64,000 nt of DNA, taken from NCBI GenBank assembly GCA_017881265.1, contig JADGRA010000003.1, forward strand, positions 1 to 64,000, read 5' to 3'. Below the pieces are notes generated by a model. It was given only the letters and a program-made list of their open reading frames with translations, was not told where the DNA came from and searched no databases. This document shows, piece after piece, positions 1 to 64,000 of this stretch. Positions within the stretch are counted from its first letter, which is position 1. Every line of letters begins with the position of its first letter. The DNA comes from Myxococcaceae bacterium. GTDB taxonomy: Bacteria > Myxococcota > Myxococcia > Myxococcales > Myxococcaceae. The position numbers were made by a program, and so were the translations under genes.

Positions 1-2
1 AA

Positions 3-266
3 GCTCGGCCCCCCATTTGGGTGGCAGCGGCGCTGGTGGGTTTTTTTGCCGTCTTTCACGGGCACGCCCACGGCCGGGAGCTGCCTGCAGGGCAGAGTGC
101 GCTCCTCTACAGCATTGGCTTCGTCGTAGCTACGGGGTGCCTCCATGCCTCTGGCATCGGCATTGGCCTCGTTCACCGCTGGGGCTGGGGACGCCTCGCC
201 CTTCGCATTGCCGGCGCGGCGGTGGCCCTGGCGGGCTGCGGGTTTGTGTGGAGGGCGGCATGGTGA
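3..266 (+). CDS. HupE/UreJ-like membrane protein, 3' part only
   Basis: This is the C-terminal end of a small polytopic membrane protein whose start lies before the window. The reading frame is open from base 3 and ends at TGA 264-266. It shows an FHGHAHGREL motif, the His-rich signature of HupE/UreJ secondary transporters linked to nickel or cobalt uptake and hydrogenase or urease accessory loci. Two further hydrophobic segments follow. Its stop overlaps the ATG of the next gene (ATGGTGA), so the two are translationally coupled. The family is assigned from the motif and membrane pattern. The transported metal cannot be told from this fragment. Confidence 0.7.
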   Translation, partial: ARPPIWVAAALVGFFAVFHGHAHGRELPAGQSALLYSIGFVVATGCLHASGIGIGLVHRWGWGRLALRIAGAAVALAGCGFVWRAAW

Positions 267-865
267 ATTCGCACCGGCGCTTGGCCGCGAGCGTCGCAGT
301 CGTCCTTTTCTCCCCGGCCACTGCCCACGCGCACTTGGTCACCACCGGGCTTGGACCATTCTATGATGGCATCGGACATCTGCTGGCAAGCCCGGATGAC
401 CTGGTGCCCGTGCTGGCCATGGCTCTCCTCGCCGGGCTCAGCGGAAGACGGGCCGGGCGCTTGACGCTGTTCGTGCTTCCCCTGGCCTGGGCGGTGGGTG
501 GCCTCGCCGGCTACTGGCTCCACGACCCGCTCCTCCGCGGCACGCCCGCGGTGGTTTCGTTCCTGGCGCTCGGTATCCTCATCGCCTTAGGCCGCCAGCT
601 CCCGTCGGGCCTGGTCGCAACCCTAGCTGCGGCGCTGGGAATGGTGCACGGCTGGCTCAACGGAGCGGCCCTTGCCGCGGGGGGACGAGAAGCGCTCGGA
701 CTGGCCGGCATCGCTGCCGTCACGTTCGTGCTCGTCGCCCTGGTCGCAGCCGCCGTTGTCTCCCTGCGAAAGCCATGGATGCGCATCGTCGTCCGCGTGG
801 CAGGCAGTTGGGTCGCCGCCACCGGCTTGCTGATGCTTGGCTGGAGTCTCAGTGGGCGTGGTTGA
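260..865 (+). CDS. HupE/UreJ-like membrane protein
   Basis: This 201-residue protein begins at an ATG overlapping the stop of the preceding HupE-like gene. A signal-like N-terminus ends near residue 22 (ATAHAHL), followed by about six hydrophobic segments in the small-transporter pattern of HupE/UreJ, with a HGWLNGAAL stretch in the middle. The pair of coupled genes suggests two related subunits or tandem paralogues for metal uptake. No hydrogenase or urease gene is visible in the window. The last 60 codons recur as an isolated fragment near 16.6 kb with a handful of substitutions. Function is inferred from family resemblance only. Confidence 0.7.
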   Translation: MVNSHRRLAASVAVVLFSPATAHAHLVTTGLGPFYDGIGHLLASPDDLVPVLAMALLAGLSGRRAGRLTLFVLPLAWAVGGLAGYWLHDPLLRGTPAVVSFLALGILIALGRQLPSGLVATLAAALGMVHGWLNGAALAAGGREALGLAGIAAVTFVLVALVAAAVVSLRKPWMRIVVRVAGSWVAATGLLMLGWSLSGRG

Positions 866-895
866 TTGGAGGCCATCCGCTGATGGCGCTGCAAC

Positions 896-930
896 CCTTG
901 CGCGAGTTCAAATCTCTCCCGCACCTCGAA
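896..930 (+). other. tRNA 3'-end-like sequence, possible attachment remnant
   Basis: The stretch contains GAGTTCAAATCTC, which has the form of a tRNA T-arm, followed by CCCGCACC as in an acceptor 3' strand. No convincing anticodon or D arm, and no matching 5' acceptor strand, lies in the 80 bases before it. It is not a working tRNA. It could be the trace of an integration at a tRNA 3' end, or chance. It sits just past the hupE 3' end that is duplicated at 16.6 kb. Confidence 0.2.
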
Positions 931-1010
931 AGCCCCATCAATAATTCGAATGAGGAGCCGAGAGCGCTCGAAAGAAGTCGACCGGCGAAGGTCGGTTAAG
1001 CGGATGGGAC

Positions 1011-2099
1011 TTGGCAGAAGGATTTTCATTGGCAGCCAGTCGGCCACTGAGCACGGACACACTAAGCCTCGGCCACGGGGTGAAGGAGCCCCCGTCCTCA
1101 GGGCGGACGCAGTCGTGCGCCCGTCGAGCGAGCCAGGCGTCCGGCTTGCATCGAAAACACTTTCCAAAGAGGGATACGCTCGCCAGGGACCGGAGCGAAA
1201 TTCTTGCAAGCGCCCAAGCGGCGCGAGCTCGAATTGGCGAAGCGAAGGGAGAGGACATCAAGAACAGGACCGACGGCTCCATTCGGAAAGGGCCGCGTCG
1301 AAGCCCAACGCCGTCCCGGAGCTCGGCACTGGCTGCCCCTTTCCACTGCGGTCTTCCGAGGCGGAGACTGTATTCAGGCCAGCGTCTCCTTGCCGTCGCC
1401 GTGGTTCTCCTCGCCGCGAAGGCATGGAGCCAGGGGACTGGTTATTTCGGACCAGAGCAGCCGCTCCAAATCCGACCTGAAGTCGACATTTACTACCACG
1501 TCAGCGAGGACTTTCGCCTGCTCGGTAAGTTGGAAACAACTTTCATCCCGGCCGACTCAAACAGCACAGCGACCGTCGGGGCATTTGCCGATTGGATGAT
1601 TGCGGCCGTATTCCGGCCGCTCCTCAGTCCGGACCTTGCCAAATCGCGAGCTTTGAACCTGAGGCTTGGGCTCGAGTACGCAACCACCATCAATCCCGGA
1701 ACCCTCCAGCCCTCGCAAAGTGTCATTCTTCAGGAGGACGTTACACCACGGTACTTCCTGCCCTGGGACATCCTCATTGCGATCCGCAATCGGTTGCAGG
1801 AGCAATGGTCGCTCTCGAATGGTGACTCCTTCACGTTCAGGTACTTGGGGCGGCTTCAGTTCGAGCGCGAGTTCAACGTCAGCCAACAGTCGCTCACTCC
1901 CTTCGTCAACGCACAGCTTGCGTGGAGCAGCCCGCCGGCGATGTGGACTGAGTTCCGGATGGAAGCGGGCCTCCAGTACGGCTTCCACTGGTTTGGGAGG
2001 GGCCAGATTATCGAGGCAAACTTTTCGGTGGTCACCAAACTTGAGCCCAGTCACAGTTGGTCACCGGTGTTGGGATTCATCTGGTACATCTACTTTTGA
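1011..2099 (+). CDS. DUF2490-like outer-membrane beta-barrel protein
   Basis: The convincing part starts with a signal peptide core (LLAVAVVLLAAKAWSQ, near 1385-1435) and runs to a C-terminus ending in YIYF, an aromatic end typical of outer-membrane barrels. The alternating polar/aromatic strands and the RLGLEYATT, PRYFLPW and IAIRNRLQEQ blocks resemble DUF2490-type barrels. No ATG precedes the signal peptide. The frame is open back to a TTG at 1011 and a GTG at 1080, but the encoded Arg/Ser/Pro-rich leader does not look coding. The true start is therefore unknown, and a damaged 5' end is possible. It stands alone, and its role is unknown beyond an envelope location. Confidence 0.55.
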   Translation: MAEGFSLAASRPLSTDTLSLGHGVKEPPSSGRTQSCARRASQASGLHRKHFPKRDTLARDRSEILASAQAARARIGEAKGEDIKNRTDGSIRKGPRRSPTPSRSSALAAPFHCGLPRRRLYSGQRLLAVAVVLLAAKAWSQGTGYFGPEQPLQIRPEVDIYYHVSEDFRLLGKLETTFIPADSNSTATVGAFADWMIAAVFRPLLSPDLAKSRALNLRLGLEYATTINPGTLQPSQSVILQEDVTPRYFLPWDILIAIRNRLQEQWSLSNGDSFTFRYLGRLQFEREFNVSQQSLTPFVNAQLAWSSPPAMWTEFRMEAGLQYGFHWFGRGQIIEANFSVVTKLEPSHSWSPVLGFIWYIYF

Positions 2100-2106
2100 G
2101 CTGGAC

Positions 2107-2144
2107 ATCCCGCACCCCTTTGAAATCGGGCCACCCACAAGACC
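2107..2144 (+). repeat. Copy 1 of 38-bp repeat, likely IS3-type end relic
   Basis: These 38 bases match 4779-4816 at 34 positions, in the same orientation. Related sequence (CCCCTTGAAG then CCGGAC) also precedes the transposase fragment at 10468-10680. This points to relics of insertion-sequence left ends. No transposase remains next to this copy. The rest of the gap up to 2403 holds only a 5-bp-stem hairpin at 2159-2171 and no gene that I can support. Confidence 0.45.
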
Positions 2145-2403
2145 GGCTCGCTGAGAAAAGGCGAAGCGCCTCGTACCCCAATCGCGCTGGCCCTGGTCGC
2201 GTCGGTTTGAGCTTGACCTCTCTCGGTAGGCTTGATGAAGGGGTCAGACAGCTGCGGCCCTCGCTACGACCGCAAGGGGGTTCACAACACGATACTGCAA
2301 CCGGCGCCCCAAATAGTCGGACGCGGCACAAAACTACACGAGCGGTCAAAGCGTGCTAGCGCGCCCGTCCAGTCGGACGGCGAGGGATTCCAGAAGGACA
2401 ACC

Positions 2404-3111
2404 ATGAGAGAGAACATGAAAAAGACCATGTTGTTTTCGACAGTGCTGCTCGGCTCGCTTATCGCCGGGCTTGCTCAGGCGCAAGGCGGCGGAGGCATTC
2501 AACAGCACCTTGCCGCGCTCAAGAACATCATGACCGCGAGTCAGCAGGACTTGCGCACCTACCAGTGGGTGGAAACCACGACGGTGAGCGTGAACGGTGA
2601 GCAGAAGTCCTACAAGGAGGAGAGCTGCTACTACGGCGCCGACGGGTCAATCCAGAAGCTTCCCATCGCGTCGTCGGCTCCCCCGCCGAAGAAGCGTGGG
2701 TTTCGGGGGATGATTCAGAGTTCGGAGCAGTCGAGCATGACGGACACCATGAAGCAGGCCGTCGCCCTGGTGAAGAGCTACGTTCCCCCCAACACCTTCA
2801 AGCTCGACCAGGCAAAACAATCGGGCAACGTCAGCTTCGACATCATCCAGCCAGGCCAGGTCGTCCGCCTCAACTTCAAGAACTACAATCTCCCCGGCGA
2901 CGTGCTCAGCATCACGGTGAACATCCAGACGAATCGCATCCTCGAGTTGAACGTCTCGACGTACTTGGGTTCCCCTTCCACCCCCGTCACGATGGTTGCG
3001 CAGATGGGGACGCTGATGGATGGCTCGACCTACACTGCCAGGACCGAGCTCTCGCTCCCGTCGTCCAACCTCGAGGTCGACGTCACCAACACCGGCTACA
3101 GGAAGATGTGA
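2404..3111 (+). CDS. Secreted hypothetical protein
   Basis: A 235-residue protein whose ATG follows AGAAGGA at suitable spacing; a second ATG lies four codons further in (MKKTML). A classic signal peptide ends near AQA-QGGGG, so the product is exported. The mature part has a short Lys/Pro-rich linker (APPPKKRGFRG) and a C-terminal half with beta-like alternation (VVRLNFKNYNLPGDVLSITVN). I do not recognise the family. It has no lipobox or transmembrane segment after the signal, so it is probably periplasmic or secreted. It lies upstream of an outer-membrane channel gene, but about 400 bases of non-coding DNA separate them. Confidence 0.65.
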   Translation: MRENMKKTMLFSTVLLGSLIAGLAQAQGGGGIQQHLAALKNIMTASQQDLRTYQWVETTTVSVNGEQKSYKEESCYYGADGSIQKLPIASSAPPPKKRGFRGMIQSSEQSSMTDTMKQAVALVKSYVPPNTFKLDQAKQSGNVSFDIIQPGQVVRLNFKNYNLPGDVLSITVNIQTNRILELNVSTYLGSPSTPVTMVAQMGTLMDGSTYTARTELSLPSSNLEVDVTNTGYRKM

Positions 3112-3506
3112 GTAGCGCGCATTCTCAATGCGCTGGGGATGAGACAAACGTGCTCTCGCCGTCCGTTCCACCCATAGAGAGTGAGTTTTCCATTTCGTAA
3201 ATGCCGCATGCACCTACACCTATTCCTGCGTTGCCACCTGCGATGGTTCACCCTTCACGGGGTATGCGGGAGGTAATTTTAGCGAGAGTAGCGGTGCACG
3301 CCTGCGTTGCTGACCTCCAGGCAGCGGGGTGCATCTCACCCAAAGTGCCCGGCGTGCGCATGTGTACAAAACTAGACCTGGGCAACATTGTCGCGTGCTC
3401 AGCAAGTAGTACTGCACGCGCAAACCTGAAGGGGGGACAAATGAAGAAGTTTGTGGCAATTGCGCGCTCCGTCGAGGTTCACGCAGCAGAGGAGAGGATA
3501 CCCAAC
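3112..3506. other. Intergenic region without a supported gene
   Basis: An open frame extends back from the downstream outer-membrane protein through much of this stretch, with an ATG at 3441 preceded by AAGGGGGGA. The better start is at 3507, where a canonical signal peptide begins. I see no RNA gene, strong hairpin or repeat here. It probably carries the promoter of the downstream gene. Confidence 0.4.
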
Positions 3507-4352
3507 ATGCGCCTAGTGAGACCCGTGCTGCTCGCAGCTAGCCTTGCGTGGAGCACGCCCGTCTTTGCTGACGAGACGATGCCAAAGGGCGGGGCGTCCG
3601 GTGCAGCCCCAGAGAAGAGCGCAGAGCAGCTGGCTAAGGAGGCGCAAAACCCCGTCGCGGACATCTACTCCTTCCCATTCCAGGACAACATCGGACTTAA
3701 CTACGGGCCGAACAAGCAGGTTCAAAACGTTCTCAATTTTCAGCCCGTCATCCCCATTCATGCCGGACCGGTCAACATCATCGCCCGCACCATCATCCCG
3801 CTCGTCTCCAACCCGAGCGTCGTCGCGGGACAGGAGGGAGGCACGACCGGGCTGGGGGATATCAACTTCACTGCCTTCGTCTCGCCAGCCAACCCCGGTG
3901 CACTCATCTGGGGCGTCGGCCCTGTTGTCAGTTTCCCGACGGCGACTTCACCTCAAGTGGGTTCGCAATCAACGTGGGGCCTTGGACCCTCCGTTGTCCT
4001 CCTGACGATGCCGGGGCCGTGGGTGATTGGTTTGGTGTCGAACGTCGTATGGAGCGTCGCTGGGGATAGCGGGAACAGCTTCCTGTTTCAGTACTTCATC
4101 AACTACAACTTCGGTGAAGGCTGGTACGTCACGACGTCGCCCATCATCACGGCCGTCTGGAATTTGTCCAATTTGCCTTCTGGGTCAAGCGCGCAGTGGA
4201 CTGTTCCATTTGGTGCTGGCGTCGGGAAGCTCCAGAAATTCGGAAAAATCCCTCTTAACTTCTCGGTCCAAGCGTATTGGAACGCCGTCCATCCGGAAAA
4301 CATTCCCTCCGCTTCGTGGACCATTCGTTTGCAGGTCACCCTTCTCCTCTAA
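3507..4352 (+). CDS. Outer-membrane channel-like protein, paralogue of the gene at 48.2 kb
   Basis: A 281-residue protein with signal peptide MRLVRPVLLAASLAWSTPVFA; GGAGAGGA lies eight bases before the ATG. The mature region has the signature QNPVAD-x-PFQ, followed by NFQPVIPIHAG, ARTIIPL, GLGDINFTAF, WGVGP and QYFINYNFGEGWY. This is the family often mislabelled 'neuromedin U' in bacteria, related to Phenol_MetA_deg-type outer-membrane barrels. A clear paralogue, sharing each of these blocks, is encoded at 48179-49000. Its role is inferred to be an outer-membrane channel; the substrate is unknown. An upstream in-frame ATG at 3441 is less likely, since it would bury the signal peptide. Confidence 0.75.
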   Translation: MRLVRPVLLAASLAWSTPVFADETMPKGGASGAAPEKSAEQLAKEAQNPVADIYSFPFQDNIGLNYGPNKQVQNVLNFQPVIPIHAGPVNIIARTIIPLVSNPSVVAGQEGGTTGLGDINFTAFVSPANPGALIWGVGPVVSFPTATSPQVGSQSTWGLGPSVVLLTMPGPWVIGLVSNVVWSVAGDSGNSFLFQYFINYNFGEGWYVTTSPIITAVWNLSNLPSGSSAQWTVPFGAGVGKLQKFGKIPLNFSVQAYWNAVHPENIPSASWTIRLQVTLLL

Positions 4353-4651
4353 TGCTCTTCGGGTGGAGTGCGTTCAGCTCAAAGGAAGCGAGGAGCCCGG
4401 TGTTCTGAGCAAGGACGATGTGACAACTAGTGGCCGCGCGCGTATCAGCAACGCCATCCGCGTGAGCAAGGGCGATCGAAGCGTATCTTGCTTCGTCACT
4501 CGCCCTGTCGGACCAGTTGATCTCCGCTGGGCCATTTTCTGCGCCATTTGTGGACAGATGTACTCAAGCTCCTTGCGAAGGTGGGTCTCATGCGGCCCAG
4601 ATGAGCTGCAATCGAAGCTGGCATTATGCCCTCATGCTCCTGGCCATGAAC

Positions 4652-4668
4652 CACGTGATCACGTGATC
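4652..4668. promoter_or_regulatory. Nested palindromes CACGTGATCACGTG / GATCACGTGATC
   Basis: CACGTGATCACGTG (4652-4665) is a perfect 14-bp palindrome and overlaps GATCACGTGATC (4657-4668), itself a perfect 12-bp palindrome. Such dyads usually bind dimeric regulators. No start codon lies close downstream on either strand, so a target gene cannot be named; it may be an orphan of a decayed locus. Confidence 0.3.
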
Positions 4669-4778
4669 CTCGCCACCGCTGGCTGCGGGGCGGCTGAGCA
4701 GCGGGGGAGGGGGAGGCTAAGCGCGGCGGCGTAGGTTGTGCCTCGAAGATTGGCGAAGGACAGGTGACACCAGTAGGT

Positions 4779-4816
4779 ATCCCGCACCCCTCTGAAGTCG
4801 GACCACCAACAAGACC
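4779..4816 (+). repeat. Copy 2 of 38-bp repeat, likely IS3-type end relic
   Basis: This matches 2107-2144 at 34 of 38 positions in the same orientation. The spacing to a downstream ATGGCGAAG resembles the layout of an IS3-family left end and orfA start. The frame after that ATG is short and broken. The interpretation as an insertion-sequence relic is inference. Confidence 0.45.
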
Positions 4817-4919
4817 TCTGTATTTCGGTCGAAGAGGTGGTCATGGCGAAGCGAGAAGGAACAGACGACGGCTGTGCCTGGGGAGGTGAGCTTGGGTAGC
4901 TGTGGAGCAGAATTTTCTG

Positions 4920-5291
4920 CTAATCAGTGGCTGTCGCGTGTCGCTTCGGGCGCACGAGTTCTTCTGCGTCCTCCTCACTGAGCTTCTCGGTAGTCTTCTC
5001 GATCAGAATGGCCGCGAGTTGCATCGGCTCCAGGTTGGCGCCGCCGTGCTCACGAACCCTGGCAACGATCTCTTCGAGCTTCTTCAGGGTGCGGGGGGCA
5101 AGCGGCAGGAGGCGCCGCTCGGTCCAGGCGGGGTCCGTCCGCCTGCCGCCACCGGACGGGACGCGGAAGCGGCCCTCGATGTCCGTCAGGAGTTGCATAG
5201 CTCCGAAGTAGCCGCCCCCGGCGGTGACCTTCCCGCGCCGCTCCGCGCCGAGACCCTTGGCGATCTTGTCCATGTCGAGTTGTGTCTTCAT
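4920..5291 (-). CDS. Conserved-looking hypothetical protein, second gene of a two-gene module
   Basis: A 123-residue charged, soluble protein starting MKTQLDMDKIAKGLGAERRG. A Gly-rich block (GGGYFGAMQLL) is followed by an Arg/Pro segment (DPAWTERRLLPLAPRTLKK) and a helical C-terminus (EPMQLAAILIEKTTEKLSEE). The start lies three bases after the stop of the upstream frameshifted gene, so the two form an operon reading leftward from the palindrome at 5715-5732. I do not recognise the family. Small size, pairing and the upstream dyad would fit a toxin-antitoxin-like or regulatory module, but no toxin motif is visible. Confidence 0.6.
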   Translation of the reverse strand: MKTQLDMDKIAKGLGAERRGKVTAGGGYFGAMQLLTDIEGRFRVPSGGGRRTDPAWTERRLLPLAPRTLKKLEEIVARVREHGGANLEPMQLAAILIEKTTEKLSEEDAEELVRPKRHATATD

Positions 5292-5294
5292 CGT

Positions 5295-5710
5295 CTACTC
5301 CTTTCCGAAGTCGCGGATGGCGAAGTACTCGTCACCAACCACAAGGCCAATCTCTCCCTGCCGTGCCTCACGTCCCATCTTTCGGCAGAAGCTTCCAAGT
5401 TTGGCAAGGTTGGCGCCGCTCTGGATGTCGGCCGGCGTCGTGTAGCAGTGGACGACCACGGGCTCGTCCTTATAAGGGCGCCACCTCGCTCGTCGTCCCG
5501 CCAGATTCCCTTCGCCTTCGGATAGGCGGTCGCGCCGCCGAATACGCGCCCAAACATCTCCAGCGACGAGTCCACCCAACGTGGCTGGTCGATGGCGGCC
5601 ATACCGTCTCTTTCAACGCTCGGAACGAACAGAACCACGAGGACGCGTTTGCGTCCGCCGCTTAGCGCTTTCTTCCCGCCGCGGGATGGTTTCGCTCTCG
5701 TCTTGGCCAT
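5295..5710 (-). pseudogene. Frameshifted hypothetical gene, first gene of a two-gene module
   Basis: Reading starts at ATG 5710 with a Lys/Arg-rich N-terminus (MAKTRAKPSRGGKK) and a hydrophobic strand (RVLVVLFVPSV), and is sensible to about residue 77 (KGIWRDDERGG). Near 5475 the frame must shift. The continuing frame then gives KDEPVVVHCYTTPADI, LAKLGSFCRKMGREARQGEI and VVGDEYFAIRDFGKE before a stop at 5295. Without the shift, the tail becomes Ser/Arg/Thr-rich nonsense. A single-base indel, a sequencing error or programmed frameshifting would all explain this. The intact product would be about 137 residues, of unknown function. Confidence 0.6.
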
Positions 5711-5714
5711 CGAA

Positions 5715-5732
5715 ACGATCTATATAGATCGT
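5715..5732 (-). promoter_or_regulatory. 18-bp perfect palindrome operator, ACGATCTATATAGATCGT
   Basis: A perfect 18-bp dyad with an AT-rich centre lies 5-22 bases before the ATG at 5710 of the two-gene module on the minus strand. A dimeric repressor bound here would cover the ribosome-binding site or promoter. The position fits autoregulation by one of the two products, though that is inference. AT-rich symmetry this long stands out sharply in such GC-rich DNA. Confidence 0.6.
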
Positions 5733-5761
5733 GCGGGCTGGCTGTGCAACCGGGGCAAGCT

Positions 5762-5782
5762 GTGACGACAGCGCCCCATGGG
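5762..5782 (+). repeat. 21-bp direct repeat, copy A, beside GNAT gene
   Basis: This starts GTGACGACAGCGCCCCA and matches 6608-6628 at 20 of 21 positions, in direct orientation. The two copies lie 846 bases apart and enclose the GNAT acetyltransferase gene. A bulged hairpin (GGCG[G]TAACGC / GCGTTACGCC, 5807-5833) lies just inside this copy. The layout suggests a small mobile cassette or a duplication. The rest of 5733-6005 has no supported gene. Confidence 0.45.
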
Positions 5783-6005
5783 AGTATTTCCAGGGCCGCT
5801 GCTTCCGGCGGTAACGCACCCTGGCGTTACGCCGGGACAGGGGCTCGCTTTCCGGTCCGCCAACCCCTCGAAGTTGCCCGAACTCGGACGCTCCTGCACG
5901 CTCTCAGCCGATAGCGGATCTGCAAGGCAACGAATTGCCAAGACTAGGGTCTGCGGTTTGATTCCCGTGGCGGTGGTGCTGGCGTTGCTCCCGCCGCCTC
6001 CGGCG

Positions 6006-6566
6006 TCAGTCCAGTTCCTCGATGGGCTCCCTGAGCCGCGCATAGCTCCAAACGTTGGCGAGTTCTGTCGAGCCGGAATTCGGAAACGTTGCGTGGCGTG
6101 GGAGCAATCCCTCCAAGATGAAGCCGCTCTTCTCGAGCACGTGCCTAGACGCGGAATGTTCAATATGGCAAACGGCGTGAAGACGCGTCAGCGAGGGAAT
6201 CTGGAACGCGAGCGGAACGATCGACGCCAGCGCCTCGGTCGCGTAGCCGCAGCCCCAAGCATCCGTTGCAAAGACGTAGCCAACCTGAGCACACGCCCGC
6301 GACTCGAGAGCGAGGCCGCTGCCTCCCAGTAGTAGGCCTTCGATACTGAAAACCAGGTATGGGCCAGCTCCGTCAATAGACCAGGCCCGGTCACTCATTT
6401 CGAGAAAGGCCCTTGTGTCAGCAACGTTGCGATGGGTCGGCCAACTGAGGTAGCGGGTAACAGCCGGAATGCTGGCGTAGCGGCTGAAAATTGCTTCGGC
6501 GTCCCCGAGAGTCGGCCGCCGGAGCGTGAGCCGCGACGTCTCAACGCGTTCCGGAAGAAGTCCCAT
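6006..6566 (-). CDS. GNAT family N-acetyltransferase (RimJ/RimL-like)
   Basis: A 186-residue protein in the RimJ/RimL-type GNAT fold. The N-terminus VETSRLTLRRPTLGDAEAIF is the standard opening strand and helix. The acetyl-CoA-binding region reads GCGYATEALASIVPLAF, a variant of the Q/RxxGxG/A loop, and the terminal block NxxSxxVLEKSGF appears as EHSASRHVLEKSGFILEG. Length fits the family. It would acetylate an amino group of a protein or small molecule using acetyl-CoA; the target is unknown. The gene lies alone between two 21-bp direct repeats, which hints at acquisition as a unit. Confidence 0.85.
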   Translation of the reverse strand: MGLLPERVETSRLTLRRPTLGDAEAIFSRYASIPAVTRYLSWPTHRNVADTRAFLEMSDRAWSIDGAGPYLVFSIEGLLLGGSGLALESRACAQVGYVFATDAWGCGYATEALASIVPLAFQIPSLTRLHAVCHIEHSASRHVLEKSGFILEGLLPRHATFPNSGSTELANVWSYARLREPIEELD

Positions 6567-6607
6567 TCAGCGGCAGAGAGTAGCGACAGGTACTTTGACG
6601 TCAAGCG

Positions 6608-6628
6608 GTGACGACAGCGCCCCACGGG
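6608..6628 (+). repeat. 21-bp direct repeat, copy B, beside GNAT gene
   Basis: Second copy of the repeat at 5762-5782, with one mismatch (C for T near the end). It follows the 5' end of the acetyltransferase gene and precedes the toxin-antitoxin operon. Confidence 0.45.
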
Positions 6629-6700
6629 GGGGGGCAAATTGGTAAGCCGCGAGGTCAAAGCGGCCAGGCCGCTGGCATCCCGAATGGCATGTTGTTACCA

Positions 6701-6712
6701 TCTCATTTGAGA
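6701..6712 (+). promoter_or_regulatory. Possible operator of the toxin-antitoxin operon, TCTCATTTGAGA
   Basis: An inverted repeat (TCTCA-TT-TGAGA) lies 22 bases before the GTG of the antitoxin gene and just ahead of its ribosome-binding site. Antitoxins of the Xre/ParS class usually repress their own operon through such a dyad. The arms are short, so this is tentative. Confidence 0.35.
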
Positions 6713-6733
6713 CTTAACCCAGAGGAGGCGCAC

Positions 6734-7177
6734 GTGGACACCAAGCGGAGCCTGAATCCCCGGCCAGACGAGCGAACGGTTCTGGACGCCCTGGGGGTCC
6801 GGGGCGGGCGTGGGGACCTCATTGCTGTGTTGCGCGAAGGTCTTCCCTCGTCGGCTTTTCAGCGGGCCGCAGATCGCGCTGGACTGACGCGGGAGGAGTT
6901 GATTCGTGCCTTGCGCGTCGGACGCGCGAGCATCTTTCGCCGGCTCGCGTCGAAGCAACACCTCGCCCCGGATGATTCACAGAAGCTCGTCCGCCTTACT
7001 AGAGCTTCTCTTCTCGCGGAGCACGTCCTAGGGGGTCCTGTGCAGGCCCGCGCGTGGCTGCGCGAACCGGTGCCCGCTCTTGGCGGGGAGCGGCCCGTCG
7101 ACTTGCTCGACACGGACGAGGGTGCTCGCGCCGTCGAGGAGGCACTGCTTCGGATCGAATACGGTTTCTTCGCGTGA
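6734..7177 (+). CDS. Xre/MbcA/ParS-type antitoxin
   Basis: A 147-residue protein placed directly before a RES-domain toxin. The start chosen is GTG 6734, five bases after AGAGGAGG; an in-frame ATG at 6689 lacks such a site. The N-terminal half carries a helix-turn-helix-like region (LTREELIRALRVGRASIFRRL). The C-terminal half matches the ParS/DUF2384 toxin-binding domain (HVLGGPVQARAWLREPVPALGGERPVDLL in outline, ending in a short GFFA tail). It should neutralise the RES toxin and repress the operon. The last bases overlap the toxin start (GTGA), so the two are coupled. Pairing and domain order make this call firm. Confidence 0.85.
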   Translation: MDTKRSLNPRPDERTVLDALGVRGGRGDLIAVLREGLPSSAFQRAADRAGLTREELIRALRVGRASIFRRLASKQHLAPDDSQKLVRLTRASLLAEHVLGGPVQARAWLREPVPALGGERPVDLLDTDEGARAVEEALLRIEYGFFA

Positions 7178-7701
7178 CTCGTCTCTGGCGCGTGGCTAAG
7201 CGCCGCCATCCACCCTTCACTGGAGACGGCGGGCTGTACGTCGCCGGGCGCTGGCACGAGCGTGGGGTGCGCATCGTCTACACGGCCGGGACGAAGGCGC
7301 TCAGCGTCCTCGAGTTTCTGGCGCACCTGACGCCCGGGTCGATGCCGGCCGCGGCAACCTGGTGGTGGCTCGACCTGGATGCGTCTCGAACGCCGGTCGA
7401 GACGGTCGACACGGCGAGCCTTCCTGCGCGGTGGAAGGGCGTCCGACACCTCCAGGCCACCCGCACGCTCGGGACTCGGTGGATTCGTGAAGGACGGAGC
7501 CCCGTGCTTCGCGTCCCCAGCGTCCATGTCCCTGGGGAATTCAATTACCTCGTGAATCCCCTGCACACCCTCGCCGCCCCGCTCCTCGCGAGCGCCGGAG
7601 GGCCGGAGGATTTCAGCATCGACCGACGGATCGTGGCGGCTACTTGGACGGCCGTGTCCCCCCGGCGACGTCGCCGGAAAGGAAAGCGACGAGGAGCGTG
7701 A
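7174..7701 (+). CDS. RES-domain toxin (NAD+-degrading toxin family)
   Basis: A 175-residue RES-family protein. The signature Arg-Glu-Ser type residues are visible: the opening LWRVAKRRHPPFTGDGG, then GRWHERGVRIVYTAGTKALS with a conserved Arg/Tyr, SVLEFLAHL with Glu, and the late HVPGEFNYLVNP motif. Known family members such as MbcT and the RES toxins hydrolyse or phosphorolyse NAD+, arresting growth. The start GTG 7174 overlaps the antitoxin stop by four bases. The C-terminus is Arg/Lys-rich and slightly extended. All recognisable motifs are intact, so it may be functional. Confidence 0.88.
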   Translation: MTRLWRVAKRRHPPFTGDGGLYVAGRWHERGVRIVYTAGTKALSVLEFLAHLTPGSMPAAATWWWLDLDASRTPVETVDTASLPARWKGVRHLQATRTLGTRWIREGRSPVLRVPSVHVPGEFNYLVNPLHTLAAPLLASAGGPEDFSIDRRIVAATWTAVSPRRRRRKGKRRGA

Positions 7702-7780
7702 ACGGCACCGGCAAATCCAATTGAAATTCCCGATTCAGCTGCCCCGCCTGTTCTCAAGCGTTACCAGCGCGTGTTAATCA

Positions 7781-8071
7781 ATGGAGTCGCTGAAACTCCT
7801 GAATGCCATGGCTCGCTCAGTCCGAACGATTGCTTCCGAGGCTCTCGAGCTTCCTGAAAAGGAGCGCCTTGCCCTCGCGTCTGAGCTCAGTGACAGCGCC
7901 GAAGGCGCGGACCCCGAATGGGAGGCGGAGTGGCTACGTGAGTTGGATGCGCGCGAAGCTCTTCCGCCGCCCGCCCACCGAGCTGCGGCGCTCCCCGCGG
8001 TCCGGCGGCATGCTCCGGGCGGAGTTGGAGGCCGGCGTGACGTTGCGGCTCTGCTACCGCCCGCCCTATGA
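7781..8071 (+). CDS. Addiction-module antitoxin-like N-terminus with a foreign C-terminus
   Basis: Residues 10-55 (ARSVRTIASEALELPEKERL then LASELSDS, PEWEAEWLRELDAR) match the short 'putative addiction module component' antitoxins, which are about 75 residues long. The normal C-terminus is missing. From about 7960 the reading frame enters DNA that in another frame encodes the end of an Ada-type HTH and AlkA, giving a Pro/Ala/Arg-rich tail of no sense. No ParE/RelE-type toxin follows. It is best seen as a truncated antitoxin gene joined to an alkA remnant; the alternative start is ATG 7808. Confidence 0.5.
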   Translation: MESLKLLNAMARSVRTIASEALELPEKERLALASELSDSAEGADPEWEAEWLRELDAREALPPPAHRAAALPAVRRHAPGGVGGRRDVAALLPPAL

Positions 8072-8922
8072 CTGGGCGGCGATGCTCGCCCACCTCGAGG
8101 CGCGAGCCATCACCGGTGTCGAGCAGGTGGAGCGCGTCTACGGGCGCACGGTGTCGAACGCGGGCGTGCTGGGCACGGTCGAGGTCCGGCACCAGCCGGC
8201 GCGCAACGGCCTCGCCGCGACCATTCGCTTTCCCAGCGTTCGGGCCCTGCCCGCCATCCTCGATTCCGTGCGGCGCCTGTTCGCCGTCGGGGCAGACATC
8301 CAGACCATCGGTGCCCACCTCTCGCAGGATCCCTTCCTCGCCCCCTGGTCGCGCGCCGACCGGGCCTTCGCGCGCCGGGCGGCTGGGAGGGATTCGAGCT
8401 GGCCGGGCGGGCCATCCTCGGCCAGCAGATTTCGCTCGTCGCGGCCCGCCGGCTCGCCGGGCGGCTGGTCGTGCTGTGCGGGCCGCGCCTGCCACGGGAA
8501 TCAGGTGCAGGCCGCCGGGCTCACCCACGCCTTCCCTACCGCTCGGCAGGTCGGCGCGGCAGACCTGGGGGCGCTGGGCATGCCCGCGGCACGGCGGGCG
8601 GCGCTCCGCGCGCTGGCCGAGGCAGCCGTCGCCGACCCTCACCTCTTCCAGCCGCTGGGGACGGTCGAGGAGGCGATCCGCCGGCTGCGCTCCATCCGCG
8701 GTGTGGGCGAATGGACCGTCCAGTACATCGCCCTGCAGGCCCTGCGCGAGTCGGACGCCTTTCCCACCAGCGACCTCGGGTTGCTGCGCCGCGCGGCAAC
8801 GGGCGCGGACGCTCCAGCGACGCCGGCTGACCTGCTTCGTCGCGCAGAGCCGTGGCGTCCGTGGCGGGCGTATGCGGCACAGCCACCGATGCCGGGAAGC
8901 TCCGGACTGCAAAGGATGTTCG
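7960..8922 (+). pseudogene. alkA: Decayed DNA-3-methyladenine glycosylase II gene (Ada-HTH-AlkA type)
   Basis: Starting around 7960 the sequence encodes RRPPTELRR, the end of an AraC/Ada-type HTH, then the AlkA N-terminal domain (LRLCYRPPYDWAAMLAHL, ITGVEQVERVYGR). Near 8384 the frame moves by one to give WEGFELAGRAILGQQISLVA and RRLAGRLVVLCG, and near 8510 it moves back to GLTHAFPTARQVGAADL, the helix-hairpin-helix block IRRLRSIRGVGEWTVQYIA and the catalytic-Asp region TSDLGLLRR. The tail (PWRPWRAYAAQ) breaks off just before the next gene. Intact homologues repair alkylated bases. Two shifts plus 5' loss make this copy inactive. Confidence 0.75.
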
Positions 8923-9738
8923 ATGACTGGATCTGCCACCGAAGCTGCACGCCTCTTTCGCCGTCTCCACGACTCCGGGTTGCTCCTCCTCCCGAACGCC
9001 TGGGACGCGGGTAGCGCCCGGCTACTCGAGAGCCTGGGAGCCCCGGCCATTGCCACCAGCAGCGCCGCGGTGGCCTGGTCCCACGGGTACCCGGACGGGG
9101 ATCGCCTGCCGGTCGCTCTCCTAGCGGCGACCGCCTCGGCCATCGCCCGCACGGTGCGGGTCCCGTTGTCGGTGGACGTCGAGGGCGGCTACTCGAGCGA
9201 TCCGGCGGCCGTGGGAGAGGCCGTCGCCCGGGTGGTCGACGCGGGCGCGGTGGGCATCAATCTCGAGGACGGGACGGCGCCACCGGACCTCCTTTGCGCC
9301 AAGATCGAGGCGGCCAAGCGCAGCGCCGGCCGGCTCGGGATCGACCTGTTCGTCAATGCGCGCGCCGACGTCTACCTCCGCGGCCTGGTGGCTGCCGACC
9401 GCCGGGTCTCGGAGACGCTGGCCCGTGCCGAGCGGTACCGGGCGGCCGGTGCCTACGGCCTCTTCGCCCCGGGGGTCAGCGATGCAGCCGAGATCCGCGC
9501 CATCGCCACCGGCCAGCAGCTCCCACTCAACGTGCTGGTCTGGGCGGGGCTGCCGGCCGCCGACGAGCTCGCCAGCCTCGGCGTCCGGCGGCTCAGCGCC
9601 GGGTCCTCCATCTGCCAGGTGGTGTACGGCCAGATTGCCTCGCTCGCCACCGACTTCCTGGCCACCGGGGCCTCCGCGCCGCTGATGGAGCGCTCGCTCA
9701 CCTACGCCGACCTGAACGCGCTCTTCACGCCGCGCTAG
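8923..9738 (+). CDS. Isocitrate lyase/phosphoenolpyruvate mutase family protein
   Basis: A 271-residue TIM-barrel enzyme of the ICL/PEPM superfamily. Visible landmarks are LLLPNAWDAGSARLLESLG, the SVDVEGGY metal-binding region, VGINLEDG, FVNARADVYLRG, GLFAPGVSDAAEI and LNVLVW, in the usual order. The ATG follows AAAGGA. Such enzymes form or cleave C-C or P-C bonds of oxaloacetate- or isocitrate-like acids with Mg2+. The short form found here, often called 2-methylisocitrate lyase-like, has no assigned substrate. It directly follows the alkA remnant, an arrangement that could reflect one former operon. The gene itself looks complete. Confidence 0.85.
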   Translation: MTGSATEAARLFRRLHDSGLLLLPNAWDAGSARLLESLGAPAIATSSAAVAWSHGYPDGDRLPVALLAATASAIARTVRVPLSVDVEGGYSSDPAAVGEAVARVVDAGAVGINLEDGTAPPDLLCAKIEAAKRSAGRLGIDLFVNARADVYLRGLVAADRRVSETLARAERYRAAGAYGLFAPGVSDAAEIRAIATGQQLPLNVLVWAGLPAADELASLGVRRLSAGSSICQVVYGQIASLATDFLATGASAPLMERSLTYADLNALFTPR

Positions 9739-9904
9739 GGCGATCTGTCTCGCAGCGGCGGGTCCACTCGGCGATGTCCCGGAGTGCGCCTTGGCCGGTC
9801 AACTCGAGGGGGGGTGCGCCCCGCGAATGCGCAAAGAAGCTGGGTTGCGCGCCCTTTGCGCCGCGGGCACACTGCCGCGCTCCAAGTCCACCAGGAAGGG
9901 ACGC

Positions 9905-10423
9905 ATGTACTTCGCCGTCATTCAGCAGTTCCAACGGACCCTTCACGCACTGGACGCCATCCTCGGGGAAGCCGTCGCCTTCGCCGAGGCCAGGAAGTTC
10001 AACCCTGACAACTTTCTCACCGCCCGACTTGCGCCGGACATGCTCCCCTTCAGCAAACAGATTCAGATTGCGTGCGACACCGCCAAGCGCACCGCGGCCG
10101 GCCTTGTCGGCAAGGAGGCGCCTGTACACGAAGACACTGAGCAAACGATGGTGCAGCTGCGAGAGCGCATCCAAAAGTGCCTTGCCTACTTGGCAACGTT
10201 CCAGTCGGGTGACTTCGCCGCTGTGACGGCAGCGACGGAAGTGAACCTCCCAAAGCCGCCCGGGAAGGCCATGCGTGCAGAGGATTGGCTTCTGAGCCGA
10301 ATGGTCTCGAATTTCTTCTTTCACGTGACGACGGCGTACGCGCTGCTGCGCGCTGGGGGTGTTGAGATCGGCAAGCGAGACTTTCTCGGCGAGTTGCCGC
10401 CAACCTTCGACCAGGCCGCGTAG
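9905..10423 (+). CDS. DUF1993 family protein
   Basis: A 172-residue soluble helical protein. The ATG is preceded by AGGAAGGG. The sequence shows the DUF1993 pattern: an N-terminal FQRTLHALDAILGEAVAFAE helix, LAPDMLPFSKQIQIACDTAKR, and a C-terminal FFFHVTTAYALLRAGGVEIGKRDFLG block. The family has a DinB-like four-helix bundle, often with a His for metal binding (here FHVTTAY). No function is known. Upstream reading frames to 9791 are open, but the ribosome site and homology pattern favour 9905. Confidence 0.8.
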   Translation: MYFAVIQQFQRTLHALDAILGEAVAFAEARKFNPDNFLTARLAPDMLPFSKQIQIACDTAKRTAAGLVGKEAPVHEDTEQTMVQLRERIQKCLAYLATFQSGDFAAVTAATEVNLPKPPGKAMRAEDWLLSRMVSNFFFHVTTAYALLRAGGVEIGKRDFLGELPPTFDQAA

Positions 10424-10467
10424 CCTTGGTGAGCGCGCTTGCCGGCGTGACTTACTGGCTCACCGTT

Positions 10468-10680
10468 TCAGCGTGAGTCGCCGGCGACGCCGAGTTCCAC
10501 CATTCTTCGCTCCAGGGTGTTGAGGGCGACTCCGAGGTTCCGGGCGGCGCGCGTGCTGCTGCCGGGCGCCTCCGCCTCCGTCAAAAGGCGCAGCTTCTCC
10601 TCCGCAGAGTACCGACGTCGTCGCCTGGCCGGCTCAATCGCCCCGCTCGTCGGGGCCACTTCGGGGGTCTTCCTTTCCAT
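10468..10680 (-). mobile_element. Truncated IS transposase OrfA (IS3-like)
   Basis: A 70-residue remnant whose middle (RRRRRYSAEEKLRLLTEAE and LGVALNTLERRMVELG) is the helix-turn-helix DNA-binding domain of IS3-type OrfA transposases. It breaks off without the rest of OrfA or any OrfB. The bases before its ATG (10681-10745, minus strand) contain CCCCTTGAAGGACCGGAC, resembling the 38-bp repeats at 2.1 and 4.8 kb, so this appears to be the left end of an insertion sequence whose remainder was deleted. No intact partner is present in the window. Confidence 0.65.
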
Positions 10681-10845
10681 CGGTCAGATTCGCTTCCTAA
10701 TTCATAGAGCCTGTCCGGTCCTTCAAGGGGCTACATCAAAACTTCGTGAGGCTCGGCAGGCGAGCCCGAAAGGTCTGCCATCCCTGGCTGCTTCGGGCAA
10801 GGGAGGCGAGGAGGCCTCTCAGCCAGTGGCCCACGGGAGGTCATC

Positions 10846-12114
10846 TTGAAAAGCCGTCGGTTCATGTTAGCGCACCTCGGACTCGCCAGGGCCGTAGGTC
10901 TGTGCCCTCTTGCTCTGGCGGGCTTTTTCCTCGTTGCCTGCACGCCGTTTTCGCCCCAGTCTATGGAGGGGGCCGAGTTTCTTTCGCGCGCTCAGACGCA
11001 GGAAGCGGATGGAGTCCGTGTTTCCGTCGTGGCGCTTACCCCGGACGAGAGTCGTCGGTACTTCGGCGAGGACCTGAATGGCAGAGATGTGCAGCCCGTG
11101 TGGCTGCGCATCGAAAACCAGACGGAAGGACCGGTCTGGTACCTGCCCCTCGGGACGGACCCCAGCTACTTCTCACCCTCGGAAGTGGCGTTCATGTTCC
11201 ATCGCTCCTTGGGCGGGGACAACCAGGCCATTGACGAGTACTTCTTGAAGACCGCTTTCAACAACCCTGTCGGTCCCAAGAGCACTGCCCAAGGCGTCGT
11301 GCTCACCCACAGCAGTGAAGGCAGCAAGTTCGTCAGCGTGGCGCTGCTCTCGAGCCTCAAGCCAATGCAAATGCGCTTCGTCGTCCCTGTCCCGGGCGGG
11401 AAATGGGACTTCCAGCGCGTCGACTTGAAGGCGCTCTACCCACCGGACAAGGTTCAGGCGCTGGACCTCCCAGGGCTCAAAGCCGCGCTCGAGGCGCTGC
11501 CCTGCTGCGTCACCAACAAGGACGGGTCGCGGTGGGGGGACCCGCTCAACCTCGTCATCGTTGGAACCCCGGCCCACGTCTTCTTTCCGTTCGTCGAAAG
11601 GGGATGGCATCTCACCGAGCCCTTCGACTTGGCAGCCTCCCGGAAGGCAGTCACGGCTTTCCTCTTCGGTGAGGCCTACGAGTCCTCGCCCGTCAGCCCC
11701 TTGTACGTGTACGGCCGTGCGCAGGACATTGCGCTTCAGAAAATCCGCAACAAAATCAGCCAGCGGAACCACATGCGCGGCTGGATGGCCCCCTTCACTT
11801 ACGAGGGCCAGAGGGTATGGGTTGGCCAAATCAGCCGGGACATCGGTGTTCGCCTCACCAGCAAGTCCTGGTACCTCACCACCCACAAAATTGACCCAGA
11901 GGTGGACGCCGACCGGGACTACCTGCTTCAGGACATCCTCGCCTCGGGCTTCGTCCGGGCTGTCGGCTTCGTCCGAGGCGTGGGCCCAGCTCCCATCTCC
12001 GCGCCGCGGGGCAACCTCACCGGCGACCCGTACTACACGGACGGGAATAGGCTCGTTCTCTTCATTGGTAAGGAACCGGTCCCCCTGGACCAGGTGGGAG
12101 TGGTGAAATGGTAG
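10846..12114 (+). CDS. LssY C-terminal domain lipoprotein
   Basis: A 422-residue protein with a lipoprotein signal (LAGFFLVAC; lipobox LVAC near residue 32). The TTG start sits five bases after GGGAGG; an ATG at 10864 is the alternative. The N-terminal half (residues 45-200) is a beta-rich domain with PVWLRIENQTEGPVWYLP. The C-terminal half matches the LssY_C domain: LNLVIVGT, RGWHLTEPFD, the SPLYVYGRAQDIALQK block, HMRGW and YLTTHKIDPEVDADRDYL. LssY_C proteins are of unknown function and often membrane-linked. A TAXI-type binding protein gene follows in the same direction after 83 bases, possibly co-transcribed. Confidence 0.75.
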   Translation: MKSRRFMLAHLGLARAVGLCPLALAGFFLVACTPFSPQSMEGAEFLSRAQTQEADGVRVSVVALTPDESRRYFGEDLNGRDVQPVWLRIENQTEGPVWYLPLGTDPSYFSPSEVAFMFHRSLGGDNQAIDEYFLKTAFNNPVGPKSTAQGVVLTHSSEGSKFVSVALLSSLKPMQMRFVVPVPGGKWDFQRVDLKALYPPDKVQALDLPGLKAALEALPCCVTNKDGSRWGDPLNLVIVGTPAHVFFPFVERGWHLTEPFDLAASRKAVTAFLFGEAYESSPVSPLYVYGRAQDIALQKIRNKISQRNHMRGWMAPFTYEGQRVWVGQISRDIGVRLTSKSWYLTTHKIDPEVDADRDYLLQDILASGFVRAVGFVRGVGPAPISAPRGNLTGDPYYTDGNRLVLFIGKEPVPLDQVGVVKW

Positions 12115-12197
12115 CCCTGAGAAGTCCCTTCCCCAAGGCCGGCTCTGGACTGCGCTGGACGCGGTCGCTCAGAGGGTAGGGAAGCGCTCGAGAAAAC

Positions 12198-13541
12198 GTG
12201 ACTTCCTCCACACGCCCTACCCGTCGCCGTTCCCAGGTCTATGCCGTATTGGTCGTGGCGGCCATGTCTGCTGTCGCAGCGGTGGCGGCGCTTTGGGTGC
12301 TGGGCCCGCGCCTGGCCGGCCCTCCGCGCACCCTTACCCTGGCGACCGGCTTGGAGGGCGGCGACTATGCGGCGCTCGGGCCCCGGTACCAGACAATACT
12401 TGCCCGCAAGGGAATCACTGTTCGCCTGTTGCCGACCGGCGGGGACATCGACAACCTGGCCAGGCTGCACGACAGCGCTTCGGACGTGAGCGCCGCTTTC
12501 GTGCTGGCCGGCATTGCCACCGACGCGCAGAAGCGCGGCCTCGCCTCGCTCGGCACCCTCATGTACTCACCCATGTGGGTCTTCGTGCGGGGGGAGCCGA
12601 AGGCTGGCGGACTGGGTGCCTTCATCGGTCAGCGTGTCTCCATTGGGCCCGAGGGCGGCGGCACTCACTTTCAAGCGCTGAGACTGCTGGCGCTGAATGG
12701 TGTGGACCCGAAGAGCTTGCAGCTGAAAGACTTCACCCCGGCCGAGGGAGCGGAGGCGCTCGGTCGTGACGAGCTGGACGCCCTCGTCCTCGTCGCCTCT
12801 TGGGAGTCTCCGGTGGTCCAGAGACTTGCGGCCGAGCCCCGCGTTTCGCTGGTGAGCTTCCCGCGGGCGGACGCCTACGTGGCGCGCAACCCCTACCTCA
12901 CCAAGCTCGTTCTCCCCATGGGAGTGGGGGACTTGGCCAAGAACCTGCCACGCACGGACGTCACGCTGATTGCCTCCCAGCCGAGTCTCCTCATCCGCGA
13001 GGATTTGAATCCCGCGCTGCAGTACCTCCTCTTGGAAGCGGCTTCCGAAATCCACAGCGGCCCGGCCCTCTTTCAACGCGCCGGGCGGTTTCCTGCCGGT
13101 GAGGCCATGGACGTGCCGCTCAGTGCTGACGCGCGGCACTTCTACAAGTCCGGCCCGCCCTTCCTCTACCGGTCCTTCCCCTTCTGGCTGGCCGTCCTCT
13201 TGGAGCGCCTGTTCATTCTCTTCCTCCCACTCGTCCCTCTCCTCGGCCTTTTGTACTCCGCGCTCCGGGTGGCCCCGGAGGTGTATTTAGGCGCCATGCA
13301 GCGGAGAGTTCTCGCCCTCTACAAAGAGTTGAAGCTGGTGGAGGCGGAGCTCGACGGCGGAGCCAAGGGGGAGCACCTGGCGCGCTTGGCTGGGCGGGTA
13401 GTGGAAGTGGAGGCGCGGGCCAACCGCTTGCGCGTCCCCCTGCAGCTCAGTCAAAACCTGTACCAGCTCAAGGCTCACATTCTCTTGGTGCGCGCCCGCG
13501 TGGCGGAAGACAGCGCCGAGGTCCGGAACCGAACCCTATGA
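12198..13541 (+). CDS. TAXI family TRAP-type solute-binding protein, membrane-anchored
   Basis: A 447-residue protein, longer than usual for the family (about 320). Residues 15-37 form a membrane anchor. Residues 43-310 match the TAXI/NMT1-like substrate-binding fold (LTLATGLEGGDYAALGPRY, RLLPTGGDIDNLARLHD, DVSAAFVLAGIA, SIGPEGGGTHFQALRLL, DALVLVASWESP). A second hydrophobic segment at about 328-350 (FWLAVLLERLFILFLPLVP) and a charged coiled-coil-like tail follow. No TRAP permease gene is nearby, so transport is doubtful; a sensory or scaffold role is possible. Start is a GTG without a strong ribosome-binding site. It follows the LssY_C gene in the same direction. Confidence 0.8.
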   Translation: MTSSTRPTRRRSQVYAVLVVAAMSAVAAVAALWVLGPRLAGPPRTLTLATGLEGGDYAALGPRYQTILARKGITVRLLPTGGDIDNLARLHDSASDVSAAFVLAGIATDAQKRGLASLGTLMYSPMWVFVRGEPKAGGLGAFIGQRVSIGPEGGGTHFQALRLLALNGVDPKSLQLKDFTPAEGAEALGRDELDALVLVASWESPVVQRLAAEPRVSLVSFPRADAYVARNPYLTKLVLPMGVGDLAKNLPRTDVTLIASQPSLLIREDLNPALQYLLLEAASEIHSGPALFQRAGRFPAGEAMDVPLSADARHFYKSGPPFLYRSFPFWLAVLLERLFILFLPLVPLLGLLYSALRVAPEVYLGAMQRRVLALYKELKLVEAELDGGAKGEHLARLAGRVVEVEARANRLRVPLQLSQNLYQLKAHILLVRARVAEDSAEVRNRTL

Positions 13542-13842
13542 AGGCTCTGCCAGGGCTCCCGGCCGTTCGTCGCCGCCTCTAAAGGGGCGTCTGCCCCCGC
13601 AACGGCATGGCCTCTTCGCCTGGACCAGGCATGGCAGAACCCTTAGAACCCATTGGCCTAGCATCCCTGTTGACAACTCCGGAAACCATTCGAATCGGGC
13701 AACGACATGGAGTGAACTGGGTTCGGCCGGCACCGCTCGGCACAGGGTTGTCCCCCGCTCCCGAGGACGTTTTTGCATTTTCTGTACACACCAGCGCGGA
13801 CTGCGTGATTGGCCGGCCATCAACTTTGAGCGAGGGGGAGGA
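13542..13842 (+). other. Intergenic region with a terminator-like hairpin
   Basis: A short hairpin GGGGC-GTCT-GCCCC occupies 13584-13597 just after the TAXI-type gene. It lacks a clear T-tract, so as a terminator it is weak. No gene is supported in the remaining bases, which lead to the ribosome site (GGGGGAGGA) of the glycosidase gene. Confidence 0.35.
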
Positions 13843-16542
13843 ATGGCGACAGCCGAAGAGTTGAGGCTCGAAGACGCGAGGAAGGGTGTCCCTTGGAGGC
13901 GCTGGGGTCCGTATCTCTCCGAACGCCAATGGGGAACTGTCCGTGAGGACTACAGCGCCGACGGGAACGCCTGGGACTACTTCCCGCACGACCATGCTCG
14001 GTCTCGCGCTTACCGCTGGGGCGAGGATGGGCTTGGTGGCGTTTCGGATGACAAGCAGCAGCTCTGTTTTGCCGTCGCGCTTTGGAATGGCGCGGACCCT
14101 ATCCTCAAGGAACGCCTTTTTGGACTTACCAACAGCGAGGGGAATCACGGCGAGGACGTGAAGGAGTGTTACTTCTACATCGACAGTACTCCGACGCACT
14201 CGTACATGAAGTACCTTTACAAGTATCCGCACCGCGCCTACCCCTATCAGCAACTCATCGAGACCAACCGGCGCCGTTCTCGTCAAGAGCCGGAGTACGA
14301 GTTGCTGGACACCGGCGTCTTTGGCGAGGACCGCTACTTCGACGTCTTTGTCGAGTATGCGAAGGTCGCCCCCGAAGACGTCTTCATTCGAATCAACGTG
14401 GTCAACCGAGGGCGAGAGGCTGCACCCATCCACGTGCTCCCGACGCTCTGGTTCCGCAACACGTGGAGCTGGGAAAGCCCTGCCGCGAAGCCATCCCTGC
14501 GGCAGGTGAGCTCGCCTCGCGGCACCGGCGCCATTGCTGCAAAACACGCGGAGCTCGGCGACCGCTGGCTCTTCGTGGAGGGCGCCGTCCCGCTTCTCTT
14601 CACCGAGAATGAGACTAACAGTGCGCGGCTCTTCGGCTCGCCGAATGCTACCGCGTTCGTGAAGGACGGCATCGACGAATTCGTCGTCCATGGCCGGCGC
14701 GACGTTGTCAACCCGGCTCAGGTTGGCACGAAAGCTGCGGCGCACCATCAACTCACCATCGGTCCTGGACAAACGGCCACCATACGGTTGCGGCTAACGG
14801 ACAAGCCTCCTGAAGCGTTGGGGCAGCCCTTCGCGGACTTCGAATCGACGTTTGTGAGCCGTTCAGCAGAAGCCGACGCGTTCTACGCCTCCATCACGCC
14901 GAATCGAGCGAGCGAGGACACCGCCCACGTCATGCGGCAGGCGCTGGCAGGAATGCTTTGGAGCAAGCAGTACTACGGCCTCGACGTGCAGAAATGGCTT
15001 GCGGAGCACGGCGTCGGACATTTCTCGACGGGTAGCTCGGTTCGGAACCAAGAGTGGGCCCACATGGTGAACGACCATGTCGTCTCGATGCCGGACAAGT
15101 GGGAATACCCCTGGTACGCCGCCTGGGACCTCGCTTTCCACTCCATCGTCTTTGCTGGAGTGGACGTGGACTTCGCGAAGCAGCAACTCGACCTGTTACT
15201 GACTCCAAACTACTTGAACCCGACCGGGCAGATTCCGGCCTACGAGTGGAACTTCAGCGATGTGAACCCGCCCGTACACCCGTGGGCCACCCTCTTTATT
15301 TATCGCATCGAACAGGCGCTCCAGGGCAAGGGAGACATTCGCTTCCTGAAGCGTTCCTTTGGGAAGCTTCTCTCGAACTTCAGCTGGTGGGTAAATCGCA
15401 AGGACCGCTTCGGGAAGAACGTCTTCGAGGGGGGCTTTCTCGGCCTCGACAACATCGGTGTCTTCGACCGCTCATCGCCGCTACCCACCGGTGGCCACCT
15501 CGAGCAGGCGGACGGCACGGCATGGATGTCGCTCTTCTGCCAGAACATGCTCGAGATTGGGGTCGAGGTCGCCGCGCACGACCAGTCCTTCGAGGAACTA
15601 GCCGTCAGATTCATTGACCATTTTCTCCTAATCACCCGGGCCCTGAACCGAGAGGGCTCTCAGGGGATGTGGGACGAGGAAGACGGCTTCTATTACGATG
15701 TCCTACGGCGACCGGATGGAAGCGCGGAACGGTTGAAGGTTCGGTCAATGGTCGGACTGCTTCCCCTGTGCGCGGCAACTGTAGTCGAACCGTGGCAGCG
15801 CGGGCGTGTCCCGAACCTCATTGCACACCTCCAGGAACGGGTGCGCCGAAACCCAGACATTGTCCGCGGCATGCATGCTTGGGGAGAGGGAAACTTTGGC
15901 TACGGCGAACGTGGCATGATGGCAGTCGTCAACCAGGAGCGCCTGCGCCGCATTTTGAGCCGCATGCTGGACGAGAGTGAATTTCTGAGCGCATACGGCA
16001 TTCGAGCGCTCTCCCGATATCATGCCGAGCATCCATACGTCCTCAATGTGTCGGGACAGGAGTACCGAGTGGCGTACGTGCCCGGCGACTCCGACAGCGG
16101 GATGTTTGGCGGGAACTCCAACTGGCGTGGTCCAATTTGGATGCCCGTAAATTTCCTACTCATCCGTGCGCTACTTAACTATTATCTTTACTATGGCGAT
16201 GGCTTCAAAATTGAGTGTCCAACTGGCTCCGGTCGCCTGATGAACCTCTTCGAGGTAGCCAAAGAGATTGCGACGCGCTTGACCCGCATTTTCTTGCGGG
16301 ACGGGGAGGGCCGGCGACCCGTCCACGGGAATACGCAGACGTACCGGAACGACCCACACTGGCGCGATTTAGTGCTCTATTATGAGTACTTCCACGGGGA
16401 CACGGGCGCGGGTATTGGCGCCAGTCACCAGACTGGGTGGACGGGACTTGTCGCGACGCTTATTCAAGTCTTCGGTCGACTCGAGGGAGCCCAATACCTC
16501 GAAGTCGGGAGGACTGCGGCTTTCGAAGAGAACGCGCAGTAG
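13843..16542 (+). CDS. GH63-like glucosidase, 899 residues
   Basis: A large cytoplasmic-type protein with no signal peptide; ATG follows GGGGGAGGA. It belongs to the glycoside hydrolase 63 (mannosyl-oligosaccharide glucosidase-like) group common in bacteria. The N-terminal beta domain (residues 1-330) includes WGPYLSERQWGTVREDYS, GNAWDYFPHDHARSRAYRWG and ECYFYIDSTPTHSYMKYLYK. The catalytic alpha/alpha barrel (about 360-890) includes NEQ-type acidic motifs near WEYPWYAAWDLAFHS (residue ~420), GYNFSD-like NFSDVNPPVHPWA, and GGNSNWRGPIWMPVNFL (~755). It likely hydrolyses an alpha-glucoside such as glucosylglycerate- or trehalose-like compounds; the substrate is unknown. It stands alone between accessory genes. 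Confidence 0.85.
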   Translation: MATAEELRLEDARKGVPWRRWGPYLSERQWGTVREDYSADGNAWDYFPHDHARSRAYRWGEDGLGGVSDDKQQLCFAVALWNGADPILKERLFGLTNSEGNHGEDVKECYFYIDSTPTHSYMKYLYKYPHRAYPYQQLIETNRRRSRQEPEYELLDTGVFGEDRYFDVFVEYAKVAPEDVFIRINVVNRGREAAPIHVLPTLWFRNTWSWESPAAKPSLRQVSSPRGTGAIAAKHAELGDRWLFVEGAVPLLFTENETNSARLFGSPNATAFVKDGIDEFVVHGRRDVVNPAQVGTKAAAHHQLTIGPGQTATIRLRLTDKPPEALGQPFADFESTFVSRSAEADAFYASITPNRASEDTAHVMRQALAGMLWSKQYYGLDVQKWLAEHGVGHFSTGSSVRNQEWAHMVNDHVVSMPDKWEYPWYAAWDLAFHSIVFAGVDVDFAKQQLDLLLTPNYLNPTGQIPAYEWNFSDVNPPVHPWATLFIYRIEQALQGKGDIRFLKRSFGKLLSNFSWWVNRKDRFGKNVFEGGFLGLDNIGVFDRSSPLPTGGHLEQADGTAWMSLFCQNMLEIGVEVAAHDQSFEELAVRFIDHFLLITRALNREGSQGMWDEEDGFYYDVLRRPDGSAERLKVRSMVGLLPLCAATVVEPWQRGRVPNLIAHLQERVRRNPDIVRGMHAWGEGNFGYGERGMMAVVNQERLRRILSRMLDESEFLSAYGIRALSRYHAEHPYVLNVSGQEYRVAYVPGDSDSGMFGGNSNWRGPIWMPVNFLLIRALLNYYLYYGDGFKIECPTGSGRLMNLFEVAKEIATRLTRIFLRDGEGRRPVHGNTQTYRNDPHWRDLVLYYEYFHGDTGAGIGASHQTGWTGLVATLIQVFGRLEGAQYLEVGRTAAFEENAQ

Positions 16543-16578
16543 CTGCCCGGTCACGCCTCCCTTGCGACGTTCGAGCCG

Positions 16579-16760
16579 GGCGGGAAGCGCTCGGACTAGC
16601 CGGCATCGCCGCCGTCACTTTCGTGCTGGTGGCCCTGGTGGCGGCCTTTGTCGTCTCCTTGCGCAAGCTCTGGATGCGGATCGCCAGCCGCGTGGCCGGC
16701 AGCTGGGTCGCTGCCACCGGCTTGCTGATGCTGGGCTCGAGCCTGAGCGAGCGCGGTTGA
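16579..16760 (+). pseudogene. Duplicated 3' fragment of the HupE/UreJ-like gene
   Basis: The last 60 codons of the gene at 260-865 recur here with about seven amino-acid differences (GREALGLAGIAAVTFVLVAL is identical at its start; the end reads LMLGSSLSERG against LMLGWSLSGRG). Similarity begins abruptly around 16579, so there is no start codon or upstream half. The frame is intact to its stop. It is a dead copy left by a duplication or integration that involved the 3' end of hupE. The rest of 16543-16914 has no other gene. Confidence 0.85.
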
Positions 16761-16914
16761 GGGGAGGCCAGTCGTTCGTGGCTCTGGCTTCGGCCAGTGG
16801 TACTCGCCTCCGATTGCGTGCCCCGACGTGGAACGACAGAAGCGGGTTCACTAATCAGTCGTTCAAGCCGATTGTCTGTCACTGCGCTGTTGATTCGCGT
16901 TTCTTGAGGTGCAC

Positions 16915-17910
16915 ATGGCCGCACTCAACAAGAACCACCCGCTCTCCGCCGTCCTCACGGGAGCGCTCGACCGCTTCCGCGTGCAGCGACGGCTTCCTGC
17001 ACTTGGCGCCGACGAGCGCCTCGACGGAAAGCTTGCGCTCGTGACAGGTGGCGCGTCGGGCTTGGGGTTTGCAACTTCGGTGGACTTAGCGCGCCGCGGC
17101 GCCCGGGTGCTCCTTGCTGACTGTCGGGACCTCGAGCGCGCTCATAGGCGGGCGGTCTCTCTCGGCGTGGCACCCGACCGAATCGAGCCGTTGAACGTCG
17201 ACCTCTCCGACCTCCGCTCGAGCGACCGCGTTGCAATGGACCTCGCCCGCCGTGGCGTCTGTCTCGATCGGCTGGTCCTCAACGCTGCTGTCGTCCCGAC
17301 CGCAGCCCGGTCGACGCCACAGGGGCTCGACGAAATGTTCGTCGTGAACTACCTCTCCTCGTTCGCGCTGGTCACGCGCTTGCTAGATGAGGGCGTACTA
17401 CCCCGCGACCGCCGGGACGGCGAGGTGCCACGTGTCGTCTTCGTCGCGTCCGAGGCGCACCGGTGGGCCGAAGACCTTGCACTCGAAACCATCGACCGAC
17501 CGCGCGATGGCTCTCCCCGTCGCGTGCTCGCATGGTACGCAACCTATAAGCTCATGCTCGCTACCTTTGCCTGGGAACTCGCGCGACGGCTCTCCACGGA
17601 GGGGACGCCTCAAGTAGCGGTGTTCGCGCTCTGCCCCGGAGCGATGAGCACCAACATCATACGTGAGCTGCCAGCGCCCCTGCGCGCTCCTCTCAAAGCG
17701 GTAATGCGCCTTTTTTTCCAGGACCCCTTCGTTGCCGACGAGCCCGTCCTTTACCTGACGTGCAGCCGCAGCCTGGAGGGCCGCACTGCCGTCTACTTGC
17801 ACAAGATGGCGCCCAAAGATGTTGACCCGCGGGCCGCCGACGCCGAAGCCGGTCGGGCACTTTGGGAACACAGCGAGGCCGTGCTGTCGCGGGCGCGCGG
17901 CCAGGGCTGA
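16915..17910 (+). CDS. Short-chain dehydrogenase/reductase
   Basis: A 331-residue SDR with an N-terminal extension of about 38 residues. The Rossmann signature is LVTGGASGLGF (around residue 43), followed by the NAD(P) motif LVLNAAVV (N-A-G variant) near 120, an active-site Ser region VFVASEAHRW and the YxxxK motif as YATYKLML near 203. Length and order resemble the WW-domain oxidoreductase or retinol dehydrogenase-like SDR branch acting on lipophilic alcohols or ketones. Start is ATG 16915 after TTGAGG; a GTG six bases earlier is possible. The substrate is unknown. It lies just after the hupE fragment, and no partner gene is close. Confidence 0.83.
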   Translation: MAALNKNHPLSAVLTGALDRFRVQRRLPALGADERLDGKLALVTGGASGLGFATSVDLARRGARVLLADCRDLERAHRRAVSLGVAPDRIEPLNVDLSDLRSSDRVAMDLARRGVCLDRLVLNAAVVPTAARSTPQGLDEMFVVNYLSSFALVTRLLDEGVLPRDRRDGEVPRVVFVASEAHRWAEDLALETIDRPRDGSPRRVLAWYATYKLMLATFAWELARRLSTEGTPQVAVFALCPGAMSTNIIRELPAPLRAPLKAVMRLFFQDPFVADEPVLYLTCSRSLEGRTAVYLHKMAPKDVDPRAADAEAGRALWEHSEAVLSRARGQG

Positions 17911-18113
17911 TTGCCGCGAACACTGTTTCGAGAGTAGTCCGAAGTTCGCGAACCACGACCTCGTGCAGAAGGTGCCGGGCATTCACCTGGTTTGAGGCGT
18001 TCTGCCGTCTTGTTGAAGCCAGCTCCCCCGGCCGCCAGGACCGCTCGCCCCGGCGATCTTGCCCCGGGCATTTGCGGTTGCGAATATGGACGTCATCCAT
18101 CGAGGGGTGCCTG

Positions 18114-18728
18114 ATGACGCGGACGAAGGAAGTTGTGGTGCTGAGCGGACTATTGCTGCTGCTCGTACCAGCGCGAACAGCGGCAGCCGCCCCGGAGGAG
18201 GAGCATTCCATGGACCAGGTCGCGCAGGAGTTTGGCAAGGCCAGCCCCAATGCGCCGGCGGAACTCTCCCGATTCGCATTTCTCATCGGCAGGTGGCGTT
18301 GCGAAGCAAGACTGAGATTGGCCGATGGGAAATGGCAAACACTGCAGGCGACATGGCTCGGTCGCTACATCCTCGACGGCCATGCAATCGCCGACGAATA
18401 CAGGATGACTGGGTCCTCCGGAGAGCTGATGGTCCTCGGCATGAATTTCCGTGCGTATGACGCCATGAAGCGCACCTGGAACATAAAGTGGCTAAACGCG
18501 TTGGCTGGCACGTGGGTGGACCTCGGGTCGGAGCAATTCGGTGGAGTGAGGGCCGATGGTCAATCCATCATTTACGTCTTCAAAGAGCCGGTCGCCGCCC
18601 ACGCCTATACGCGCGCCACCTACACGAACATCGCCGAAAAGCACTTCACCTGGCGAGGTGAGAAATCTGACGACGAGAAGACCTGGAGCGACTTCATGGT
18701 GATCGAGTGCTATCGGAGCAAGGCGTAG
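18114..18728 (+). CDS. Secreted DUF1579-like protein
   Basis: A 204-residue protein with a signal peptide (VVVLSGLLLLLVPARTAAAA) and an ATG preceded by GAGGGG. The mature part has the lipocalin-like pattern of DUF1579: FLIGRWRCEARLRLADGKWQ, GRYILDGHAIADEYRMTGSSG, then beta strands with AYDAMKRTWNIKWLN and a final HFTWRGEKSDDEKTWSDFM. DUF1579 proteins are of unknown function and may bind small hydrophobic ligands. It is monocistronic here, separated from its neighbours by 200 and 120 bases. Confidence 0.75.
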   Translation: MTRTKEVVVLSGLLLLLVPARTAAAAPEEEHSMDQVAQEFGKASPNAPAELSRFAFLIGRWRCEARLRLADGKWQTLQATWLGRYILDGHAIADEYRMTGSSGELMVLGMNFRAYDAMKRTWNIKWLNALAGTWVDLGSEQFGGVRADGQSIIYVFKEPVAAHAYTRATYTNIAEKHFTWRGEKSDDEKTWSDFMVIECYRSKA

Positions 18729-18849
18729 CCTTCCTGAGCTCTGCCGCCGTCTGGCATCTCCAGGGAGCAGAGCGCTCCGCGGAAGAGTGCGCCGGACGTG
18801 ATGACCACGAGATTGGCTTGCTGGCCTCCCCACAGACGCTGGCCAACCT

Positions 18850-19788
18850 CTAGTGCCAATGCCTTTCGCGATTGCCACAGTTCAAGCAGTTCTCGCGAGC
18901 CGTATCCCAGGTGTCGACAATGACGTTGTTACGGAGTGCCGAGATTGATCCCCACTCCGACACGGCGCCGCCTTCACAAATCCAGCCGAAGATGAAGTCG
19001 CCGACTCCGAGCTGGAGGTCGTGCGAGCCGTTCATTAACGCTTGGTTACCCAGGGGGTCGCCTGCCTGGGGGCAAGTGCCGGGGCCTGGCGAAAGAATCG
19101 GGTTCCACACGAGCTGGGTTGGGTAGACGACTTGCGAGGGTCCGGGGCCGCTGAGCATGAAGAAGGCGACCTCGAGGCTGGGGTTGGTCTGCGCCAGTTG
19201 CGGCAGATACCCTTGGATGAAGGGCACCTCGGCCGGGAGAATCCGCTTCAGCACGGGGGTCGCGAGATGCACAGCTGGATAGTGACCAAGGGCCGAAAGG
19301 TTCGCGTTCGAGGTTGCGTAATTTCCCGGCATCACGAACGCTGACCCCATCGCCACGTCGTTGACAGGCGTATCGACGAAGTCTTTGGTGTATCGGTTGT
19401 AACTATTCGAGCCACCACTGTTGAAGACGAGGTCACTGCGGCTGAACATCTCCGGGTATGCAGCGGCGCCGGCGGTCACGAAGTCCTTGTAACGCGAGTG
19501 GACGGCCACGAACTCGGCGTCGGGGTCCTGGCCAAACTGTGGCCCGAAGAAGACGTGCCCGTCGTAGCCCATGAATCCGGCGAATGTCAGAAATCTCCTG
19601 TTTGCATCAATGACGGTGAGGATATTGAGCAAATCGGGCGTGTCGATGGCGCCGCCACGGCGCAGCCCGAGACACCACCGGAAAGCCTGGTGACTGCGTT
19701 CGACGGGCCGCAGAGAATCCGTTGCTTTGGGTTGTTCGGTGCCGGCCCAGGTCGCCAGGACCGCTCTAGCATCGTCAAGGTCCTGTAC
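18850..19788 (-). pseudogene. 5'-truncated alanine racemase-like (fold-type III PLP) gene
   Basis: The open frame from the stop at 18850 can be read without interruption back to 19788, where a TAG blocks it. It resembles the D-threonine aldolase/alanine racemase type III fold: CLGLRRGGAIDT, LNILTVID, LTFAGFMGYDGHV, a Gly/Ser cluster SGGSNSYNRYTKDF, and SAFVMPGNYA. The N-terminal half of the barrel, including the PLP-binding Lys, is missing, and only a TTG at 19632 could start translation. The C-terminus (FIFGWICEGG, DTWDTARENCLNCGNRERHWH in part) looks intact. A truncated, probably inactive gene. Confidence 0.6.
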
Positions 19789-19840
19789 CTAGAATTCCAA
19801 GAGTTCTGTGTTTCGTTTGGCGCCCGCGGAAGGCTCGCCC

Positions 19841-20320
19841 ATGCCAATGCAACTATCCTCACCGAGTTTCCCGTCCATGGGGTCCATCCCCGCGAAGTAC
19901 ACCTGCGAGGGCGGCGACGTTTCGCCACCTCTCACTTGGGCGGGGGTCCCTCCGTCCGCGAAGAGTCTTGTGCTCATCGTCGATGACCCGGATGCTCCGG
20001 ATCCCTCAGCCCCGCGGATGACTTGGGTGCATTGGGTCGTCTACAACCTCCCGACGACGACGACTTCACTCGCCGAAAGCCAGTCTTCGACGTCGCTGCC
20101 CCGGGGGGCGAAAACGGGGTTGAACGACTGGAAGAAGCCCGACTACGGGGGGCCCTGCCCGCCGGTGGGCCGGCACCGGTACTTCTTCAAGTTGTACGCG
20201 CTCGACGTCATGCTCGCCGACCTTGGGCGGCCGTCCAGACATGAGGTGGAGAAGGCAATGCAGGGGCACGTGGTGGGTACCGCGGAACTGGTCGGGACCT
20301 ACGAGAAGGCCACGCGTTAG
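19841..20320 (+). CDS. YbhB/YbcL family Raf kinase inhibitor-like protein
   Basis: A 159-residue PEBP-fold protein. All family landmarks are present: FPSMGSIPAKYTCEGGDVSPPL, LVLIVDDPDAPDP with the anion-binding DPDAP motif, WVHWVVYNLP, GPCPPVGRHRYFFKLYALD and the C-terminal ELVGTYEK. Bacterial members are cytoplasmic or periplasmic and bind phospholipid head-group-like anions; their role is unclear. No signal peptide is present. The start is ATG 19841 after GGAAGG; a second ATG lies two codons on. It is a single gene. Confidence 0.92.
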   Translation: MPMQLSSPSFPSMGSIPAKYTCEGGDVSPPLTWAGVPPSAKSLVLIVDDPDAPDPSAPRMTWVHWVVYNLPTTTTSLAESQSSTSLPRGAKTGLNDWKKPDYGGPCPPVGRHRYFFKLYALDVMLADLGRPSRHEVEKAMQGHVVGTAELVGTYEKATR

Positions 20321-20375
20321 TCGTACTCGGACGGGCGTTGGCAGGTGGGGCCTGCGGTTGGCTAGTCTTTCTCGC

Positions 20376-20743
20376 ATGCACCGCTCCCGCCTCTCCGGCT
20401 TCATCATCAACTGAAAAACTGACCAGCTCGCCTCCGCGTCGAGTTTTTTGGCCCGAGCGCTCGCGATGCCAGTGCGCGAGCGCGATGCGAATGGCTATGA
20501 CAGGCTGGACGCCTCGGCGCGGGACCTCCACGTCGAAGTCCAGCAGGTGTCGCACGAGAGCCGCGTCCACCTCGACATCGAGACAGACGACATCGACGCC
20601 GAGGCACGCCTCGAACGTCTGGGGGCCCAGCGCGTCGGCAAGGTGAAGACATGGTGGGTGATGCAGCGCCGACTGGGCAACGCTTTTGCGTCGTCCGAAC
20701 GACAGACCTCGACACGCGGGCCGGCACCAATTCCTGGAGCTGA
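20376..20743 (+). pseudogene. Frameshifted glyoxalase-like (VOC) gene
   Basis: The ATG frame gives MHRSRLSGFIIN and stops at once. In another frame the text continues as LARALAMPVRERDANGYDRL, then DLHVEVQQVSHESRVHLDIE and AEARLERLGAQRVGKVKTWWVM. Another shift near 20660 is needed to reach APTGQRFCVVRTTDLDTR and the stop at 20743. This is the order of a one-domain VOC protein of about 120 residues. At least two shifts break it, so it is a pseudogene unless the assembly has errors here. Confidence 0.65.
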
Positions 20744-20772
20744 GCGGACGTGCGCGCAGCCGGGACCATTCG

Positions 20773-22071
20773 CTAGGCCCTCGTCGCGCAGTTTCTGCGA
20801 CGCCTTGGTGTCAAGTCCAGCAGGGCGAGAAGCGACGCAAAAGGCAGTAGCGGTCCGCCCGCGGAGGCACAGCCGTGTGCCGCCGGTGCAACGGCCTCCG
20901 GTGGGCTGTAGAGCTCGGCGCTAGCAAGCGCGACATCGGGATTGCCGCCCCCGGCTAGAAGTACTTGTCCGGAGCGAAGCAGCGTCGCCGTCGGCTCCCG
21001 GCACGCCGTGGGGAGAGAGCCAGCGGCGGTCCACGTCCCGGTGGCTGGGTCATAAAGTTCAGCGCTCGCGAGGGTGAGGCCCGTGTTGTCGACGCCGGCG
21101 GCGACGAGCACCTTTCCGGAGGCGAGCAGGGTCGCGGTGTGGTCCTCGCGGCCCGTGGCCAGGGCTCCGGTGGCACTCCAGGTACCGGCGGCCGGGTCAT
21201 ACACTTCCGCGCTCGCCAGCGTGAAGCCGGAATTGTCGATGCCTGCGACGACGAGCACCTTCCCCGACGGTAGGAGCACGTCGGTGTGTTCGGCGCGGAC
21301 AGTTACCAGCGAACCCGTGGAGTTCCAGGTCCCCGCTCCGGGGTCGTACAACTCGGCACTGGCGAGGATGACGCCGCCATTGTCGATGCCGCCGGCGACG
21401 AGCACCTTGCCGGAAAGAAGAGGGGTGGCGCTGTGGTAGGCGCGGGCAGACGCTAGCGAGCCCGTCGCGTTCCACGTGCCCGTGGCAGGGTCATACAGCT
21501 CGGCGCTCTGGAGGAAACCGGCGGCGACGAGCACCTTGCCCGTGGCGAGCAGGGTCGCGGTGTGTTCCGTGCGGGGGGTGGTGAGGGAACCGGTAGCACT
21601 CCAGGTGCCAGTGGCCGGGTCATACAGCTCCGCGCTCGCCAGGGGCGCCCCGGCGCTCGCGCCGCCGGCGACGAGGACTTTGCCCGACGAGAGGAGGGTC
21701 GCCGTATGTGCCTCGCGGGCGGTGATGAGCGAGCCGGTGGCGCTCCAGGTCCCCGTCGTCGGGTCGTAGAGCTCAGCGCTGGAAACGGCGGCGCCGGTGC
21801 TGCCGATGCCCCCCACGACAAGCACCTTCCCGGAGGAAAGCAGCGTGGCCGACTGGTAGAGGCGGCCCGTTCCCATCGCAGGAGCGGTCGTCCAACCCGA
21901 CTGCGCCATGGCGAGGCCGGCGCTGGAGGCCAGCGCGAGCAGCGCTAGGAAGCGAGGCGCGTCTCGCAGCTGGCCCGTCCACGGGGCAAAGCGGCTCAGT
22001 CGGCCGGGTTGGGGGGGGGTGACGTTGGGTGGACAGTTGGACATAGGACGGCGGGCCTTGGGTACGTTCAT
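20773..22071 (-). CDS. Kelch-repeat surface protein with MYXO-CTERM-like tail
   Basis: A 432-residue secreted protein with a signal region RFLALLALASSAGLAMA. Seven kelch blades follow (residues ~58-395), each of the form HTATLLxSGKVLVAGG followed by ASAELYDPATGTWSATGSL; the third blade lacks part of its loop (GFLQSAELYDP). The C-terminus runs from a Cys (HGCASAGG) through a hydrophobic stretch (LPFASLLALLDL) to RRRR, which is the layout of MYXO-CTERM sorting tails. It is probably anchored or displayed at the cell surface by the myxobacterial system. Start is uncertain among ATG 22071, ATG 22044 and an upstream TTG at 22347. The DNA repeats could drive blade gain and loss. Confidence 0.82.
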   Translation of the reverse strand: MNVPKARRPMSNCPPNVTPPQPGRLSRFAPWTGQLRDAPRFLALLALASSAGLAMAQSGWTTAPAMGTGRLYQSATLLSSGKVLVVGGIGSTGAAVSSAELYDPTTGTWSATGSLITAREAHTATLLSSGKVLVAGGASAGAPLASAELYDPATGTWSATGSLTTPRTEHTATLLATGKVLVAAGFLQSAELYDPATGTWNATGSLASARAYHSATPLLSGKVLVAGGIDNGGVILASAELYDPGAGTWNSTGSLVTVRAEHTDVLLPSGKVLVVAGIDNSGFTLASAEVYDPAAGTWSATGALATGREDHTATLLASGKVLVAAGVDNTGLTLASAELYDPATGTWTAAGSLPTACREPTATLLRSGQVLLAGGGNPDVALASAELYSPPEAVAPAAHGCASAGGPLLPFASLLALLDLTPRRRRNCATRA

Positions 22072-22274
22072 GGTTGTAGGAAGGCGCGTAGAGGACTTGT
22101 CGAGGCAACGCGCGGGTGTGCGTAAATGCCCGACCAGGTCGGGGGTGCGGGGGGCCGCGGTTCCTCGGTGAGGGGCTGTTGCGTCATTCACCGAGGTCAT
22201 GTGGGAACAACGAAGGGGTTTTCCGCGGCCCGGCCTCCGTTGCATGTCTTCACGCCAACCGCTCACGTCCGTCA

Positions 22275-22316
22275 TTTTCGCGCAAAGGTCGACGTCGGCC
22301 TCTTTTCGCGCGAAAA
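22275..22316. promoter_or_regulatory. Paired TTTTCGCGC dyads, possible operator
   Basis: TTTTCGCGCGAAAA (22303-22316) is a perfect 14-bp palindrome. An imperfect copy, TTTTCGCGCAAA (22275-22286), lies 28 bases away. The pair sits about 200-245 bases before the likely kelch-protein start. This could be a double regulator site; no regulator is known. Confidence 0.35.
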
Positions 22317-22499
22317 TTTTCCGGTGGGTGAACGTGGGAAACAGCATCCTTCGAGCACCGCTGTGCGCCCCTGACGTTTCCGCCGGAACGGGTACTTCCG
22401 CGCGAGCGCCGGACGCGCCAGCGGCGAGGTGTCCACCTCCGCAGCGCGCCGCGCATCCAACTGGGGGTGTGCCCGCGCGGTTCCGCGTCGAGCTGGCGC

Positions 22500-22540
22500 A
22501 CGGCCCCCGCTCGGGGAGGGCCCTCTTCGGCCGGGGCCGT
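22500..22540 (-). terminator. Terminator-like hairpin after phaB
   Basis: ACGGCCCC at 22500-22507 can pair with GGGGCCGT at 22533-22540; the loop itself contains a second GGGCCC-type stem. It starts five bases after the phaB stop codon on the minus strand. There is no T-run, so it may need a factor or only protect the transcript end. Confidence 0.4.
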
Positions 22541-22544
22541 CAGC

Positions 22545-23288
22545 TCACTGCATGTGCTGCCCGCCGTTGATGGCGATGTTGGCTCCGGTGACGAAGGCCG
22601 CTTCCTCGGAGCACAGGTAAATGATGAGACCGGCCACCTCCTCGGGCTTTCCGAGTCGACCGACCGGTATCTGCGGGATGATTTTCGTATCCAAGACTTC
22701 CTTTGGGATGGCCGTCACCATCTTCGTCCCGATGTAGCCGGGGCTGATGGTGTTCACTGTGACGCCCTTTCGCGCGACCTCGAGCGCGAGGGCCTTGGTG
22801 AAGCCGTGCATGCCTGCCTTTGCCGCCGCGTAGTTCGTCTGGCCAAACGCACCCTTGGAGCCATTCACCGAGCTCACATTGATGATGCGCCCCCAGCCGC
22901 GCTCGACCATGCCGTCGCAGACTGGTTTGGTCATGTTGAAGACGCTGTCGAGATTGGTGTCCATCACCGCATCCCAGTCCACCTTGGTCATCTTCCGGAA
23001 TGTCATGTCGCGGGTGATGCCTGCGTTGTTGATGAGGATGTCGATGGGGCCGACGTCCTTATGGATTTTTTCGACGCACGCCTGGCAGGAGTCGAAGCTC
23101 GCGACATCGACGCTGTACGCGTTGAAGTTGTAGCCGCGCGCTTTGAAGTCGGAGAGGGTCTGCTGAATGTTGGCGTTGTTGAGCGAATAAGTGATGACCA
23201 CGATGTAGCCGCGGTCGTGGAGCTTGGTGCTGATGGTGGCTCCCAACCCTCCCGTGCCACCGGTGACGACTGCGACGCGCTCGGCCAT
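22545..23288 (-). CDS. phaB: Acetoacetyl-CoA reductase
   Basis: A 247-residue SDR that fits PhaB/PhbB throughout: VAVVTGGTGGLGATI for NADPH binding, ILINNAGITRDMTFRKM, the catalytic Ser in INVSSVNGSKGAFGQ, YAAAKAGMHGFTK with Tyr and Lys, and the C-terminal GLIIYLCSEEAAFVTGANIA and NGGQHM typical of the enzyme. It reduces acetoacetyl-CoA to (R)-3-hydroxybutyryl-CoA for polyhydroxybutyrate synthesis. No phaA or phaC gene lies in the window, so the pathway must be completed elsewhere. Start is the ATG following GGGAGGACCCCC. FabG is the alternative but the GITRDMTF and NGGQHM features favour PhaB. Confidence 0.9.
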   Translation of the reverse strand: MAERVAVVTGGTGGLGATISTKLHDRGYIVVITYSLNNANIQQTLSDFKARGYNFNAYSVDVASFDSCQACVEKIHKDVGPIDILINNAGITRDMTFRKMTKVDWDAVMDTNLDSVFNMTKPVCDGMVERGWGRIINVSSVNGSKGAFGQTNYAAAKAGMHGFTKALALEVARKGVTVNTISPGYIGTKMVTAIPKEVLDTKIIPQIPVGRLGKPEEVAGLIIYLCSEEAAFVTGANIAINGGQHMQ

Positions 23289-23372
23289 GGGGGTCCTCCC
23301 TGGAATCGTTGAAGAAAGCCTAGCTCCAACCGAGAGAGCGCGTCCTTCTTTCCGTGCAACTGCGAATTGGAC

Positions 23373-24305
23373 TCAGTGCAAGCTGGCCCGGTCCGGTTTG
23401 CCCCGCCACCGCGCCTTCTCGCCTTGCCACAGAAAGAAGACGTAGTGGACGCCGATGAGGGTGGCGCAGACGCTTGCGGTGATGAAGTAGACGCGGCGAA
23501 TGGCGGGCACCAGCCAGCCAGCCGCTAGAAGGCGGTCCAGGTCGCCGTCGCCGCCGAAGAAAGACCCCCACGGCAGCCTGCTCAGGTCCTGACGCGACGC
23601 GATAAAGACGCCGAGGATGCGCGTGTACGCTGCGGCGCCGAGGAAAAGGAAAACCCAGCGCAGCTCTCTCCAGCGGACCGAGGACGGAAAGCGGTAGTAG
23701 AAAGAAAGCACCCAAAACGTCGAAATCCAGAACTCTCCGAAGATGCCGGCGAAGCTCTCGAGCGTGTGTTCACTGGAGGCCGGCAGGGCCACGGCAAAAC
23801 CGGCGAAACTGGCGAGGAAGAATGCCGCCAGGCACACCAGCCCCTTGCAGTCCTCCGAGCGTGCCCAGAGCAGCAGTGCGACGAGGCCGCCGAGCACGAG
23901 GAGGGAGAAGACAACCGAGCGCCCCGGCTCGGAATAGAAAGTGAAGAACAGCGCGGGCACGGCGCTGCGCCCGTTCAGCCATCGCCAGCTGGCATGGCCC
24001 AACTCGTGTGCCCAGTTGGAAGCGGTCGAGAAGACGACCAGCCGGCCGCAGCCGCTGCTGTTGAGCAGCAGTGCAACGCCGAAGGCAAGCGGGAGTGCCC
24101 ACCGGCTTGCTGTGGGGCTGGCTGCCTCGGTGGAGGCCGGCGGCCCGTCGGCCTCAAGCGTTTCCCAGGACGCGGTGGCAACCTCGGCAGCCGGAGGAAC
24201 CGGTGGCGCCTGGTGGAGGCGCGAGAAGATGATGCCGCAGCGGCCGCACGCGCCTGGGTCGAGGCTGGGTCCGCTGAAGCCACAGTGGGGGCAAGGGGAA
24301 GGCAC
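23373..24305 (-). CDS. Zinc-ribbon polytopic membrane protein with an HELGH motif
   Basis: About 310 residues. The N-terminus holds a zinc ribbon (CPHCGFSG...CGRCGIIF), followed by a Pro/Ala-rich linker and then about seven hydrophobic segments. Early in the membrane part, the sequence SNWAHELGHASWRWL contains HELGH, matching the HExxH zinc-protease motif of M50-type intramembrane peptidases; no second NxxPxxxLDG-type motif is evident. It might be a protease, or the motif may be a coincidence in a transporter-like protein. No ATG precedes the ribbon; the GTG at 24305 is the likeliest start, but it is not certain. It is divergent from the flavodoxin gene. Confidence 0.6.
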   Translation of the reverse strand: MPSPCPHCGFSGPSLDPGACGRCGIIFSRLHQAPPVPPAAEVATASWETLEADGPPASTEAASPTASRWALPLAFGVALLLNSSGCGRLVVFSTASNWAHELGHASWRWLNGRSAVPALFFTFYSEPGRSVVFSLLVLGGLVALLLWARSEDCKGLVCLAAFFLASFAGFAVALPASSEHTLESFAGIFGEFWISTFWVLSFYYRFPSSVRWRELRWVFLFLGAAAYTRILGVFIASRQDLSRLPWGSFFGGDGDLDRLLAAGWLVPAIRRVYFITASVCATLIGVHYVFFLWQGEKARWRGKPDRASLH

Positions 24306-24634
24306 GTGGAAGCCTGAGCAGCAGAGCCCCCCGTCGTGCGTCGTCAAGCTTTTGGGCAAGGCGAAGTCACACTGACGCGCAGCGGGCGGCCGCGCGCACA
24401 GGCCGGGGAACCCGGGTGCGCCGCCGCAGTCTCTGCACGGTGACCCGGGGATGTTCCGCAAAAGGTGCGTTCGCCCCCAACGTGTACGGCAGACCCGTGC
24501 GCGCACTTGGGGTGAGCCCGCGACCCACCGGTGCCGGTCTTCACGCGTGAAACCCGGAAGCCCGTGCAGCTCCAATGCCGACCCGCGTGAAATGGCGTGA
24601 GGCTTGCACGCCCCTTTCCCGAGGGAGGTTCGTC
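24306..24634. other. Divergent intergenic region with TTCACGCGTGAA palindrome
   Basis: This region separates the zinc-ribbon membrane gene from the flavodoxin gene. A perfect 12-bp palindrome TTCACGCGTGAA lies at 24540-24551, and its half-site CGCGTGAAA recurs near 24585. Both lie within 100 bases of the flavodoxin start and could be regulatory. The minus-strand frame of the membrane protein stays open through it, but shows no homology. Confidence 0.35.
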
Positions 24635-25144
24635 ATGGCGTCCCCCGGAATCGCCGTCGTTTTCTATTCGCGCACGGGCACCACCAAGCAACTGGCCCTG
24701 GAGGTGGCAAAGGCCCTCGGCGCAGATGGGGTAGAGCTCACCGAGGAAAGAGGCCGAGGAGGCCTCCTCGGGTACCTCCGGTCCGGCTTCGAAGCGGCCC
24801 GCGCCAGGACGACGACGCTGCGCGACGTGCACCGGGAAGTGCTCGGCTATGACCTCGTGGTGGTGGCCACGCCAGTATGGGTTTCCGCCGTCTGCAGTCC
24901 GGTGCGCACGTTCTTGCGACGTCACGGCGGAAAGTTTCCGCCGTTGGCTTTCCTCGCCACCATGGGCGGGCGCGGCAGCGAGACGGCCTTCCAGCAGATG
25001 GCGTCAGAAGCCAGACGCTCTCCTGTCGCGACGCTGGCTCTCACGGCCGGGGACGTCAGGGCTGGAAAGCAGATGGAGAAGCTCAGCGCCTTCATCCGCG
25101 AGGTGCGCAACGCCACTCCGCTGCGCACGGCCAGCGACGGCTGA
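24635..25144 (+). CDS. Flavodoxin domain protein
   Basis: A 169-residue flavodoxin-fold protein. The N-terminus has the FMN phosphate-binding loop VVFYSRTGTTKQLA, followed by LVVVATPVWVSAVCSPVR and FLATMGGRGSETAF, the standard FMN-contacting segments. Length matches long-chain flavodoxin-like proteins. ATG 24635 is preceded by GAGGGAGG. It probably carries electrons in a low-potential pathway, or acts as a quinone reductase-like protein. The chaB-like gene follows after three bases, so they form an operon. Confidence 0.87.
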   Translation: MASPGIAVVFYSRTGTTKQLALEVAKALGADGVELTEERGRGGLLGYLRSGFEAARARTTTLRDVHREVLGYDLVVVATPVWVSAVCSPVRTFLRRHGGKFPPLAFLATMGGRGSETAFQQMASEARRSPVATLALTAGDVRAGKQMEKLSAFIREVRNATPLRTASDG

Positions 25145-25147
25145 GCG

Positions 25148-25351
25148 ATGGCGCCCTACATCGACAACTCCGGACTTCCGCGCAGCGTCCAGTCCGTGTT
25201 GCCGGAGCATGCACAGGACATCTACCGCGCGGCCTTCAACCATGCCTGGGACGTGCACGGGCATGACGACGTCACGGCGACGCGCGTCGCGTGGGCCGCG
25301 GTGAAGCGGCGGTACGAGAAGGGCGAAGCTGGCTGGCGGCCGAAGGCGTGA
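25148..25351 (+). CDS. chaB: ChaB family protein
   Basis: A 67-residue protein matching the ChaB family: LPRSVQSVLPEHAQDIYRAAFNHAWD and AWAAVKRRYEKGEAGWRPK are its hallmark segments. In E. coli ChaB accompanies the ChaA cation antiporter and is described as a putative cation-transport regulator, but stand-alone copies are common in bacteria. It begins three bases after the flavodoxin stop. Role here is uncertain. Confidence 0.88.
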   Translation: MAPYIDNSGLPRSVQSVLPEHAQDIYRAAFNHAWDVHGHDDVTATRVAWAAVKRRYEKGEAGWRPKA

Positions 25352-25376
25352 CGGTGTCCTCGGTCGATTGGCCCTA

Positions 25377-26147
25377 CTAGGCCTTCCGCGCCGTCAGCAC
25401 GCCGGGCCGGAGGGTTCCCCAGGTCAGCATCGCCAGGAAGACCTCGAGCAGCGGGTTCCCGAGGCGGCGGACGTCGGTCAGCTGCCGCGCGCGCAGCTCG
25501 GCCTCGTATTCGCGCAGGTGGCGGATGTCGTCAATCAGCAGCCGGCCGCCCGGGGCGAGCACGCGGACCATCTCGGCCAGCGCCTTCGCGCGCTCCGCCC
25601 GCGCATACAAGTTGTGGAGCGCGGCCTTCGAGACGATGACGTCGAAGGAAGCGTCCGCGAAGGGCAGGGCCCGCATGTCCGCGGTTTGGACCTGGACGCG
25701 GGCTTCCACGCCCTCGCGCCGGGCGTTCTCCAGCGTCGCCTCGGGCCGGTTCCCCGACAAGTCCTCCGCTTGCCAGATGTCCACGCCGGTGGCGCTTCCC
25801 GTCGTCAGACGTCGCGCCGCGCCGATGAGCATCAGTCCCCGGCCGCAACCGAGGTCCAGCACGCGCTCGGTGCCCTTCAGGGCCAGCCGGTCGAGAAGCC
25901 GTTCGCGCTCGGCAACTTTTCCGAACCGACTCGACCATGCCATGTAGAGCGCCATTCCGGCGCAAGCGAGGCCCACGCTGAGCGCCATCGACCCGACCTC
26001 GAGGACGCCGCCGCCGCCCAGGGGCACCTTCCCGGGCCAGAGGCCGGCAGCGATGCTGGCGAAGATGGCCACGCCGGTAAGGCCCACCAACGCGAGGTTG
26101 CGGACCACGCCCGGAGCGTCCAGCCCGTAGTCGGCTCGCGGCGCCAT
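25377..26147 (-). CDS. Membrane-anchored class I SAM-dependent methyltransferase
   Basis: 256 residues. Two hydrophobic segments at residues 16-38 and 46-70 precede a methyltransferase domain with motif I VLDLGCGRGLMLIGAAR, the acidic motif GVDIWQ, motif DMRALPFADASFDVIVSKAALHN and post-motif LAPGGRLLIDDIRH. The family is that of UbiE/COQ5-like or ArsM-like methylases. The substrate is unknown and could be a membrane lipid or quinone. It stops just after the chaB gene, convergent with it, and diverges from the TlpA-like gene, with which it shares an upstream region of less than 100 bases. Confidence 0.85.
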   Translation of the reverse strand: MAPRADYGLDAPGVVRNLALVGLTGVAIFASIAAGLWPGKVPLGGGGVLEVGSMALSVGLACAGMALYMAWSSRFGKVAERERLLDRLALKGTERVLDLGCGRGLMLIGAARRLTTGSATGVDIWQAEDLSGNRPEATLENARREGVEARVQVQTADMRALPFADASFDVIVSKAALHNLYARAERAKALAEMVRVLAPGGRLLIDDIRHLREYEAELRARQLTDVRRLGNPLLEVFLAMLTWGTLRPGVLTARKA

Positions 26148-26234
26148 GGGCGCGGAACGCTACACCAGCTCTCCGTCGCTCCGTCGCTGCAGCCAGCGCG
26201 CGCCGAGAAGGCACCTTTGGCTAGAGTCGGGGAG

Positions 26235-26768
26235 ATGTCATTCAGCCGACGACGGAGGATGGGGGCTGCCGCCCTGGCGTGCGGGCTGCTTCTGGCTGGG
26301 TGTGCCACCGCACCGCAGGCGCCGGCGGTGCGGCATCAACTCTCCGGTCAGGAGTTCCCGCTCGACATCTTCCGGGGCCATGTCGTGCTGCTGAACATCT
26401 GGGCGACGTGGTGCAAGCCATGCCTGATGGAAGTTCCGGAGCTCACGACGCTGACCACCCAGTTCCGGGGCGACGTGCTCTTCGTCGCTGTCTACTACCA
26501 GTCGGAATCCACCGCGGGCGCGCAGGTGACCAGCTGGCTGCGGAGCCAGCCCGAGTCCTTCGCGCACCGGGTGGCGTGGGGCAATGCTGCCCTCCATCAG
26601 CTGTTCCCCGCCCGCGTGCTTCCGACGACGTACGTCATCAGTCGCGCCGGCGCCGTCGTGCGGAAGTTCGAGGGCGCCATGACGAGCAAGGCCCGGCTGG
26701 CCGAGCTTCGGGCTGCGATTGAGCAAGGCCTCGGGCAATCGCTTCCCGCCCGAGCCGCGGCTCTCTGA
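26235..26768 (+). CDS. TlpA-like thioredoxin-fold lipoprotein
   Basis: 177 residues with an N-terminal lipoprotein signal (ALACGLLLAGC; lipobox LAGC, acylated Cys about residue 23) and a TlpA/ResA-type thioredoxin domain. The redox motif is WATWCKPCLMEVPEL (C-K-P-C), followed by VLPTTYVISRAGAVV, the cis-Pro loop of the fold. It would reduce disulfides of exported or heme-binding proteins at the outer face of the inner or outer membrane. Start is ATG 26235; an ATG at 26259 would also leave a full signal peptide. No cytochrome biogenesis gene is next to it, but multiheme and monoheme c-type cytochromes are encoded at 42.5 and 45.7 kb. Confidence 0.88.
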   Translation: MSFSRRRRMGAAALACGLLLAGCATAPQAPAVRHQLSGQEFPLDIFRGHVVLLNIWATWCKPCLMEVPELTTLTTQFRGDVLFVAVYYQSESTAGAQVTSWLRSQPESFAHRVAWGNAALHQLFPARVLPTTYVISRAGAVVRKFEGAMTSKARLAELRAAIEQGLGQSLPARAAAL

Positions 26769-26793
26769 AGGAAGGGCGCGCCCCTGCTTCGGG

Positions 26794-26982
26794 CTACTCG
26801 TCGTCGTTCTGGTTCCGGCTCCATCCCCGCCACCAGCGGCGCACCCCAACAAAGGTCGCGACCAGCACGGTGAGCATGCCGAGGGTGACGGCAATCAACG
26901 CGAGCTGGTCGGAGGTCCCGAGCCTGTTCCACCACTGCACGGGGTGCTGGAGAAAAAGCAGGTCCATGGGCAGGCGCGTCAC
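26794..26982 (-). CDS. Small single-span membrane protein
   Basis: 62 residues with one clear transmembrane helix (LALIAVTLGMLTVLVATFVGV) and an Arg/Trp-rich cytoplasmic segment after it (RRWWRGWSRNQNDDE). An ATG five codons in (MDLLF) is also possible. Convergent with the TlpA-like gene. No function can be assigned. Confidence 0.55.
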   Translation of the reverse strand: MTRLPMDLLFLQHPVQWWNRLGTSDQLALIAVTLGMLTVLVATFVGVRRWWRGWSRNQNDDE

Positions 26983-27100
26983 TCCACCGCGGAAGGGCTC
27001 AGCTCAGCCACGCGGCGTAACGTGTCCTTGCACGCTAACAGACGCCAGCTTTCCGCGGGCGCATGTGTGAAACGCTGCGGCGCCCGCAGTCGCTTCGGCT

Positions 27101-27355
27101 TCAGCGCCGGGCGGAGTCTTTGTTGAGTTCTCGCCAGCTGCTTTCCTTCACGTCGACGCCGAAACTCCGCGCCGCCGCCTTGATGCGGGCCCAGGCCTCG
27201 TCCCGCTCCTCGTCGCTGACGCCTTCCACCTGGCGGAAGCGCGCAATGGCGTTTCGCACGTGGCTTGCGTCTTCCAACGGCTCTTTGCGCTGTTTCGGAA
27301 ACGCAAAGGTGTTCTGGGACATGTCGCTGCGGGCCTCTGCATCCAGCTTCGCCAT
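27101..27355 (-). CDS. Small DUF6582-like protein
   Basis: 84 residues, soluble and charged. The segment NTFAFPKQRKEPLEDASHVRNAIARFRQVEGVSDEERDEAW in outline matches the DUF6582 family, where a FAFP/KEPL motif, a helical N-A-x-ARF stretch and a late W-R-E-L motif are conserved. These proteins are often stress-induced or phage-linked, with no known activity. Start is ATG 27355. Confidence 0.7.
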   Translation of the reverse strand: MAKLDAEARSDMSQNTFAFPKQRKEPLEDASHVRNAIARFRQVEGVSDEERDEAWARIKAAARSFGVDVKESSWRELNKDSARR

Positions 27356-27536
27356 GGGCCGACACCCCTTTCCGAAAGACGACGTTGCCCCCGACGCGGG
27401 GGGGGGCGACATGCAAGGTAGGGGCGCGCGGCGTCGCATGCCAGGGGCCTCCGGACGCAAAGAAGAAGGCCCCCGGGGCCAACAGTGGCGCGCGTCCTTG
27501 GGGGCGGACGGCGCACCCCGGGGGGCAGACTGCCCG

Positions 27537-27989
27537 TCAGCTGTCGAAGTGGTAGTCCGTAGGGCCGGCGCGCCGGGTGAACACAACGCAGGGGGCCGAG
27601 CCCTCGCACGTCAGGCGGTGGTGCGCCTTGGCCGGGATGACCACGTAGTCGCCGGGCGACAGTTCCACTGTCTTGCCCTCCACCGTGAAGGCGGCCTTGC
27701 CACTCAAGACGACGGTGTACTCGGTGAAGGAATGCCAGTGAGCGGGGATGGTGGACCCGCCCGGCAACTTCCCGTAGCCCACCGGGCCGCCGGTTTGGGG
27801 GTCCACCGCGATGACTGCGGCGAGCGCTCCTGGTGGAAACTCCTTCAGCTTCGAAGGTGTCCACTGGATGTCCTGCAGGTGCGCCACTTGGAAATCCTCG
27901 GTGGAGGGCGGCTTCGCAGGCGCGTCGGGGCGCGCGCCGGAGGCGAACAGAAACGCAAGGACGGCGAGGGTGCGGCTGGCAGTGCGCAT
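27537..27989 (-). CDS. Secreted cupin-domain protein
   Basis: 150 residues with a signal peptide (TASRTLAVLAFLFASGA). The conserved cupin motif 1 is seen as PAHWHSFTEYTVVLSG (His-x-His then Glu), and motif 2 as PGDYVVIPAKAHHRL (the second metal-binding His). It should bind a divalent metal and act on a small acidic or aromatic compound outside the cytoplasm. Monocistronic. Confidence 0.85.
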   Translation of the reverse strand: MRTASRTLAVLAFLFASGARPDAPAKPPSTEDFQVAHLQDIQWTPSKLKEFPPGALAAVIAVDPQTGGPVGYGKLPGGSTIPAHWHSFTEYTVVLSGKAAFTVEGKTVELSPGDYVVIPAKAHHRLTCEGSAPCVVFTRRAGPTDYHFDS

Positions 27990-28103
27990 GGCGGAGCCTC
28001 CACGTCGGGAGAAGAGGGCGGACTTAGCCCAACGGTGCTTCCCCAGGCCACCCCGGGGGCCCCGGCGGTGGCTGCGGGTTGGCTGGCGCCCGCCCGGCCT
28101 TCC

Positions 28104-30197
28104 TCACCAGACCCGGACGCGGTCCTTCGGAGCGAGGTACAGCGTCTGTCCGGACTGGACGTCGAAGGCCGGGTACCAGGCGTCGAGGTTCCGCACGGTG
28201 TCGGTGCGGTATTCGGCGGGGGCGTGGCCGTCGGTGAGAATCTGCTGCCGCAGCTGCGCCTCGCGGTCCTTGGTGCGCCAGGAGATGGCGTAGCTCAGGA
28301 AGAATTGCTGCTCCCCCGAGAAGCCCTGGACGGTGGCCGCCGGCTGCGAGCCAAGCGAAGCGAGCCACGCGTCGTGGGCGGCGGAGAGACCTGCCAGGTC
28401 CGCGATGTTCTCGCTCAGCGTCTGCTTGCCCTTCACGGCGAGGTCCGGAAAGGGCCGGTAGGCATCGTACTGGGCGGCCAGTTGCGCGCCGGACGCCTGG
28501 AAGTGTGCGAGGTCTTCCGGGGTCCACCAGTTGGAAAGGCGTCCGTGCGCGTCGAACTGGGCGCCCTGGTCGTCGAAACTGTGGCTGATTTCGTGCCCGA
28601 TGGTGGCGCCGATGGAGCCGTAGTTGGCGGCGGGCGTCGCGTTGGGGTCGAAGCAGGGCGGCTGCAGGATGGCGGCCGGGAAATTCAGCGCATCCTGGAG
28701 CGGCATGTTGACCGCATTGACGGTCTGGGGCGTCATCCACCACTGGCTCAAGTCGACGGAGTTGCCCAGCTGGGCGAGCCGCCGCCGGTATTCGAAGAGG
28801 TCGGCACGCTCGATGTTCTCGAAGGCCTCGCCGCGCACGACGGTGAGGCCAGAGTAGTCAATCCAGTGCTCGGGGTAGCCGACCCCGACGTACAGCGTGG
28901 ACAGCTTCTCCTTCGCCTTGCGCTTGGTCTCGGGCGCCATCCACCCGAGGCGGTCAATCCGCTGGTTGAAGGCAGCGATGATTCCCTTCACCATGGCCTG
29001 CACTTTTCCCTTGGCCTCGGGCGGGAAGTGCCGCTTCACGTACAGTTGCCCCACGGCGTCCCCCACGGCCGCGTTGGTGGCGGCAACGGCGCGCTTCCAG
29101 CGCTCGGCCAGCCGGGGGGTCCCGCTCAGCGTCTTCCCGTAGAAGGCAAAGCGTGCCTCGCCGAAGGCCTTGGGAAGCACGCCGGTGCGCCGGCTGATGG
29201 CGTGGTAGCTGAGGTAGTCCTTCCAGGTGGCCAGTGGCTCGCTCTTCACCAGCGCCGAGAGTCCGGCGACGGCGGTGGGCTGCCAGGCCATCAGCATCGG
29301 CTGCTTGTCCAGGCTGGCAGCGGCGAAGAACGCGGTCCAGTCGAGGCCGGGCGCCCGGGCGGAAAACTCGGTGCGCTTCCAAGGGTTGTTGGCCTTGAGA
29401 ACGTCCTCCGACTCCTCGCGGCTGACGTGGGCCTTGGCCATCTTGCCTTCCAGCTCGACGATGCGGGCCGCCTTCGCCTCCGCCTCCGCGATGCCGGCCA
29501 GCTTCAACACCAGCGCGACGTAGGCCTGGTACTTGGTGCGGATGTCGGCCATGCGGGGAGAGGCGTCCAGGTAGTAAGCGCGGTCCGGAAGCCCGAGGCC
29601 GCCCTGCAGCAGGTAGCCGACGTTGTGGGTCGGGTCATTGAAGTCTGGAGACACGAAGAGGCCGAACAGGCGCGTGGTCCACAGGTTGGTGGCGTTGACG
29701 GGGTCGACGTCGGCGCGAAGCTGTTCTCCAAGAAGACGGGCCAGCGCGGTGGCGTGCTTCACGGCGGCGATGTGCGACAGCTCGGGCTTCACAGGCGCGA
29801 GCCCCCGCGCCTCGATGGCGGCCTCGTCCAAGTAGCTGGCGTAGAAGTCGGCGGCCTTGCGGGTGTCGGACCCGGCCGGCGCGTTCTGCTGGACGGCCTC
29901 GTCGAGAAGCGTCCGCGTCTCCTTCAGCACCTTGTCGGCGAGGATGTTGAAGATGCCCCAGGAGGCATGGTCCGGCGGAATCTCGGTGGCCTTCATCCAG
30001 CCGCCATTGCCGTACGCGTAGAAGTCGTTTCCCGGCTTCACACTTGGGTCCATGCCCGTCACGTCGATGAGGATGCCTACCGTCGGCGCGGCTTGCGCTT
30101 GCGCGAAGGCGGCCCCCGCCAGGCAAAGGCTGGCCAGGGTGAGGGCAGACGCCAGGGCGGTGAGGCGTTTCCGGGGAAGCGGACGAAAGGAAGTCAT
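28104..30197 (-). CDS. M13 family zinc metallopeptidase (PepO/neprilysin-like)
   Basis: A 697-residue secreted peptidase, the usual length for M13. A signal peptide precedes AFAQAQA. The catalytic zinc site is HEISH (near residue 530, in GATIGHEISHSFDDQG), with the third ligand Glu in SENIADLAGL (about residue 590) and a C-terminal VRVW, the trademark of M13. The N-terminal alpha-helical domain (GNDFYAYGNGGWM) starts about residue 60. It probably digests peptides in the periplasm or outside. The start at 30197 is preferred, since it gives a proper signal; an ATG at 30260 would add 21 residues. Neighbouring genes appear unrelated. Confidence 0.93.
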   Translation of the reverse strand: MTSFRPLPRKRLTALASALTLASLCLAGAAFAQAQAAPTVGILIDVTGMDPSVKPGNDFYAYGNGGWMKATEIPPDHASWGIFNILADKVLKETRTLLDEAVQQNAPAGSDTRKAADFYASYLDEAAIEARGLAPVKPELSHIAAVKHATALARLLGEQLRADVDPVNATNLWTTRLFGLFVSPDFNDPTHNVGYLLQGGLGLPDRAYYLDASPRMADIRTKYQAYVALVLKLAGIAEAEAKAARIVELEGKMAKAHVSREESEDVLKANNPWKRTEFSARAPGLDWTAFFAAASLDKQPMLMAWQPTAVAGLSALVKSEPLATWKDYLSYHAISRRTGVLPKAFGEARFAFYGKTLSGTPRLAERWKRAVAATNAAVGDAVGQLYVKRHFPPEAKGKVQAMVKGIIAAFNQRIDRLGWMAPETKRKAKEKLSTLYVGVGYPEHWIDYSGLTVVRGEAFENIERADLFEYRRRLAQLGNSVDLSQWWMTPQTVNAVNMPLQDALNFPAAILQPPCFDPNATPAANYGSIGATIGHEISHSFDDQGAQFDAHGRLSNWWTPEDLAHFQASGAQLAAQYDAYRPFPDLAVKGKQTLSENIADLAGLSAAHDAWLASLGSQPAATVQGFSGEQQFFLSYAISWRTKDREAQLRQQILTDGHAPAEYRTDTVRNLDAWYPAFDVQSGQTLYLAPKDRVRVW

Positions 30198-30488
30198 GGA
30201 GGGCAGCGGGCGCGAAGGGGGGAGGCGAGTGGGGAAAGGACGGCTGGGGGGCCGCTTCATTGCCTGGTTTGAACCCCAGGCGGGCGTCTTTTTTGCGGTT
30301 TCATTCCGCCCCGGTGCATCGTGACGCGCGCTCCCATGGGCTCCAGGCAGGAAGCCGCTGGCGCACGCAGCCGCCGGGGCCCTCAGCAGCGCCAAGGAAG
30401 GCAGAAGCGCCTGCCATCCGGCAGCGTGCCCCGGCGGGCCCGCCGCCGAAGTCGCTTCCGGCTGGCGGGACAGGGTAGAGAGGCGCGC

Positions 30489-31262
30489 GTGACTTCTGTC
30501 AGGCCGAGGCGAGGAAGCGGTCGCCTTCGCAGGCGCGTGGGCTGGTTGGCGGGGGCCGCAGGGCTGCTGGTGGCCCTGCTGGCGCCAGCTGTCGCGCGCG
30601 CATGAGGAGTCGCACCGCCCGTGGGTCTCACGGGCACCTGCGGAGAAACCCTGGAGGCAGACCGGCCCTTTCAGCTTGCGCTCAGCGTGGGCGGACTGCG
30701 GACCAACCTCACGTTCGGCAGTGCGGGCCAGCGCCTGGAGGAGGTCAGCAGTGCGGTGGCCTTGACGTACCGCTTTGCAAGCCGGTGGTCCGTGCAGGCC
30801 TCCCTCGGGGTCGTCATCTCCGGCAGCCTAGACGGGGCGCTCGGCAACTACCGCCTGCAGCCGGGCGTCCTCGGCAGCGCCTCGGTGGGCTTCACAATTC
30901 TCGACGGCGCCGGGCCTTCGCCCTACCTGGCGATGAGTTTCACGGCGGGCGTGGCCAGCGCCTCCACCTACAATGAGGCCAACGCGAGTGACCGTCCTCA
31001 ATTCACCGCCGTGGACGTCCGTCTCTCCGCCGTCATCGGCAAGCGCCTGTTTGGCTTCTGGCTGCCGTACGCCGGCGTTGCCGTCTTCGGTGGGCCGGCT
31101 TTCTTCGCGCCCGCGGGCCAGTCCCTCACCGGCGCAGACCAGTACCACTTCCGCCTCAGCGTGGGCTCGAGCTTCAGCCTGCCGGCGCACCTAGAAGCCT
31201 TCGTCGAGGTGGGTTTCCTCGGCGAGCAGAACGTGCTGGTCGGGCTCGGCTATGCTTTGTGA
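30489..31262 (+). pseudogene. Outer-membrane barrel gene split by an in-frame TGA
   Basis: Translation from GTG 30489 (ribosome site AGAGAGG) yields an Arg-rich start and a strong signal peptide (VGWLAGAAGLLVALLAPAVARA), then hits TGA at 30603. The same frame continues at once as GVAPPVGLTGTCGETLE, followed by a beta-barrel: FQLALSVGGLRTNLTFG, LTYRFASRWSVQASLG, DYHFRLS-like QYHFRLSVGSS and a final VLVGLGYAL. The exact continuity of frame across the stop suggests a recent nonsense mutation, an assembly error or, least likely, readthrough. No good start follows the stop. The barrel family is not identified; the end is a Leu, not a terminal Phe. Confidence 0.6.
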
Positions 31263-31404
31263 GCGCGGCTGGTAGGGAACACGCCTCGTCCGCTGCGGTG
31301 GCCAGTGCGCGCACCGCACACTGCGCGTTCCAGCGCTGGGAAGACTTTTGTTGCCGTGTCAGGCCCTTGGTGCGACGCTTTGCAGGGCGGGCGGAAGGAA
31401 AACC

Positions 31405-33192
31405 ATGACGACTGTGGTGAACGACGTCAGCCTCCAGGTGGCGACTGTGAATGGCTCCGGTTCGCAGAGCGCGAACATGGTGCTGCTCCGCGCCATCTTC
31501 CAGATGGGCGTGCCGGTGTCGGGAAAGAATCTCTTCCCGTCCAACATCGCCGGACTGCCCACCTGGTACACCATCCGGGCCAGCAAGGACGGGTGGGTCG
31601 GCCGGAAGAAGGAAATCGACGTGCTGGTGGCGATGAATGCCGAGTCCGCCAAGGAGGACGTGGCGAGCCTGCGGCCCGGTTCGGCGGTGGTCTACGACGA
31701 GCCGCTCGCCCTTTCCTCGGTGCGCTCGGACGTCGCCTTCTACCCGGTGCCGTTCGACAAGGTGGTGCACCCCATCAGCAGTGAAGCCAAGACGAAGAAG
31801 CTGCTTCGCAACATGGCCTACGTGGGCGTGGTGGCGCAGCTTCTGGAACTGGAGATGGCCGAGGTGGAGCGGGCCATCGGCAAGCACTTCGCCAAGAAGG
31901 CCAAGGCGCTCGAGCTCAACCTGGCTGCGGCGCGCGCCGGCTTCGACTTCGCCAAGGCGCAGCTCAAGAAGACGGACCCCTTCGTCGTCCGGCGGATGGA
32001 TGCGACGCGGGGTAAAATCATCATCGACGGCAACTCCGCCGCAGCCCTGGGGGCCATGTTCGGCGGTGTGACGGTGGTCACCTGGTACCCCATCACGCCC
32101 TCCTCGTCGCTGGTCGAGTCCCTCATCTCCTACATGGGGCGGTACCGCATCGGGCCGGACGGCAAGGCCACCTACGCCATCGTCCAGGCGGAGGATGAGC
32201 TGGCGGCCATCGGGATGGTGATGGGAGCGGGGTGGGCCGGGGCTCGCGCCATGACGGCCACGGCCGGCCCGGGCATCTCGCTGATGAGTGAATTCGCCGG
32301 GCTCGGCTACTTCGCCGAGGTGCCGGCCGTCATCTGGGACGTCCAGCGCGTCGGCCCCTCCACTGGACTCCCCACGCGCACCTCCCAGGGCGACGTGCTG
32401 TCCACGGCCTTCCTGTCCCACGGCGACACCCGGCACCTGTTGCTGCTCCCGGCGACGGTGGAGGAGTGCTTCCAGTTCGGCTGGGAGGCCTTCGAGTACG
32501 CCGAGCACTTCCAGACGCCGGTCTTCGTCCTGTCGGACCTGGACATCGGGATGAACAACTGGATGGCCGAGCCCTTCCGCTACCCGGACCGGCCCATCCA
32601 CCGCGGCAAGGTGCTCTCGAAGGAGGACCTCGACCGGCTGGGGGGCTTCGAGCGGTACCGGGACGTGGACGGGGATGGGATTGGCTACCGGACGCTGCCC
32701 GGCACCGACCATCCAGCGGCCGCCTACTTCGCCCGCGGCACCGGACACAACGAGAAGGCCCAGTACTCCGAGCGGTCCGACGACTGGGAGCGCAACCTGG
32801 CCCGGCTGGAGCGCAAGGTGCACAACGCCCGAACGGCCCTTCCCGCCCCGGTGCTGCAGGGGGAGGGGGCCGAGGTGGGCATCATCGCCTACGGGTCGAG
32901 CCACCACGCGATGCTGGAAGCGCGCGAGCAGCTGCGGAGTGAGAAAAAATTAGACGTCGACTACCTGCGGGTGCGGGCCTACCCGTTCCATGACGACGTC
33001 GAGGCCTTCGTGAAGAACCACGCCCGGGTGTACGTGGTGGAGCAGAACCGCGACGGGCAGCTGGCGGGCCTGCTCAAGCTGGACCTCACCGCGGAGCTGG
33101 TGCCGAGGCTTCGGTCGGTGGCCCACATTCCAGGGCTCCCGCTGGATGCGCGGAGTGTCACCGAAGAAGTTGCCGCCCGGGAGGGACGCTGA
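31405..33192 (+). CDS. korA: 2-oxoacid:acceptor oxidoreductase, fused gamma-alpha subunit
   Basis: A 595-residue KorA/OForA-type subunit. Residues 1-180 are the gamma domain (TVNGSGSQSANMVLLRAIFQMG, FPSNIAGLPTWY). Residues 205-595 are the alpha domain with IDGNSAAALGAMFGGVTVVTWYPITPSSSLVE, QAEDELAAIGMVMGAGWAGARAMTATAGPGISLM and a C-terminal module (YGSSHHAMLEAREQL). The complex oxidises 2-oxoglutarate or other 2-oxoacids to acyl-CoA and CO2, reducing ferredoxin, with TPP bound by the beta subunit. Start is ATG 31405 after GGAAGGA. The korB gene begins three bases after its stop. Confidence 0.93.
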   Translation: MTTVVNDVSLQVATVNGSGSQSANMVLLRAIFQMGVPVSGKNLFPSNIAGLPTWYTIRASKDGWVGRKKEIDVLVAMNAESAKEDVASLRPGSAVVYDEPLALSSVRSDVAFYPVPFDKVVHPISSEAKTKKLLRNMAYVGVVAQLLELEMAEVERAIGKHFAKKAKALELNLAAARAGFDFAKAQLKKTDPFVVRRMDATRGKIIIDGNSAAALGAMFGGVTVVTWYPITPSSSLVESLISYMGRYRIGPDGKATYAIVQAEDELAAIGMVMGAGWAGARAMTATAGPGISLMSEFAGLGYFAEVPAVIWDVQRVGPSTGLPTRTSQGDVLSTAFLSHGDTRHLLLLPATVEECFQFGWEAFEYAEHFQTPVFVLSDLDIGMNNWMAEPFRYPDRPIHRGKVLSKEDLDRLGGFERYRDVDGDGIGYRTLPGTDHPAAAYFARGTGHNEKAQYSERSDDWERNLARLERKVHNARTALPAPVLQGEGAEVGIIAYGSSHHAMLEAREQLRSEKKLDVDYLRVRAYPFHDDVEAFVKNHARVYVVEQNRDGQLAGLLKLDLTAELVPRLRSVAHIPGLPLDARSVTEEVAAREGR

Positions 33193-33194
33193 CC

Positions 33195-34220
33195 ATGGCC
33201 GACGCCAAGACCAACCGGATTGGGCTGACGCTGGCCGACTACCAGGGCGGCAAGTCCACCCTGTGTGCGGGCTGCGGCCACAACGCCATCAGTGAGCGCC
33301 TGCTCAACACCATGTTCGAGCTCGGCATCCAGCCGGAACGGGTGGCGAAGCTCTCCGGCATCGGGTGCTCCTCGAAGAGCCCGGCCTACTTCATGAGCCG
33401 AGCGCACAGCTTCAACACCGTCCACGGCCGCATGCCCTCCGTGGCCACCGGCGCGCTTCTGGCCAACCGCACGCTCATCGCCCTCGGTGTCTCGGGCGAC
33501 GGGGACACCGCCTCCATCGGCATCGGACAGTTCGTCCACCTCGTCCGGCGCAACCTGCCGCTCGTCTACGTCATCGAGGACAACGGCGTGTACGGCCTCA
33601 CCAAGGGCCAGTTCAGCGCCACGGCGGACGTCGGCTCCAAGCTGAAGACGGGCGTGGTGAATGAGTTGCCGCCCATCGACACCTGCCTGCTGGCCATCGA
33701 GTTGGGTGCCACCTTCGTCGGGCGCAGCTTCTCCGGGGACAAGCGGCAGCTGTCGGCCATGCTGAAGGCAGCGGTGTCCCACCGCGGGACGGCGGTACTG
33801 GACGTCATCTCGCCCTGTGTGGCCTTCAATGACCACGAGGGCTCCACCAAGTCCTTCGCCTACACCAAGGACCACGACGAGCCGCTGCACGAGTTGTCCT
33901 TCGTCCCCGTCTTCGAGGACATCGGCGTCGAGTACAACGCCGGCACCACCGTCGACGTCCGCCTGCACGACGGCTCCCACCTGCAACTGCACAAGCTGGA
34001 GGAAAGCTACGACCCGCGACAGAAGCTGCAGGCCGTGCAGCGCATTCTCGAGGCGCAGGTGCGGGGCGAGGTGCTGACGGGCGTGCTCTACGTGGACCCG
34101 GCGGCCCCCACCTTCCTCGACCGTCTGGGCATGGTGGAGACTCCGCTGGCCACGCTTCCAGCGAACGAGGTCCGCCCACCGCGCACGGCGCTGGACGAAG
34201 TCATGCGCTCGCTCGGTTAA
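33195..34220 (+). CDS. korB: 2-oxoacid:ferredoxin oxidoreductase, beta subunit
   Basis: A 341-residue TPP- and Fe-S-binding subunit. TPP-binding motif is GDGDTASIGIGQFVHLVRRN and NNGVY appears as DNGVYGLTKGQF. Cysteines for the cluster lie in STLCAGCGHNAISERL and GIGCSSKSPAYF, with a later one in the ISPCVAFNDHEGSTKSFAY stretch. It is the partner of the preceding korA (three-base gap), with which it forms the oxidoreductase. A ferredoxin gene is not next to it. Confidence 0.93.
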   Translation: MADAKTNRIGLTLADYQGGKSTLCAGCGHNAISERLLNTMFELGIQPERVAKLSGIGCSSKSPAYFMSRAHSFNTVHGRMPSVATGALLANRTLIALGVSGDGDTASIGIGQFVHLVRRNLPLVYVIEDNGVYGLTKGQFSATADVGSKLKTGVVNELPPIDTCLLAIELGATFVGRSFSGDKRQLSAMLKAAVSHRGTAVLDVISPCVAFNDHEGSTKSFAYTKDHDEPLHELSFVPVFEDIGVEYNAGTTVDVRLHDGSHLQLHKLEESYDPRQKLQAVQRILEAQVRGEVLTGVLYVDPAAPTFLDRLGMVETPLATLPANEVRPPRTALDEVMRSLG

Positions 34221-34256
34221 GCAGGAGCGGGGGGGGGAAGGGCCGGGGCGGTCGTC

Positions 34257-35177
34257 TCAACGGGGCCCGAAGCCCAGCTGCTTCACCACGTCCTGCACGT
34301 TGAGGGTGGTGGCCAGGCTTTGAATCTGCCCCTGGACCTTCGGCAGCAGGCCCTTCGCCTCGTCCTGGAAGCGCGCGAAGAGGGCACGCAAGTCGTCCGC
34401 GCTCAGCTTCCGCCCTTGCGCGTAGTACTGCTTGGCGACGTGGCCGAGGGCGTAGGTGGAGGCGAAGGAAACCGCCGCTCCGGCGGCCAGGCCGGTGGCC
34501 CCGCCCAGCATCCCCCCGAGGGCCCCCGAGACGAGCCCGCCCAGCACCTTGCGGATGACGCCCTCCACCAGCTGCGCGGCGGCGCCGATGCCCAGCGTCC
34601 CGGCGAGGTCCTTCACCTGGTTGGCGTCCAGCGTCTGGCCGTAGGCCTGGCCCACCTGGTACACCAGCCGCAGCTGCAGGGGGACGATGGCGAGGCTGGC
34701 CAGCCGGTCGGGCAGAATCTCCAGCGCTCCCGTCAGCTTCGCCTGGCTGAGGATGGTGTCGTCCAGCGAGGCGCCGGCCGTCGGGCTGAGAGGGGCCGGG
34801 CCGGGGGTGGCGGCGGCGGCCAGCGCCTGGGTGCCCTGATGGAGGGGCTGGAGCGCAGAGGCGGACAGACCGAGCGCCGACTGGAGCTCCGAAAGGAACT
34901 TCTGCTCGGCCGCGTTGGCCGGGCCGTCCGCGTTGCACACCAAAAGCGCCGCCTCGTAAGCGCGGTGACGGCCGGCATCCGTCGAGAGTTGCTGGGCGAC
35001 CTTGGCCAGCGTCAGTTGTCCAGAGGCCAGCTGCTGACGCATGGGCTCGAAGTCGACGGGTCCGCCGCCCGAGACGAGGGTCTGCAGCTGCGCCTTCTCC
35101 TGGGCGGACTGGGTCCCATCGGCCGCGGCCGCCAAGAGGGCAATGGTGGCGATGGCCGCTTGTTCCTGGTCGTTCAT
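34257..35177 (-). CDS. TerB-like domain plus DUF697/YcjF-like hydrophobic protein
   Basis: 306 residues. Residues 1-110 form a TerB-like helical domain (EQAAIATIALLAAAADGTQSAQEK, YEAALLVCNADGPANAAEQKFL, with a possible metal-binding Asp). A flexible Ala/Pro linker follows. Residues 140-290 resemble DUF697/EcsC-type domains: DRLASLAIVPLQLRLVYQVGQ, a Gly/Ala-rich hairpin GGLVSGALGGMLGGATGLAAG and TYALGHVAKQYYAQGR. The combination is widespread in bacteria and suggests a role at the inner membrane. Start is ATG 35177 with GGGAGG. It converges with korB. Confidence 0.75.
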   Translation of the reverse strand: MNDQEQAAIATIALLAAAADGTQSAQEKAQLQTLVSGGGPVDFEPMRQQLASGQLTLAKVAQQLSTDAGRHRAYEAALLVCNADGPANAAEQKFLSELQSALGLSASALQPLHQGTQALAAAATPGPAPLSPTAGASLDDTILSQAKLTGALEILPDRLASLAIVPLQLRLVYQVGQAYGQTLDANQVKDLAGTLGIGAAAQLVEGVIRKVLGGLVSGALGGMLGGATGLAAGAAVSFASTYALGHVAKQYYAQGRKLSADDLRALFARFQDEAKGLLPKVQGQIQSLATTLNVQDVVKQLGFGPR

Positions 35178-35388
35178 GGCGTCTGCCTCCCGGCATGCGT
35201 CGGCGTTGCCTACGGGTTGAATATGTCCAGGCGGTCGGTCGTCTGCCAGCGTTGGTTGATTTAGAGCCGATTTTCACTTGCTGTATGAAATGTAACTGTT
35301 GCAGCGCGGTGTCTTCGGGGTAAACCGCGAGGCGGGGTGGGTTGCCCCGGGGCCGGTGCCGGGGCCCAATCGAGGAGGGGTGAACGCA

Positions 35389-36144
35389 ATGAAGACTGCA
35401 GCGGGAGCATTTCTCGTCGCTGGCGCACTGCTATTCGCGGGGCCGGCATTCGCGCAGTACTACCCGAACACGCCAGCGCCGCCCCCCCCGCCTCCGCCGC
35501 AGTACTACCCGCCGCCCCCGCCGCCGCCGCCGCAGTACTACCCGCCGCCGCAGCCCGTCTACTACCAGCCGCCTCCGATGGAGGACAAACTGAGCTACAC
35601 CTTGCGCGCCTCCGGTGGTGTGTCCTTCATCGGCGCCGGCTACTACTGCGGCTACTACTACTATTACTACCCGGTGTACTCGTGCGGCGCGGGCTACTCG
35701 ACGGCCTTCCCGGACGTCAACGTCGACCTCGACGTCTGGATTAAGCCATCGCTGGGCGTCACCCTCGGCGCCAACGTCATGTGGGGCACCTACACGCCCT
35801 ATTACAACAGCACCACCAACCTGGCCACGACGTACTCCACCATCTGGGAGCCGCACATCGACTTCCTGCTGGCTCCGCCCTACAGCGAGCAGGTGAAGGG
35901 GCGGGTGCGGCTGGGCTTCGGGCTCTACATCGCCAACGTCAACAACGGCATCCCGCCGGCAGGGGTCCAGCCTTACGTCTTCAACGGCGTCGGCGGGGCG
36001 TTCCGGCTGGGCTTCGGCGCCAGCTTCCTGCCGAAGTCCAAGGTGGGCATCGGCATCGACGCGATTTTCGAGGCCGGATGGATTGGCAGCCAGTACGTCT
36101 CGACCGTCCAGCTGCTCATCGGCCCCGAGTTGCACTTCTTCTAG
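35389..36144 (+). CDS. Tyr/Pro-rich barrel protein, tandem copy 1
   Basis: 251 residues. Signal peptide ends AFAQ; the next 45 residues are Pro/Tyr repeats (NTPAPPPPPPPQYYPPP and so on), a flexible linker. The remaining 180 residues form a beta-barrel with ASGGVSFIGAGYYCGYY, DVNVDLDVWIKPSLGVTLGANVMWG, GVGGAFRLGFGASFLPKSKVG and an aromatic C-terminus (LHFF) as in outer-membrane barrels. Two cysteines sit near the first strand loop (GYYCGYY and SCGAG), and the same pair occurs in the next gene. RBS GAGGAGGGG is strong. Function unknown; the linker could let the barrel reach the cell surface. Confidence 0.8.
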   Translation: MKTAAGAFLVAGALLFAGPAFAQYYPNTPAPPPPPPPQYYPPPPPPPPQYYPPPQPVYYQPPPMEDKLSYTLRASGGVSFIGAGYYCGYYYYYYPVYSCGAGYSTAFPDVNVDLDVWIKPSLGVTLGANVMWGTYTPYYNSTTNLATTYSTIWEPHIDFLLAPPYSEQVKGRVRLGFGLYIANVNNGIPPAGVQPYVFNGVGGAFRLGFGASFLPKSKVGIGIDAIFEAGWIGSQYVSTVQLLIGPELHFF

Positions 36145-36219
36145 GCCTCGGGGCGCGGTGGCCGTCAGCCGCCCCTGCGACTGCCCCGCCCCCGGTGCAA
36201 CGGCCCGGGTGCCCCGCGC

Positions 36220-36945
36220 GTGAGACGTCTGCCGCGCCGGGTGCGCCTTGCCGCGGCGGCCGTGGTGGCCGCCTTCGCGCTCCTCGCCGGTCGGGCGGCC
36301 CTTGCGCAGGAGGCCCCTGCCACCGGCGCGGCGGCGCCCGCCGACGTCCCGGCCGCAGCGCCGCAGCAGGCGCCTGTCCCGCCCACCGACAAAAGGCCGA
36401 TGGTGACGGTGCGGGCCTCCGGTGGGTTGGCCTTCGTCAGCAGCGGCTACTTCTGCGGCTACTACGACACGTACTACGTCGTCTTGGACGGCTGCGGCGC
36501 GGGCTACGCCACCGCCCAGCCGGAGCTCGACCTGGCCGTGGACGTGTGGCTGCGGCCGGGCTTCGGCCTCAGCCTGGGGGCCAGCGTCCTGTGGGGCAGC
36601 TACGCGCCCGGGGTGACGGGCGTGCCCCCCACCCGGATTTACAGCACCACCTGGGAGCCCCACCTGGACGTGCTGTTGGGCCCATTCTTTCCCTCGGCCG
36701 TGGCGGCGGGGCGCCTGCGCCTGGGCGTCGGCCTTTCCGTGGCGAAGGTGCACGGCCTCAACACCACGGCGGAGGCCATCCACTACACCGCGGTGGGGGG
36801 CGCGGCCCGACTGGGCGTGGGCATCTCGCTATTCCCGAAGTCCACGGTGGGCATTGGCGTGGACGCCGTCTTTGAAGCCGGGGGGTTGGGAGGCCATTAC
36901 GTCTCCACCATCCAGCTGCTGCTGGGCCCGGAGTTGCACTTCTAG
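36220..36945 (+). CDS. Barrel protein, tandem copy 2, paired cysteines
   Basis: 241 residues, paralogue of the preceding gene: VRASGGLAFVSSGYFCGYYDTYY, GCGAGYATAQPELDLAVDVWLRPGFGLSLGASVLWGSY, GVGISLFPKSTVGIGVDAVFEAGG and a final LGPELHF are shared blocks. The signal peptide ends near ALAQ. Its N-terminal linker is Ala/Pro-rich but lacks the Tyr repeats. The two Cys residues (YFCGYY and GCGAG) are retained. Start is GTG 36220 and the preceding gene ends 75 bases before, so they could share a message. Function unknown. Confidence 0.78.
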   Translation: MRRLPRRVRLAAAAVVAAFALLAGRAALAQEAPATGAAAPADVPAAAPQQAPVPPTDKRPMVTVRASGGLAFVSSGYFCGYYDTYYVVLDGCGAGYATAQPELDLAVDVWLRPGFGLSLGASVLWGSYAPGVTGVPPTRIYSTTWEPHLDVLLGPFFPSAVAAGRLRLGVGLSVAKVHGLNTTAEAIHYTAVGGAARLGVGISLFPKSTVGIGVDAVFEAGGLGGHYVSTIQLLLGPELHF

Positions 36946-37062
36946 GGGCCTACAGCCAGAGGCACGGGCCGTGGGGAGGGGCCAGGCGGGCACGGAGACG
37001 GGCGCAGGAGTAGGGTACAGCCTCCCCGCGGCACCTTCCGCCACGGCAGGAGGTGTCTGCAG

Positions 37063-37260
37063 ATGAACGCCATCCCCGAAGGGTGGAAAGTCGTCCGGTG
37101 CATTGTGTGCCGGGAGCCGGTGAACCAGTGGATGCGGCCCGGAGGGCCGCTGGTGGCGCATTGCTCGCGCTGCGCCCCCATGTCCCCGGAACGCGCCGCG
37201 CGCATGGCGCGCATCCGCGCGGCGGCCCAGGCCGTCCGCGCCCGGCGATCCCGGGCGTGA
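37063..37260 (+). CDS. Small zinc-ribbon-like protein
   Basis: 65 residues; ATG preceded by AGGAGGT. Two Cys pairs (RCIVC and HCSRC) with a spacer of about 27 residues could bind a zinc, after which an Arg/Ala-rich helix (ARMARIRAAAQAVRARRSRA) forms the C-terminus. Family unknown; a nucleic-acid-binding or ribosome-linked role would be a guess. It ends two bases before the stop of the next, convergent gene. Confidence 0.6.
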   Translation: MNAIPEGWKVVRCIVCREPVNQWMRPGGPLVAHCSRCAPMSPERAARMARIRAAAQAVRARRSRA

Positions 37261-37261
37261 C

Positions 37262-38104
37262 TTAGAAGTGCCCCACCAACGCGGCGCCGGCCCCGTCGGT
37301 GCCGAAGGCCAGGGGGATGAGTTGCAGGTGCAGGACGCTGCTGCCCTTCAATTCGTCGGCGAGGTGGCTGGAGGCGTTGGGGTAGGTGAAGATGTTGGCC
37401 TCCCAGATGAGGCTACCGCCCACCAGGTTGATGAGGGCGCGCGTGCCCTGGTGCTGCCCCCAGTAGACGAAGGCGCAGACGCCCGCATTCACCGCCAGCC
37501 CCACGATGTGGTTGAAGGCCGAGTGGTAGAAGGCTTCATTCTTCACCTCGGCGTCGAAGAGGGCGCGGACGGCGGCGGACTTCGCCGCACGTGCCTCCGG
37601 GGTGGCGTCCGGCATCTTCTCGACGGTTTCCCAGCCGAAGGCCACCGGCGGGGGTAGCACCAGCGTCTGCAGGAGGCCCACCCAGCTGGTGGCGATGTTG
37701 ACTTGCGCCACCAGGCGGGAGCCGCCGGTGGAGGTGGCGTTGATGATGGTCTCGGCGACGATGACGGTGCCGTAGACGGCCGACCAGCCGTAGTACCAGA
37801 GGCGCGCGTTCCCGTACTGCCCGGCGAGGACGGCGGCCATGCGCTCGGTGTCAGGCGAGTCCAGCGCGGCCTGGGCCTCGACGGGCGCTGTGCGCGGGGC
37901 GTCATCCGCGGCGCGGGCTCCGCCCGGGAGGAGTGTCGCGGCGAGGAGGACGACCAGTCGAAGCGGAGGCGCGATGCGGCGGAACCTTAGGGAGGGCCGG
38001 TGGCGGCCGCAATCGCTTTGCGAGCGCGCTGCCCGGGTTTTCGCACCAGCGGCCTCACCGGCCGGCAGACGAGGGCGGCGACCGCGGCCGTTCATCCAGG
38101 GCAT
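37262..38104 (-). CDS. Secreted or membrane hypothetical protein
   Basis: The signal region APPLRLVVLLAATLLPGGARA sits about 43 residues into the open frame, and no ATG is in front of it apart from 38104 and 38095, both inside the preceding gene. The start is therefore unclear. After the signal come a helical DSPDTERMAAVLAGQYGNARLWYYG stretch and four hydrophobic segments (YGTVIVAETIINATSTGG, NIATSWVGLLQTLVLPPPVA, HIVGLAVNAGVCAFVYWG). I do not recognise the family. It overlaps the esterase gene by up to 50 bases in another frame, so they form an operon. Confidence 0.6.
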   Translation of the reverse strand: MPWMNGRGRRPRLPAGEAAGAKTRAARSQSDCGRHRPSLRFRRIAPPLRLVVLLAATLLPGGARAADDAPRTAPVEAQAALDSPDTERMAAVLAGQYGNARLWYYGWSAVYGTVIVAETIINATSTGGSRLVAQVNIATSWVGLLQTLVLPPPVAFGWETVEKMPDATPEARAAKSAAVRALFDAEVKNEAFYHSAFNHIVGLAVNAGVCAFVYWGQHQGTRALINLVGGSLIWEANIFTYPNASSHLADELKGSSVLHLQLIPLAFGTDGAGAALVGHF

Positions 38105-39284
38105 CCAGGTGCGCCCGGAACGCGGGCAAGCCCGGCTCCCCGGTCCTTTCCCCTAGTTGCACGGCCTGCCGGTAGCACTCCCGCGCGGCGTCCAGCTGGC
38201 CGGCGCGTTCCAGCCCCTCGCCGAGGCTGTCCTGGGCGTTGGCGGACAGCGGATGGGCCCCGGTGTTGAAGCGGAGGAGGTCCAGGGCCTCCCCCACGGC
38301 CCGGCGCTGGAGCGCCGCGTAGCCGAAAGCGTTCACCACGGCTTCCGGCGCCTCCACCGCATACCCCCAGCGTTCGGAGAGGCCCCGGAAGTGGGCCGCC
38401 ACCATGGCCAGCGACGCCGGCGCCTCGCGCGGCATTCGCCAGCCCGAGAACAGGTGCCGCAGCGCGGCGTAGTAGCCGAGGAGGACGGAGGAACCATGGT
38501 CCTCCTCCGGCAGCCGCTGCCAGCGGAAGTCGAAGCCCGGCCAGGGCACCGCCCGCATGCCTTGGGCGAAGCCGTCGAAGTCCTGCAGGACGGGCGGAGA
38601 CGCTTCCCTCTCGCCCAGCGTCACGTACAGGCCCCGGGGCACCCGTCCTGTGCCGGCTTTCAGCGCGCGTGCCTCCCGCAACAGCAGCGCGTCGTCCCAC
38701 ACCAGGCTGGGGCTGGCGGCGACGACGGCCTGGAAGAGGGCCGGGCGGCTGAGGAGGGCGTGGATGCCCAAAAGCCCCCCGAGGGAGTGTCCGGCATAGA
38801 GGCGCAAGGGGACGGTGCGGTAGCGCGCTTCGATGGCGGGGGCGAGTTCGTGCTCGAGGAAGTCCAGGAAGGACTCCCCGCCTCCCGCCGTCGGGAAGTC
38901 GGTGCGCTCCGCCGCCGTCCCGCGGTTGGGCGTCAGGTCGCGGGTGCGGTGGGTGTTGAGGATGCCCACCAGGAGGACTTCCGGCATGAGCCCGTTGCGG
39001 GCGAGGAATTCGGCCGTCGCCCGCGCATGGCCGAGGTGCGCCTCCGCGTCGGTGAGGTACAGCACGGGGTAGCGTTGTTGCCCGCTGGCATAGGAGGCGG
39101 GCGTCACCACCGCCAGCACCCGTTCCTCGCCGAGGACTCTGGACTGCAGGGTGAGGCGTTCGGCGCCGTCCAGGCTGCCCGCGGCCTGGGCCGGGGGCGA
39201 AAGGAGGAGGAGCCACACAAGCACCCTCGCCCAGCCCACGCGGGGGACTCTCGCCAGAGGACGCACCGGGGGCAGTTCTCCCAC
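38055..39284 (-). CDS. Alpha/beta hydrolase esterase, putative siderophore-esterase type
   Basis: 409 residues. N-terminal signal (VLVWLLLLSPPAQAAG). The esterase D/Fes-like domain has YPVLYLTDAEAHLGH, EVLLVGILNTHRTRDLTP and the nucleophile motif AGHSLGGLLGIHAL (Ser about residue 171); a catalytic His lies in EEDHGSS. C-terminal TPR-like helices (AQDSLGEGLERAGQLDAARECYRQAV) end the protein. Such esterases act on esters of hydroxy acids or peptides; the substrate here is unknown. Start is GTG 39284. It lies divergent from the glutathione transferase-fold genes. Confidence 0.82.
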   Translation of the reverse strand: MGELPPVRPLARVPRVGWARVLVWLLLLSPPAQAAGSLDGAERLTLQSRVLGEERVLAVVTPASYASGQQRYPVLYLTDAEAHLGHARATAEFLARNGLMPEVLLVGILNTHRTRDLTPNRGTAAERTDFPTAGGGESFLDFLEHELAPAIEARYRTVPLRLYAGHSLGGLLGIHALLSRPALFQAVVAASPSLVWDDALLLREARALKAGTGRVPRGLYVTLGEREASPPVLQDFDGFAQGMRAVPWPGFDFRWQRLPEEDHGSSVLLGYYAALRHLFSGWRMPREAPASLAMVAAHFRGLSERWGYAVEAPEAVVNAFGYAALQRRAVGEALDLLRFNTGAHPLSANAQDSLGEGLERAGQLDAARECYRQAVQLGERTGEPGLPAFRAHLDALDERPRSPPSSAGR

Positions 39285-39427
39285 GGGCGTGGTTCCGGCC
39301 GTCCGGGGTTTGCGGCCGACGGGGCCGCCCGCGCTGCCAACGGGCCGGCGTGCCGGGCCGGTGCCGGCGAGGGGCTGGCGTTTGGCGCTGCCCGGGCCGG
39401 GGGGGCCGCGTTAGTAGGAAGGGCACC

Positions 39428-40153
39428 TTGGCGCGGACGCTTTACGACTTGGCCGGTGCGGAAGACGACCGGCGCTTCAGCCCCTACTGCTGGCGTGTGA
39501 AGATGGCCCTGGCGCACAAGGGCTTGGACTTCCAGACGGTGCCCTGGCGCTTCACGGAGAAGGAGGCCATCGCCTTCTCGTCCCAGGGCCTGGTGCCGGT
39601 GCTGGTGGACGGCGAGCGCGTCGTCACGGACAGCTGGGCCATCTGCCAGTACCTGGACAACGCCTACCCGGACACCGCGCCGCTGGCTGAGGGCGCCCAG
39701 GCCTGGGCGCACGCCCTTTTCGTGAAGCATTGGACGGAACGCAGCCTGCAGGTGGCCCTGGCCCCCATCCTCTACCTGGACATCCTCGCCCACCTGCACC
39801 CGAAGGACCGGGCGTACTTCCGCACCTCCCGGGAGGCGCGCATCGGCACCACGCTGGAGGCCTTCACCGCGGACCCACCGGCCCACCTGGAGAGGCTGCG
39901 CAAGGTTCTGGAACCCCTCCGGGCGACGCTGGCCGCGCAGCCCTTCGTCGGGGGCCCATCTCCGTCAGTGGCCGACTACGTCGTCTTCGGCGCCTTCCAG
40001 TGGGCGCGCTGCATCTCGAGCGTGCAGTTGCTGGACGCCGAGAGCCCTGTCTTCGCCTGGCGCGAGCGCATGCTCGCGCTGTACGGAGGGCTGGGCGGAA
40101 AAGCGCTCGGCTATTCCACCATCCCTGCCACCTCCGGAGGAGCCTCAAGATGA
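39428..40153 (+). CDS. Glutathione S-transferase-like protein
   Basis: 241 residues with a thioredoxin-fold N-terminus (RTLYDLAGAEDDRRFSPYCWRVKMALAHKGLDF), Pro-Val-Leu motif VPVLVDGE and the substrate-binding helix pattern DSWAICQYLDNAYPD, then an all-helical C-terminal domain (VFGAFQWARC). Start is TTG 39428, five bases after AGGAAGGG; no ATG exists. The gene overlaps the next GST gene by four bases (ATGA), so both are expressed together. Confidence 0.85.
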   Translation: MARTLYDLAGAEDDRRFSPYCWRVKMALAHKGLDFQTVPWRFTEKEAIAFSSQGLVPVLVDGERVVTDSWAICQYLDNAYPDTAPLAEGAQAWAHALFVKHWTERSLQVALAPILYLDILAHLHPKDRAYFRTSREARIGTTLEAFTADPPAHLERLRKVLEPLRATLAAQPFVGGPSPSVADYVVFGAFQWARCISSVQLLDAESPVFAWRERMLALYGGLGGKALGYSTIPATSGGASR

Positions 40154-40848
40154 TTGACCTGTCCTACTGGCCCACGCCCAACGGGCACAAAATCACCATC
40201 TTCCTCGAGGAGGCGGGGCTGCCGTACCGGCTGGTGCCCGTCGACATCACCAAAGGCGAGCAGTTCCAGCAGGGCTTCCTGCGCATCTCCCCCAACAACA
40301 AGATGCCAGCCATCGTCGACCATGCCCCGGCTGACGGCGGCCCCCCGCTCGCGGTCTTCGAGTCCGGGGAAATTCTGGAATACCTGGCCAACAAGACGGG
40401 GCGCTTTCTGCCGACTGAGTTGCGCGCGCGCACCGCCGTCATGCAGTGGCTCTTCTGGCAGATGGCGGGACTCGGACCGATGCTGGGGCAGAACCACCAC
40501 TTTTTGCAGTACGCGCCGGAGAAAATCCCCTACGCCATCGACCGCTACGTGAAGGAGACCACGCGGCTGTACCGCGTGCTGGACACGCAGCTGGCCGGAC
40601 GGGACTTCATCGCAGACGCCTACTCCATTGCTGACATGGCCTGCTACCCGTGGATTGTCCCCCACGAAAGGCAGGGCCAGAAGCTGGAGGACTTCCCCAA
40701 CGTGAAGCGCTGGTTCGAGGCGCTGAAGCAGCGGCCGGCCGTCCAGCGCGCCTACACGCTGGGGCCGAAGGTGAGTGCCTCCCCGATGGTTCTGACCGAG
40801 GAGGTTCGCCGCATCCTCTTCAACCAGGTGGTGCCAGCCGCGCGCTGA
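40150..40848 (+). CDS. Glutathione S-transferase (YfcG/YghU-like)
   Basis: 232 residues of Ure2p-like GST: LSYWPTPNGHKITIFLEEAGLPY with the TPNGHK motif of the YfcG/YghU class, MPAIVDH, GEILEYLANKTGRFLP and MQWLFWQMAGLGPMLGQNHHF, then DFIADAYSIADMACYPW. YfcG-type enzymes act as disulfide-bond reductases with glutathione. ATG 40150 overlaps the preceding gene's stop and has GGAGGAG upstream. Two linked GST genes suggest a redox or detoxification role. Confidence 0.9.
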   Translation: MIDLSYWPTPNGHKITIFLEEAGLPYRLVPVDITKGEQFQQGFLRISPNNKMPAIVDHAPADGGPPLAVFESGEILEYLANKTGRFLPTELRARTAVMQWLFWQMAGLGPMLGQNHHFLQYAPEKIPYAIDRYVKETTRLYRVLDTQLAGRDFIADAYSIADMACYPWIVPHERQGQKLEDFPNVKRWFEALKQRPAVQRAYTLGPKVSASPMVLTEEVRRILFNQVVPAAR

Positions 40849-40861
40849 GGAGCCGGCCCCC

Positions 40862-41728
40862 TCAAGCCTGCTCGCCCGCGCCCGGGAAAAGGCGGTCCGC
40901 CATGGCCGTCAGCGCGGTCTGCAGCGCCTGCACCCGCCCGGCCGGAAGGCCGTAGGTGGACAGCCAGATGCCCGCGTGCAGCGCGTCCTGGCCGGGCTCC
41001 ATCTCCACGAGGAGGGTAGCCTCCTCGTGGCTGCCCAGCGTCGCGAAGAGGCCCCGCGGCGCCGAGACGAAGTCCACCGTGCCAGAAAGCCGCTCGGCCC
41101 CCAGCTGCAGCTGTAGGGCCCGGCCCGTGGCGAAGCGCGAGGCGTCCGGGCTGGGCGCCAAGCCCTCCGCGCTCCACACTTTCCCCCAGATGGCCGTTTT
41201 TCCTCCGCGCGCGGCCCGGCGCACCCACACCATGTCGCGCGTCTTGCCCGGGTGCCGCTCCAGGTAGTGGCGCAGGGCGTGGAGGTAGAAGCGCCAGCCG
41301 AAGTCCGTCCCGTCGAAGAAGTCGTCCCAGCTGTCGCCCTCCCCGAAGCCGGACTGGACCAGCCGCACCAGCACCTGTCCGCCGGACGCCTCCAGCGTCC
41401 AGTCCACCGCCATGGGTTCTGCCGGCGGCGCCGTGCTTCCGGCGCCGGAGGGGCCGCTTTCTCCGGGCGAGTCTGGCTGGGGCACAGCTTCGTCCCGCCA
41501 AACCAGATGGCGCCCGGGCTCCCAGGCCACCACGCGGGTGTGCCACTGCAAGGCGGGGCCCCAGGCGAAGGTGAGTTCCTCGCCAAGGCCGGGCCTCCCG
41601 CTGGCGACGGGCGGAAACCACCGCGCCAGCTGCGTGGGTTCCGTGAGGGCGGCCCAGACGGCCTCCCGGGGCGCGTGAATGCGCACTTCCCATTCAATGG
41701 TGCGGCCTTTGGGTTTGCTGGACGGCAC
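40862..41728 (-). CDS. SRPBCC/AHSA1-like domain protein
   Basis: 288 residues with two START-like domains. The first opens RTIEWEVRIHAPREAVWAALTEPTQLARWFPP, the second half has VDFVSAPRGLFATLG and LLVEMEPGQDALHAGIWLSTYG. GTG 41728 lies five bases after AGGAGGT; an in-frame GTG at 41743 overlaps that site and is less likely. These domains bind hydrophobic ligands, and with the regulator just upstream the pair resembles the common ArsR-AHSA1 operon. A linker with Pro/Ser separates the domains. Confidence 0.85.
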   Translation of the reverse strand: MPSSKPKGRTIEWEVRIHAPREAVWAALTEPTQLARWFPPVASGRPGLGEELTFAWGPALQWHTRVVAWEPGRHLVWRDEAVPQPDSPGESGPSGAGSTAPPAEPMAVDWTLEASGGQVLVRLVQSGFGEGDSWDDFFDGTDFGWRFYLHALRHYLERHPGKTRDMVWVRRAARGGKTAIWGKVWSAEGLAPSPDASRFATGRALQLQLGAERLSGTVDFVSAPRGLFATLGSHEEATLLVEMEPGQDALHAGIWLSTYGLPAGRVQALQTALTAMADRLFPGAGEQA

Positions 41729-41744
41729 GGGTGACCTCCTCACG

Positions 41745-42362
41745 CTAGACGACAGGCTCCTCGGGCCCGGCCTCGCCTGTCCGGGAGAGGGCGGGGTGGC
41801 CGGCCAGGACGAAGCGGAAGGTGCGGCCGCCGGCAGCGTCGGCCTGGTGGTAGCGGGCGGCGAGGGAGGAAAGCGCCTCAGTGACGTCCCGGGCGAAGCC
41901 CCGTTGCGCCTCCGCCGAGGCGAAGCGCACCTCCGTCTCCAGCGTCAGCGTCGGCAGGCGCTTGTTGGCCTGGGCGGCCCGCTGCTGGAGGATGGCCACT
42001 TCCCGCAGCGTGCGCGCGGTGGCCGCCACCTGGTAGGCGGCCGAAAACCGGTCCTGCACCTCGGCCCGTGTCGCGCCGAGAAGGCCGAGGGCGTCCGGGG
42101 AGATGACGTAGGCGCGCGCCGTCGCCTGCAGCAACCGCTCCACCGTGCCGCCCTTGCGCCGCTCGCCAACAGCCACCAGCAGCCCCGCTTTTTCCAGCGC
42201 GCGCACGTGGTAGCCGACGCGCTGGCGCGGCAGCCCGAGGGCGCGGGCCACCCCGGCCGCAGACTCGGCTTCCCGGAGGCCGGAGAGGATGCGCAGGCGC
42301 GTGGCGTCCAGCACCGTCGCTGCGGCGTCCAGGGACTGGAGGACTTGAACGGCGGCCTGCAC
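41745..42362 (-). CDS. ArsR-type winged-helix transcriptional regulator
   Basis: 205 residues. The N-terminal winged HTH (VLDATRLRILSGLREAESAAGVARALGLPRQRVGYHVRALEKAGLL) is of the ArsR class without the CxC metal motif. The C-terminal half has an unusual effector-like domain with TLTLETEVRFASAEAQRGFARDV. The start is GTG 42362, with no ribosome-binding site and an inverted repeat nearby (42364-42381), so the message may be leaderless. The SRPBCC gene starts 17 bases after its stop, so it is probably its target and partner. Confidence 0.87.
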   Translation of the reverse strand: MQAAVQVLQSLDAAATVLDATRLRILSGLREAESAAGVARALGLPRQRVGYHVRALEKAGLLVAVGERRKGGTVERLLQATARAYVISPDALGLLGATRAEVQDRFSAAYQVAATARTLREVAILQQRAAQANKRLPTLTLETEVRFASAEAQRGFARDVTEALSSLAARYHQADAAGGRTFRFVLAGHPALSRTGEAGPEEPVV

Positions 42363-42363
42363 A

Positions 42364-42381
42364 GGACAGTATTATTTGTCC
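42364..42381 (-). promoter_or_regulatory. Candidate operator GGACA-N8-TGTCC
   Basis: An 18-bp inverted repeat (GGACAGTATTATTTGTCC) immediately precedes the ArsR-type regulator start on the minus strand, in an AT-rich patch. A neighbouring regulator could bind it to control its own operon. Five-base arms with an eight-base spacer fit a dimer on adjacent faces. Inference only. Confidence 0.45.
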
Positions 42382-42503
42382 AGACAAAAGAAACTGTCAA
42401 TCGGCTACCCATGGGACTTGGGGCCCCCAAGCCCTTGAAGCCAGGGGGCGGCCCGGCCGGTTGGGGCCTAGAGTGCGTGCCCCCGGCTTCTTCTGGAGGG
42501 TGC

Positions 42504-42842
42504 ATGCGCAGCGTTGGCTTTCTGTTTCCCTGTGTCCTTTTGCTACCTGTCCTGGCGCGTGCGGCGGCGGGCGAAGCCGCCAGCGGCAAGCCCATCTACA
42601 ACGCCCAGTGCGTCATCTGCCATGGCAAGACAGGCGACGGAAACGGGCCCGTGGGCAAGAGTCTCAGCCCCCGGCCCCGGGCCTTCAGCGAGGGCAGCCT
42701 CTCCCCGGACGCCACCCTCTTCAAAATCATCCGGAAGGGCGGGAAGGCCAACGGGTTGTCCAAGGACATGGACGCGTACCCGCAATTCACGGACCAGCAA
42801 GTCTGGGACCTCATCGCCTACATCAAGACGCTGGCGAAGTAG
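42504..42842 (+). CDS. Periplasmic monoheme c-type cytochrome
   Basis: 112 residues. A signal peptide (FLFPCVLLLPVLARA) is followed by a single CxxCH heme motif, CVICHGK, at residue 35. The middle includes KSLSPRPRAFSEG and the C-terminus has the usual helix LIAYIKTLAK; a Met ligand candidate is in SKDMDAYPQF. Small soluble cytochromes of this kind carry electrons in the periplasm. It diverges from the ArsR-type regulator, whose operator region lies between them. Confidence 0.92.
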   Translation: MRSVGFLFPCVLLLPVLARAAAGEAASGKPIYNAQCVICHGKTGDGNGPVGKSLSPRPRAFSEGSLSPDATLFKIIRKGGKANGLSKDMDAYPQFTDQQVWDLIAYIKTLAK

Positions 42843-42854
42843 CGCCCGCGCCCG

Positions 42855-43748
42855 TCAGCGCCGCCTTCTCGGCCACGGCACCAGGGCCGATGTCAAGCGC
42901 AGGTGCGCCGCCCAGCCGGGGTGTCGCGACAGCATGCGGCGGTCCATCCAAGGAATGCTGACCAGGACAAACAACAGCGTGATGCTGACGGCCCCCAGCC
43001 CCGTCCAGGCCCAGCCCGGGCCAGAGGCCAGGCCAAATAGGTAGAGGCCCCACCAGAACAGGACTTCTCCGAAGTAGTTGGGGTGCCGGCTGTAGGCCCA
43101 GAGGCCGGTGTCGAGGACGGCCTCGGCGTCCTGGCGCGTGCGCAGGAAGCGGCGCAGCTGAAGGTCCGCCACCGCCTCCACCGCGATGGCAGCCGCGGTG
43201 ACGGCGGTGGCCAATGCGTCCAGCGCGCCGAAGCCGGGCGCCGGGCGGGCCAGCGCCGGGTACAAGGGCAGCATGGCGAGAAACACCCAGGCCGTGGGCA
43301 TCAGGTGAATGGAGACGAAGCTGGCTGGCCAGTACAGCCGCCCGGTGCGCCCGCGAATCTCGCGGTAGCGGAAGTCCTCGTCATGCAGCCCATGCCAGCG
43401 CGCCGCCCAGTTGGCGGTCAGGCGCAGTCCCCACAAGGTGACGAGGAGGAGGGCCACAGTCCCGCGCGCCTCCGGGGCGTCGGGGTTGAGACTCGCCCAG
43501 TAGACCGCGATGGGAAGCGGGGCGAGGCTCCAGTAGGGGTCATAGACACTCGAGTTGTCGTACCCGAGGCTGAAGAGGAAGACGACGGCCGTCGCCGCGA
43601 CGTCGGCCAGAGCCGCCACCACGATGGGATGCTGCCCGCGCAGCGCCCAGCCGACGGCGAGCGCCGCCCCCAGGGCCAGCGCGTACGCCACCGTCACCCG
43701 GAAGCGGCTCTGCCGGCGACTCAGGCGCGGGGCCTTCTCGGGCCTCAT
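42855..43748 (-). CDS. DUF1295 family membrane protein (steroid 5-alpha-reductase-like)
   Basis: 297 residues with about seven membrane segments. The family signature is clear: SSVYDPYWSLAPLPIAVYW near the N-terminus and AYSRHPNYFGEVLFWWGLYLFGL near the C-terminus, both typical of DUF1295/isoprenylcysteine-methyltransferase-like proteins. Likely acts on a lipid with NADPH or SAM, unknown which. Its ATG overlaps the SDR stop by four bases (ATGA), the last step of a four-gene operon starting with the ion channel. Confidence 0.88.
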   Translation of the reverse strand: MRPEKAPRLSRRQSRFRVTVAYALALGAALAVGWALRGQHPIVVAALADVAATAVVFLFSLGYDNSSVYDPYWSLAPLPIAVYWASLNPDAPEARGTVALLLVTLWGLRLTANWAARWHGLHDEDFRYREIRGRTGRLYWPASFVSIHLMPTAWVFLAMLPLYPALARPAPGFGALDALATAVTAAAIAVEAVADLQLRRFLRTRQDAEAVLDTGLWAYSRHPNYFGEVLFWWGLYLFGLASGPGWAWTGLGAVSITLLFVLVSIPWMDRRMLSRHPGWAAHLRLTSALVPWPRRRR

Positions 43749-44545
43749 CCGTACAGCTGCCGCGTGGCGCGTCCCATCACCCGGATGGCGGCGCGCTTGG
43801 GGAAGAGGCGCACCAACAGGAACGCCGCCAGCCGGTTAAGGGCGCCGGGGACCACACTCGGCCCGCGGCCCAGCGCCGACAGCGTCTGCTCCACGACGTC
43901 CGTCGCCTCCATCAGGCGGATGGACTTCTTGGGCTGGCTTGAGACGTACCCCGGCGTCCGCGTTGCACCCGCCCGGCAGGCGAGCACGTCCACCCCCCTG
44001 CCGCCCAGTTCGGCCCACAGGCCCTCGGCCAGCACCAGGTTGAAGGCCTTGGAGGCGGCGTAGGAGGCCAAGAGCGGCCCGCCCTGCGAGCCGGCCAGCG
44101 ACGTCATGAGGATGAGGCCGCCCCGCCCGCGCTGCGCCATGGGGCGTCCCAAAAGGTGTGCCAGCGTCAGCGGGCCGCGGCAGTTGACGTCGATGACGCG
44201 CAGCTGTGCTTCGAGTGCATTGTCCAGGAAGGGGCCGATGACGCTGTGCGCGGCGTTGTAGACGAGGAGCCCCACCTCCACCCCGGCCGCCAGCCGCGCC
44301 ACCCGCTCGCCCAGGTCCGCCCCGCCCACGTCGGCCGCCTCTACCCGCACCTGGACGCCATGCCGGGCGCGGAGGTCCGTGGCCAGGGCCTGCAGTGCCT
44401 CAGCACGCCGGGCCAGGAGCAACAGGTGCAGGCCGCGCCTGGCCAGGGCCCGCGCGAAGGCCTCGCCGAGTCCGGCCGAGGCGCCGGCCACCAGTGCCCA
44501 CGGCCCGTAGCGCTGCTGGAAGCTGCGGCGGGCGCCGGGGTCCAT
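43745..44545 (-). CDS. Short-chain dehydrogenase/reductase
   Basis: 266 residues. NAD(P) motif is ALVAGASAGLGEAFARALA, the LVYNAA variant of NNAG follows, then LILMTSLAGSQGGPLLASYAASKAFN with catalytic Ser, Tyr and Lys. It belongs to the large group of ketoreductase-like SDRs. Within the operon it comes after the small membrane protein gene (four-base gap) and overlaps the DUF1295 gene, hinting that the two may act on the same lipid. Substrate unknown. Confidence 0.88.
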   Translation of the reverse strand: MDPGARRSFQQRYGPWALVAGASAGLGEAFARALARRGLHLLLLARRAEALQALATDLRARHGVQVRVEAADVGGADLGERVARLAAGVEVGLLVYNAAHSVIGPFLDNALEAQLRVIDVNCRGPLTLAHLLGRPMAQRGRGGLILMTSLAGSQGGPLLASYAASKAFNLVLAEGLWAELGGRGVDVLACRAGATRTPGYVSSQPKKSIRLMEATDVVEQTLSALGRGPSVVPGALNRLAAFLLVRLFPKRAAIRVMGRATRQLYG

Positions 44546-44549
44546 CTCT

Positions 44550-44918
44550 TCAAAGGCCGAGAAGGCACGCGCCGAGGGCTAGGCCCATGACGGCGTCCAC
44601 CGCCGCCAGACGCGTCGCGCCCGGGGTGCGCTTCCAGGCGCCGAAGAAGACAAGCGCCGACAGGCCCAGCTTCTCCACCGCGCCGAGGAGAAGGGCCGGT
44701 CCCTGCACTTCCCGGTGGAAGGCCGCGTAGAGGAGGAGGCCACCCACCAGCGCCGCCAGGAGGGCCCAGTGGCGGGCCAGCAGAAGCGTGAAGGCGTCGT
44801 CCGTCTGGACGCCAAACGTCAGCCGGGCCAGAGACAGCCGCGGGGCGAACAGCTGGGGCAGGGCCAGCACGGTGTAGGCGCCCACCACCAGAAGGACGGT
44901 GTCGACGTGCGCGCTCAC
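44550..44918 (-). CDS. Small four-helix membrane protein
   Basis: 122 residues with about four hydrophobic segments (VLLVVGAYTVLALPQLFAP, LLAALVGGLLLYAAF, LLGAVEKLGLSALVFFG, AVDAVMGLALGACLLGL). Starts at GTG 44918 overlapping the channel gene's stop (GTGA). No family I recognise. Confidence 0.7.
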   Translation of the reverse strand: MSAHVDTVLLVVGAYTVLALPQLFAPRLSLARLTFGVQTDDAFTLLLARHWALLAALVGGLLLYAAFHREVQGPALLLGAVEKLGLSALVFFGAWKRTPGATRLAAVDAVMGLALGACLLGL

Positions 44919-45622
44919 CGGTGCCCCTCCGCCGGCGGCGGCGCAGGCGTGGCCGGCTTCGGCATCATCCGCATGCTCACCAGCTGCGCCACCACCACCG
45001 CGATGTAGAACTGCCCGAAGACGGCCTCTATCCACGCGAGCGCCGCCGTCGTCGGGACGACGGGGGTGATGTCTCCGTAGCCCATGGTGGTCAACGTCAC
45101 GATGCTGAAATAGCCAAAAAGAGAACGCCGGGCGTGCCAGCCCGTGAAGTGTGCACCGATGGAGGTGGTGATGGAGAAGGACCCCGGGGAGACATTCTCC
45201 GCCAGGGTGTAGAGGTTGGCGAACGCCGCCCCGGCGAGGACATAGCCGCACACCGCGCCCACCACCGCGTCGAAGTTGACGTCCTGGCGCTGGAAAATGG
45301 TCTGCAAGATGGTGACCGCCGCGAAGAAGAGGAACGCGCACATGAAGAGGTTGTGCAGCACCTCGGTCGTGTCCAGCGCCGGGCCGGCCAACAAATAGTG
45401 CCCCAAGTCGGCGAGCAGGGCCGGCACCCCCAGCAGCAAGCCAATGGTGCGCTGCTGCCGGGTGTCGAAGACCACCAGGAAGGTGACCAGCACCACCAGG
45501 ATGACGAGACAGACGAAAACCACCTCTCCCAGCGGCGTGGTGGAAAAGGACTGGAACGTCTCGGCCAGCACCGCGATGCCCAGCAGGACGGAATGCTTTC
45601 TGGCGAGAAGGGCGTCGCGCAT
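44915..45622 (-). CDS. Two-pore-domain-like potassium channel (Ion_trans_2)
   Basis: 235 residues with about six membrane helices. The pore filter TTMGYGDITPVV, a K+-selective signature (here TMGYGD), sits between the last two helices, preceded by FGYFSIVTLT. An N-terminal region of four membrane segments (residues 10-120) is a non-voltage-sensor type. It lacks a cytoplasmic RCK domain. First gene of the four-gene coupled operon 45622 to 42855. A link between an ion channel and lipid-modifying enzymes is unusual. Confidence 0.87.
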   Translation of the reverse strand: MRDALLARKHSVLLGIAVLAETFQSFSTTPLGEVVFVCLVILVVLVTFLVVFDTRQQRTIGLLLGVPALLADLGHYLLAGPALDTTEVLHNLFMCAFLFFAAVTILQTIFQRQDVNFDAVVGAVCGYVLAGAAFANLYTLAENVSPGSFSITTSIGAHFTGWHARRSLFGYFSIVTLTTMGYGDITPVVPTTAALAWIEAVFGQFYIAVVVAQLVSMRMMPKPATPAPPPAEGHR

Positions 45623-45711
45623 GGGGCGGCCCCAGGGGGCGGGGGGCCGACGGCAAACGGTACGTCAGGAGTCAGGCCCGGGCGACTTCCTTGCCGGCGG
45701 GGCGTCCGTCG

Positions 45712-48066
45712 TCAGGGCGTCCCCTGCTCCACGCTGCGGACGAATTGCTGCACCGCCGCCACGTTGGGGGCAGCCAGGGCAAGCTTGCGTGCCCAGCGGC
45801 GTGCGCCGTCCATGTCGCCCGCGTTGCGGTGCAACTGGACGAGGAGGGTGAGGACCTCGAGGTTGCCCGGGAAGCGCGCTTGCGTCTGTTCCAGCACTTT
45901 GAGGGCGCCGCTGTGGTTGCCGCTGTCCTGAAGGGCGACGGCGTAGACGTAGGCGAAGCGTGGGTTGGCGCTTCCCAGCCGCGCCGCCTTTTCCAGAAGC
46001 TGGAGGGCCTCCGCCTTGCGCCCCTGGCGCACCAGCGACAGGCCGAGGGCGTGGTAGGCGGGCGCATCCCCCGCATCCACCCGCAGCGCCTGCCGCAGCG
46101 TCTCTTCGGCCTCCTTCTCGTGGCCCGTACCCCGCAGCACCTCCGCCAGGTTGAGGTAGGCCGGTCCAAAAGTGGGGTCGCGCTGGATGGACAGATGGAA
46201 GGCGGCTTCGGCCGCGGCCAGGTTGCCCAGGGCCAGCTCCAGCACGCCCAAGTTGTACTGGGCCTCGCTCCGGTCCGCGTCCGAGGCCAGCGAGGCGCGC
46301 CGCTCGCGCACGGCCACCTCCAGCGCGGCCCGCGTCGAGGCGTCCAACTCCCTCGACGGGACGCCCACCAGCGTCGCGGTGGCCTCCAGCCGGACGTCGC
46401 GGATGGGGTCGGCCAATAGCGGAGACGTAAGGCGCACCCGGGCGGGGACGTCGAGGCCGGCCAGGCTGTGGGCGGCGGCCCGGCGCACCAGCGCGTCCGG
46501 GTCACGCGCCAGGGTGTCCAGCAGGGGGACCAGGCCCGGGTCCGGGTAGCCTTCCAGCAGTTCCACCGCCGTGGCCCGGACAATGGCCGGGAAGTTGGTG
46601 TCCGAGGCGGTGGCCATCAGCTTGTCGCCCGCGCCTGGAAGCCAGTGGCGCCCGGCGTGCAGCGCCTCCCCCCACTGCGGTCGGCCAGCCAGGGACGGCC
46701 ACAGGGCGAGGGCCTTCTGGGCGCTCCAGCGCACCCCCTTGTCCGAATGGCAGCCGGTGCAGGCGTCGGGCGTGCCGAGAGTCTGGGCGAGGTCCGGCCG
46801 CGGAATACGGAAGGAGTGGTCGCGTCGCCCGTCCAGCACCATGTACGTCTTCATCCGCATGTGGCAGGAGACGCAACTCGCGCCGGGCGTGCCGGCCTGG
46901 TGGTGGTGGTGCTCGGGCGTGTCGAAGCGCGCCGCCAGGTGGCACTTGGTGCAGACGGGGTTGCCTTCCGCCCGCAGCTTCTTCGCGGCGTGTGGCTCAT
47001 GGCAGTCCGAGCAGGTGACGCCCTTGAGGTACATTTTCGACTGCAGGAAGGAGCCGTACTCGAAAACCTCATCCCGGATTTGGCCATCCGCCTCGTACAG
47101 TCCCTCCTCCAGAAGCGCGACGCGGTAGGCCTGGCCGAGTGGCGCGCCAGGCGTCGCCGTGGGCCACAGTTGCCCCCGGCGCGAGTGGCAGGCCCCGCAC
47201 GTCTCCACCTCCACGCGTGAGACGGGGCCGTTGCGCTGCTGGGTGCCATTGCTGCCGACGGGCCCAAAGCTGGACAGCGAGGCCCCGTGCAGTGCGAAGG
47301 TGAGGCCCTTGAGGGGGTCCGAGGCGGGCTGCCCCCAGGCCACCCAGTCCAGGTGGCCGGAGGCCGGGCCGTGGCAGGCCTCGCAGGAGACGTTGCCCTC
47401 GCTGTAGGCCGTCTCGAAGCGGTCTGCGTCGGCGCGGTAATTCTTCTGGAAGGCCGTCGTGTGGCAGGCCCCGCACATGTAATTCCAGTTCTGCTGAGGA
47501 CGTGTCCAGTGCAACGCATTGCGGAAGTCCATCCGCAACTCGTCCGGATACAGGTGGAACCAGCGCTGCCCACCCTCGGCCTTGCTGCGGCTGTCCCAGG
47601 CGATGCCCAGGCACTGCAGCCGGCCCCGGGGAAATTCCACGAGGTACTGCTGCAGCGGCTCAATCCCGAAGGTGAAGCGCACCGGAAACTCCCCGGGCTT
47701 GCCGTCCGGCCCGTCGGTGCGGACGGCGAAGCCGCCGTCCCGGAGGAGAAACGTCGTACTCACCCCGTGGAAGCTGACGTGGGCGTCCTGGAAGTTTCCC
47801 AGCACCGTGGCGTCCGTCGCCGGCTGCATGGCCAGCCGGTGGTGGGACGTGGACCAGGCTTGCGTCTCGCCAGCGTGGCACTCCGCGCAGGAGGCCCCAC
47901 CGACGTACGCCGCCGCAGCGGCCGCCCGGGGCTTCTTCGCGGACGCAGGCGCGGCGGGCGGCGTCTGGGGACAGCCTGCGAGCAGGAGCGCGGCAAGAAC
48001 AGCGGCGGGGATGCGCGTCAGCCTCCACTGCCAGTCTGGCCGTCTGTTGCTGGTTGCCCTGTCCAC
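45712..48066 (-). CDS. Octaheme c-type cytochrome lipoprotein with HEAT and TPR domains
   Basis: 784 residues. The N-terminus holds a lipoprotein signal (AAVLAALLLAGC; acyl Cys near residue 32). Eight CxxCH motifs follow: CAECH, CGACH, CEACH, CGACH, CSDCH, CTKCH, CVSCH and CTGCH (residues 58-465). After the heme region come HEAT-like repeats (PDALVRRAAAHSLAG), then about five TPR units (SEAQYNLGVLELALGNLAAAE; AYHALGLSLVRQGRKAEAL). The whole resembles predicted nitrite-reductase-like or deca/octaheme proteins combined with TPRs in deltaproteobacteria. The start at GTG 48066 gives a proper lipoprotein signal; the frame is open to a TTG at 48141. The TPR part could dock partners for electron transfer. 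Confidence 0.87.
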   Translation of the reverse strand: MDRATSNRRPDWQWRLTRIPAAVLAALLLAGCPQTPPAAPASAKKPRAAAAAAYVGGASCAECHAGETQAWSTSHHRLAMQPATDATVLGNFQDAHVSFHGVSTTFLLRDGGFAVRTDGPDGKPGEFPVRFTFGIEPLQQYLVEFPRGRLQCLGIAWDSRSKAEGGQRWFHLYPDELRMDFRNALHWTRPQQNWNYMCGACHTTAFQKNYRADADRFETAYSEGNVSCEACHGPASGHLDWVAWGQPASDPLKGLTFALHGASLSSFGPVGSNGTQQRNGPVSRVEVETCGACHSRRGQLWPTATPGAPLGQAYRVALLEEGLYEADGQIRDEVFEYGSFLQSKMYLKGVTCSDCHEPHAAKKLRAEGNPVCTKCHLAARFDTPEHHHHQAGTPGASCVSCHMRMKTYMVLDGRRDHSFRIPRPDLAQTLGTPDACTGCHSDKGVRWSAQKALALWPSLAGRPQWGEALHAGRHWLPGAGDKLMATASDTNFPAIVRATAVELLEGYPDPGLVPLLDTLARDPDALVRRAAAHSLAGLDVPARVRLTSPLLADPIRDVRLEATATLVGVPSRELDASTRAALEVAVRERRASLASDADRSEAQYNLGVLELALGNLAAAEAAFHLSIQRDPTFGPAYLNLAEVLRGTGHEKEAEETLRQALRVDAGDAPAYHALGLSLVRQGRKAEALQLLEKAARLGSANPRFAYVYAVALQDSGNHSGALKVLEQTQARFPGNLEVLTLLVQLHRNAGDMDGARRWARKLALAAPNVAAVQQFVRSVEQGTP

Positions 48067-48178
48067 GCCCGGCTTGCCCTGCCTTTCCCCAGCCCCCAAA
48101 GGAAGGCGCAACCTCCCATAGCCGGCCGCGCTTTCTCTCAAAAAAAAGACGCTTGCCGGCCTTCCAGGGCGCAGCCCT

Positions 48179-49000
48179 TCAGAAGAGGAGTGCAGCGGTC
48201 ATCCGCAGCTGCCACGTCGGCCCGCCGCTTGGGCGCCAGATGTTGTAGTAGGCGGCCGCATTCAGGTTGAGGGGAAGCCGTCCCAGCCGCAGAAGCTTGC
48301 CGCCGCCGCCGCCCACCGGGAACGTCCACTTGTTGCTGTAGGGCGCGGCCAGCCAGTTGGCGGTGATGAGGGGCGAGGTGGTGAGGTACCAGCCGTCCTG
48401 GAAGTTGTAGTTGACGAAGTACTGCAGAAGGAAACTGTTGACGTTCTGGCTGCCCCCGCCGGCCCAGCTCCAGACGTTGTTGACCAGAATGCCCACCACC
48501 CACGGCCCTGGCATAGCCACCAGCACCGCGGAGGGGCCGAACGTCCACTTGGCTACCCCCAGGGCGGGGCTGGTGTTGGTGGGAAAGCCGAAGACGGGGC
48601 CCACCCCCCAGACCAGACCCCCGGGGTCTCTCGGCGAGATGAAGAGGGTGGTGTTGATGTTGCCGAGCCCGACGATGCTGCCGCCCTGGCCGTTGGGCTG
48701 GCTGATAATTGGGATGATGGTGCGGGTGATGAGGTTGAAGGTCCCCAGGTGGATGGGGATGACGGGCTGGATGTTGAGGACTTCCTGCACGGCATTGCTC
48801 GGCCCTACCCCGAAGTTGGTGTTGCTTTGGAAGGGCACCGTGATGAGGTCCGCCACCGGGTTCTGCGTCTTCTTGGCGAGCGCCTCGGCGTCGTCCTTTG
48901 CCGCTGGCCCCGGGGCGGCCGGTTCCCCCCCAGGGCCCGTGCCCTGGGCCAGCACCTTCGTGCCCAGCACCAGAAGCAGCAGCAGCCCGCGCTTCACCAT
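48179..49000 (-). CDS. Outer-membrane channel-like protein, paralogue of the gene at 3.5 kb
   Basis: 273 residues. Signal peptide MVKRGLLLLLVLGTKVLAQ, then a Gly/Pro/Ala-rich linker, then QNPVADLITVPFQ, NIQPVIPIHLGTFNLITRTIIPIIS, GLGNINTTLFISPRDPGGLVWGVGP, LLQYFVNYNFQDGWYLTTSP. The same blocks in the same order appear in the protein at 3507-4352. It is the 'neuromedin U'-labelled barrel family with a phenylalanine C-terminus (ALLF). It diverges from the OmpA-like gene, sharing about 200 bases of upstream DNA. Substrate unknown. Confidence 0.83.
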   Translation of the reverse strand: MVKRGLLLLLVLGTKVLAQGTGPGGEPAAPGPAAKDDAEALAKKTQNPVADLITVPFQSNTNFGVGPSNAVQEVLNIQPVIPIHLGTFNLITRTIIPIISQPNGQGGSIVGLGNINTTLFISPRDPGGLVWGVGPVFGFPTNTSPALGVAKWTFGPSAVLVAMPGPWVVGILVNNVWSWAGGGSQNVNSFLLQYFVNYNFQDGWYLTTSPLITANWLAAPYSNKWTFPVGGGGGKLLRLGRLPLNLNAAAYYNIWRPSGGPTWQLRMTAALLF

Positions 49001-49199
49001 GACGAGAGATAACCCCCGACGCCGAGCGTCAAGCGGGCCAGCGTAGGGGATTTTTGTGTTTCCTCCACGCCAAAACGTGCGCCGGGGCAGCGGTGCCGTT
49101 CCCTTTTGCACTCGGACCCACGTGCGGGCATTGTGCGCCGCAAGCGCCGTCCCGGGGCACTTCAGCCCGTCCACCCACAGCCCCGCCAGGAGAGTCCCC

Positions 49200-49895
49200 A
49201 TGTTGAGTGTCCTTCGTAACACCACCGCCGTCCTCGGCCTGGCGGCGCTGGCTGCCGGCTGCGGCGGCGTGTCCCAGGAGAAGTACAACGCCGCCGTCAC
49301 CGATGCGGACAAGTACAAGCAGGACGCCGCGGCGCAGGGCCAGCGCGTCACCGACTGCGAAGCCAAGCTGGGCGCCACGTCCACCAAGGTGACGGGACTC
49401 GAGCAGTCGAATGCGACGCTGGAGCAGAAGAATGACGACTACAAGCAGATGAGCGCCGCGCTGGCCGCCGACACGGCCGCGGGCCAGCTGGAGATTGCCA
49501 ACCTGGCCGGCCTGGTCACCATCCGCCTGCCGGAGAAGCTGCTGTTTGCGCCCGGCTCGGCCGCCATCATCAAGGGGGGCAAGGCCGAGTTGAAGAAGGT
49601 GGCCGCCGCCATGAAGGGCGTCAGCAACCGTGTCTTCTACGTGGCCGGTAACACGGACAACAAGCCCATCAAGACGAAGCAGTTCCCCTCCAACTGGGAA
49701 CTCTCCACGGCGCGCGCCCTGTCGGTGTTGCACTTCTTCATCGCCGAAGGCGTGGACCCGAAGACGCTGGGCGCGGCGGGCTATGCGCAGTTCCACCCCA
49801 TCGCCTCCAACGACACCGCCGAGGGGCGGGCGAAGAATCGCCGCATCGACATCGGCATGGCCCCGCCGCCGAGCGACCTGCCCACCATCAAGTAG
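49200..49895 (+). CDS. OmpA-family peptidoglycan-binding lipoprotein
   Basis: 231 residues. Lipoprotein signal with lipobox LAAGC (Cys about residue 21). A helical, coiled-coil-like segment (TDCEAKLGATSTKVTGLEQS) leads to the OmpA C-terminal domain: LLFAPGSAAIIKGGKAELKKVAAAMK, VAGNTDNKPIKT, ARALSVLHFFI and GYAQFHPIASNDTAEGRAKNRRIDI, the last with the conserved NRR motif that binds peptidoglycan. It anchors the envelope to the cell wall. ATG 49200 follows AGGAG. Confidence 0.92.
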   Translation: MLSVLRNTTAVLGLAALAAGCGGVSQEKYNAAVTDADKYKQDAAAQGQRVTDCEAKLGATSTKVTGLEQSNATLEQKNDDYKQMSAALAADTAAGQLEIANLAGLVTIRLPEKLLFAPGSAAIIKGGKAELKKVAAAMKGVSNRVFYVAGNTDNKPIKTKQFPSNWELSTARALSVLHFFIAEGVDPKTLGAAGYAQFHPIASNDTAEGRAKNRRIDIGMAPPPSDLPTIK

Positions 49896-49926
49896 CCAGC
49901 ACCGGCGCCCTGGCCATCGGACGGAG

Positions 49927-49949
49927 GGCCCCCCGGCACCGGAGGGGCC
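49927..49949. terminator. Bidirectional GC hairpin between convergent genes
   Basis: GGCCCCCCGG pairs with CCGGAGGGGCC around a two-base loop, with one bulged A, between the OmpA-like gene (stop 49895) and the convergent oxidoreductase (stop 49955). It probably ends transcription from both sides, though no T-run is present. Confidence 0.45.
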
Positions 49950-49954
49950 TTCCC

Positions 49955-51022
49955 CTAGAAGGCGCGCAGGTACTGCTTGGGGATGCGCCGTGCCCCGGGC
50001 TGCCCCAGCGCTTGGGCGGCGTGCAGCGGCCAGTACGGGTCGCGCAGCATCTCGCGCGCGAGCAGCACGAGGTCCGCGCCGCCCCCGCGCACGACGGCGT
50101 CGGCCTGGGCCGCGTCCGTCAGCATGCCCACCGCGGCGGTGGCCACCCCGGCCTCGGCGCGGATTTGGCGGGCGAAGGGCACCTGGTAGCCGGGCCCCAC
50201 CGGGATGGAGGCCCCGGGGACGAGGCCGCCGGAGCTGCAGTCCAGAAGGTCCACTCCCTCGGCCTTCAGCCCCCGGCTGAGGGCGACGCTGTCCTCGGCC
50301 GTCCAGCCACCCACCACCCAGTCGCTGCAGGACAGCCGGGCCAGCAGCGGCAGCCGCTCCGGCCACACGGCGCGGACGGCGCGCACCGTTTCCAGGGCGA
50401 AGCGGGTGCGGTTCTCGAAGGTGCCGCCGTATTGGTCCTGCCGGTGGTTGGACAGCGGCGAGAGGAAGCTGTGGGCGAGGTAGCCGTGGGCGAAGTGCAA
50501 TTCCACGACGCGGAAGCCCGCGCCCAGGGCCCGCCGGGCGGCGGCCACGAAGGCTTCCTGCACGGTGCGGATGTCGCCCTCCGTCATCTCGCGCGGCAGG
50601 ACGGCCTCGGCCGAGAAGGGCAGGGCGCTCGGCGCGAGGGGCTCCCAGCCGCCTTCTTGGGGGGACAGCCCGCGGCCGCCTTCCCAGGGCACGGCCGAGC
50701 TCGCCTTGCGCCCTGCGTGGGCCAGCTGCACGCCGGGCACCGCGCCATGCGCCTCGACGAATCGCGCGATGCGGGCCAGCATCTCCACGTGGGCGTCCTT
50801 CCAGATGCCCAAGTCCGCCGGCGTAATCCGCCCGCGGTCCTCCACCGCCGCGGCCTCCGTCATAACCAGGCCCGCCCCGCCCACGGCACGCGAGCCGAGG
50901 TGCACCAGGTGCCAGTCGCCGGCAAAGCCGTCCTGGGAGCTGTACTCGCACATGGGCGAGACGCCGATGCGGTTGGGGAGGGTGACGCTACGCAGCGAGA
51001 GCGGGTCGAACAGGGAAGGCAT
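49955..51022 (-). CDS. NADH:flavin oxidoreductase (Old Yellow Enzyme, YqjM-like)
   Basis: 355 residues, a TIM-barrel flavoprotein. Signatures: LRSVTLPNRIGVSPMCEYSS with the MCEYS segment of thermophilic-like OYEs, GVQLAHAGRKAS with the FMN-binding Gln, VVELHFAHGYLAHSFLSPLSNHRQDQYGG with the two catalytic His/Asn-type residues in HFAHGYL (H-x-x-H), and RIPKQYLRAF. It reduces activated C=C bonds with NAD(P)H. ATG 51022 is the start. The class V PLP-enzyme gene ends 38 bases upstream of it in the same direction. Confidence 0.92.
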   Translation of the reverse strand: MPSLFDPLSLRSVTLPNRIGVSPMCEYSSQDGFAGDWHLVHLGSRAVGGAGLVMTEAAAVEDRGRITPADLGIWKDAHVEMLARIARFVEAHGAVPGVQLAHAGRKASSAVPWEGGRGLSPQEGGWEPLAPSALPFSAEAVLPREMTEGDIRTVQEAFVAAARRALGAGFRVVELHFAHGYLAHSFLSPLSNHRQDQYGGTFENRTRFALETVRAVRAVWPERLPLLARLSCSDWVVGGWTAEDSVALSRGLKAEGVDLLDCSSGGLVPGASIPVGPGYQVPFARQIRAEAGVATAAVGMLTDAAQADAVVRGGGADLVLLAREMLRDPYWPLHAAQALGQPGARRIPKQYLRAF

Positions 51023-51060
51023 GGGGGAAGAAGGGGTAGTCGCCGCGGGCCCGGCGCGCC

Positions 51061-52545
51061 CTACAATTCGAAGAGGCGTTCCACCGAGTTGTCGGTGTCG
51101 TCCCGGACGTGGCGGAATTCGTTGGTGGTGCTGGAGTAGCGGTAATCGGTCCCCCACGCTTCGGCATGCTCGACGCAGCTGCGGACAGCCGCCGCCAGGG
51201 CGTGCACCTCCTCGGTGGTGGTGGTGGGGTGCAGCGAGATGCGCACCCAGCCTGGCTTCTCCGAGAGGTCGCCCCGGTCAATCTTCGAGGTGATGCGCTG
51301 CGAGCGATTGGGGTCGACGTGCAGCAGGTAGTGCCCGTAGGTTCCGGCGCAGGAACAGCCTCCGCGCACCTGGACGCCGAAGCGGTCGTTGAGCAGCCTC
51401 ACCAACAGGTTGTAGTGCAGGTCCTCGACGTAGAACGAGACGATGGCCAGCCGGTCCTCGAGGTGGTCGGCGAGGATGTGCAGCCGGGGGATGGCGCGCA
51501 GCTCGCCGAGGAGGATGCGGAGCAGCTCGCGCTCTTGCTCGAGCATGCGCCCGGTGCCCATGGCCTCCTTCAGCTGCACCGCCAGCGCCGCCTTGATGGT
51601 CTGCAGGAAGCCCGGCGTTCCCCCGTCCTCGCGCGCCTCGATGTTGTCCACGAAGCTGTGCTGCTGCCAGGGGTTGGTCCAGTTCACGGTGCCGCCGCCC
51701 GGCTGGTCCGGGACGCGGTTGTGGTACAGCTGTGAGTTGAAGACGAGGACGCCGGAGCTCCCCGGACCGCCGAGAAACTTGTGCGGCGAGAAGTACACGG
51801 CGTCCAGCCGCTCCAGCGGCTCGGCCGGGCGCATGTCGATGTCGACGTAGGGCGCCGACGCGGCGAAATCCACGAAGCAGTACCCGCCGTTCTCGTGCAT
51901 GACGCGCGCCAGCGCGTGCACGGGGGTGCGGATGCCGGTGACGTTGGAGCAGTCGGTGAACGCCCCCAGCTTCAGCGGCCGCTCCCGGTAGCGCCCGAGC
52001 GCCTCGGCCAGGTTGGCCGGTGACACCTGGCCGAGCGCGTCCGGAGGGATGACTTCCACGTCGGCCACGGTTTCCAGCCAGGAGGTCTGGTTGGAATGGT
52101 GCTCCATGTGCGTGACGAAGACGACAGGCCGCAGCGCCTGCGGAAGCTGGCAGAAGGGCGCCAGCTGCTCCGGCAGACGCAAACCCAGCATCCGCTGCAG
52201 CTTGTTCACCACCGCCGTCATGCCCGAGCCCTGGGTGATGATGACATCGTCCGGTCCGGCGTGGACATGCCGCTTGAGGATGGCCTGGGCGTGCTGGTAG
52301 GCGCGCGTCATGGCGACGCCGGTGGTGCTGGACTCCGAGTGGGTGTTGCCCACCAGCGGCCCGAACTGCTGCAACAGGCACCTCTCAATGGGCCCGTACA
52401 GCCGTCCGCTGGCCGTCCAGTCCGCGTACAGAAGCCGCTGCTCTCCGCACGGGCCGGCAAAGGCGTGGCGGATGCCGACGATGCCGTCGCGGAATTCCGC
52501 GAAAAAGCGAGCGAGCGGCCCTGCCTCTGGCGCGGGGAGGCGCAT
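51061..52545 (-). CDS. Class V aminotransferase/cysteine desulfurase-like PLP enzyme
   Basis: 494 residues, longer than usual for the family (about 400). The substrate-binding region YADWTASGRLYGPIE opens it; VGNTHSESSTTG and VIITQGSGMTAVVNKLQ follow. The PLP Lys is in VYFSPHKFLGGPGSSGVLV. The C-terminal lobe has VRGGCSCAGTYGHYLLHV with Cys residues in the position of the desulfurase's catalytic loop, so cysteine desulfurase or a related lyase is plausible. A late helical extension ends with YRYSSTTNEFRHV. The ATG at 52545 lies inside CGCATGC; no strong RBS. It precedes the Old Yellow Enzyme gene, possibly as an operon. Confidence 0.82.
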   Translation of the reverse strand: MRLPAPEAGPLARFFAEFRDGIVGIRHAFAGPCGEQRLLYADWTASGRLYGPIERCLLQQFGPLVGNTHSESSTTGVAMTRAYQHAQAILKRHVHAGPDDVIITQGSGMTAVVNKLQRMLGLRLPEQLAPFCQLPQALRPVVFVTHMEHHSNQTSWLETVADVEVIPPDALGQVSPANLAEALGRYRERPLKLGAFTDCSNVTGIRTPVHALARVMHENGGYCFVDFAASAPYVDIDMRPAEPLERLDAVYFSPHKFLGGPGSSGVLVFNSQLYHNRVPDQPGGGTVNWTNPWQQHSFVDNIEAREDGGTPGFLQTIKAALAVQLKEAMGTGRMLEQERELLRILLGELRAIPRLHILADHLEDRLAIVSFYVEDLHYNLLVRLLNDRFGVQVRGGCSCAGTYGHYLLHVDPNRSQRITSKIDRGDLSEKPGWVRISLHPTTTTEEVHALAAAVRSCVEHAEAWGTDYRYSSTTNEFRHVRDDTDNSVERLFEL

Positions 52546-52711
52546 GCAAGGGCGATTCTCACGCCTCGTGGCCTGCGCGCAAGGGGCCCCCCCTGGGCGA
52601 CGGCGGCCCGCCCCGGGGCGACTTGCCGTCCCGTGCCTTGCATTTGTCACCCCGCGGGGGGGCGAAAAGCACACAGGATGGGCTTTGCTGACTTAACCTG
52701 CCGGATGGACC

Positions 52712-54847
52712 ATGGCCCGCGCCCAGCGCAAACCCACCAAACCCAAGGCGTTGCCCCCCGCTGAGCCGGCCCACTACCTCAACCGGGAGATGTCCTGGCT
52801 GGCCTTCAACGAACGGGTCCTCGAGGAGGCCGCCGACCCGGCCTGGCCCCTTCTGGAACGCCTGAAATTCTTCGCCATCTTCCACTCCAACCTGGACGAA
52901 TTCTTCATGATTCGCGTCAGCGGGCTGCACGGCCAGCTGGTGCAGCCGGACGTGGAGCGCAGCCCCGACGGCCTGAGCGCCCGGGAGCAGCTCACCCGCA
53001 TTGCCGAGACGGTGCGCCGGCAGCTGCGCACCGCCTCGGAGCTGTTCGCCAAGCAGCTGGTGCCCGAGCTGTCCACGGCCGGCGTGCGGCTACGCACCTG
53101 GGAATCGCTCGAACCGGAGCTGCAGGAGCGAGCGCGGGCCTACTTCCACACCACCGTCTTCCCCGTCCTCACCCCGCTGGCGGTGGACCCGGGCCATCCC
53201 TTCCCCTTCATCTCCAACCTGTCGCTGTCGCTGGCGGTGGAGGCCGAGGACCCGGAGGCCGAGCTGCGCCGCTTCGCCCGCGTGAAGGTGCCGGAGATTC
53301 TGCCGCGCTTCGTCCCGCTGGACGCCTTCCGCGAGCCGCACCCGGCGGACCCGGCCGCCCCGAGCGAGTTTCTCCCGCTCGAATCGCTCATCTCGGCCAA
53401 CCTGGATGCCCTGTTCCCGGGCATGCGCATCCTCGGCGTCTACCCCTTCCGCATTACCCGGGACATGGACATCGAGATTATGGAGGACGAGGCGGACGAC
53501 CTCCTCGTCACCATCGACCGCGAAATCCGCCGCCGGAAATTCGGCGCGGTGGTGCGACTGGAGGTGGACCCGGCCACCCCGGACCGCATTCGCGCCTTTC
53601 TGCTCTCCAAGCTGGAGATTGACCAGGAGGACCTCTACGAGACGCCGGCGCCGCTCGGGCCGTCGGCCCTCTTCGCGCTCGCCGGGCTTCCCCGGCCGGA
53701 GTTGCACGACGCGCCCTTCGTCCCCGCCGTCCCGCGGGAGTTTCTCGACGCGAGCGACCCATTCGAGGCCATCCGGGCCGGGGACGTCCTTCTGCATTTG
53801 CCCTACGACGCCTTCACCCCGGTGCTCACCTTCGTGCGAAAGGCGGCCGAGGACCCGGCGGTGCTGGCCATCAAGATGACGCTGTACCGCACCGGCTCCA
53901 ACTCCGAGATTGTGAAGAGTCTCATCGCCGCCGCCGAGAACGGCAAGCAGGTGGCGGTGGCCATCGAGTTGAAGGCCCGCTTCGACGAGCAGAACAACAT
54001 CGAATGGGCCCGGGCGCTGGAGCGTGCCGGCGTGCACGTCTTCTACGGAAGCGCCGGGCTGAAAATCCACGCCAAGGTCACCCTGGTGGTCCGTCGCGAG
54101 GAGGACGGAATCCGGCGCTACGTCCACCTCTCCACCGGCAACTACAACGCCGCCACCAGCCGCATCTACACCGACCTCGGCCTCTTCACCTGTGACCCGG
54201 ACTTGGGCGAGGACGCGACGGAAGTCTTCAACTCCCTGTCCGGCTTCTCCAAGGGGAGCCACTACCGCAAGCTGGCGGTGGCGCCCACCACGCTGGCCGA
54301 GCGGGTGCTGGAGAAAATCGACGGGCAGGCCGAGCGCGCGCGCGCCGGGAAGCCAGCGCGGATTTTTGCCAAGATGAATGCCCTGGTAGACGCGCCCGTC
54401 ATCCAGGCCCTGTACCGGGCCAGCCAGGCCGGCGTGGAGATTGACCTCGACATCCGCGGCATCTGCTGCCTTCGGCCGGGCGTGCCGGGCCTTTCCGAAA
54501 ACATCCACGTCTTCTCGGTGGTGGGGCGCTTTCTGGAACACGCGCGCGTCTTCGTCTTCGGCCCGCCGGGCGAGGAGGAATTCTTCCTCTCCTCGGCCGA
54601 CTGGATGCCGCGCAACCTGTACCGCCGGGTGGAGCTCCTCTTCCCCGTCACCCGGGAGGCCCTCCGCGAGCGCATCCGCAGCGAGGTGGTGGAGCCTGTC
54701 CTGAAGGACAACTGCCGGGCGCGCGACCTCGACGCCTCCGGCGTGTACCACCGCCGCCACCCGGGGCCCCAGCAGCCGCCGGTGGATGCGCAGCTGGGCG
54801 TCCTCACCCTCGTCATGCGCCACGGGCTGCGCGCCCTGCAGCCGTAG
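52712..54847 (+). CDS. ppk1: Polyphosphate kinase 1
   Basis: 711 residues. Conserved blocks: YLNREMSWLAFNERVLEEA at the N-terminus, FHSNLDEFFMIRVSGL, VAIELKARFDEQNNIEWARALERAGVHVFYG and GLKIHAKVTLVVRRE (histidine of the active site), then STGNYNAATSRIYTDLGLFT and HARVFVFGPPGEEEFFLSSADWMPRN with the second His. The enzyme forms polyphosphate from ATP. ATG 52712 lies after a Pro-free stretch. It diverges from the class V enzyme gene. Polyphosphate fits the storage and stress theme of PhaB. Confidence 0.96.
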   Translation: MARAQRKPTKPKALPPAEPAHYLNREMSWLAFNERVLEEAADPAWPLLERLKFFAIFHSNLDEFFMIRVSGLHGQLVQPDVERSPDGLSAREQLTRIAETVRRQLRTASELFAKQLVPELSTAGVRLRTWESLEPELQERARAYFHTTVFPVLTPLAVDPGHPFPFISNLSLSLAVEAEDPEAELRRFARVKVPEILPRFVPLDAFREPHPADPAAPSEFLPLESLISANLDALFPGMRILGVYPFRITRDMDIEIMEDEADDLLVTIDREIRRRKFGAVVRLEVDPATPDRIRAFLLSKLEIDQEDLYETPAPLGPSALFALAGLPRPELHDAPFVPAVPREFLDASDPFEAIRAGDVLLHLPYDAFTPVLTFVRKAAEDPAVLAIKMTLYRTGSNSEIVKSLIAAAENGKQVAVAIELKARFDEQNNIEWARALERAGVHVFYGSAGLKIHAKVTLVVRREEDGIRRYVHLSTGNYNAATSRIYTDLGLFTCDPDLGEDATEVFNSLSGFSKGSHYRKLAVAPTTLAERVLEKIDGQAERARAGKPARIFAKMNALVDAPVIQALYRASQAGVEIDLDIRGICCLRPGVPGLSENIHVFSVVGRFLEHARVFVFGPPGEEEFFLSSADWMPRNLYRRVELLFPVTREALRERIRSEVVEPVLKDNCRARDLDASGVYHRRHPGPQQPPVDAQLGVLTLVMRHGLRALQP

Positions 54848-54925
54848 CTGACCCTGGACCCGCCGCCGTCACCTCCCGGGGGCCTCGCGCGGCCCAGGAG
54901 GGGGCCGTGGTGGGCAACTCCCACA

Positions 54926-54945
54926 CCGGGCCCGCTCCGGCCCGG
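54926..54945 (+). terminator. Terminator-like hairpin after ppk
   Basis: CCGGGCC-CGCTCC-GGCCCGG is a perfect 7-bp stem about 80 bases after the ppk stop, followed by GGTGCAAAAAG rather than a T-run. It is likely a transcription terminator or processing site. The 215-base gap up to the next gene (54848-55062) holds nothing else recognisable. Confidence 0.4.
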
Positions 54946-55062
54946 GGTGCAAAAAGTGCTTAAGCCGGGCGCGCCGGGTACGCTTTAAACGGAGCGCCAC
55001 CCCCCCCCGGGCGTCCGGCCGTCACGGCCGGGGCCCACTTTACGGTGGCCCCTCGTGAGCGA

Positions 55063-55755
55063 ATGAAACGCACCTCGACCGCTGGACTTCTCGTCGGCCT
55101 CCTCCTCACAGCCCAGCCCGTGCTTGCCCAGGACGAGTACGAGAACGGCATGGGAGAGCTCAGCCTCAACGCAGGCTTCGCGCTGCCGCTCGGCAACGCC
55201 GCCGGGACCAACCCGCTGTCGCCCAGCACTGGCTCGCTCAGCGAATCGGACGTCATCAACTTCTCGGTGCCGTTCGGCATTGCCATCGGCTACCGGATTG
55301 CCGGCGTCGTCTTCATCGGCGGGACGTTCACCTACGCGCCCTTCGGTTCGCCCAACAGCTCCGCCCCGCTCTTCAGCACCTGCGCCGTGTCGGGCACCAG
55401 TTGCCACTCCACCACCTACCACGCCGGCTTTACCGTGCAGTGGCACCCCTGGGGGAGCCGGGGGCTGGACCCCTACATCGGCGTTGGGGCCGGCTACGAG
55501 TGGCTCCAGGTCGACGTCTCCGGCAACAGCACGCCTTTCTCCGTGCAATACAACGGCTTCACGTGGCTGGACGTCCCGCTCGGCGTCGACTTCCGGCTGA
55601 GCAAGGACATCCGCCTGGGGCCCTACCTGGACTTCATGATGGGTGAGTACAGAAATGCCAGCGTCACCCTCACCGGTGTCTCGGGCCTCATCTCGCCGCG
55701 GGCCATTCACTTCTGGCTGGCCGGCGGGGTGCGCATCGTCTTCTTGAGTCTGTGA
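55063..55755 (+). CDS. Outer-membrane beta-barrel protein
   Basis: 230 residues with signal peptide (TAGLLVGLLLTAQPVLA). Strand blocks include GELSLNAGFALPLGNAAG, FGIAIGYRIAGVVFIGGTFTYAPFG, DPYIGVGAGYEWLQVDVSG, DVPLGVDFRLSKDIRLGPYLDFM and a C-terminus of hydrophobic strand VRIVFLSL. It resembles OmpW/OprF-type small barrels, unrelated in detail to the others here. The RBS is weak (GAGCG). A short gap leads to the xni-like gene on the same strand. Confidence 0.72.
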   Translation: MKRTSTAGLLVGLLLTAQPVLAQDEYENGMGELSLNAGFALPLGNAAGTNPLSPSTGSLSESDVINFSVPFGIAIGYRIAGVVFIGGTFTYAPFGSPNSSAPLFSTCAVSGTSCHSTTYHAGFTVQWHPWGSRGLDPYIGVGAGYEWLQVDVSGNSTPFSVQYNGFTWLDVPLGVDFRLSKDIRLGPYLDFMMGEYRNASVTLTGVSGLISPRAIHFWLAGGVRIVFLSL

Positions 55756-55773
55756 CGCCTTTCGCCTGTGTGA

Positions 55774-56652
55774 ATGCGCCTCCACCTCGTCGACGGCACG
55801 TACGAGTTGTTCCGCGCCCACTTCAGCCCGCGGCCCGGACACCACGACCCGAAGGGACGTGACCGGAAGGCCACCGTTGGCCTGCTGGCCTCGCTGCTGG
55901 CGCTGCTGGGGGATGCGCAGGAGAAGGTGACGCACCTGGCGGTGGCCTTCGACAACCCCATCCGTTCCTTCCGCAACCAGCTCTTCGACGGCTACAAGAC
56001 GGAGGAGGGGGTGCCGGCGGAGCTGCTGGCGCAGTTTGACGTGGCCGAGGAGGGGACCGCCGCCTGCGGCATCACCGTCTGGTCCATGGACGACTTCGAG
56101 GCCGACGATGCGATGGCCACCGGGGCGGCGCGCTTGGCCGACGCTGTGGAACAGGTGCGCCTCCTCACCCCGGACAAGGACCTCGGCCAGTGCGTCCGCG
56201 GCCGCCGCGTGGTGCAAGTCGACCGCATGCGGGGCAAGGAATTGGACGAGGCCGCGGTGACGGCGCTGCGGGGCGTTCCGCCGGCCCTCATTCCGGACTG
56301 GCTGGCCCTGGTGGGGGACACGGCCGACGGCATTCCCGGCCTCCCCGGCTTCGGCGAGAAGGGGGCGGCCGCCGTGCTGCGGGCCTTCGGGCCCCTGGAG
56401 GCCATCCCCACCGACGTCGCCCGCTGGCCGAAGGACCTCCGCAGCCGGGAACGCCTGGCCGGGGTGTGGGCCGAGCGGCGCAAGGACGCCTTCCTCTACC
56501 GCACGCTGGCGACGCTGCGCACCGACGCGCCGGTGACGCCCACGCTTTCGGCCCTGCAGCACGCGGGCGTCCCCCGGGAACGTTTCTTGGCCTTCTGTGA
56601 CGCCCTGGGGTCCCAGACGCTGAAGAGTCGGCCGCCCCGGTGGGCCCGGTGA
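55774..56652 (+). CDS. 5'-3' exonuclease / flap endonuclease-like protein
   Basis: 292 residues in the FEN/Xni-like family. Opening MRLHLVDGTYELFRAHF; DNPIRSFRNQLFDGYKTEEGVP; the acidic metal site MDDFEADDAMATGAARLAD and RLLTPDKDLGQCVRGRRVVQVDR; and the H3TH motif DWLALVGDTADGIPGLPGFGEKGAAAVL. It should cut single-stranded flaps or gapped DNA without a polymerase domain. Its last four bases overlap the kdsC start. Confidence 0.9.
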   Translation: MRLHLVDGTYELFRAHFSPRPGHHDPKGRDRKATVGLLASLLALLGDAQEKVTHLAVAFDNPIRSFRNQLFDGYKTEEGVPAELLAQFDVAEEGTAACGITVWSMDDFEADDAMATGAARLADAVEQVRLLTPDKDLGQCVRGRRVVQVDRMRGKELDEAAVTALRGVPPALIPDWLALVGDTADGIPGLPGFGEKGAAAVLRAFGPLEAIPTDVARWPKDLRSRERLAGVWAERRKDAFLYRTLATLRTDAPVTPTLSALQHAGVPRERFLAFCDALGSQTLKSRPPRWAR

Positions 56653-57209
56653 CGGGCCCAAGAAGACGTCCGCGGGGGCGGACGAGGCTGCCCCAGCTTT
56701 CTCTGGCGGAGGCCCGCGCCCGGGCCCGGCGCATCCGCTTGGTGCTGGCCGACTGCGACGGCGTCCTCACCGACACGGGCGTCTTCTACGGGGAGTCGGG
56801 CGAGGTGATGAAGCGCTTCAGCATCCGCGACGGCATGGGGGTGGAACGCCTGCGGCTGGCCGGCGTCGACAGTGGCATTGTGTCCGGAGAGGTGAGTCCG
56901 TCCATTGCCCGGCGCGCGGAGAAGCTGGCCATTCGCCACGTGCTTCTGGGGGTGAAGGACAAGCGCGCCGCGGTGGCTGCCTTGTGCGCCCAGGAAGCCC
57001 TCACCCTGGGCGAGCTCGCCTACATGGGCGATGACGTCAATGACGTGGCCGTCCTGGAGGCGGTGGGAAAGGAAGGCCTCACCGGCGCGCCGGCCGACGC
57101 CCTGCCGGAAGTGGCCGCCCGCGTGCACCACCGCTGCGCCGTGGCAGGCGGGCAGGGGGCCTTCCGGGACTTCGCCGAGTGGCTGCTTGCCCTGCGGGGC
57201 GAGAAGTAG
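56649..57209 (+). CDS. kdsC: KdsC-like HAD phosphatase (3-deoxy-D-manno-octulosonate-8-phosphate phosphatase family)
   Basis: 186 residues. Catalytic Asp motif I is LVLADCDGVLTDTGVFY; FSIRDGMGVERLRLAGVDSGIVSGE provides motif II; MGDDVNDVAVLEAVG is motif IV. Small C0-type HAD enzymes of this size are KDO-8-P phosphatases. GTG 56649 overlaps the exonuclease stop (GTGA). No kdsA, kdsB or kdsD is beside it, unusual for KdsC, so related phosphatases remain possible. Confidence 0.85.
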   Translation: MTGPRRRPRGRTRLPQLSLAEARARARRIRLVLADCDGVLTDTGVFYGESGEVMKRFSIRDGMGVERLRLAGVDSGIVSGEVSPSIARRAEKLAIRHVLLGVKDKRAAVAALCAQEALTLGELAYMGDDVNDVAVLEAVGKEGLTGAPADALPEVAARVHHRCAVAGGQGAFRDFAEWLLALRGEK

Positions 57210-57305
57210 TCCAGAGGGGCGCCCTCGGCCCCTGTCGCGTGCGTGACGTTTGCTACCGGGCGCTGGCCCGGGCGCGCACCGAAGGCGTAAGGAAGGGCTT
57301 CCTGC

Positions 57306-57692
57306 ATGCCACGTCCCGTCCATTTTGAAATCCACGCGGCCAACCCGGAGCGCGCCATGCGCTTCTACAGCGGCCTGTTTGGCTGGCAATTCACCCCCTG
57401 GGGCGGCGCCGGCTACTGGCTGGTGAAAACGGGCGAGGCGGGGGAGTCCGGCATCGACGGGGGCCTCGTGCAGCGCCGGGGACCGCCGCCCACCGACACC
57501 CAAGCAGTCAACGCCTACCCCTGCACGGTGGCGGTGCACAGCGTGGATGAGACGCTGGCCCGCGTGCTGACGCTGGGGGGCAGCATCGCGGCTCCCAGGA
57601 TGGCGCTGCCTAGCCTCGGCTGGCTCGCCTACGCCCGCGACACCGAAGGCAACCTGTTCGGGATGCACCAGCGCGACCCGTCGGCGCGCTAA
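57306..57692 (+). CDS. VOC family (glyoxalase-like) protein
   Basis: 128 residues. Pattern: RPVHFEIHAANPERAMRFYSGLFGWQFTPWGG with His and Glu metal-binding positions, YWLVKTGE, TVAVHSVDETLARVLTLGG, LGWLAYARDTEGNLFGMHQ, the last with the closing Glu. The fold binds a divalent metal and a small substrate; role unknown. ATG 57306, and it converges with the RMD1-like gene. Confidence 0.87.
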   Translation: MPRPVHFEIHAANPERAMRFYSGLFGWQFTPWGGAGYWLVKTGEAGESGIDGGLVQRRGPPPTDTQAVNAYPCTVAVHSVDETLARVLTLGGSIAAPRMALPSLGWLAYARDTEGNLFGMHQRDPSAR

Positions 57693-57715
57693 AAGCGCCG
57701 TCGTTGGTGTGGCCC

Positions 57716-58834
57716 TTAGTGCCGGAAGAAGGCGAGCAGGACTTCCACCACGATGAGGGCGACAATCATCAACTCCAGGGTGAGGGAGCGCGCGGTGTCC
57801 ACCTCGCCCTTCAGCCACTGGTAGACGTCGCCCAGCGTCTGCTGCTTGCGCTGCACCGAGGCCTTCCAGTCGTCCACCCGCAGCTGCTCCAGCGCGGCTT
57901 CATAGACTTTGGCCAGGTAGAAGTCGCCGATGACTTTGAGGGAGTTCTCCACCCGCTCCAGGGCCTCGGACATCTCGATGAGGGTGAGCTGCACGCTGCG
58001 CGCCAGCGGGGCGTCGGTGGTGCGGAAGAGGGGGACGCCCCGGCGGCGGGTGCGGCGCAGCGTCTCCCCGACGCGAGTCAACTGCCGGTCCAGCTGGCTG
58101 TCGTAGTACCGGAACTCGAGCAGCTGGGCGTTGCAGATTTCCAAAATATCCGGGATGTCGGTGGAGCCCGTCGGCTCGTAGACGAAGGCGGCGTTCCAGT
58201 CCACCACCACCAAGTCGTACTCGCCGTAGCTGAAGTGCTGCGCGGTGACGTCCGTCACCTCCCGCTCGCTGAGGCGCGGCTCGCGTGTCTCCCCCAGAAG
58301 CAGCGGGGCAAGGCCGGGCCAGTCCAGCACCGCTTGGGCGGAGGGTGTGCCTTCCAGGCGCTCCACGAAGTGCACAGCGTAGCTCTCGCTCTGTTCCCAC
58401 AGCTTGGCGCTGCGCAGCGCCGGGGCGATGGCCGGCCGCAGCGATTCGAGGACTTCCAGGGCGAGCGCGTCGACGGCCGGGCTGTCGTACAACTCATCCG
58501 CCAGCGGGATGAGGGCGCCGAGGTTGGTGCCGGGCTGCACCGGGACGCGCAGGCGGATGCTGACGCTGCCATGGTCGAAGAGGCGGCCCACCACGTCCAC
58601 CATCAGCGTCCCGTGGCCAACGGCCAGCGTCCGGCGGCCGAGTTCCACCGCCAGGGGCGGGTTGGGAAGCAAAAGGTACTCCGCACCGGCCCGCGTCAGC
58701 CGGACGCGCCGCGTGTCCCGGGCCAAGAGCCGCTGGGCCGCGTCGAGGTCGACTTCCTCCGCGACGTCGAAGAGGCGGTAGCAGAAGACGTGCGCCTTCT
58801 CGAGGACGGGTCCCGCGTCGGTCCGGCTGGCCAT
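57716..58834 (-). CDS. RMD1/YagE family (DUF155-like) protein
   Basis: 372 residues. Features: KAHVFCYRLFDVAEEVDLDAAQRLL at the N-terminus; LLLPNPPLAVELG; DYDLVVVDW-type segment YDLVVVDWNAAFVYEP; ILEICNAQLLEFRYYDSQLD, the hallmark of RMD1; and a C-terminal transmembrane helix (LTLELMIVALIVVEVLLAFF). In yeast RMD1 relates to meiotic and organelle roles; bacterial function is unknown. It ends beside the MFS gene's stop on the same strand. Confidence 0.86.
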   Translation of the reverse strand: MASRTDAGPVLEKAHVFCYRLFDVAEEVDLDAAQRLLARDTRRVRLTRAGAEYLLLPNPPLAVELGRRTLAVGHGTLMVDVVGRLFDHGSVSIRLRVPVQPGTNLGALIPLADELYDSPAVDALALEVLESLRPAIAPALRSAKLWEQSESYAVHFVERLEGTPSAQAVLDWPGLAPLLLGETREPRLSEREVTDVTAQHFSYGEYDLVVVDWNAAFVYEPTGSTDIPDILEICNAQLLEFRYYDSQLDRQLTRVGETLRRTRRRGVPLFRTTDAPLARSVQLTLIEMSEALERVENSLKVIGDFYLAKVYEAALEQLRVDDWKASVQRKQQTLGDVYQWLKGEVDTARSLTLELMIVALIVVEVLLAFFRH

Positions 58835-58847
58835 GTGGCCCGACAGG

Positions 58848-60251
58848 CTACTTCGAGATGAGTGCCTCGGAGCCAGCGGACTCCGCGTACTCGCCCGCAA
58901 GCGTCGGCGGTGCCAGGCGCCACAGCCCGAGGGCGCCGGCCAGCGGCACGCAGGCCAGCAGGGCCGCCTGCACTGCCAGCTGTCCCTGGGCCAGGTTGAG
59001 GAGGGCGATGGTGAGAGAGCCGCCCAGCATGCGGTTGGCGTACAGGGCGCTGGTGACGGCCCCCCGCTCGTGCCAGGGCACCCGCTGCTGCGGGGCAAAA
59101 ATACACGTGCTGGCGGCGGGGCCCAGCCCGAAGCCGAGGATGGCCAGGGCGGAGAAGGTGGCCCCGTCCCCCCAGCCGCGGACCAGGGCTGTCGCCAGCA
59201 GCGCGGCGCCGACGGCCGCCACGGCGAAGCCCCCGGCGGCACTGGCCCGCAGCCCGCCGCGCAGCAGCACCCGCACCCCGAGGGCCGAGCCCACCGCCCA
59301 CCCCACCAATAGGGGCACCAGCGCCGCCCCGGCCACCAGGGCAGTGCGCTGGCCATGGCCCACCAGCCACAGGGGCACGTAGGCGCTGGCCCCGTACAGG
59401 ACGCCGCCGGAGACGAGGCCGCCCACCACCCCGGACAGCACCGTCCTGTCGCGCAGCAGGTGCAACGGCAGCACCGGGCGCCCGGAGCGCCGCTGCTGCT
59501 GCACCAGCGCCACTGCCACCGCACCGGCGCCCAGGGCGGCCAGCAGCTGCAGCAGCCCGGCCAGGTGGTGCGGTTCCAGGGCGAAGAGGGTGAGGGCCAG
59601 CGTGGTGCCGGCGAGCAGCGGGCCCGTCAATTCCAGCTGGTGCGCCGCCCGGCGCGGCGGGTCCCGGTAGGACAGCTGCAGCAGGATGGCGGCCGCCACG
59701 CCCACCGGGACATTCACCCAAAACACCCACCGCCAGCTGGCGTGCTGGGTGAGGAAGGCGCCGAGGAGGGGGCCCACCACCGAGGCGGCGCCCCAGCTGC
59801 CGGTGAAGACGCCCTGGATGGCGGCCCGTTCCTTCAGGCTGTAGAGGTCCGAGGAGATGGTGAGCGTCGTCGGCTGCAAGGCGCCCGCGCCCAGGCCCTG
59901 CAGCATGCGGAAGGCAATCAGTTCCGGCACCGACACCGAGAAGCCGCAGAGGATGGTGCCCAAGAGGAACAGGCCCAGTCCCCCGAGGAAGGTGGCCCGG
60001 CGGCCGATGCCGTCGGCGAGTCCCCCGGACAGCAGGACGCCCAGGGTGGAGGCCAGGAAGAAGGCGGTGAACACCCACGCGTACAGGTGCCGGCCGCCGA
60101 GCTCCGCCGTCAGCGTCGGCATGGCGGTGGTGACGACGGTGGTCTCGAAGGCCGCCATGACGAGGCCCAGCAGCACCGCCACCGTCGCCATACGGCGCGC
60201 CGGACCCGGCGCCCGGACGTCCACCACCCGCGCCGTCGTCGTCACACGCAC
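58848..60251 (-). CDS. MFS drug-efflux transporter (DHA2-like, 14-span)
   Basis: 467 residues with about fourteen membrane helices. Signatures include MAAFETTVVTTAMPTLTAEL in helix 1, GGLADGIGRRATFL between helices 2 and 3, MLQGLGAGALQPTTLT and WRWVFWVNVPVGVAAAI near helix 6. The family exports drugs or toxic compounds with proton coupling. Start is GTG 60251; GTG 60245 is an alternative. It diverges from a LysR-type gene, and an inverted repeat between them suggests regulation by it. Confidence 0.92.
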   Translation of the reverse strand: MRVTTTARVVDVRAPGPARRMATVAVLLGLVMAAFETTVVTTAMPTLTAELGGRHLYAWVFTAFFLASTLGVLLSGGLADGIGRRATFLGGLGLFLLGTILCGFSVSVPELIAFRMLQGLGAGALQPTTLTISSDLYSLKERAAIQGVFTGSWGAASVVGPLLGAFLTQHASWRWVFWVNVPVGVAAAILLQLSYRDPPRRAAHQLELTGPLLAGTTLALTLFALEPHHLAGLLQLLAALGAGAVAVALVQQQRRSGRPVLPLHLLRDRTVLSGVVGGLVSGGVLYGASAYVPLWLVGHGQRTALVAGAALVPLLVGWAVGSALGVRVLLRGGLRASAAGGFAVAAVGAALLATALVRGWGDGATFSALAILGFGLGPAASTCIFAPQQRVPWHERGAVTSALYANRMLGGSLTIALLNLAQGQLAVQAALLACVPLAGALGLWRLAPPTLAGEYAESAGSEALISK

Positions 60252-60268
60252 GGCTGAAGACTAATGAC

Positions 60269-60314
60269 GGCAAGGACGATGCCAAAAACGCATTTAGCGC
60301 ATAACGTCCTTGCC
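60269..60314. promoter_or_regulatory. Divergent operator region with 10-bp inverted half-sites
   Basis: GGCAAGGACG at 60269-60278 and CGTCCTTGCC at 60305-60314 are perfect inverted half-sites 26 bases apart. Between them TGCCAAAAACGCA fits the LysR T-N11-A pattern. The whole lies in the 71-base space between the MFS and LysR genes. It is a strong candidate LysR binding region and probably overlaps both promoters. Confidence 0.6.
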
Positions 60315-60322
60315 ACCCGGGC

Positions 60323-61222
60323 ATGACAAGCGAACAGCTCGACGCCTTCCTCACGCTGGCCCAGGAGGGCCGCTTCGTCTCGGCGGCGCGCCGGCTGGGC
60401 GTCTCGCAGTCGGGTTTGAGTCGCCAGCTGCAGGCGCTGGAGCGGGAGCTCGGCACCCGCCTCCTCGTCCGGACGCCCCGGGGCGTGGTGTTGACGGAGG
60501 CCGGCCAGCTGTACCTGGTGCACGCCCAGCGCGCGCTGGACTCGCTACGGCGGGGGGCTTCGGAGGTGCAGGAGATGGCGCAGACTGCCCGGGGCGCCGT
60601 CTCGCTCGGCACGCTGGTGACGGTGGGCGCGTACCTGTTGCCGGATCTCCTCGTCCGCTTTCACAAGAAGCATCCGGAGGTGCTGGTGCGGCTGGTGGAG
60701 GGTAAGGCGGAGGAACTGGAGGAACGGGTGGCCAAGGGGGAGCTCGACCTGGCCGTCCTCAACCTCCCCGTCCGCCGGGTGGACCTGGTGGCCCAGAAGC
60801 TGTGGACGGAGGACTTCATCCTGGCCGTGCCCCGCGGTCACAAGCTGGCCCAGGCCAAGGGCCCGGTGCCGCTGCGGGCGGTGCTGGGGGAGCCGCTGGT
60901 GGTGGTGCCGGGGGTGGCGGCGACGCGGGCCCTGGAGGCGGCGGCGGAGGCGGCAGGCGAGCCGCTGCACATCGTGCTGGAGACGGACAACCCAGAGGGC
61001 ATGCGCCGCATGGTGGAACGGGGGCTCGGCCTCTCCCTCATGCCCTCCCTCATGGCCAGGGAGAGGACAGGCCGGGGCTTCGAGGTGGTGCAGGTGGGGG
61101 AGGGCGGGGTGAAGCGCCAGGTGGCGCTGCTGCACCGGGGGGAGACGTACCTCAGCGCCGCCGCCCGCGCCCTGAAGAGTTACCTCTCCGAGGCGCTGCC
61201 CAGCTTCTTCCAGTCCAAGTGA
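60323..61222 (+). CDS. LysR family transcriptional regulator
   Basis: 299 residues. The N-terminal HTH (MTSEQLDAFLTLAQEGRFVSAARRLGVSQSGLSRQLQALERELG) is textbook LysR; the C-terminal co-inducer domain carries LVTVGAYLLPDLLVRFHKKHPEV, LDLAVLNLPV, VLETDNPEGMRRMVERGLGLSLMPSLMA. It most likely controls the divergent MFS gene. ATG 60323 has no visible RBS and lies only eight bases past the right half-site, so a leaderless message or repression by occlusion is possible. Confidence 0.93.
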   Translation: MTSEQLDAFLTLAQEGRFVSAARRLGVSQSGLSRQLQALERELGTRLLVRTPRGVVLTEAGQLYLVHAQRALDSLRRGASEVQEMAQTARGAVSLGTLVTVGAYLLPDLLVRFHKKHPEVLVRLVEGKAEELEERVAKGELDLAVLNLPVRRVDLVAQKLWTEDFILAVPRGHKLAQAKGPVPLRAVLGEPLVVVPGVAATRALEAAAEAAGEPLHIVLETDNPEGMRRMVERGLGLSLMPSLMARERTGRGFEVVQVGEGGVKRQVALLHRGETYLSAAARALKSYLSEALPSFFQSK

Positions 61223-61265
61223 CGCACGGGCTGGTCCCCTCCTACACTTTTGCCCACCCGCCGCC

Positions 61266-62195
61266 ATGCCCGAGTACCCGGACCTCACCGTCTACCTGCG
61301 CGCCCTTAACCCACGGGTAGTGGGCCAGGGGCTGGAGGCGGTGCGCGTGCGCGGCCCCGCCCTCGTCCGCACCGCGGAGCCGCCCCTGGCGCAGGCTGCC
61401 CACAAGCAGGTGCTGGGCCTGCGCCGGCTGGGGAAGCGCCTCGTCTTCGTCCTGGAGGACAATCTCTTCCTCGTCTTGCACCTGATGGTGGCCGGCCGGC
61501 TGCACTGGCGGCCACCCCGGGCGCCCGTCCCCGGGCGCATTGGCCTTGCGGCCTTCGACTTTCCCCAAGGCACCCTCGTTCTCACTGAGGCCAGCCCGAA
61601 GAAGCGGGCCCAGCTGCACCTGATGCGCGGTGAGGAGGCGCTCCAGTCCCTCGGCCGGGGCGGCGTGGAGCCGCTTCTGGTCAGCCCGGAGGAGTTTGCC
61701 GCCGTCGTCCGGCGGGAGAACCACACGCTGAAGCGCACCCTGACGGACCCGCGCCTCTTCGCCGCCATCGGCAACGCCTATTCGGATGAGATTCTGCACC
61801 GGGCCCGCCTGTCCCCGGTGGCCCTCAGCCAGAAGCTGGAAGAGACGCAGCTGGAACGCCTCCGCCAGGCGACGCACGAGGTGCTGCGCACGTGGACCGA
61901 GCGGCTGTGGGCCGAGGCCGGGGACGGCTTCCCGGAAAAGGTGACGGCCTTCCGGGAGGGCATGGCCGTCCATGGCCGCTACCGCCAGCCCTGCCCGGTG
62001 TGCGGCTCGCCGGTGCAGCGCATTGTGCACGCCGACAACGAGACCAACTACTGCCCGGTGTGTCAGACGGGGGGCAAGCTGCTGGCAGACCGCTCCCTGT
62101 CCCGGCTCCTCAAGGAAGACTGGCCCCGCACCCTGGAGGAACTGGAGGAGTCCCGCGCCGCAACGCGCGCCCGGATGACGGGGGCGACGCGGTGA
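61266..62195 (+). CDS. Fpg/Nei family DNA glycosylase
   Basis: 309 residues. N-terminus MPEYPDLTVYL keeps the Pro-2 and Glu-3 of the family. The helix-two-turn-helix region is TLTDPRLFAAIGNAYSDEIL, and the C-terminal zinc finger CPVCGSPVQRIVHADNETNYCPVCQTGG (in part) has the four Cys. It should remove oxidised bases from DNA and nick the strand. The sequence departs from MutM at the canonical MPELPEV start, so a Nei-like or divergent branch is possible. It starts 43 bases after the LysR gene. Confidence 0.9.
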   Translation: MPEYPDLTVYLRALNPRVVGQGLEAVRVRGPALVRTAEPPLAQAAHKQVLGLRRLGKRLVFVLEDNLFLVLHLMVAGRLHWRPPRAPVPGRIGLAAFDFPQGTLVLTEASPKKRAQLHLMRGEEALQSLGRGGVEPLLVSPEEFAAVVRRENHTLKRTLTDPRLFAAIGNAYSDEILHRARLSPVALSQKLEETQLERLRQATHEVLRTWTERLWAEAGDGFPEKVTAFREGMAVHGRYRQPCPVCGSPVQRIVHADNETNYCPVCQTGGKLLADRSLSRLLKEDWPRTLEELEESRAATRARMTGATR

Positions 62196-62220
62196 CGTGC
62201 CTCCGGCCCCGCGTGTTGAG

Positions 62221-63561
62221 TCACTTCTCGCCGATGAGCCAGGTGTCGGCGCCGAGGCCGCCGTCGGGCAGGGCGTAGTAGTCCTGCAGCAAGGAGACCG
62301 GGACGTACCCGTCGTCCAGCATAGCTTGCGCGTCCCCGCCATAAGTGAGGTCGTCCGTCATCACCGTCCGGGTGGCGTGCGCCGCGGTGGCGCCGACGGG
62401 CCGGGTGCCCACCAGAAGGTACGTTGGTTCCCCTTGCCAGGCAGACGCCGTGATGACGTAGCCCGCGTCCGCGATGTCCTCGGCCGCCGCAGCCAGGTCC
62501 GTCACCAGCGGCGTCTGGATGACGGTGTCGAACGCTTCGTATCCCCCGTCCGAAAGCGGACCCACCGACTCGGCGACATAGGTGTACAGGCCGGCGTCTA
62601 CCTGAAAGAGGGCCGTCACCACGAAGGAGCGACCCTGGGGCGACGTCGTCAACGTGTCCAGAAGGTGGCTGAGGGGCACGGCGTCCTCGGTGAGGTACTG
62701 GAGGGCCGGGCCGCCGTCGGGCTGCCCGACGCCGAGGATGGTGCACGCTGCATTCTCCTGATACGGGTCGCCATCAAGCGCAAGGATGACGGTGTTGGCG
62801 GCGAGGGCCTGCGACAGGTAGTCGGGGCACCTGCCGCCGAGCGCCCACAGCATGTCCTGGTAGACGGCCGTCTGCGAGGCGCCGTACAAGAAGTCCACAA
62901 AGAATCCACCGCCAGCGATGAGTCCCCAGGGGATGAGGCCGCGGCCCGTCCAGGTGAAGATCTCCGACGGGCCGGGTGTCGTCCCGCCGCCGATTCCACC
63001 GCCGCGGAGGACGAGGGATTGGCCGACGCCCTTGAATCGCAGGTCCCAGGGTGGGACCTGGCTGTCGCCCGCAGCCGCGAGGACCCCGTCCAGTGTTGTC
63101 GTCACGCCCACGGTAGTGCCGCAGCCGCTCGCCGAGCCGGTGGCCGTCACTGTCAGACTGCTCGGGCCTGTCAGCGTCGCCTGCACCGACCGGTAGGCGA
63201 AGACCACGGTCTGGCAGTCGGCGATGACGATGGCCGGGCACTGCACGTTGTTGGAAGGAAAGAGGGCGGAGAAGGAGCCTGTGGTCCCCGACCCCGTCAC
63301 CGTCACCGCGCCCGTCCCGTCCGGACAGACGCCGGAGAGAGAGGCCGTCGTTCCAGAAACGGTGACGAGCAGCGCCGTGTCATAGGCGTAGGAACCGGTG
63401 GGGGCGCCACTCGGGCCGAAGAGGGCGATTGCCCTGCCGCCCCACGTCCCGTCGAGTCCGACACTGAGGGGGGGAAGGGTGCCGCCGTCGGCGACCGGGG
63501 AGGAGCTGCACGCCGTGCCCAGGGCCACGAGGGCAACTGGTAGCAGTTTGGTTCGCTGCAC
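62221..63561 (-). CDS. Large lipoprotein, hypothetical
   Basis: 446 residues. Lipobox: LLPVALVALGTAC-SSS (Cys about residue 17). The mature protein is Ser/Thr/Gly-rich with beta-like motifs: TWGGRAIALFGPSGAPTGSYAYD, SGTTASLSGVCPDGTGAVTVTGSG and many Tyr/Thr positions later. Six or more Cys occur. No recognised domain. Start GTG 63561; the frame extends further upstream without a signal peptide. Probably an outer-membrane lipoprotein; convergent with the Fpg gene. Confidence 0.7.
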   Translation of the reverse strand: MQRTKLLPVALVALGTACSSSPVADGGTLPPLSVGLDGTWGGRAIALFGPSGAPTGSYAYDTALLVTVSGTTASLSGVCPDGTGAVTVTGSGTTGSFSALFPSNNVQCPAIVIADCQTVVFAYRSVQATLTGPSSLTVTATGSASGCGTTVGVTTTLDGVLAAAGDSQVPPWDLRFKGVGQSLVLRGGGIGGGTTPGPSEIFTWTGRGLIPWGLIAGGGFFVDFLYGASQTAVYQDMLWALGGRCPDYLSQALAANTVILALDGDPYQENAACTILGVGQPDGGPALQYLTEDAVPLSHLLDTLTTSPQGRSFVVTALFQVDAGLYTYVAESVGPLSDGGYEAFDTVIQTPLVTDLAAAAEDIADAGYVITASAWQGEPTYLLVGTRPVGATAAHATRTVMTDDLTYGGDAQAMLDDGYVPVSLLQDYYALPDGGLGADTWLIGEK

Positions 63562-63802
63562 CTGGCCCCCCGAGCCGTCACCGAAGAACAGAACGTGTTG
63601 CGAAAACTCGCCGTGACCGGAAGTTAACCTTTCACCGCCGCAGAGGACAGCAGCCCGTGCACACCCCAACGGCCAAGCAGCACCTGAGAGCCGAAGCCCC
63701 TTCCGACCGAGGGACCACGCAATGGGCCGACGGCCTTGGGCGTAAAGCCCTCCAGCGGCCGTCGAGGTCTTGGCCGTCCAGCAAGGGAGAGCGCTTTCCG
63801 CC

Positions 63803-64000
63803 ATGGGCATCCGCGTCGACTTGCTGGAGGGCGGGAAGATCGCCTTCTTCAGCCTCCGTGCCCACCGGCTGCGGACGCTTCTCACCACCCTCGGCATCGG
63901 CATCGGCGTCTGCACGCTTTTGGCCATTGTTGGGATTATCCAGGGTCTCAACGTCTCCTTCGCCCGGCAGCTGGCCCAGCTGGGCAGCAATTCCATGTAC
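63803..64000 (+). CDS. MacB/FtsX-like ABC transporter permease, N-terminal part
   Basis: Sixty-six residues before the window end. MGIRVDLLEGGKIAFFSLRAHRLRTLL leads into the first membrane segment (TLGIGIGVCTLLAIVGIIQGL) and a Ser/Gln-rich periplasmic start (RQLAQLGSNSMY). This is the hallmark N-terminus of MacB-type permeases (AxxSLxxxRLRTxLTxLGI). The rest of the gene, including the last three membrane segments, lies beyond 64000. ATG 63803; no strong RBS. Confidence 0.85.
   Translation, partial: MGIRVDLLEGGKIAFFSLRAHRLRTLLTTLGIGIGVCTLLAIVGIIQGLNVSFARQLAQLGSNSMY

What the first reader, a model, noticed from the sequence alone, without database searches (positions are those of the whole stretch)
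4920..5732. Two-gene module of unknown families behind an 18-bp perfect palindrome
Two small soluble genes are transcribed leftward, three bases apart, with ACGATCTATATAGATCGT covering bases -5 to -22 of the first start. A long AT-centred dyad in that position is the layout of autoregulated modules such as toxin-antitoxin operons, yet neither product has a known toxin or antitoxin motif. This is the best candidate here for an undescribed system.
Basis: partly seen in the sequence, partly recalled or inferred. Interest (0 to 1): 0.62.

Follow-up and report, generated by a model that had tools for sequence, protein, structure and literature searches.

The report
Mobile toxin-antitoxin-like pair, toxin gene broken
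The two small genes are a horizontally scattered, self-regulating gene pair: one gene looks like an enzyme that could destroy the vital metabolite S-adenosylmethionine, the other looks like the DNA-binding protein that controls it, and in this genome the presumed poison gene has been broken by a frameshift.

Summary
The palindrome and both genes are there, but the first gene (A) is frameshifted in this genome; B is intact. The module is real. 23 loci from at least five phyla carry the same promoter-operator, TTGCNT-N17-[CGATC-TATATT-GATCG], a few bases before A. It occurs once per genome. 15 of the 23 have both genes intact (dN/dS about 0.12-0.14). A and B match no Pfam, NCBIfam or PADLOC family above cut-off. 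B's C-terminal half is predicted to be ribbon-helix-helix (weak). A's predicted fold matches phage SAM lyases best (Foldseek E 9e-6, Z 10.8), and A keeps residues at the positions of the lyase's Gly, Tyr, Glu and Gln (as Gly, Trp, Asp-Glu and Gln). Where only one gene of an operator-bearing module is damaged it is always A (7 to 0), three times by internal deletion that spares the promoter and B. I read it as a toxin-antitoxin-like module: A a SAM-lyase-like toxin on a near-leaderless mRNA, B its repressor/antitoxin. Toxicity, SAM cleavage and DNA binding are untested. SAM lyase rests on fold and motif; sequence profiles do not link A to T3 SAM lyase, and exported DUF3574 proteins share the motif.

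The parts
5744..5749 (-). -35 element TTGCAC of the module promoter
   Evidence: Conserved TTGCNT at this place in 23 loci, 17 bp before the -10; the generic promoter scan alone did not reach its threshold
5715..5732 (.). 18-bp palindrome; conserved core CGATC-N6-GATCG (5716-5731), putative operator
   Evidence: conserved in 23 loci; one exact copy per genome in 16 of 19 carrier genomes, one-mismatch copy in a 17th
5721..5726 (-). -10 element TATATA (TATATT in most relatives), inside the palindrome
   Evidence: Column conservation
5459..5710 (-). Gene A, N-terminal part, start ATG at 5710 (SAM-lyase-like fold protein)
   Evidence: Profile A1 match to positions 1-83, E 3.7e-41
5459..5480 (-). 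Zone of the frameshift that breaks gene A in this genome
   Evidence: Six-frame translation and split profile match; intact copies exist in 15 other loci
5295..5471 (-). Gene A, C-terminal part in the other frame, stop codon at 5295-5297
   Evidence: Profile A1 match to positions 80-137, E 6.2e-31
5298..5302 (-). AGGAG, likely ribosome-binding site of gene B, inside the end of gene A
   Evidence: Read from sequence; kept in relatives that lost the middle of A
4920..5291 (-). Gene B, 123 aa, putative repressor/antitoxin
   Evidence: Intact ORF; 53-86% identical relatives next to A or its remnant; dN/dS median 0.14
4971..5120 (-). Part of gene B that codes for the predicted ribbon-helix-helix region (residues 58-107)
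   Evidence: AlphaFold2 helices 66-83 and 89-103; best aligned chain F-plasmid TraM DNA-binding domain, Z 4.2, 2.2 A over 50 residues

Best explanation
A compact (~0.85 kb), horizontally mobile two-gene toxin-antitoxin-like module. Shown: one conserved promoter-operator stands before A and then B; the -10 box sits between the two arms of the inverted repeat; A's start codon lies only a few bases downstream in most loci, while B has its own AGGAG. Inferred: transcription starts about at A's start codon, so A is translated leaderless and weakly and B well, keeping B in excess. Inferred: B, through its ribbon-helix-helix region, binds the inverted repeat over the -10 box, alone or with A, and shuts the promoter, and also neutralises A. 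Inferred: A is a trimeric PII/CutA-fold enzyme of the SAM-lyase type that cleaves S-adenosylmethionine (or a derivative) when B is lost. In this genome A is disabled by a frameshift, leaving a B-only remnant. My estimates: real self-regulated co-inherited pair 0.95; toxin-antitoxin-like with A as the harmful product 0.65; A acting on SAM or a SAM derivative 0.4.
For: Pair found together in unrelated genomic surroundings of Myxococcota, Acidobacteriota, Rokubacteria, Planctomycetota and Chloroflexota, mostly at 65-86% identity, yet in only 5 of 195 genomes of its own phylum. Both genes under purifying selection. Promoter-operator conserved in 23 loci, once per genome. Lesions among those 23: A and B intact 15, A broken with B intact 7 (window, L011, L017, L021 frameshifts; L066, L069, L071 internal deletions sparing promoter and B), both broken 1, B broken with A intact 0. 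Divergent pairs at about 30-55% identity (L058, L062, L124) keep the A-B order. A fold: top PDB matches are SAM lyase Svi3-3 (6zm9, Foldseek E 8.6e-6, Z 10.8; 6znb), with SAM-AMP lyase lower in the list. Motif: Svi3-3 Gly56, Tyr58, Glu69, Gln104 (PMC7877911) correspond by position in the secondary structure to A Gly68, Trp70, Asp82-Glu83, Gln118; Gly68, Trp70 and Gln118 are invariant in 17 sequences that reach down to 28% identity. B. A Xre-RES toxin-antitoxin pair lies beside this copy.
Against: No experiment. Profile comparison of A with T3-type SAM lyases is not significant (P 0.06), and none of the HMM libraries names A. DUF3574 proteins, several apparently lipoproteins, carry a similar G-x-[WY]...E...Q pattern, so the motif need not mean SAM. 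A has Trp where the lyases have Tyr, and which of Asp82/Glu83 matches the catalytic Glu is unsettled. The ribbon-helix-helix call rests on a pLDDT-70 model and Z 4.2; no HMM library calls it. Frameshifts in draft assemblies could be errors (the three internal deletions much less so). Loss of A with B kept also fits a repressor plus a dispensable enzyme. Damaged B copies exist (L013, L014, L018), but there the operator is also missing.
Confidence: 0.5

Rival explanations
1. A is a PII/CutA-like small-molecule sensor or co-repressor, not an enzyme: it senses a nucleotide-type ligand and controls B or B's DNA binding; the module is a tiny autoregulated switch with no toxin.
For: CutA and PII-like proteins fill the rest of the fold list (Z 7-8). 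The operator is single per genome, so the switch acts on itself. The motif is shared with DUF3574 proteins that look exported.
Against: SAM lyases rank clearly above CutA/PII (E 9e-6 against 4e-3). The position of the catalytic Glu is always acidic and the Gln invariant. A switch that only controls itself gives no reason for patchy spread or for repeated loss of A alone.
Confidence: 0.2
2. A phage-defence (abortive infection) unit: A is an effector that drains SAM or a SAM-based signal on infection and B is the sensor/regulator.
For: SAM-AMP lyases serve type III CRISPR defence (PMC12255297) and phage SAM lyases act against restriction; the module is patchy and mobile.
Against: No PADLOC match. 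The immediate neighbours are variable and do not look like a defence island in most loci (by eye). No copy found in the phage or plasmid collections or in viral contigs.
Confidence: 0.15
3. Reverse roles: B is the toxin and A the antitoxin/repressor.
For: The upstream gene is the antitoxin in many type II systems (general knowledge).
Against: Seven operator-bearing loci have lost A and kept B with its ribosome-binding site; the opposite was not seen. A has the enzyme-like fold and invariant polar residues; B has the DNA-binding-like one.
Confidence: 0.07
4. A real gene pair whose damage in this window and elsewhere is assembly error, so nothing can be said about which gene is harmful.
For: All carriers are draft assemblies; indel errors occur.
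Against: Three independent internal deletions in A leave promoter and B intact and are not simple indel errors; errors would hit B as often (7 to 0).
Confidence: 0.08

Closest known systems
Phage SAM lyases (Svi3-3, T3 gene 0.3 SAMase)
   Same: Predicted fold of A (Z 10.8, Foldseek E 8.6e-6) and G-x-aromatic, acidic pair, Gln at the corresponding strands and loop
   Different: No significant sequence similarity; Trp instead of Tyr; cellular, paired with a regulator gene; activity unknown
SAM-AMP lyases of CorA-type III CRISPR systems
   Same: Same PII-like fold class, Glu71 and Gln108 at equivalent places (PMC12255297)
   Different: No CRISPR or CorA gene seen near the module
DUF3574 (PF12098)
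   Same: Weak profile hit of the divergent A of L058 (E 0.0048); similar GxW/Y...E...Q pattern
   Different: Family of unknown function, often with signal peptide; not seen paired with B
PHROG 3543 (unknown function)
   Same: Weak match to A (E 5e-4 to 3e-3); FGGxT and GxY motifs
   Different: The cellular relatives read here mostly lack the Gln and follow a different small gene
Type II toxin-antitoxin modules with ribbon-helix-helix antitoxins
   Same: Two small adjacent genes, one promoter with inverted repeat over the -10, predicted ribbon-helix-helix partner, patchy spread, loss of one gene only
   Different: Enzyme-like gene first, no known toxin family, toxicity unproven
F-plasmid TraM DNA-binding domain
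   Same: Best structural match of B residues 58-107 (Z 4.2)
   Different: Only a shared small fold; different N-terminal half and context

Membership tests
Type II toxin-antitoxin system | Two adjacent small genes inherited together | tested here: met
   15 of 23 operator-bearing loci have both intact in the same order
Type II toxin-antitoxin system | Autoregulation through an operator bound by the antitoxin | tested here: inconclusive
   Operator conserved and unique per genome; binding not testable
Type II toxin-antitoxin system | One product toxic, neutralised by the other | not testable with these tools
   Only indirect: A lost with B kept 7 times, reverse 0
Type II toxin-antitoxin system | Member of a catalogued toxin or antitoxin family | tested here: not met
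   No Pfam, NCBIfam or PADLOC hit above cut-off for A or B
SAM lyase (Svi3-3/T3 type) | PII-like ferredoxin fold with short T-loop hairpin | tested here: met
   Predicted model, pLDDT 82; 6zm9 Z 10.8, 118 residues
SAM lyase (Svi3-3/T3 type) | Conserved Gly, Tyr, Glu, Gln active-site residues | tested here: inconclusive
   Gly68 and Gln118 invariant, Trp70 for Tyr, acidic pair 82-83 for Glu; no residue-level structural superposition available
SAM lyase (Svi3-3/T3 type) | Sequence homology to known SAM lyases | tested here: inconclusive
   hhalign with T3-type family P 0.06; known SAM lyase families are themselves barely similar to each other (PMC7877911)
SAM lyase (Svi3-3/T3 type) | Cleaves SAM to methylthioadenosine and homoserine lactone | not testable with these tools
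   Needs enzyme assay
Ribbon-helix-helix DNA-binding proteins | Strand-helix-helix unit that dimerises | tested here: inconclusive
   Helices 66-83, 89-103 and TraM match Z 4.2; no HMM hit
DUF3574 (PF12098) | Score over the Pfam gathering cut-off (25 bits) | tested here: not met
   17.2 bits in one divergent member only

The most novel reading that the evidence does not exclude
A new toxin-antitoxin type whose toxin is a SAM lyase: it arrests or kills the cell by destroying S-adenosylmethionine, is made from a leaderless message whose -10 box is embedded in its own operator, and is held by a ribbon-helix-helix partner. No paper found in the held library describes a SAM lyase as the toxin of a toxin-antitoxin module.
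Probability: 0.3. Interest if true: 0.85.

Novelty: new variant of a known kind. Interest (0 to 1): 0.62.

Why it matters
If A cleaves SAM, this would be, as far as the held literature shows, the first toxin-antitoxin-like module aimed at the cell's main methyl donor, and a cellular, regulated home for a fold so far known from phage anti-restriction and CRISPR signalling. It would also give a function hint for DUF3574 and PHROG 3543. Intact copies with one strictly conserved operator make it directly testable in a laboratory strain.

Tried and rejected
Scans of A and B against Pfam, NCBIfam, PADLOC, PHROGs and PDB sequences gave nothing above cut-offs except weak PHROG 3543 and DUF3574 leads. 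The PDB sequence hit to an aminoglycoside acetyltransferase (E 0.2) is a short chance match. B's Foldseek list has no significant hit. Plasmid, phage and viral-contig searches: none. Programmed frameshifting of A: rejected, most copies are in one frame and the breaks lie at different places. Palindrome as part of an N-terminal protein extension: rejected, it lies in different frames relative to A in different loci. A regulon for the operator: rejected, no second exact copy in any carrier genome. A fixed third gene: not found. The protein tree does not resolve the phyla, so transfer is argued from patchiness and identity, not topology.

Full report
Observation. The palindrome ACGATCTATATAGATCGT is at 5715-5732 and unique in the genome even with three mismatches. 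As a bare 18-bp palindrome it is not rare: two others of that length lie in the window and about 0.7 are expected from composition. Gene B (4920-5291, minus) is intact. Gene A (start 5710, minus) is broken: the N-terminal half reads in one frame, the C-terminal half ending at 5295-5297 in another, with the change near 5459-5480. The 140-aa ORF 5288-5710 is therefore half spurious.

The module elsewhere. A scan of genome contigs with the C-terminal half of A gave 17 loci from Planctomycetota, Myxococcota/Deltaproteobacteria, Rokubacteria, Acidobacteriota, Chloroflexota and one labelled Gammaproteobacteria; B sits directly behind A in nearly all. Whole-genome searches added more: 5 of 195 in the own phylum, 5 of 95 in the Rokubacteria group with E below 1e-6, 7 of 396 Acidobacteriota with clear hits, 2 of 301 in the Chloroflexota group. 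Identity between phyla is mostly 65-86%, flanks are unrelated except for one pair of near relatives, and neighbours vary. Both genes evolve under purifying selection, median dN/dS 0.12 (A) and 0.14 (B). The protein tree is unresolved between phyla; horizontal spread is inferred from patchiness and identity.

Promoter-operator. Aligning 23 loci upstream of A shows TTGCNT, 17 bp, then CG[A/G]TC-TATAT[T/G/A]-GATCG, invariant in nearly every column, and A's likely start codon mostly 1-5 bases after it. This is a sigma-70-type promoter whose -10 element lies between the arms of an inverted repeat, and it leaves at most a few bases of 5' leader (inferred). In 16 of 19 carrier genomes an exact copy exists once, at the module; a 17th has it with one mismatch; the two without it hold truncated modules. 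The element lies in different reading frames relative to A in different loci, so it is DNA, not protein, that is conserved. B has its own AGGAG inside the end of A. The perfect palindrome of this window comes from one base of the -10 box that differs from the usual TATATT.

Which gene is harmful. Of the 23 operator-bearing loci, 15 have both genes intact; 7 have A broken and B intact, including the window; one has both broken; none has B broken with A intact. L066, L069 and L071 lost the middle of A by deletion and kept the promoter and B. Loci with damaged B (L013, L014, L018) also lack the operator. This asymmetry is what is expected if A is costly and B is not; it is indirect.

What A is. 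No family library names A. The AlphaFold2 model of an intact A (pLDDT 82, pTM 0.73) matches phage SAM lyase Svi3-3 best: Foldseek E 8.6e-6, Z 10.8 over 118 residues, above CutA and PII-like proteins (E 4e-3 and weaker, Z about 8); SAM-AMP lyases are also listed. The lyases share Gly56, Tyr58, Glu69, Gln104 (Svi3-3), with Glu69 changes cutting activity more than a thousandfold (PMC7877911), and Glu71/Gln108 in SAM-AMP lyase (PMC12255297). In the T3-type phage enzymes I aligned, Gly55, Glu68 and Gln94 are invariant. In A, Gly68 and Trp70 lie on the strand before the hairpin, Asp82-Glu83 at the start of the next strand and Gln118 in the loop after the second long helix; Gly68, Trp70 and Gln118 are invariant even in the 28%-identical L058 copy. 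Sequence profiles do not connect A with T3 SAM lyases (P 0.06). DUF3574 proteins show the same pattern although several look exported, which warns against reading the motif as proof of SAM cleavage.

What B is. Residues 58-107 are predicted as a strand region plus two helices, and the best aligned solved structure is the TraM DNA-binding domain, Z 4.2, 2.2 A over 50 residues. No HMM library supports this, so ribbon-helix-helix is a fair guess, not a result.

Mechanism. Most likely B (with or without A) binds the inverted repeat over the -10 box and keeps the promoter low, A is poorly translated from a near-leaderless message while B is well translated, B neutralises A, and A, when free, destroys SAM or a derivative. 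Steps shown: gene order, promoter-operator conservation and uniqueness, lesion asymmetry, fold match. Steps inferred: binding, leaderless translation, neutralisation, toxicity, substrate. In this genome only the B remnant can be active.

Context here. The module lies next to a Xre-RES toxin-antitoxin pair. A 27-nt direct repeat (93%) at 5756-5782 and 6602-6628 brackets the acetyltransferase gene upstream of the module.

Noticed in passing
6734-7701 (+): Complete Xre-RES (ParS/MbcA-like antitoxin PF09722, RES toxin PF08808) pair next to the module.
   Followed up: partly
5756-5782 and 6602-6628: 27-nt direct repeat, 93% identical; its 17-nt core is exact only at these two places in the genome. 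It flanks a GNAT acetyltransferase gene (6006-6566 minus); possible trace of an insertion.
   Followed up: partly
7803-8071 (+): Short ORF whose sequence resembles addiction-module antitoxins to the eye; no Pfam match.
   Followed up: no
10468-10680 (-): Transposase-type HTH ORF (PF01527).
   Followed up: no
L072:1459-1692 (-): 77-aa protein matching only the C-terminal (ribbon-helix-helix-like) part of B, next to a PIN-domain gene and a small partner gene.
   Followed up: partly
L127, L128, L130, L131: PHROG 3543-like cellular proteins with FGGCT and GxY motifs, each overlapping a small basic gene upstream; perhaps another set of paired modules.
   Followed up: no
L058:1111-2073 (+): A 321-aa protein without Pfam match directly follows the divergent A-B pair; it has an RNPLVHG stretch reminiscent of HEPN-type proteins.
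   Followed up: no
L105-L116: DUF3574 proteins, several with apparent lipoprotein signals, carry GQ[YW]...E...Q[ED] at the places of the SAM-lyase active-site residues.
   Followed up: partly
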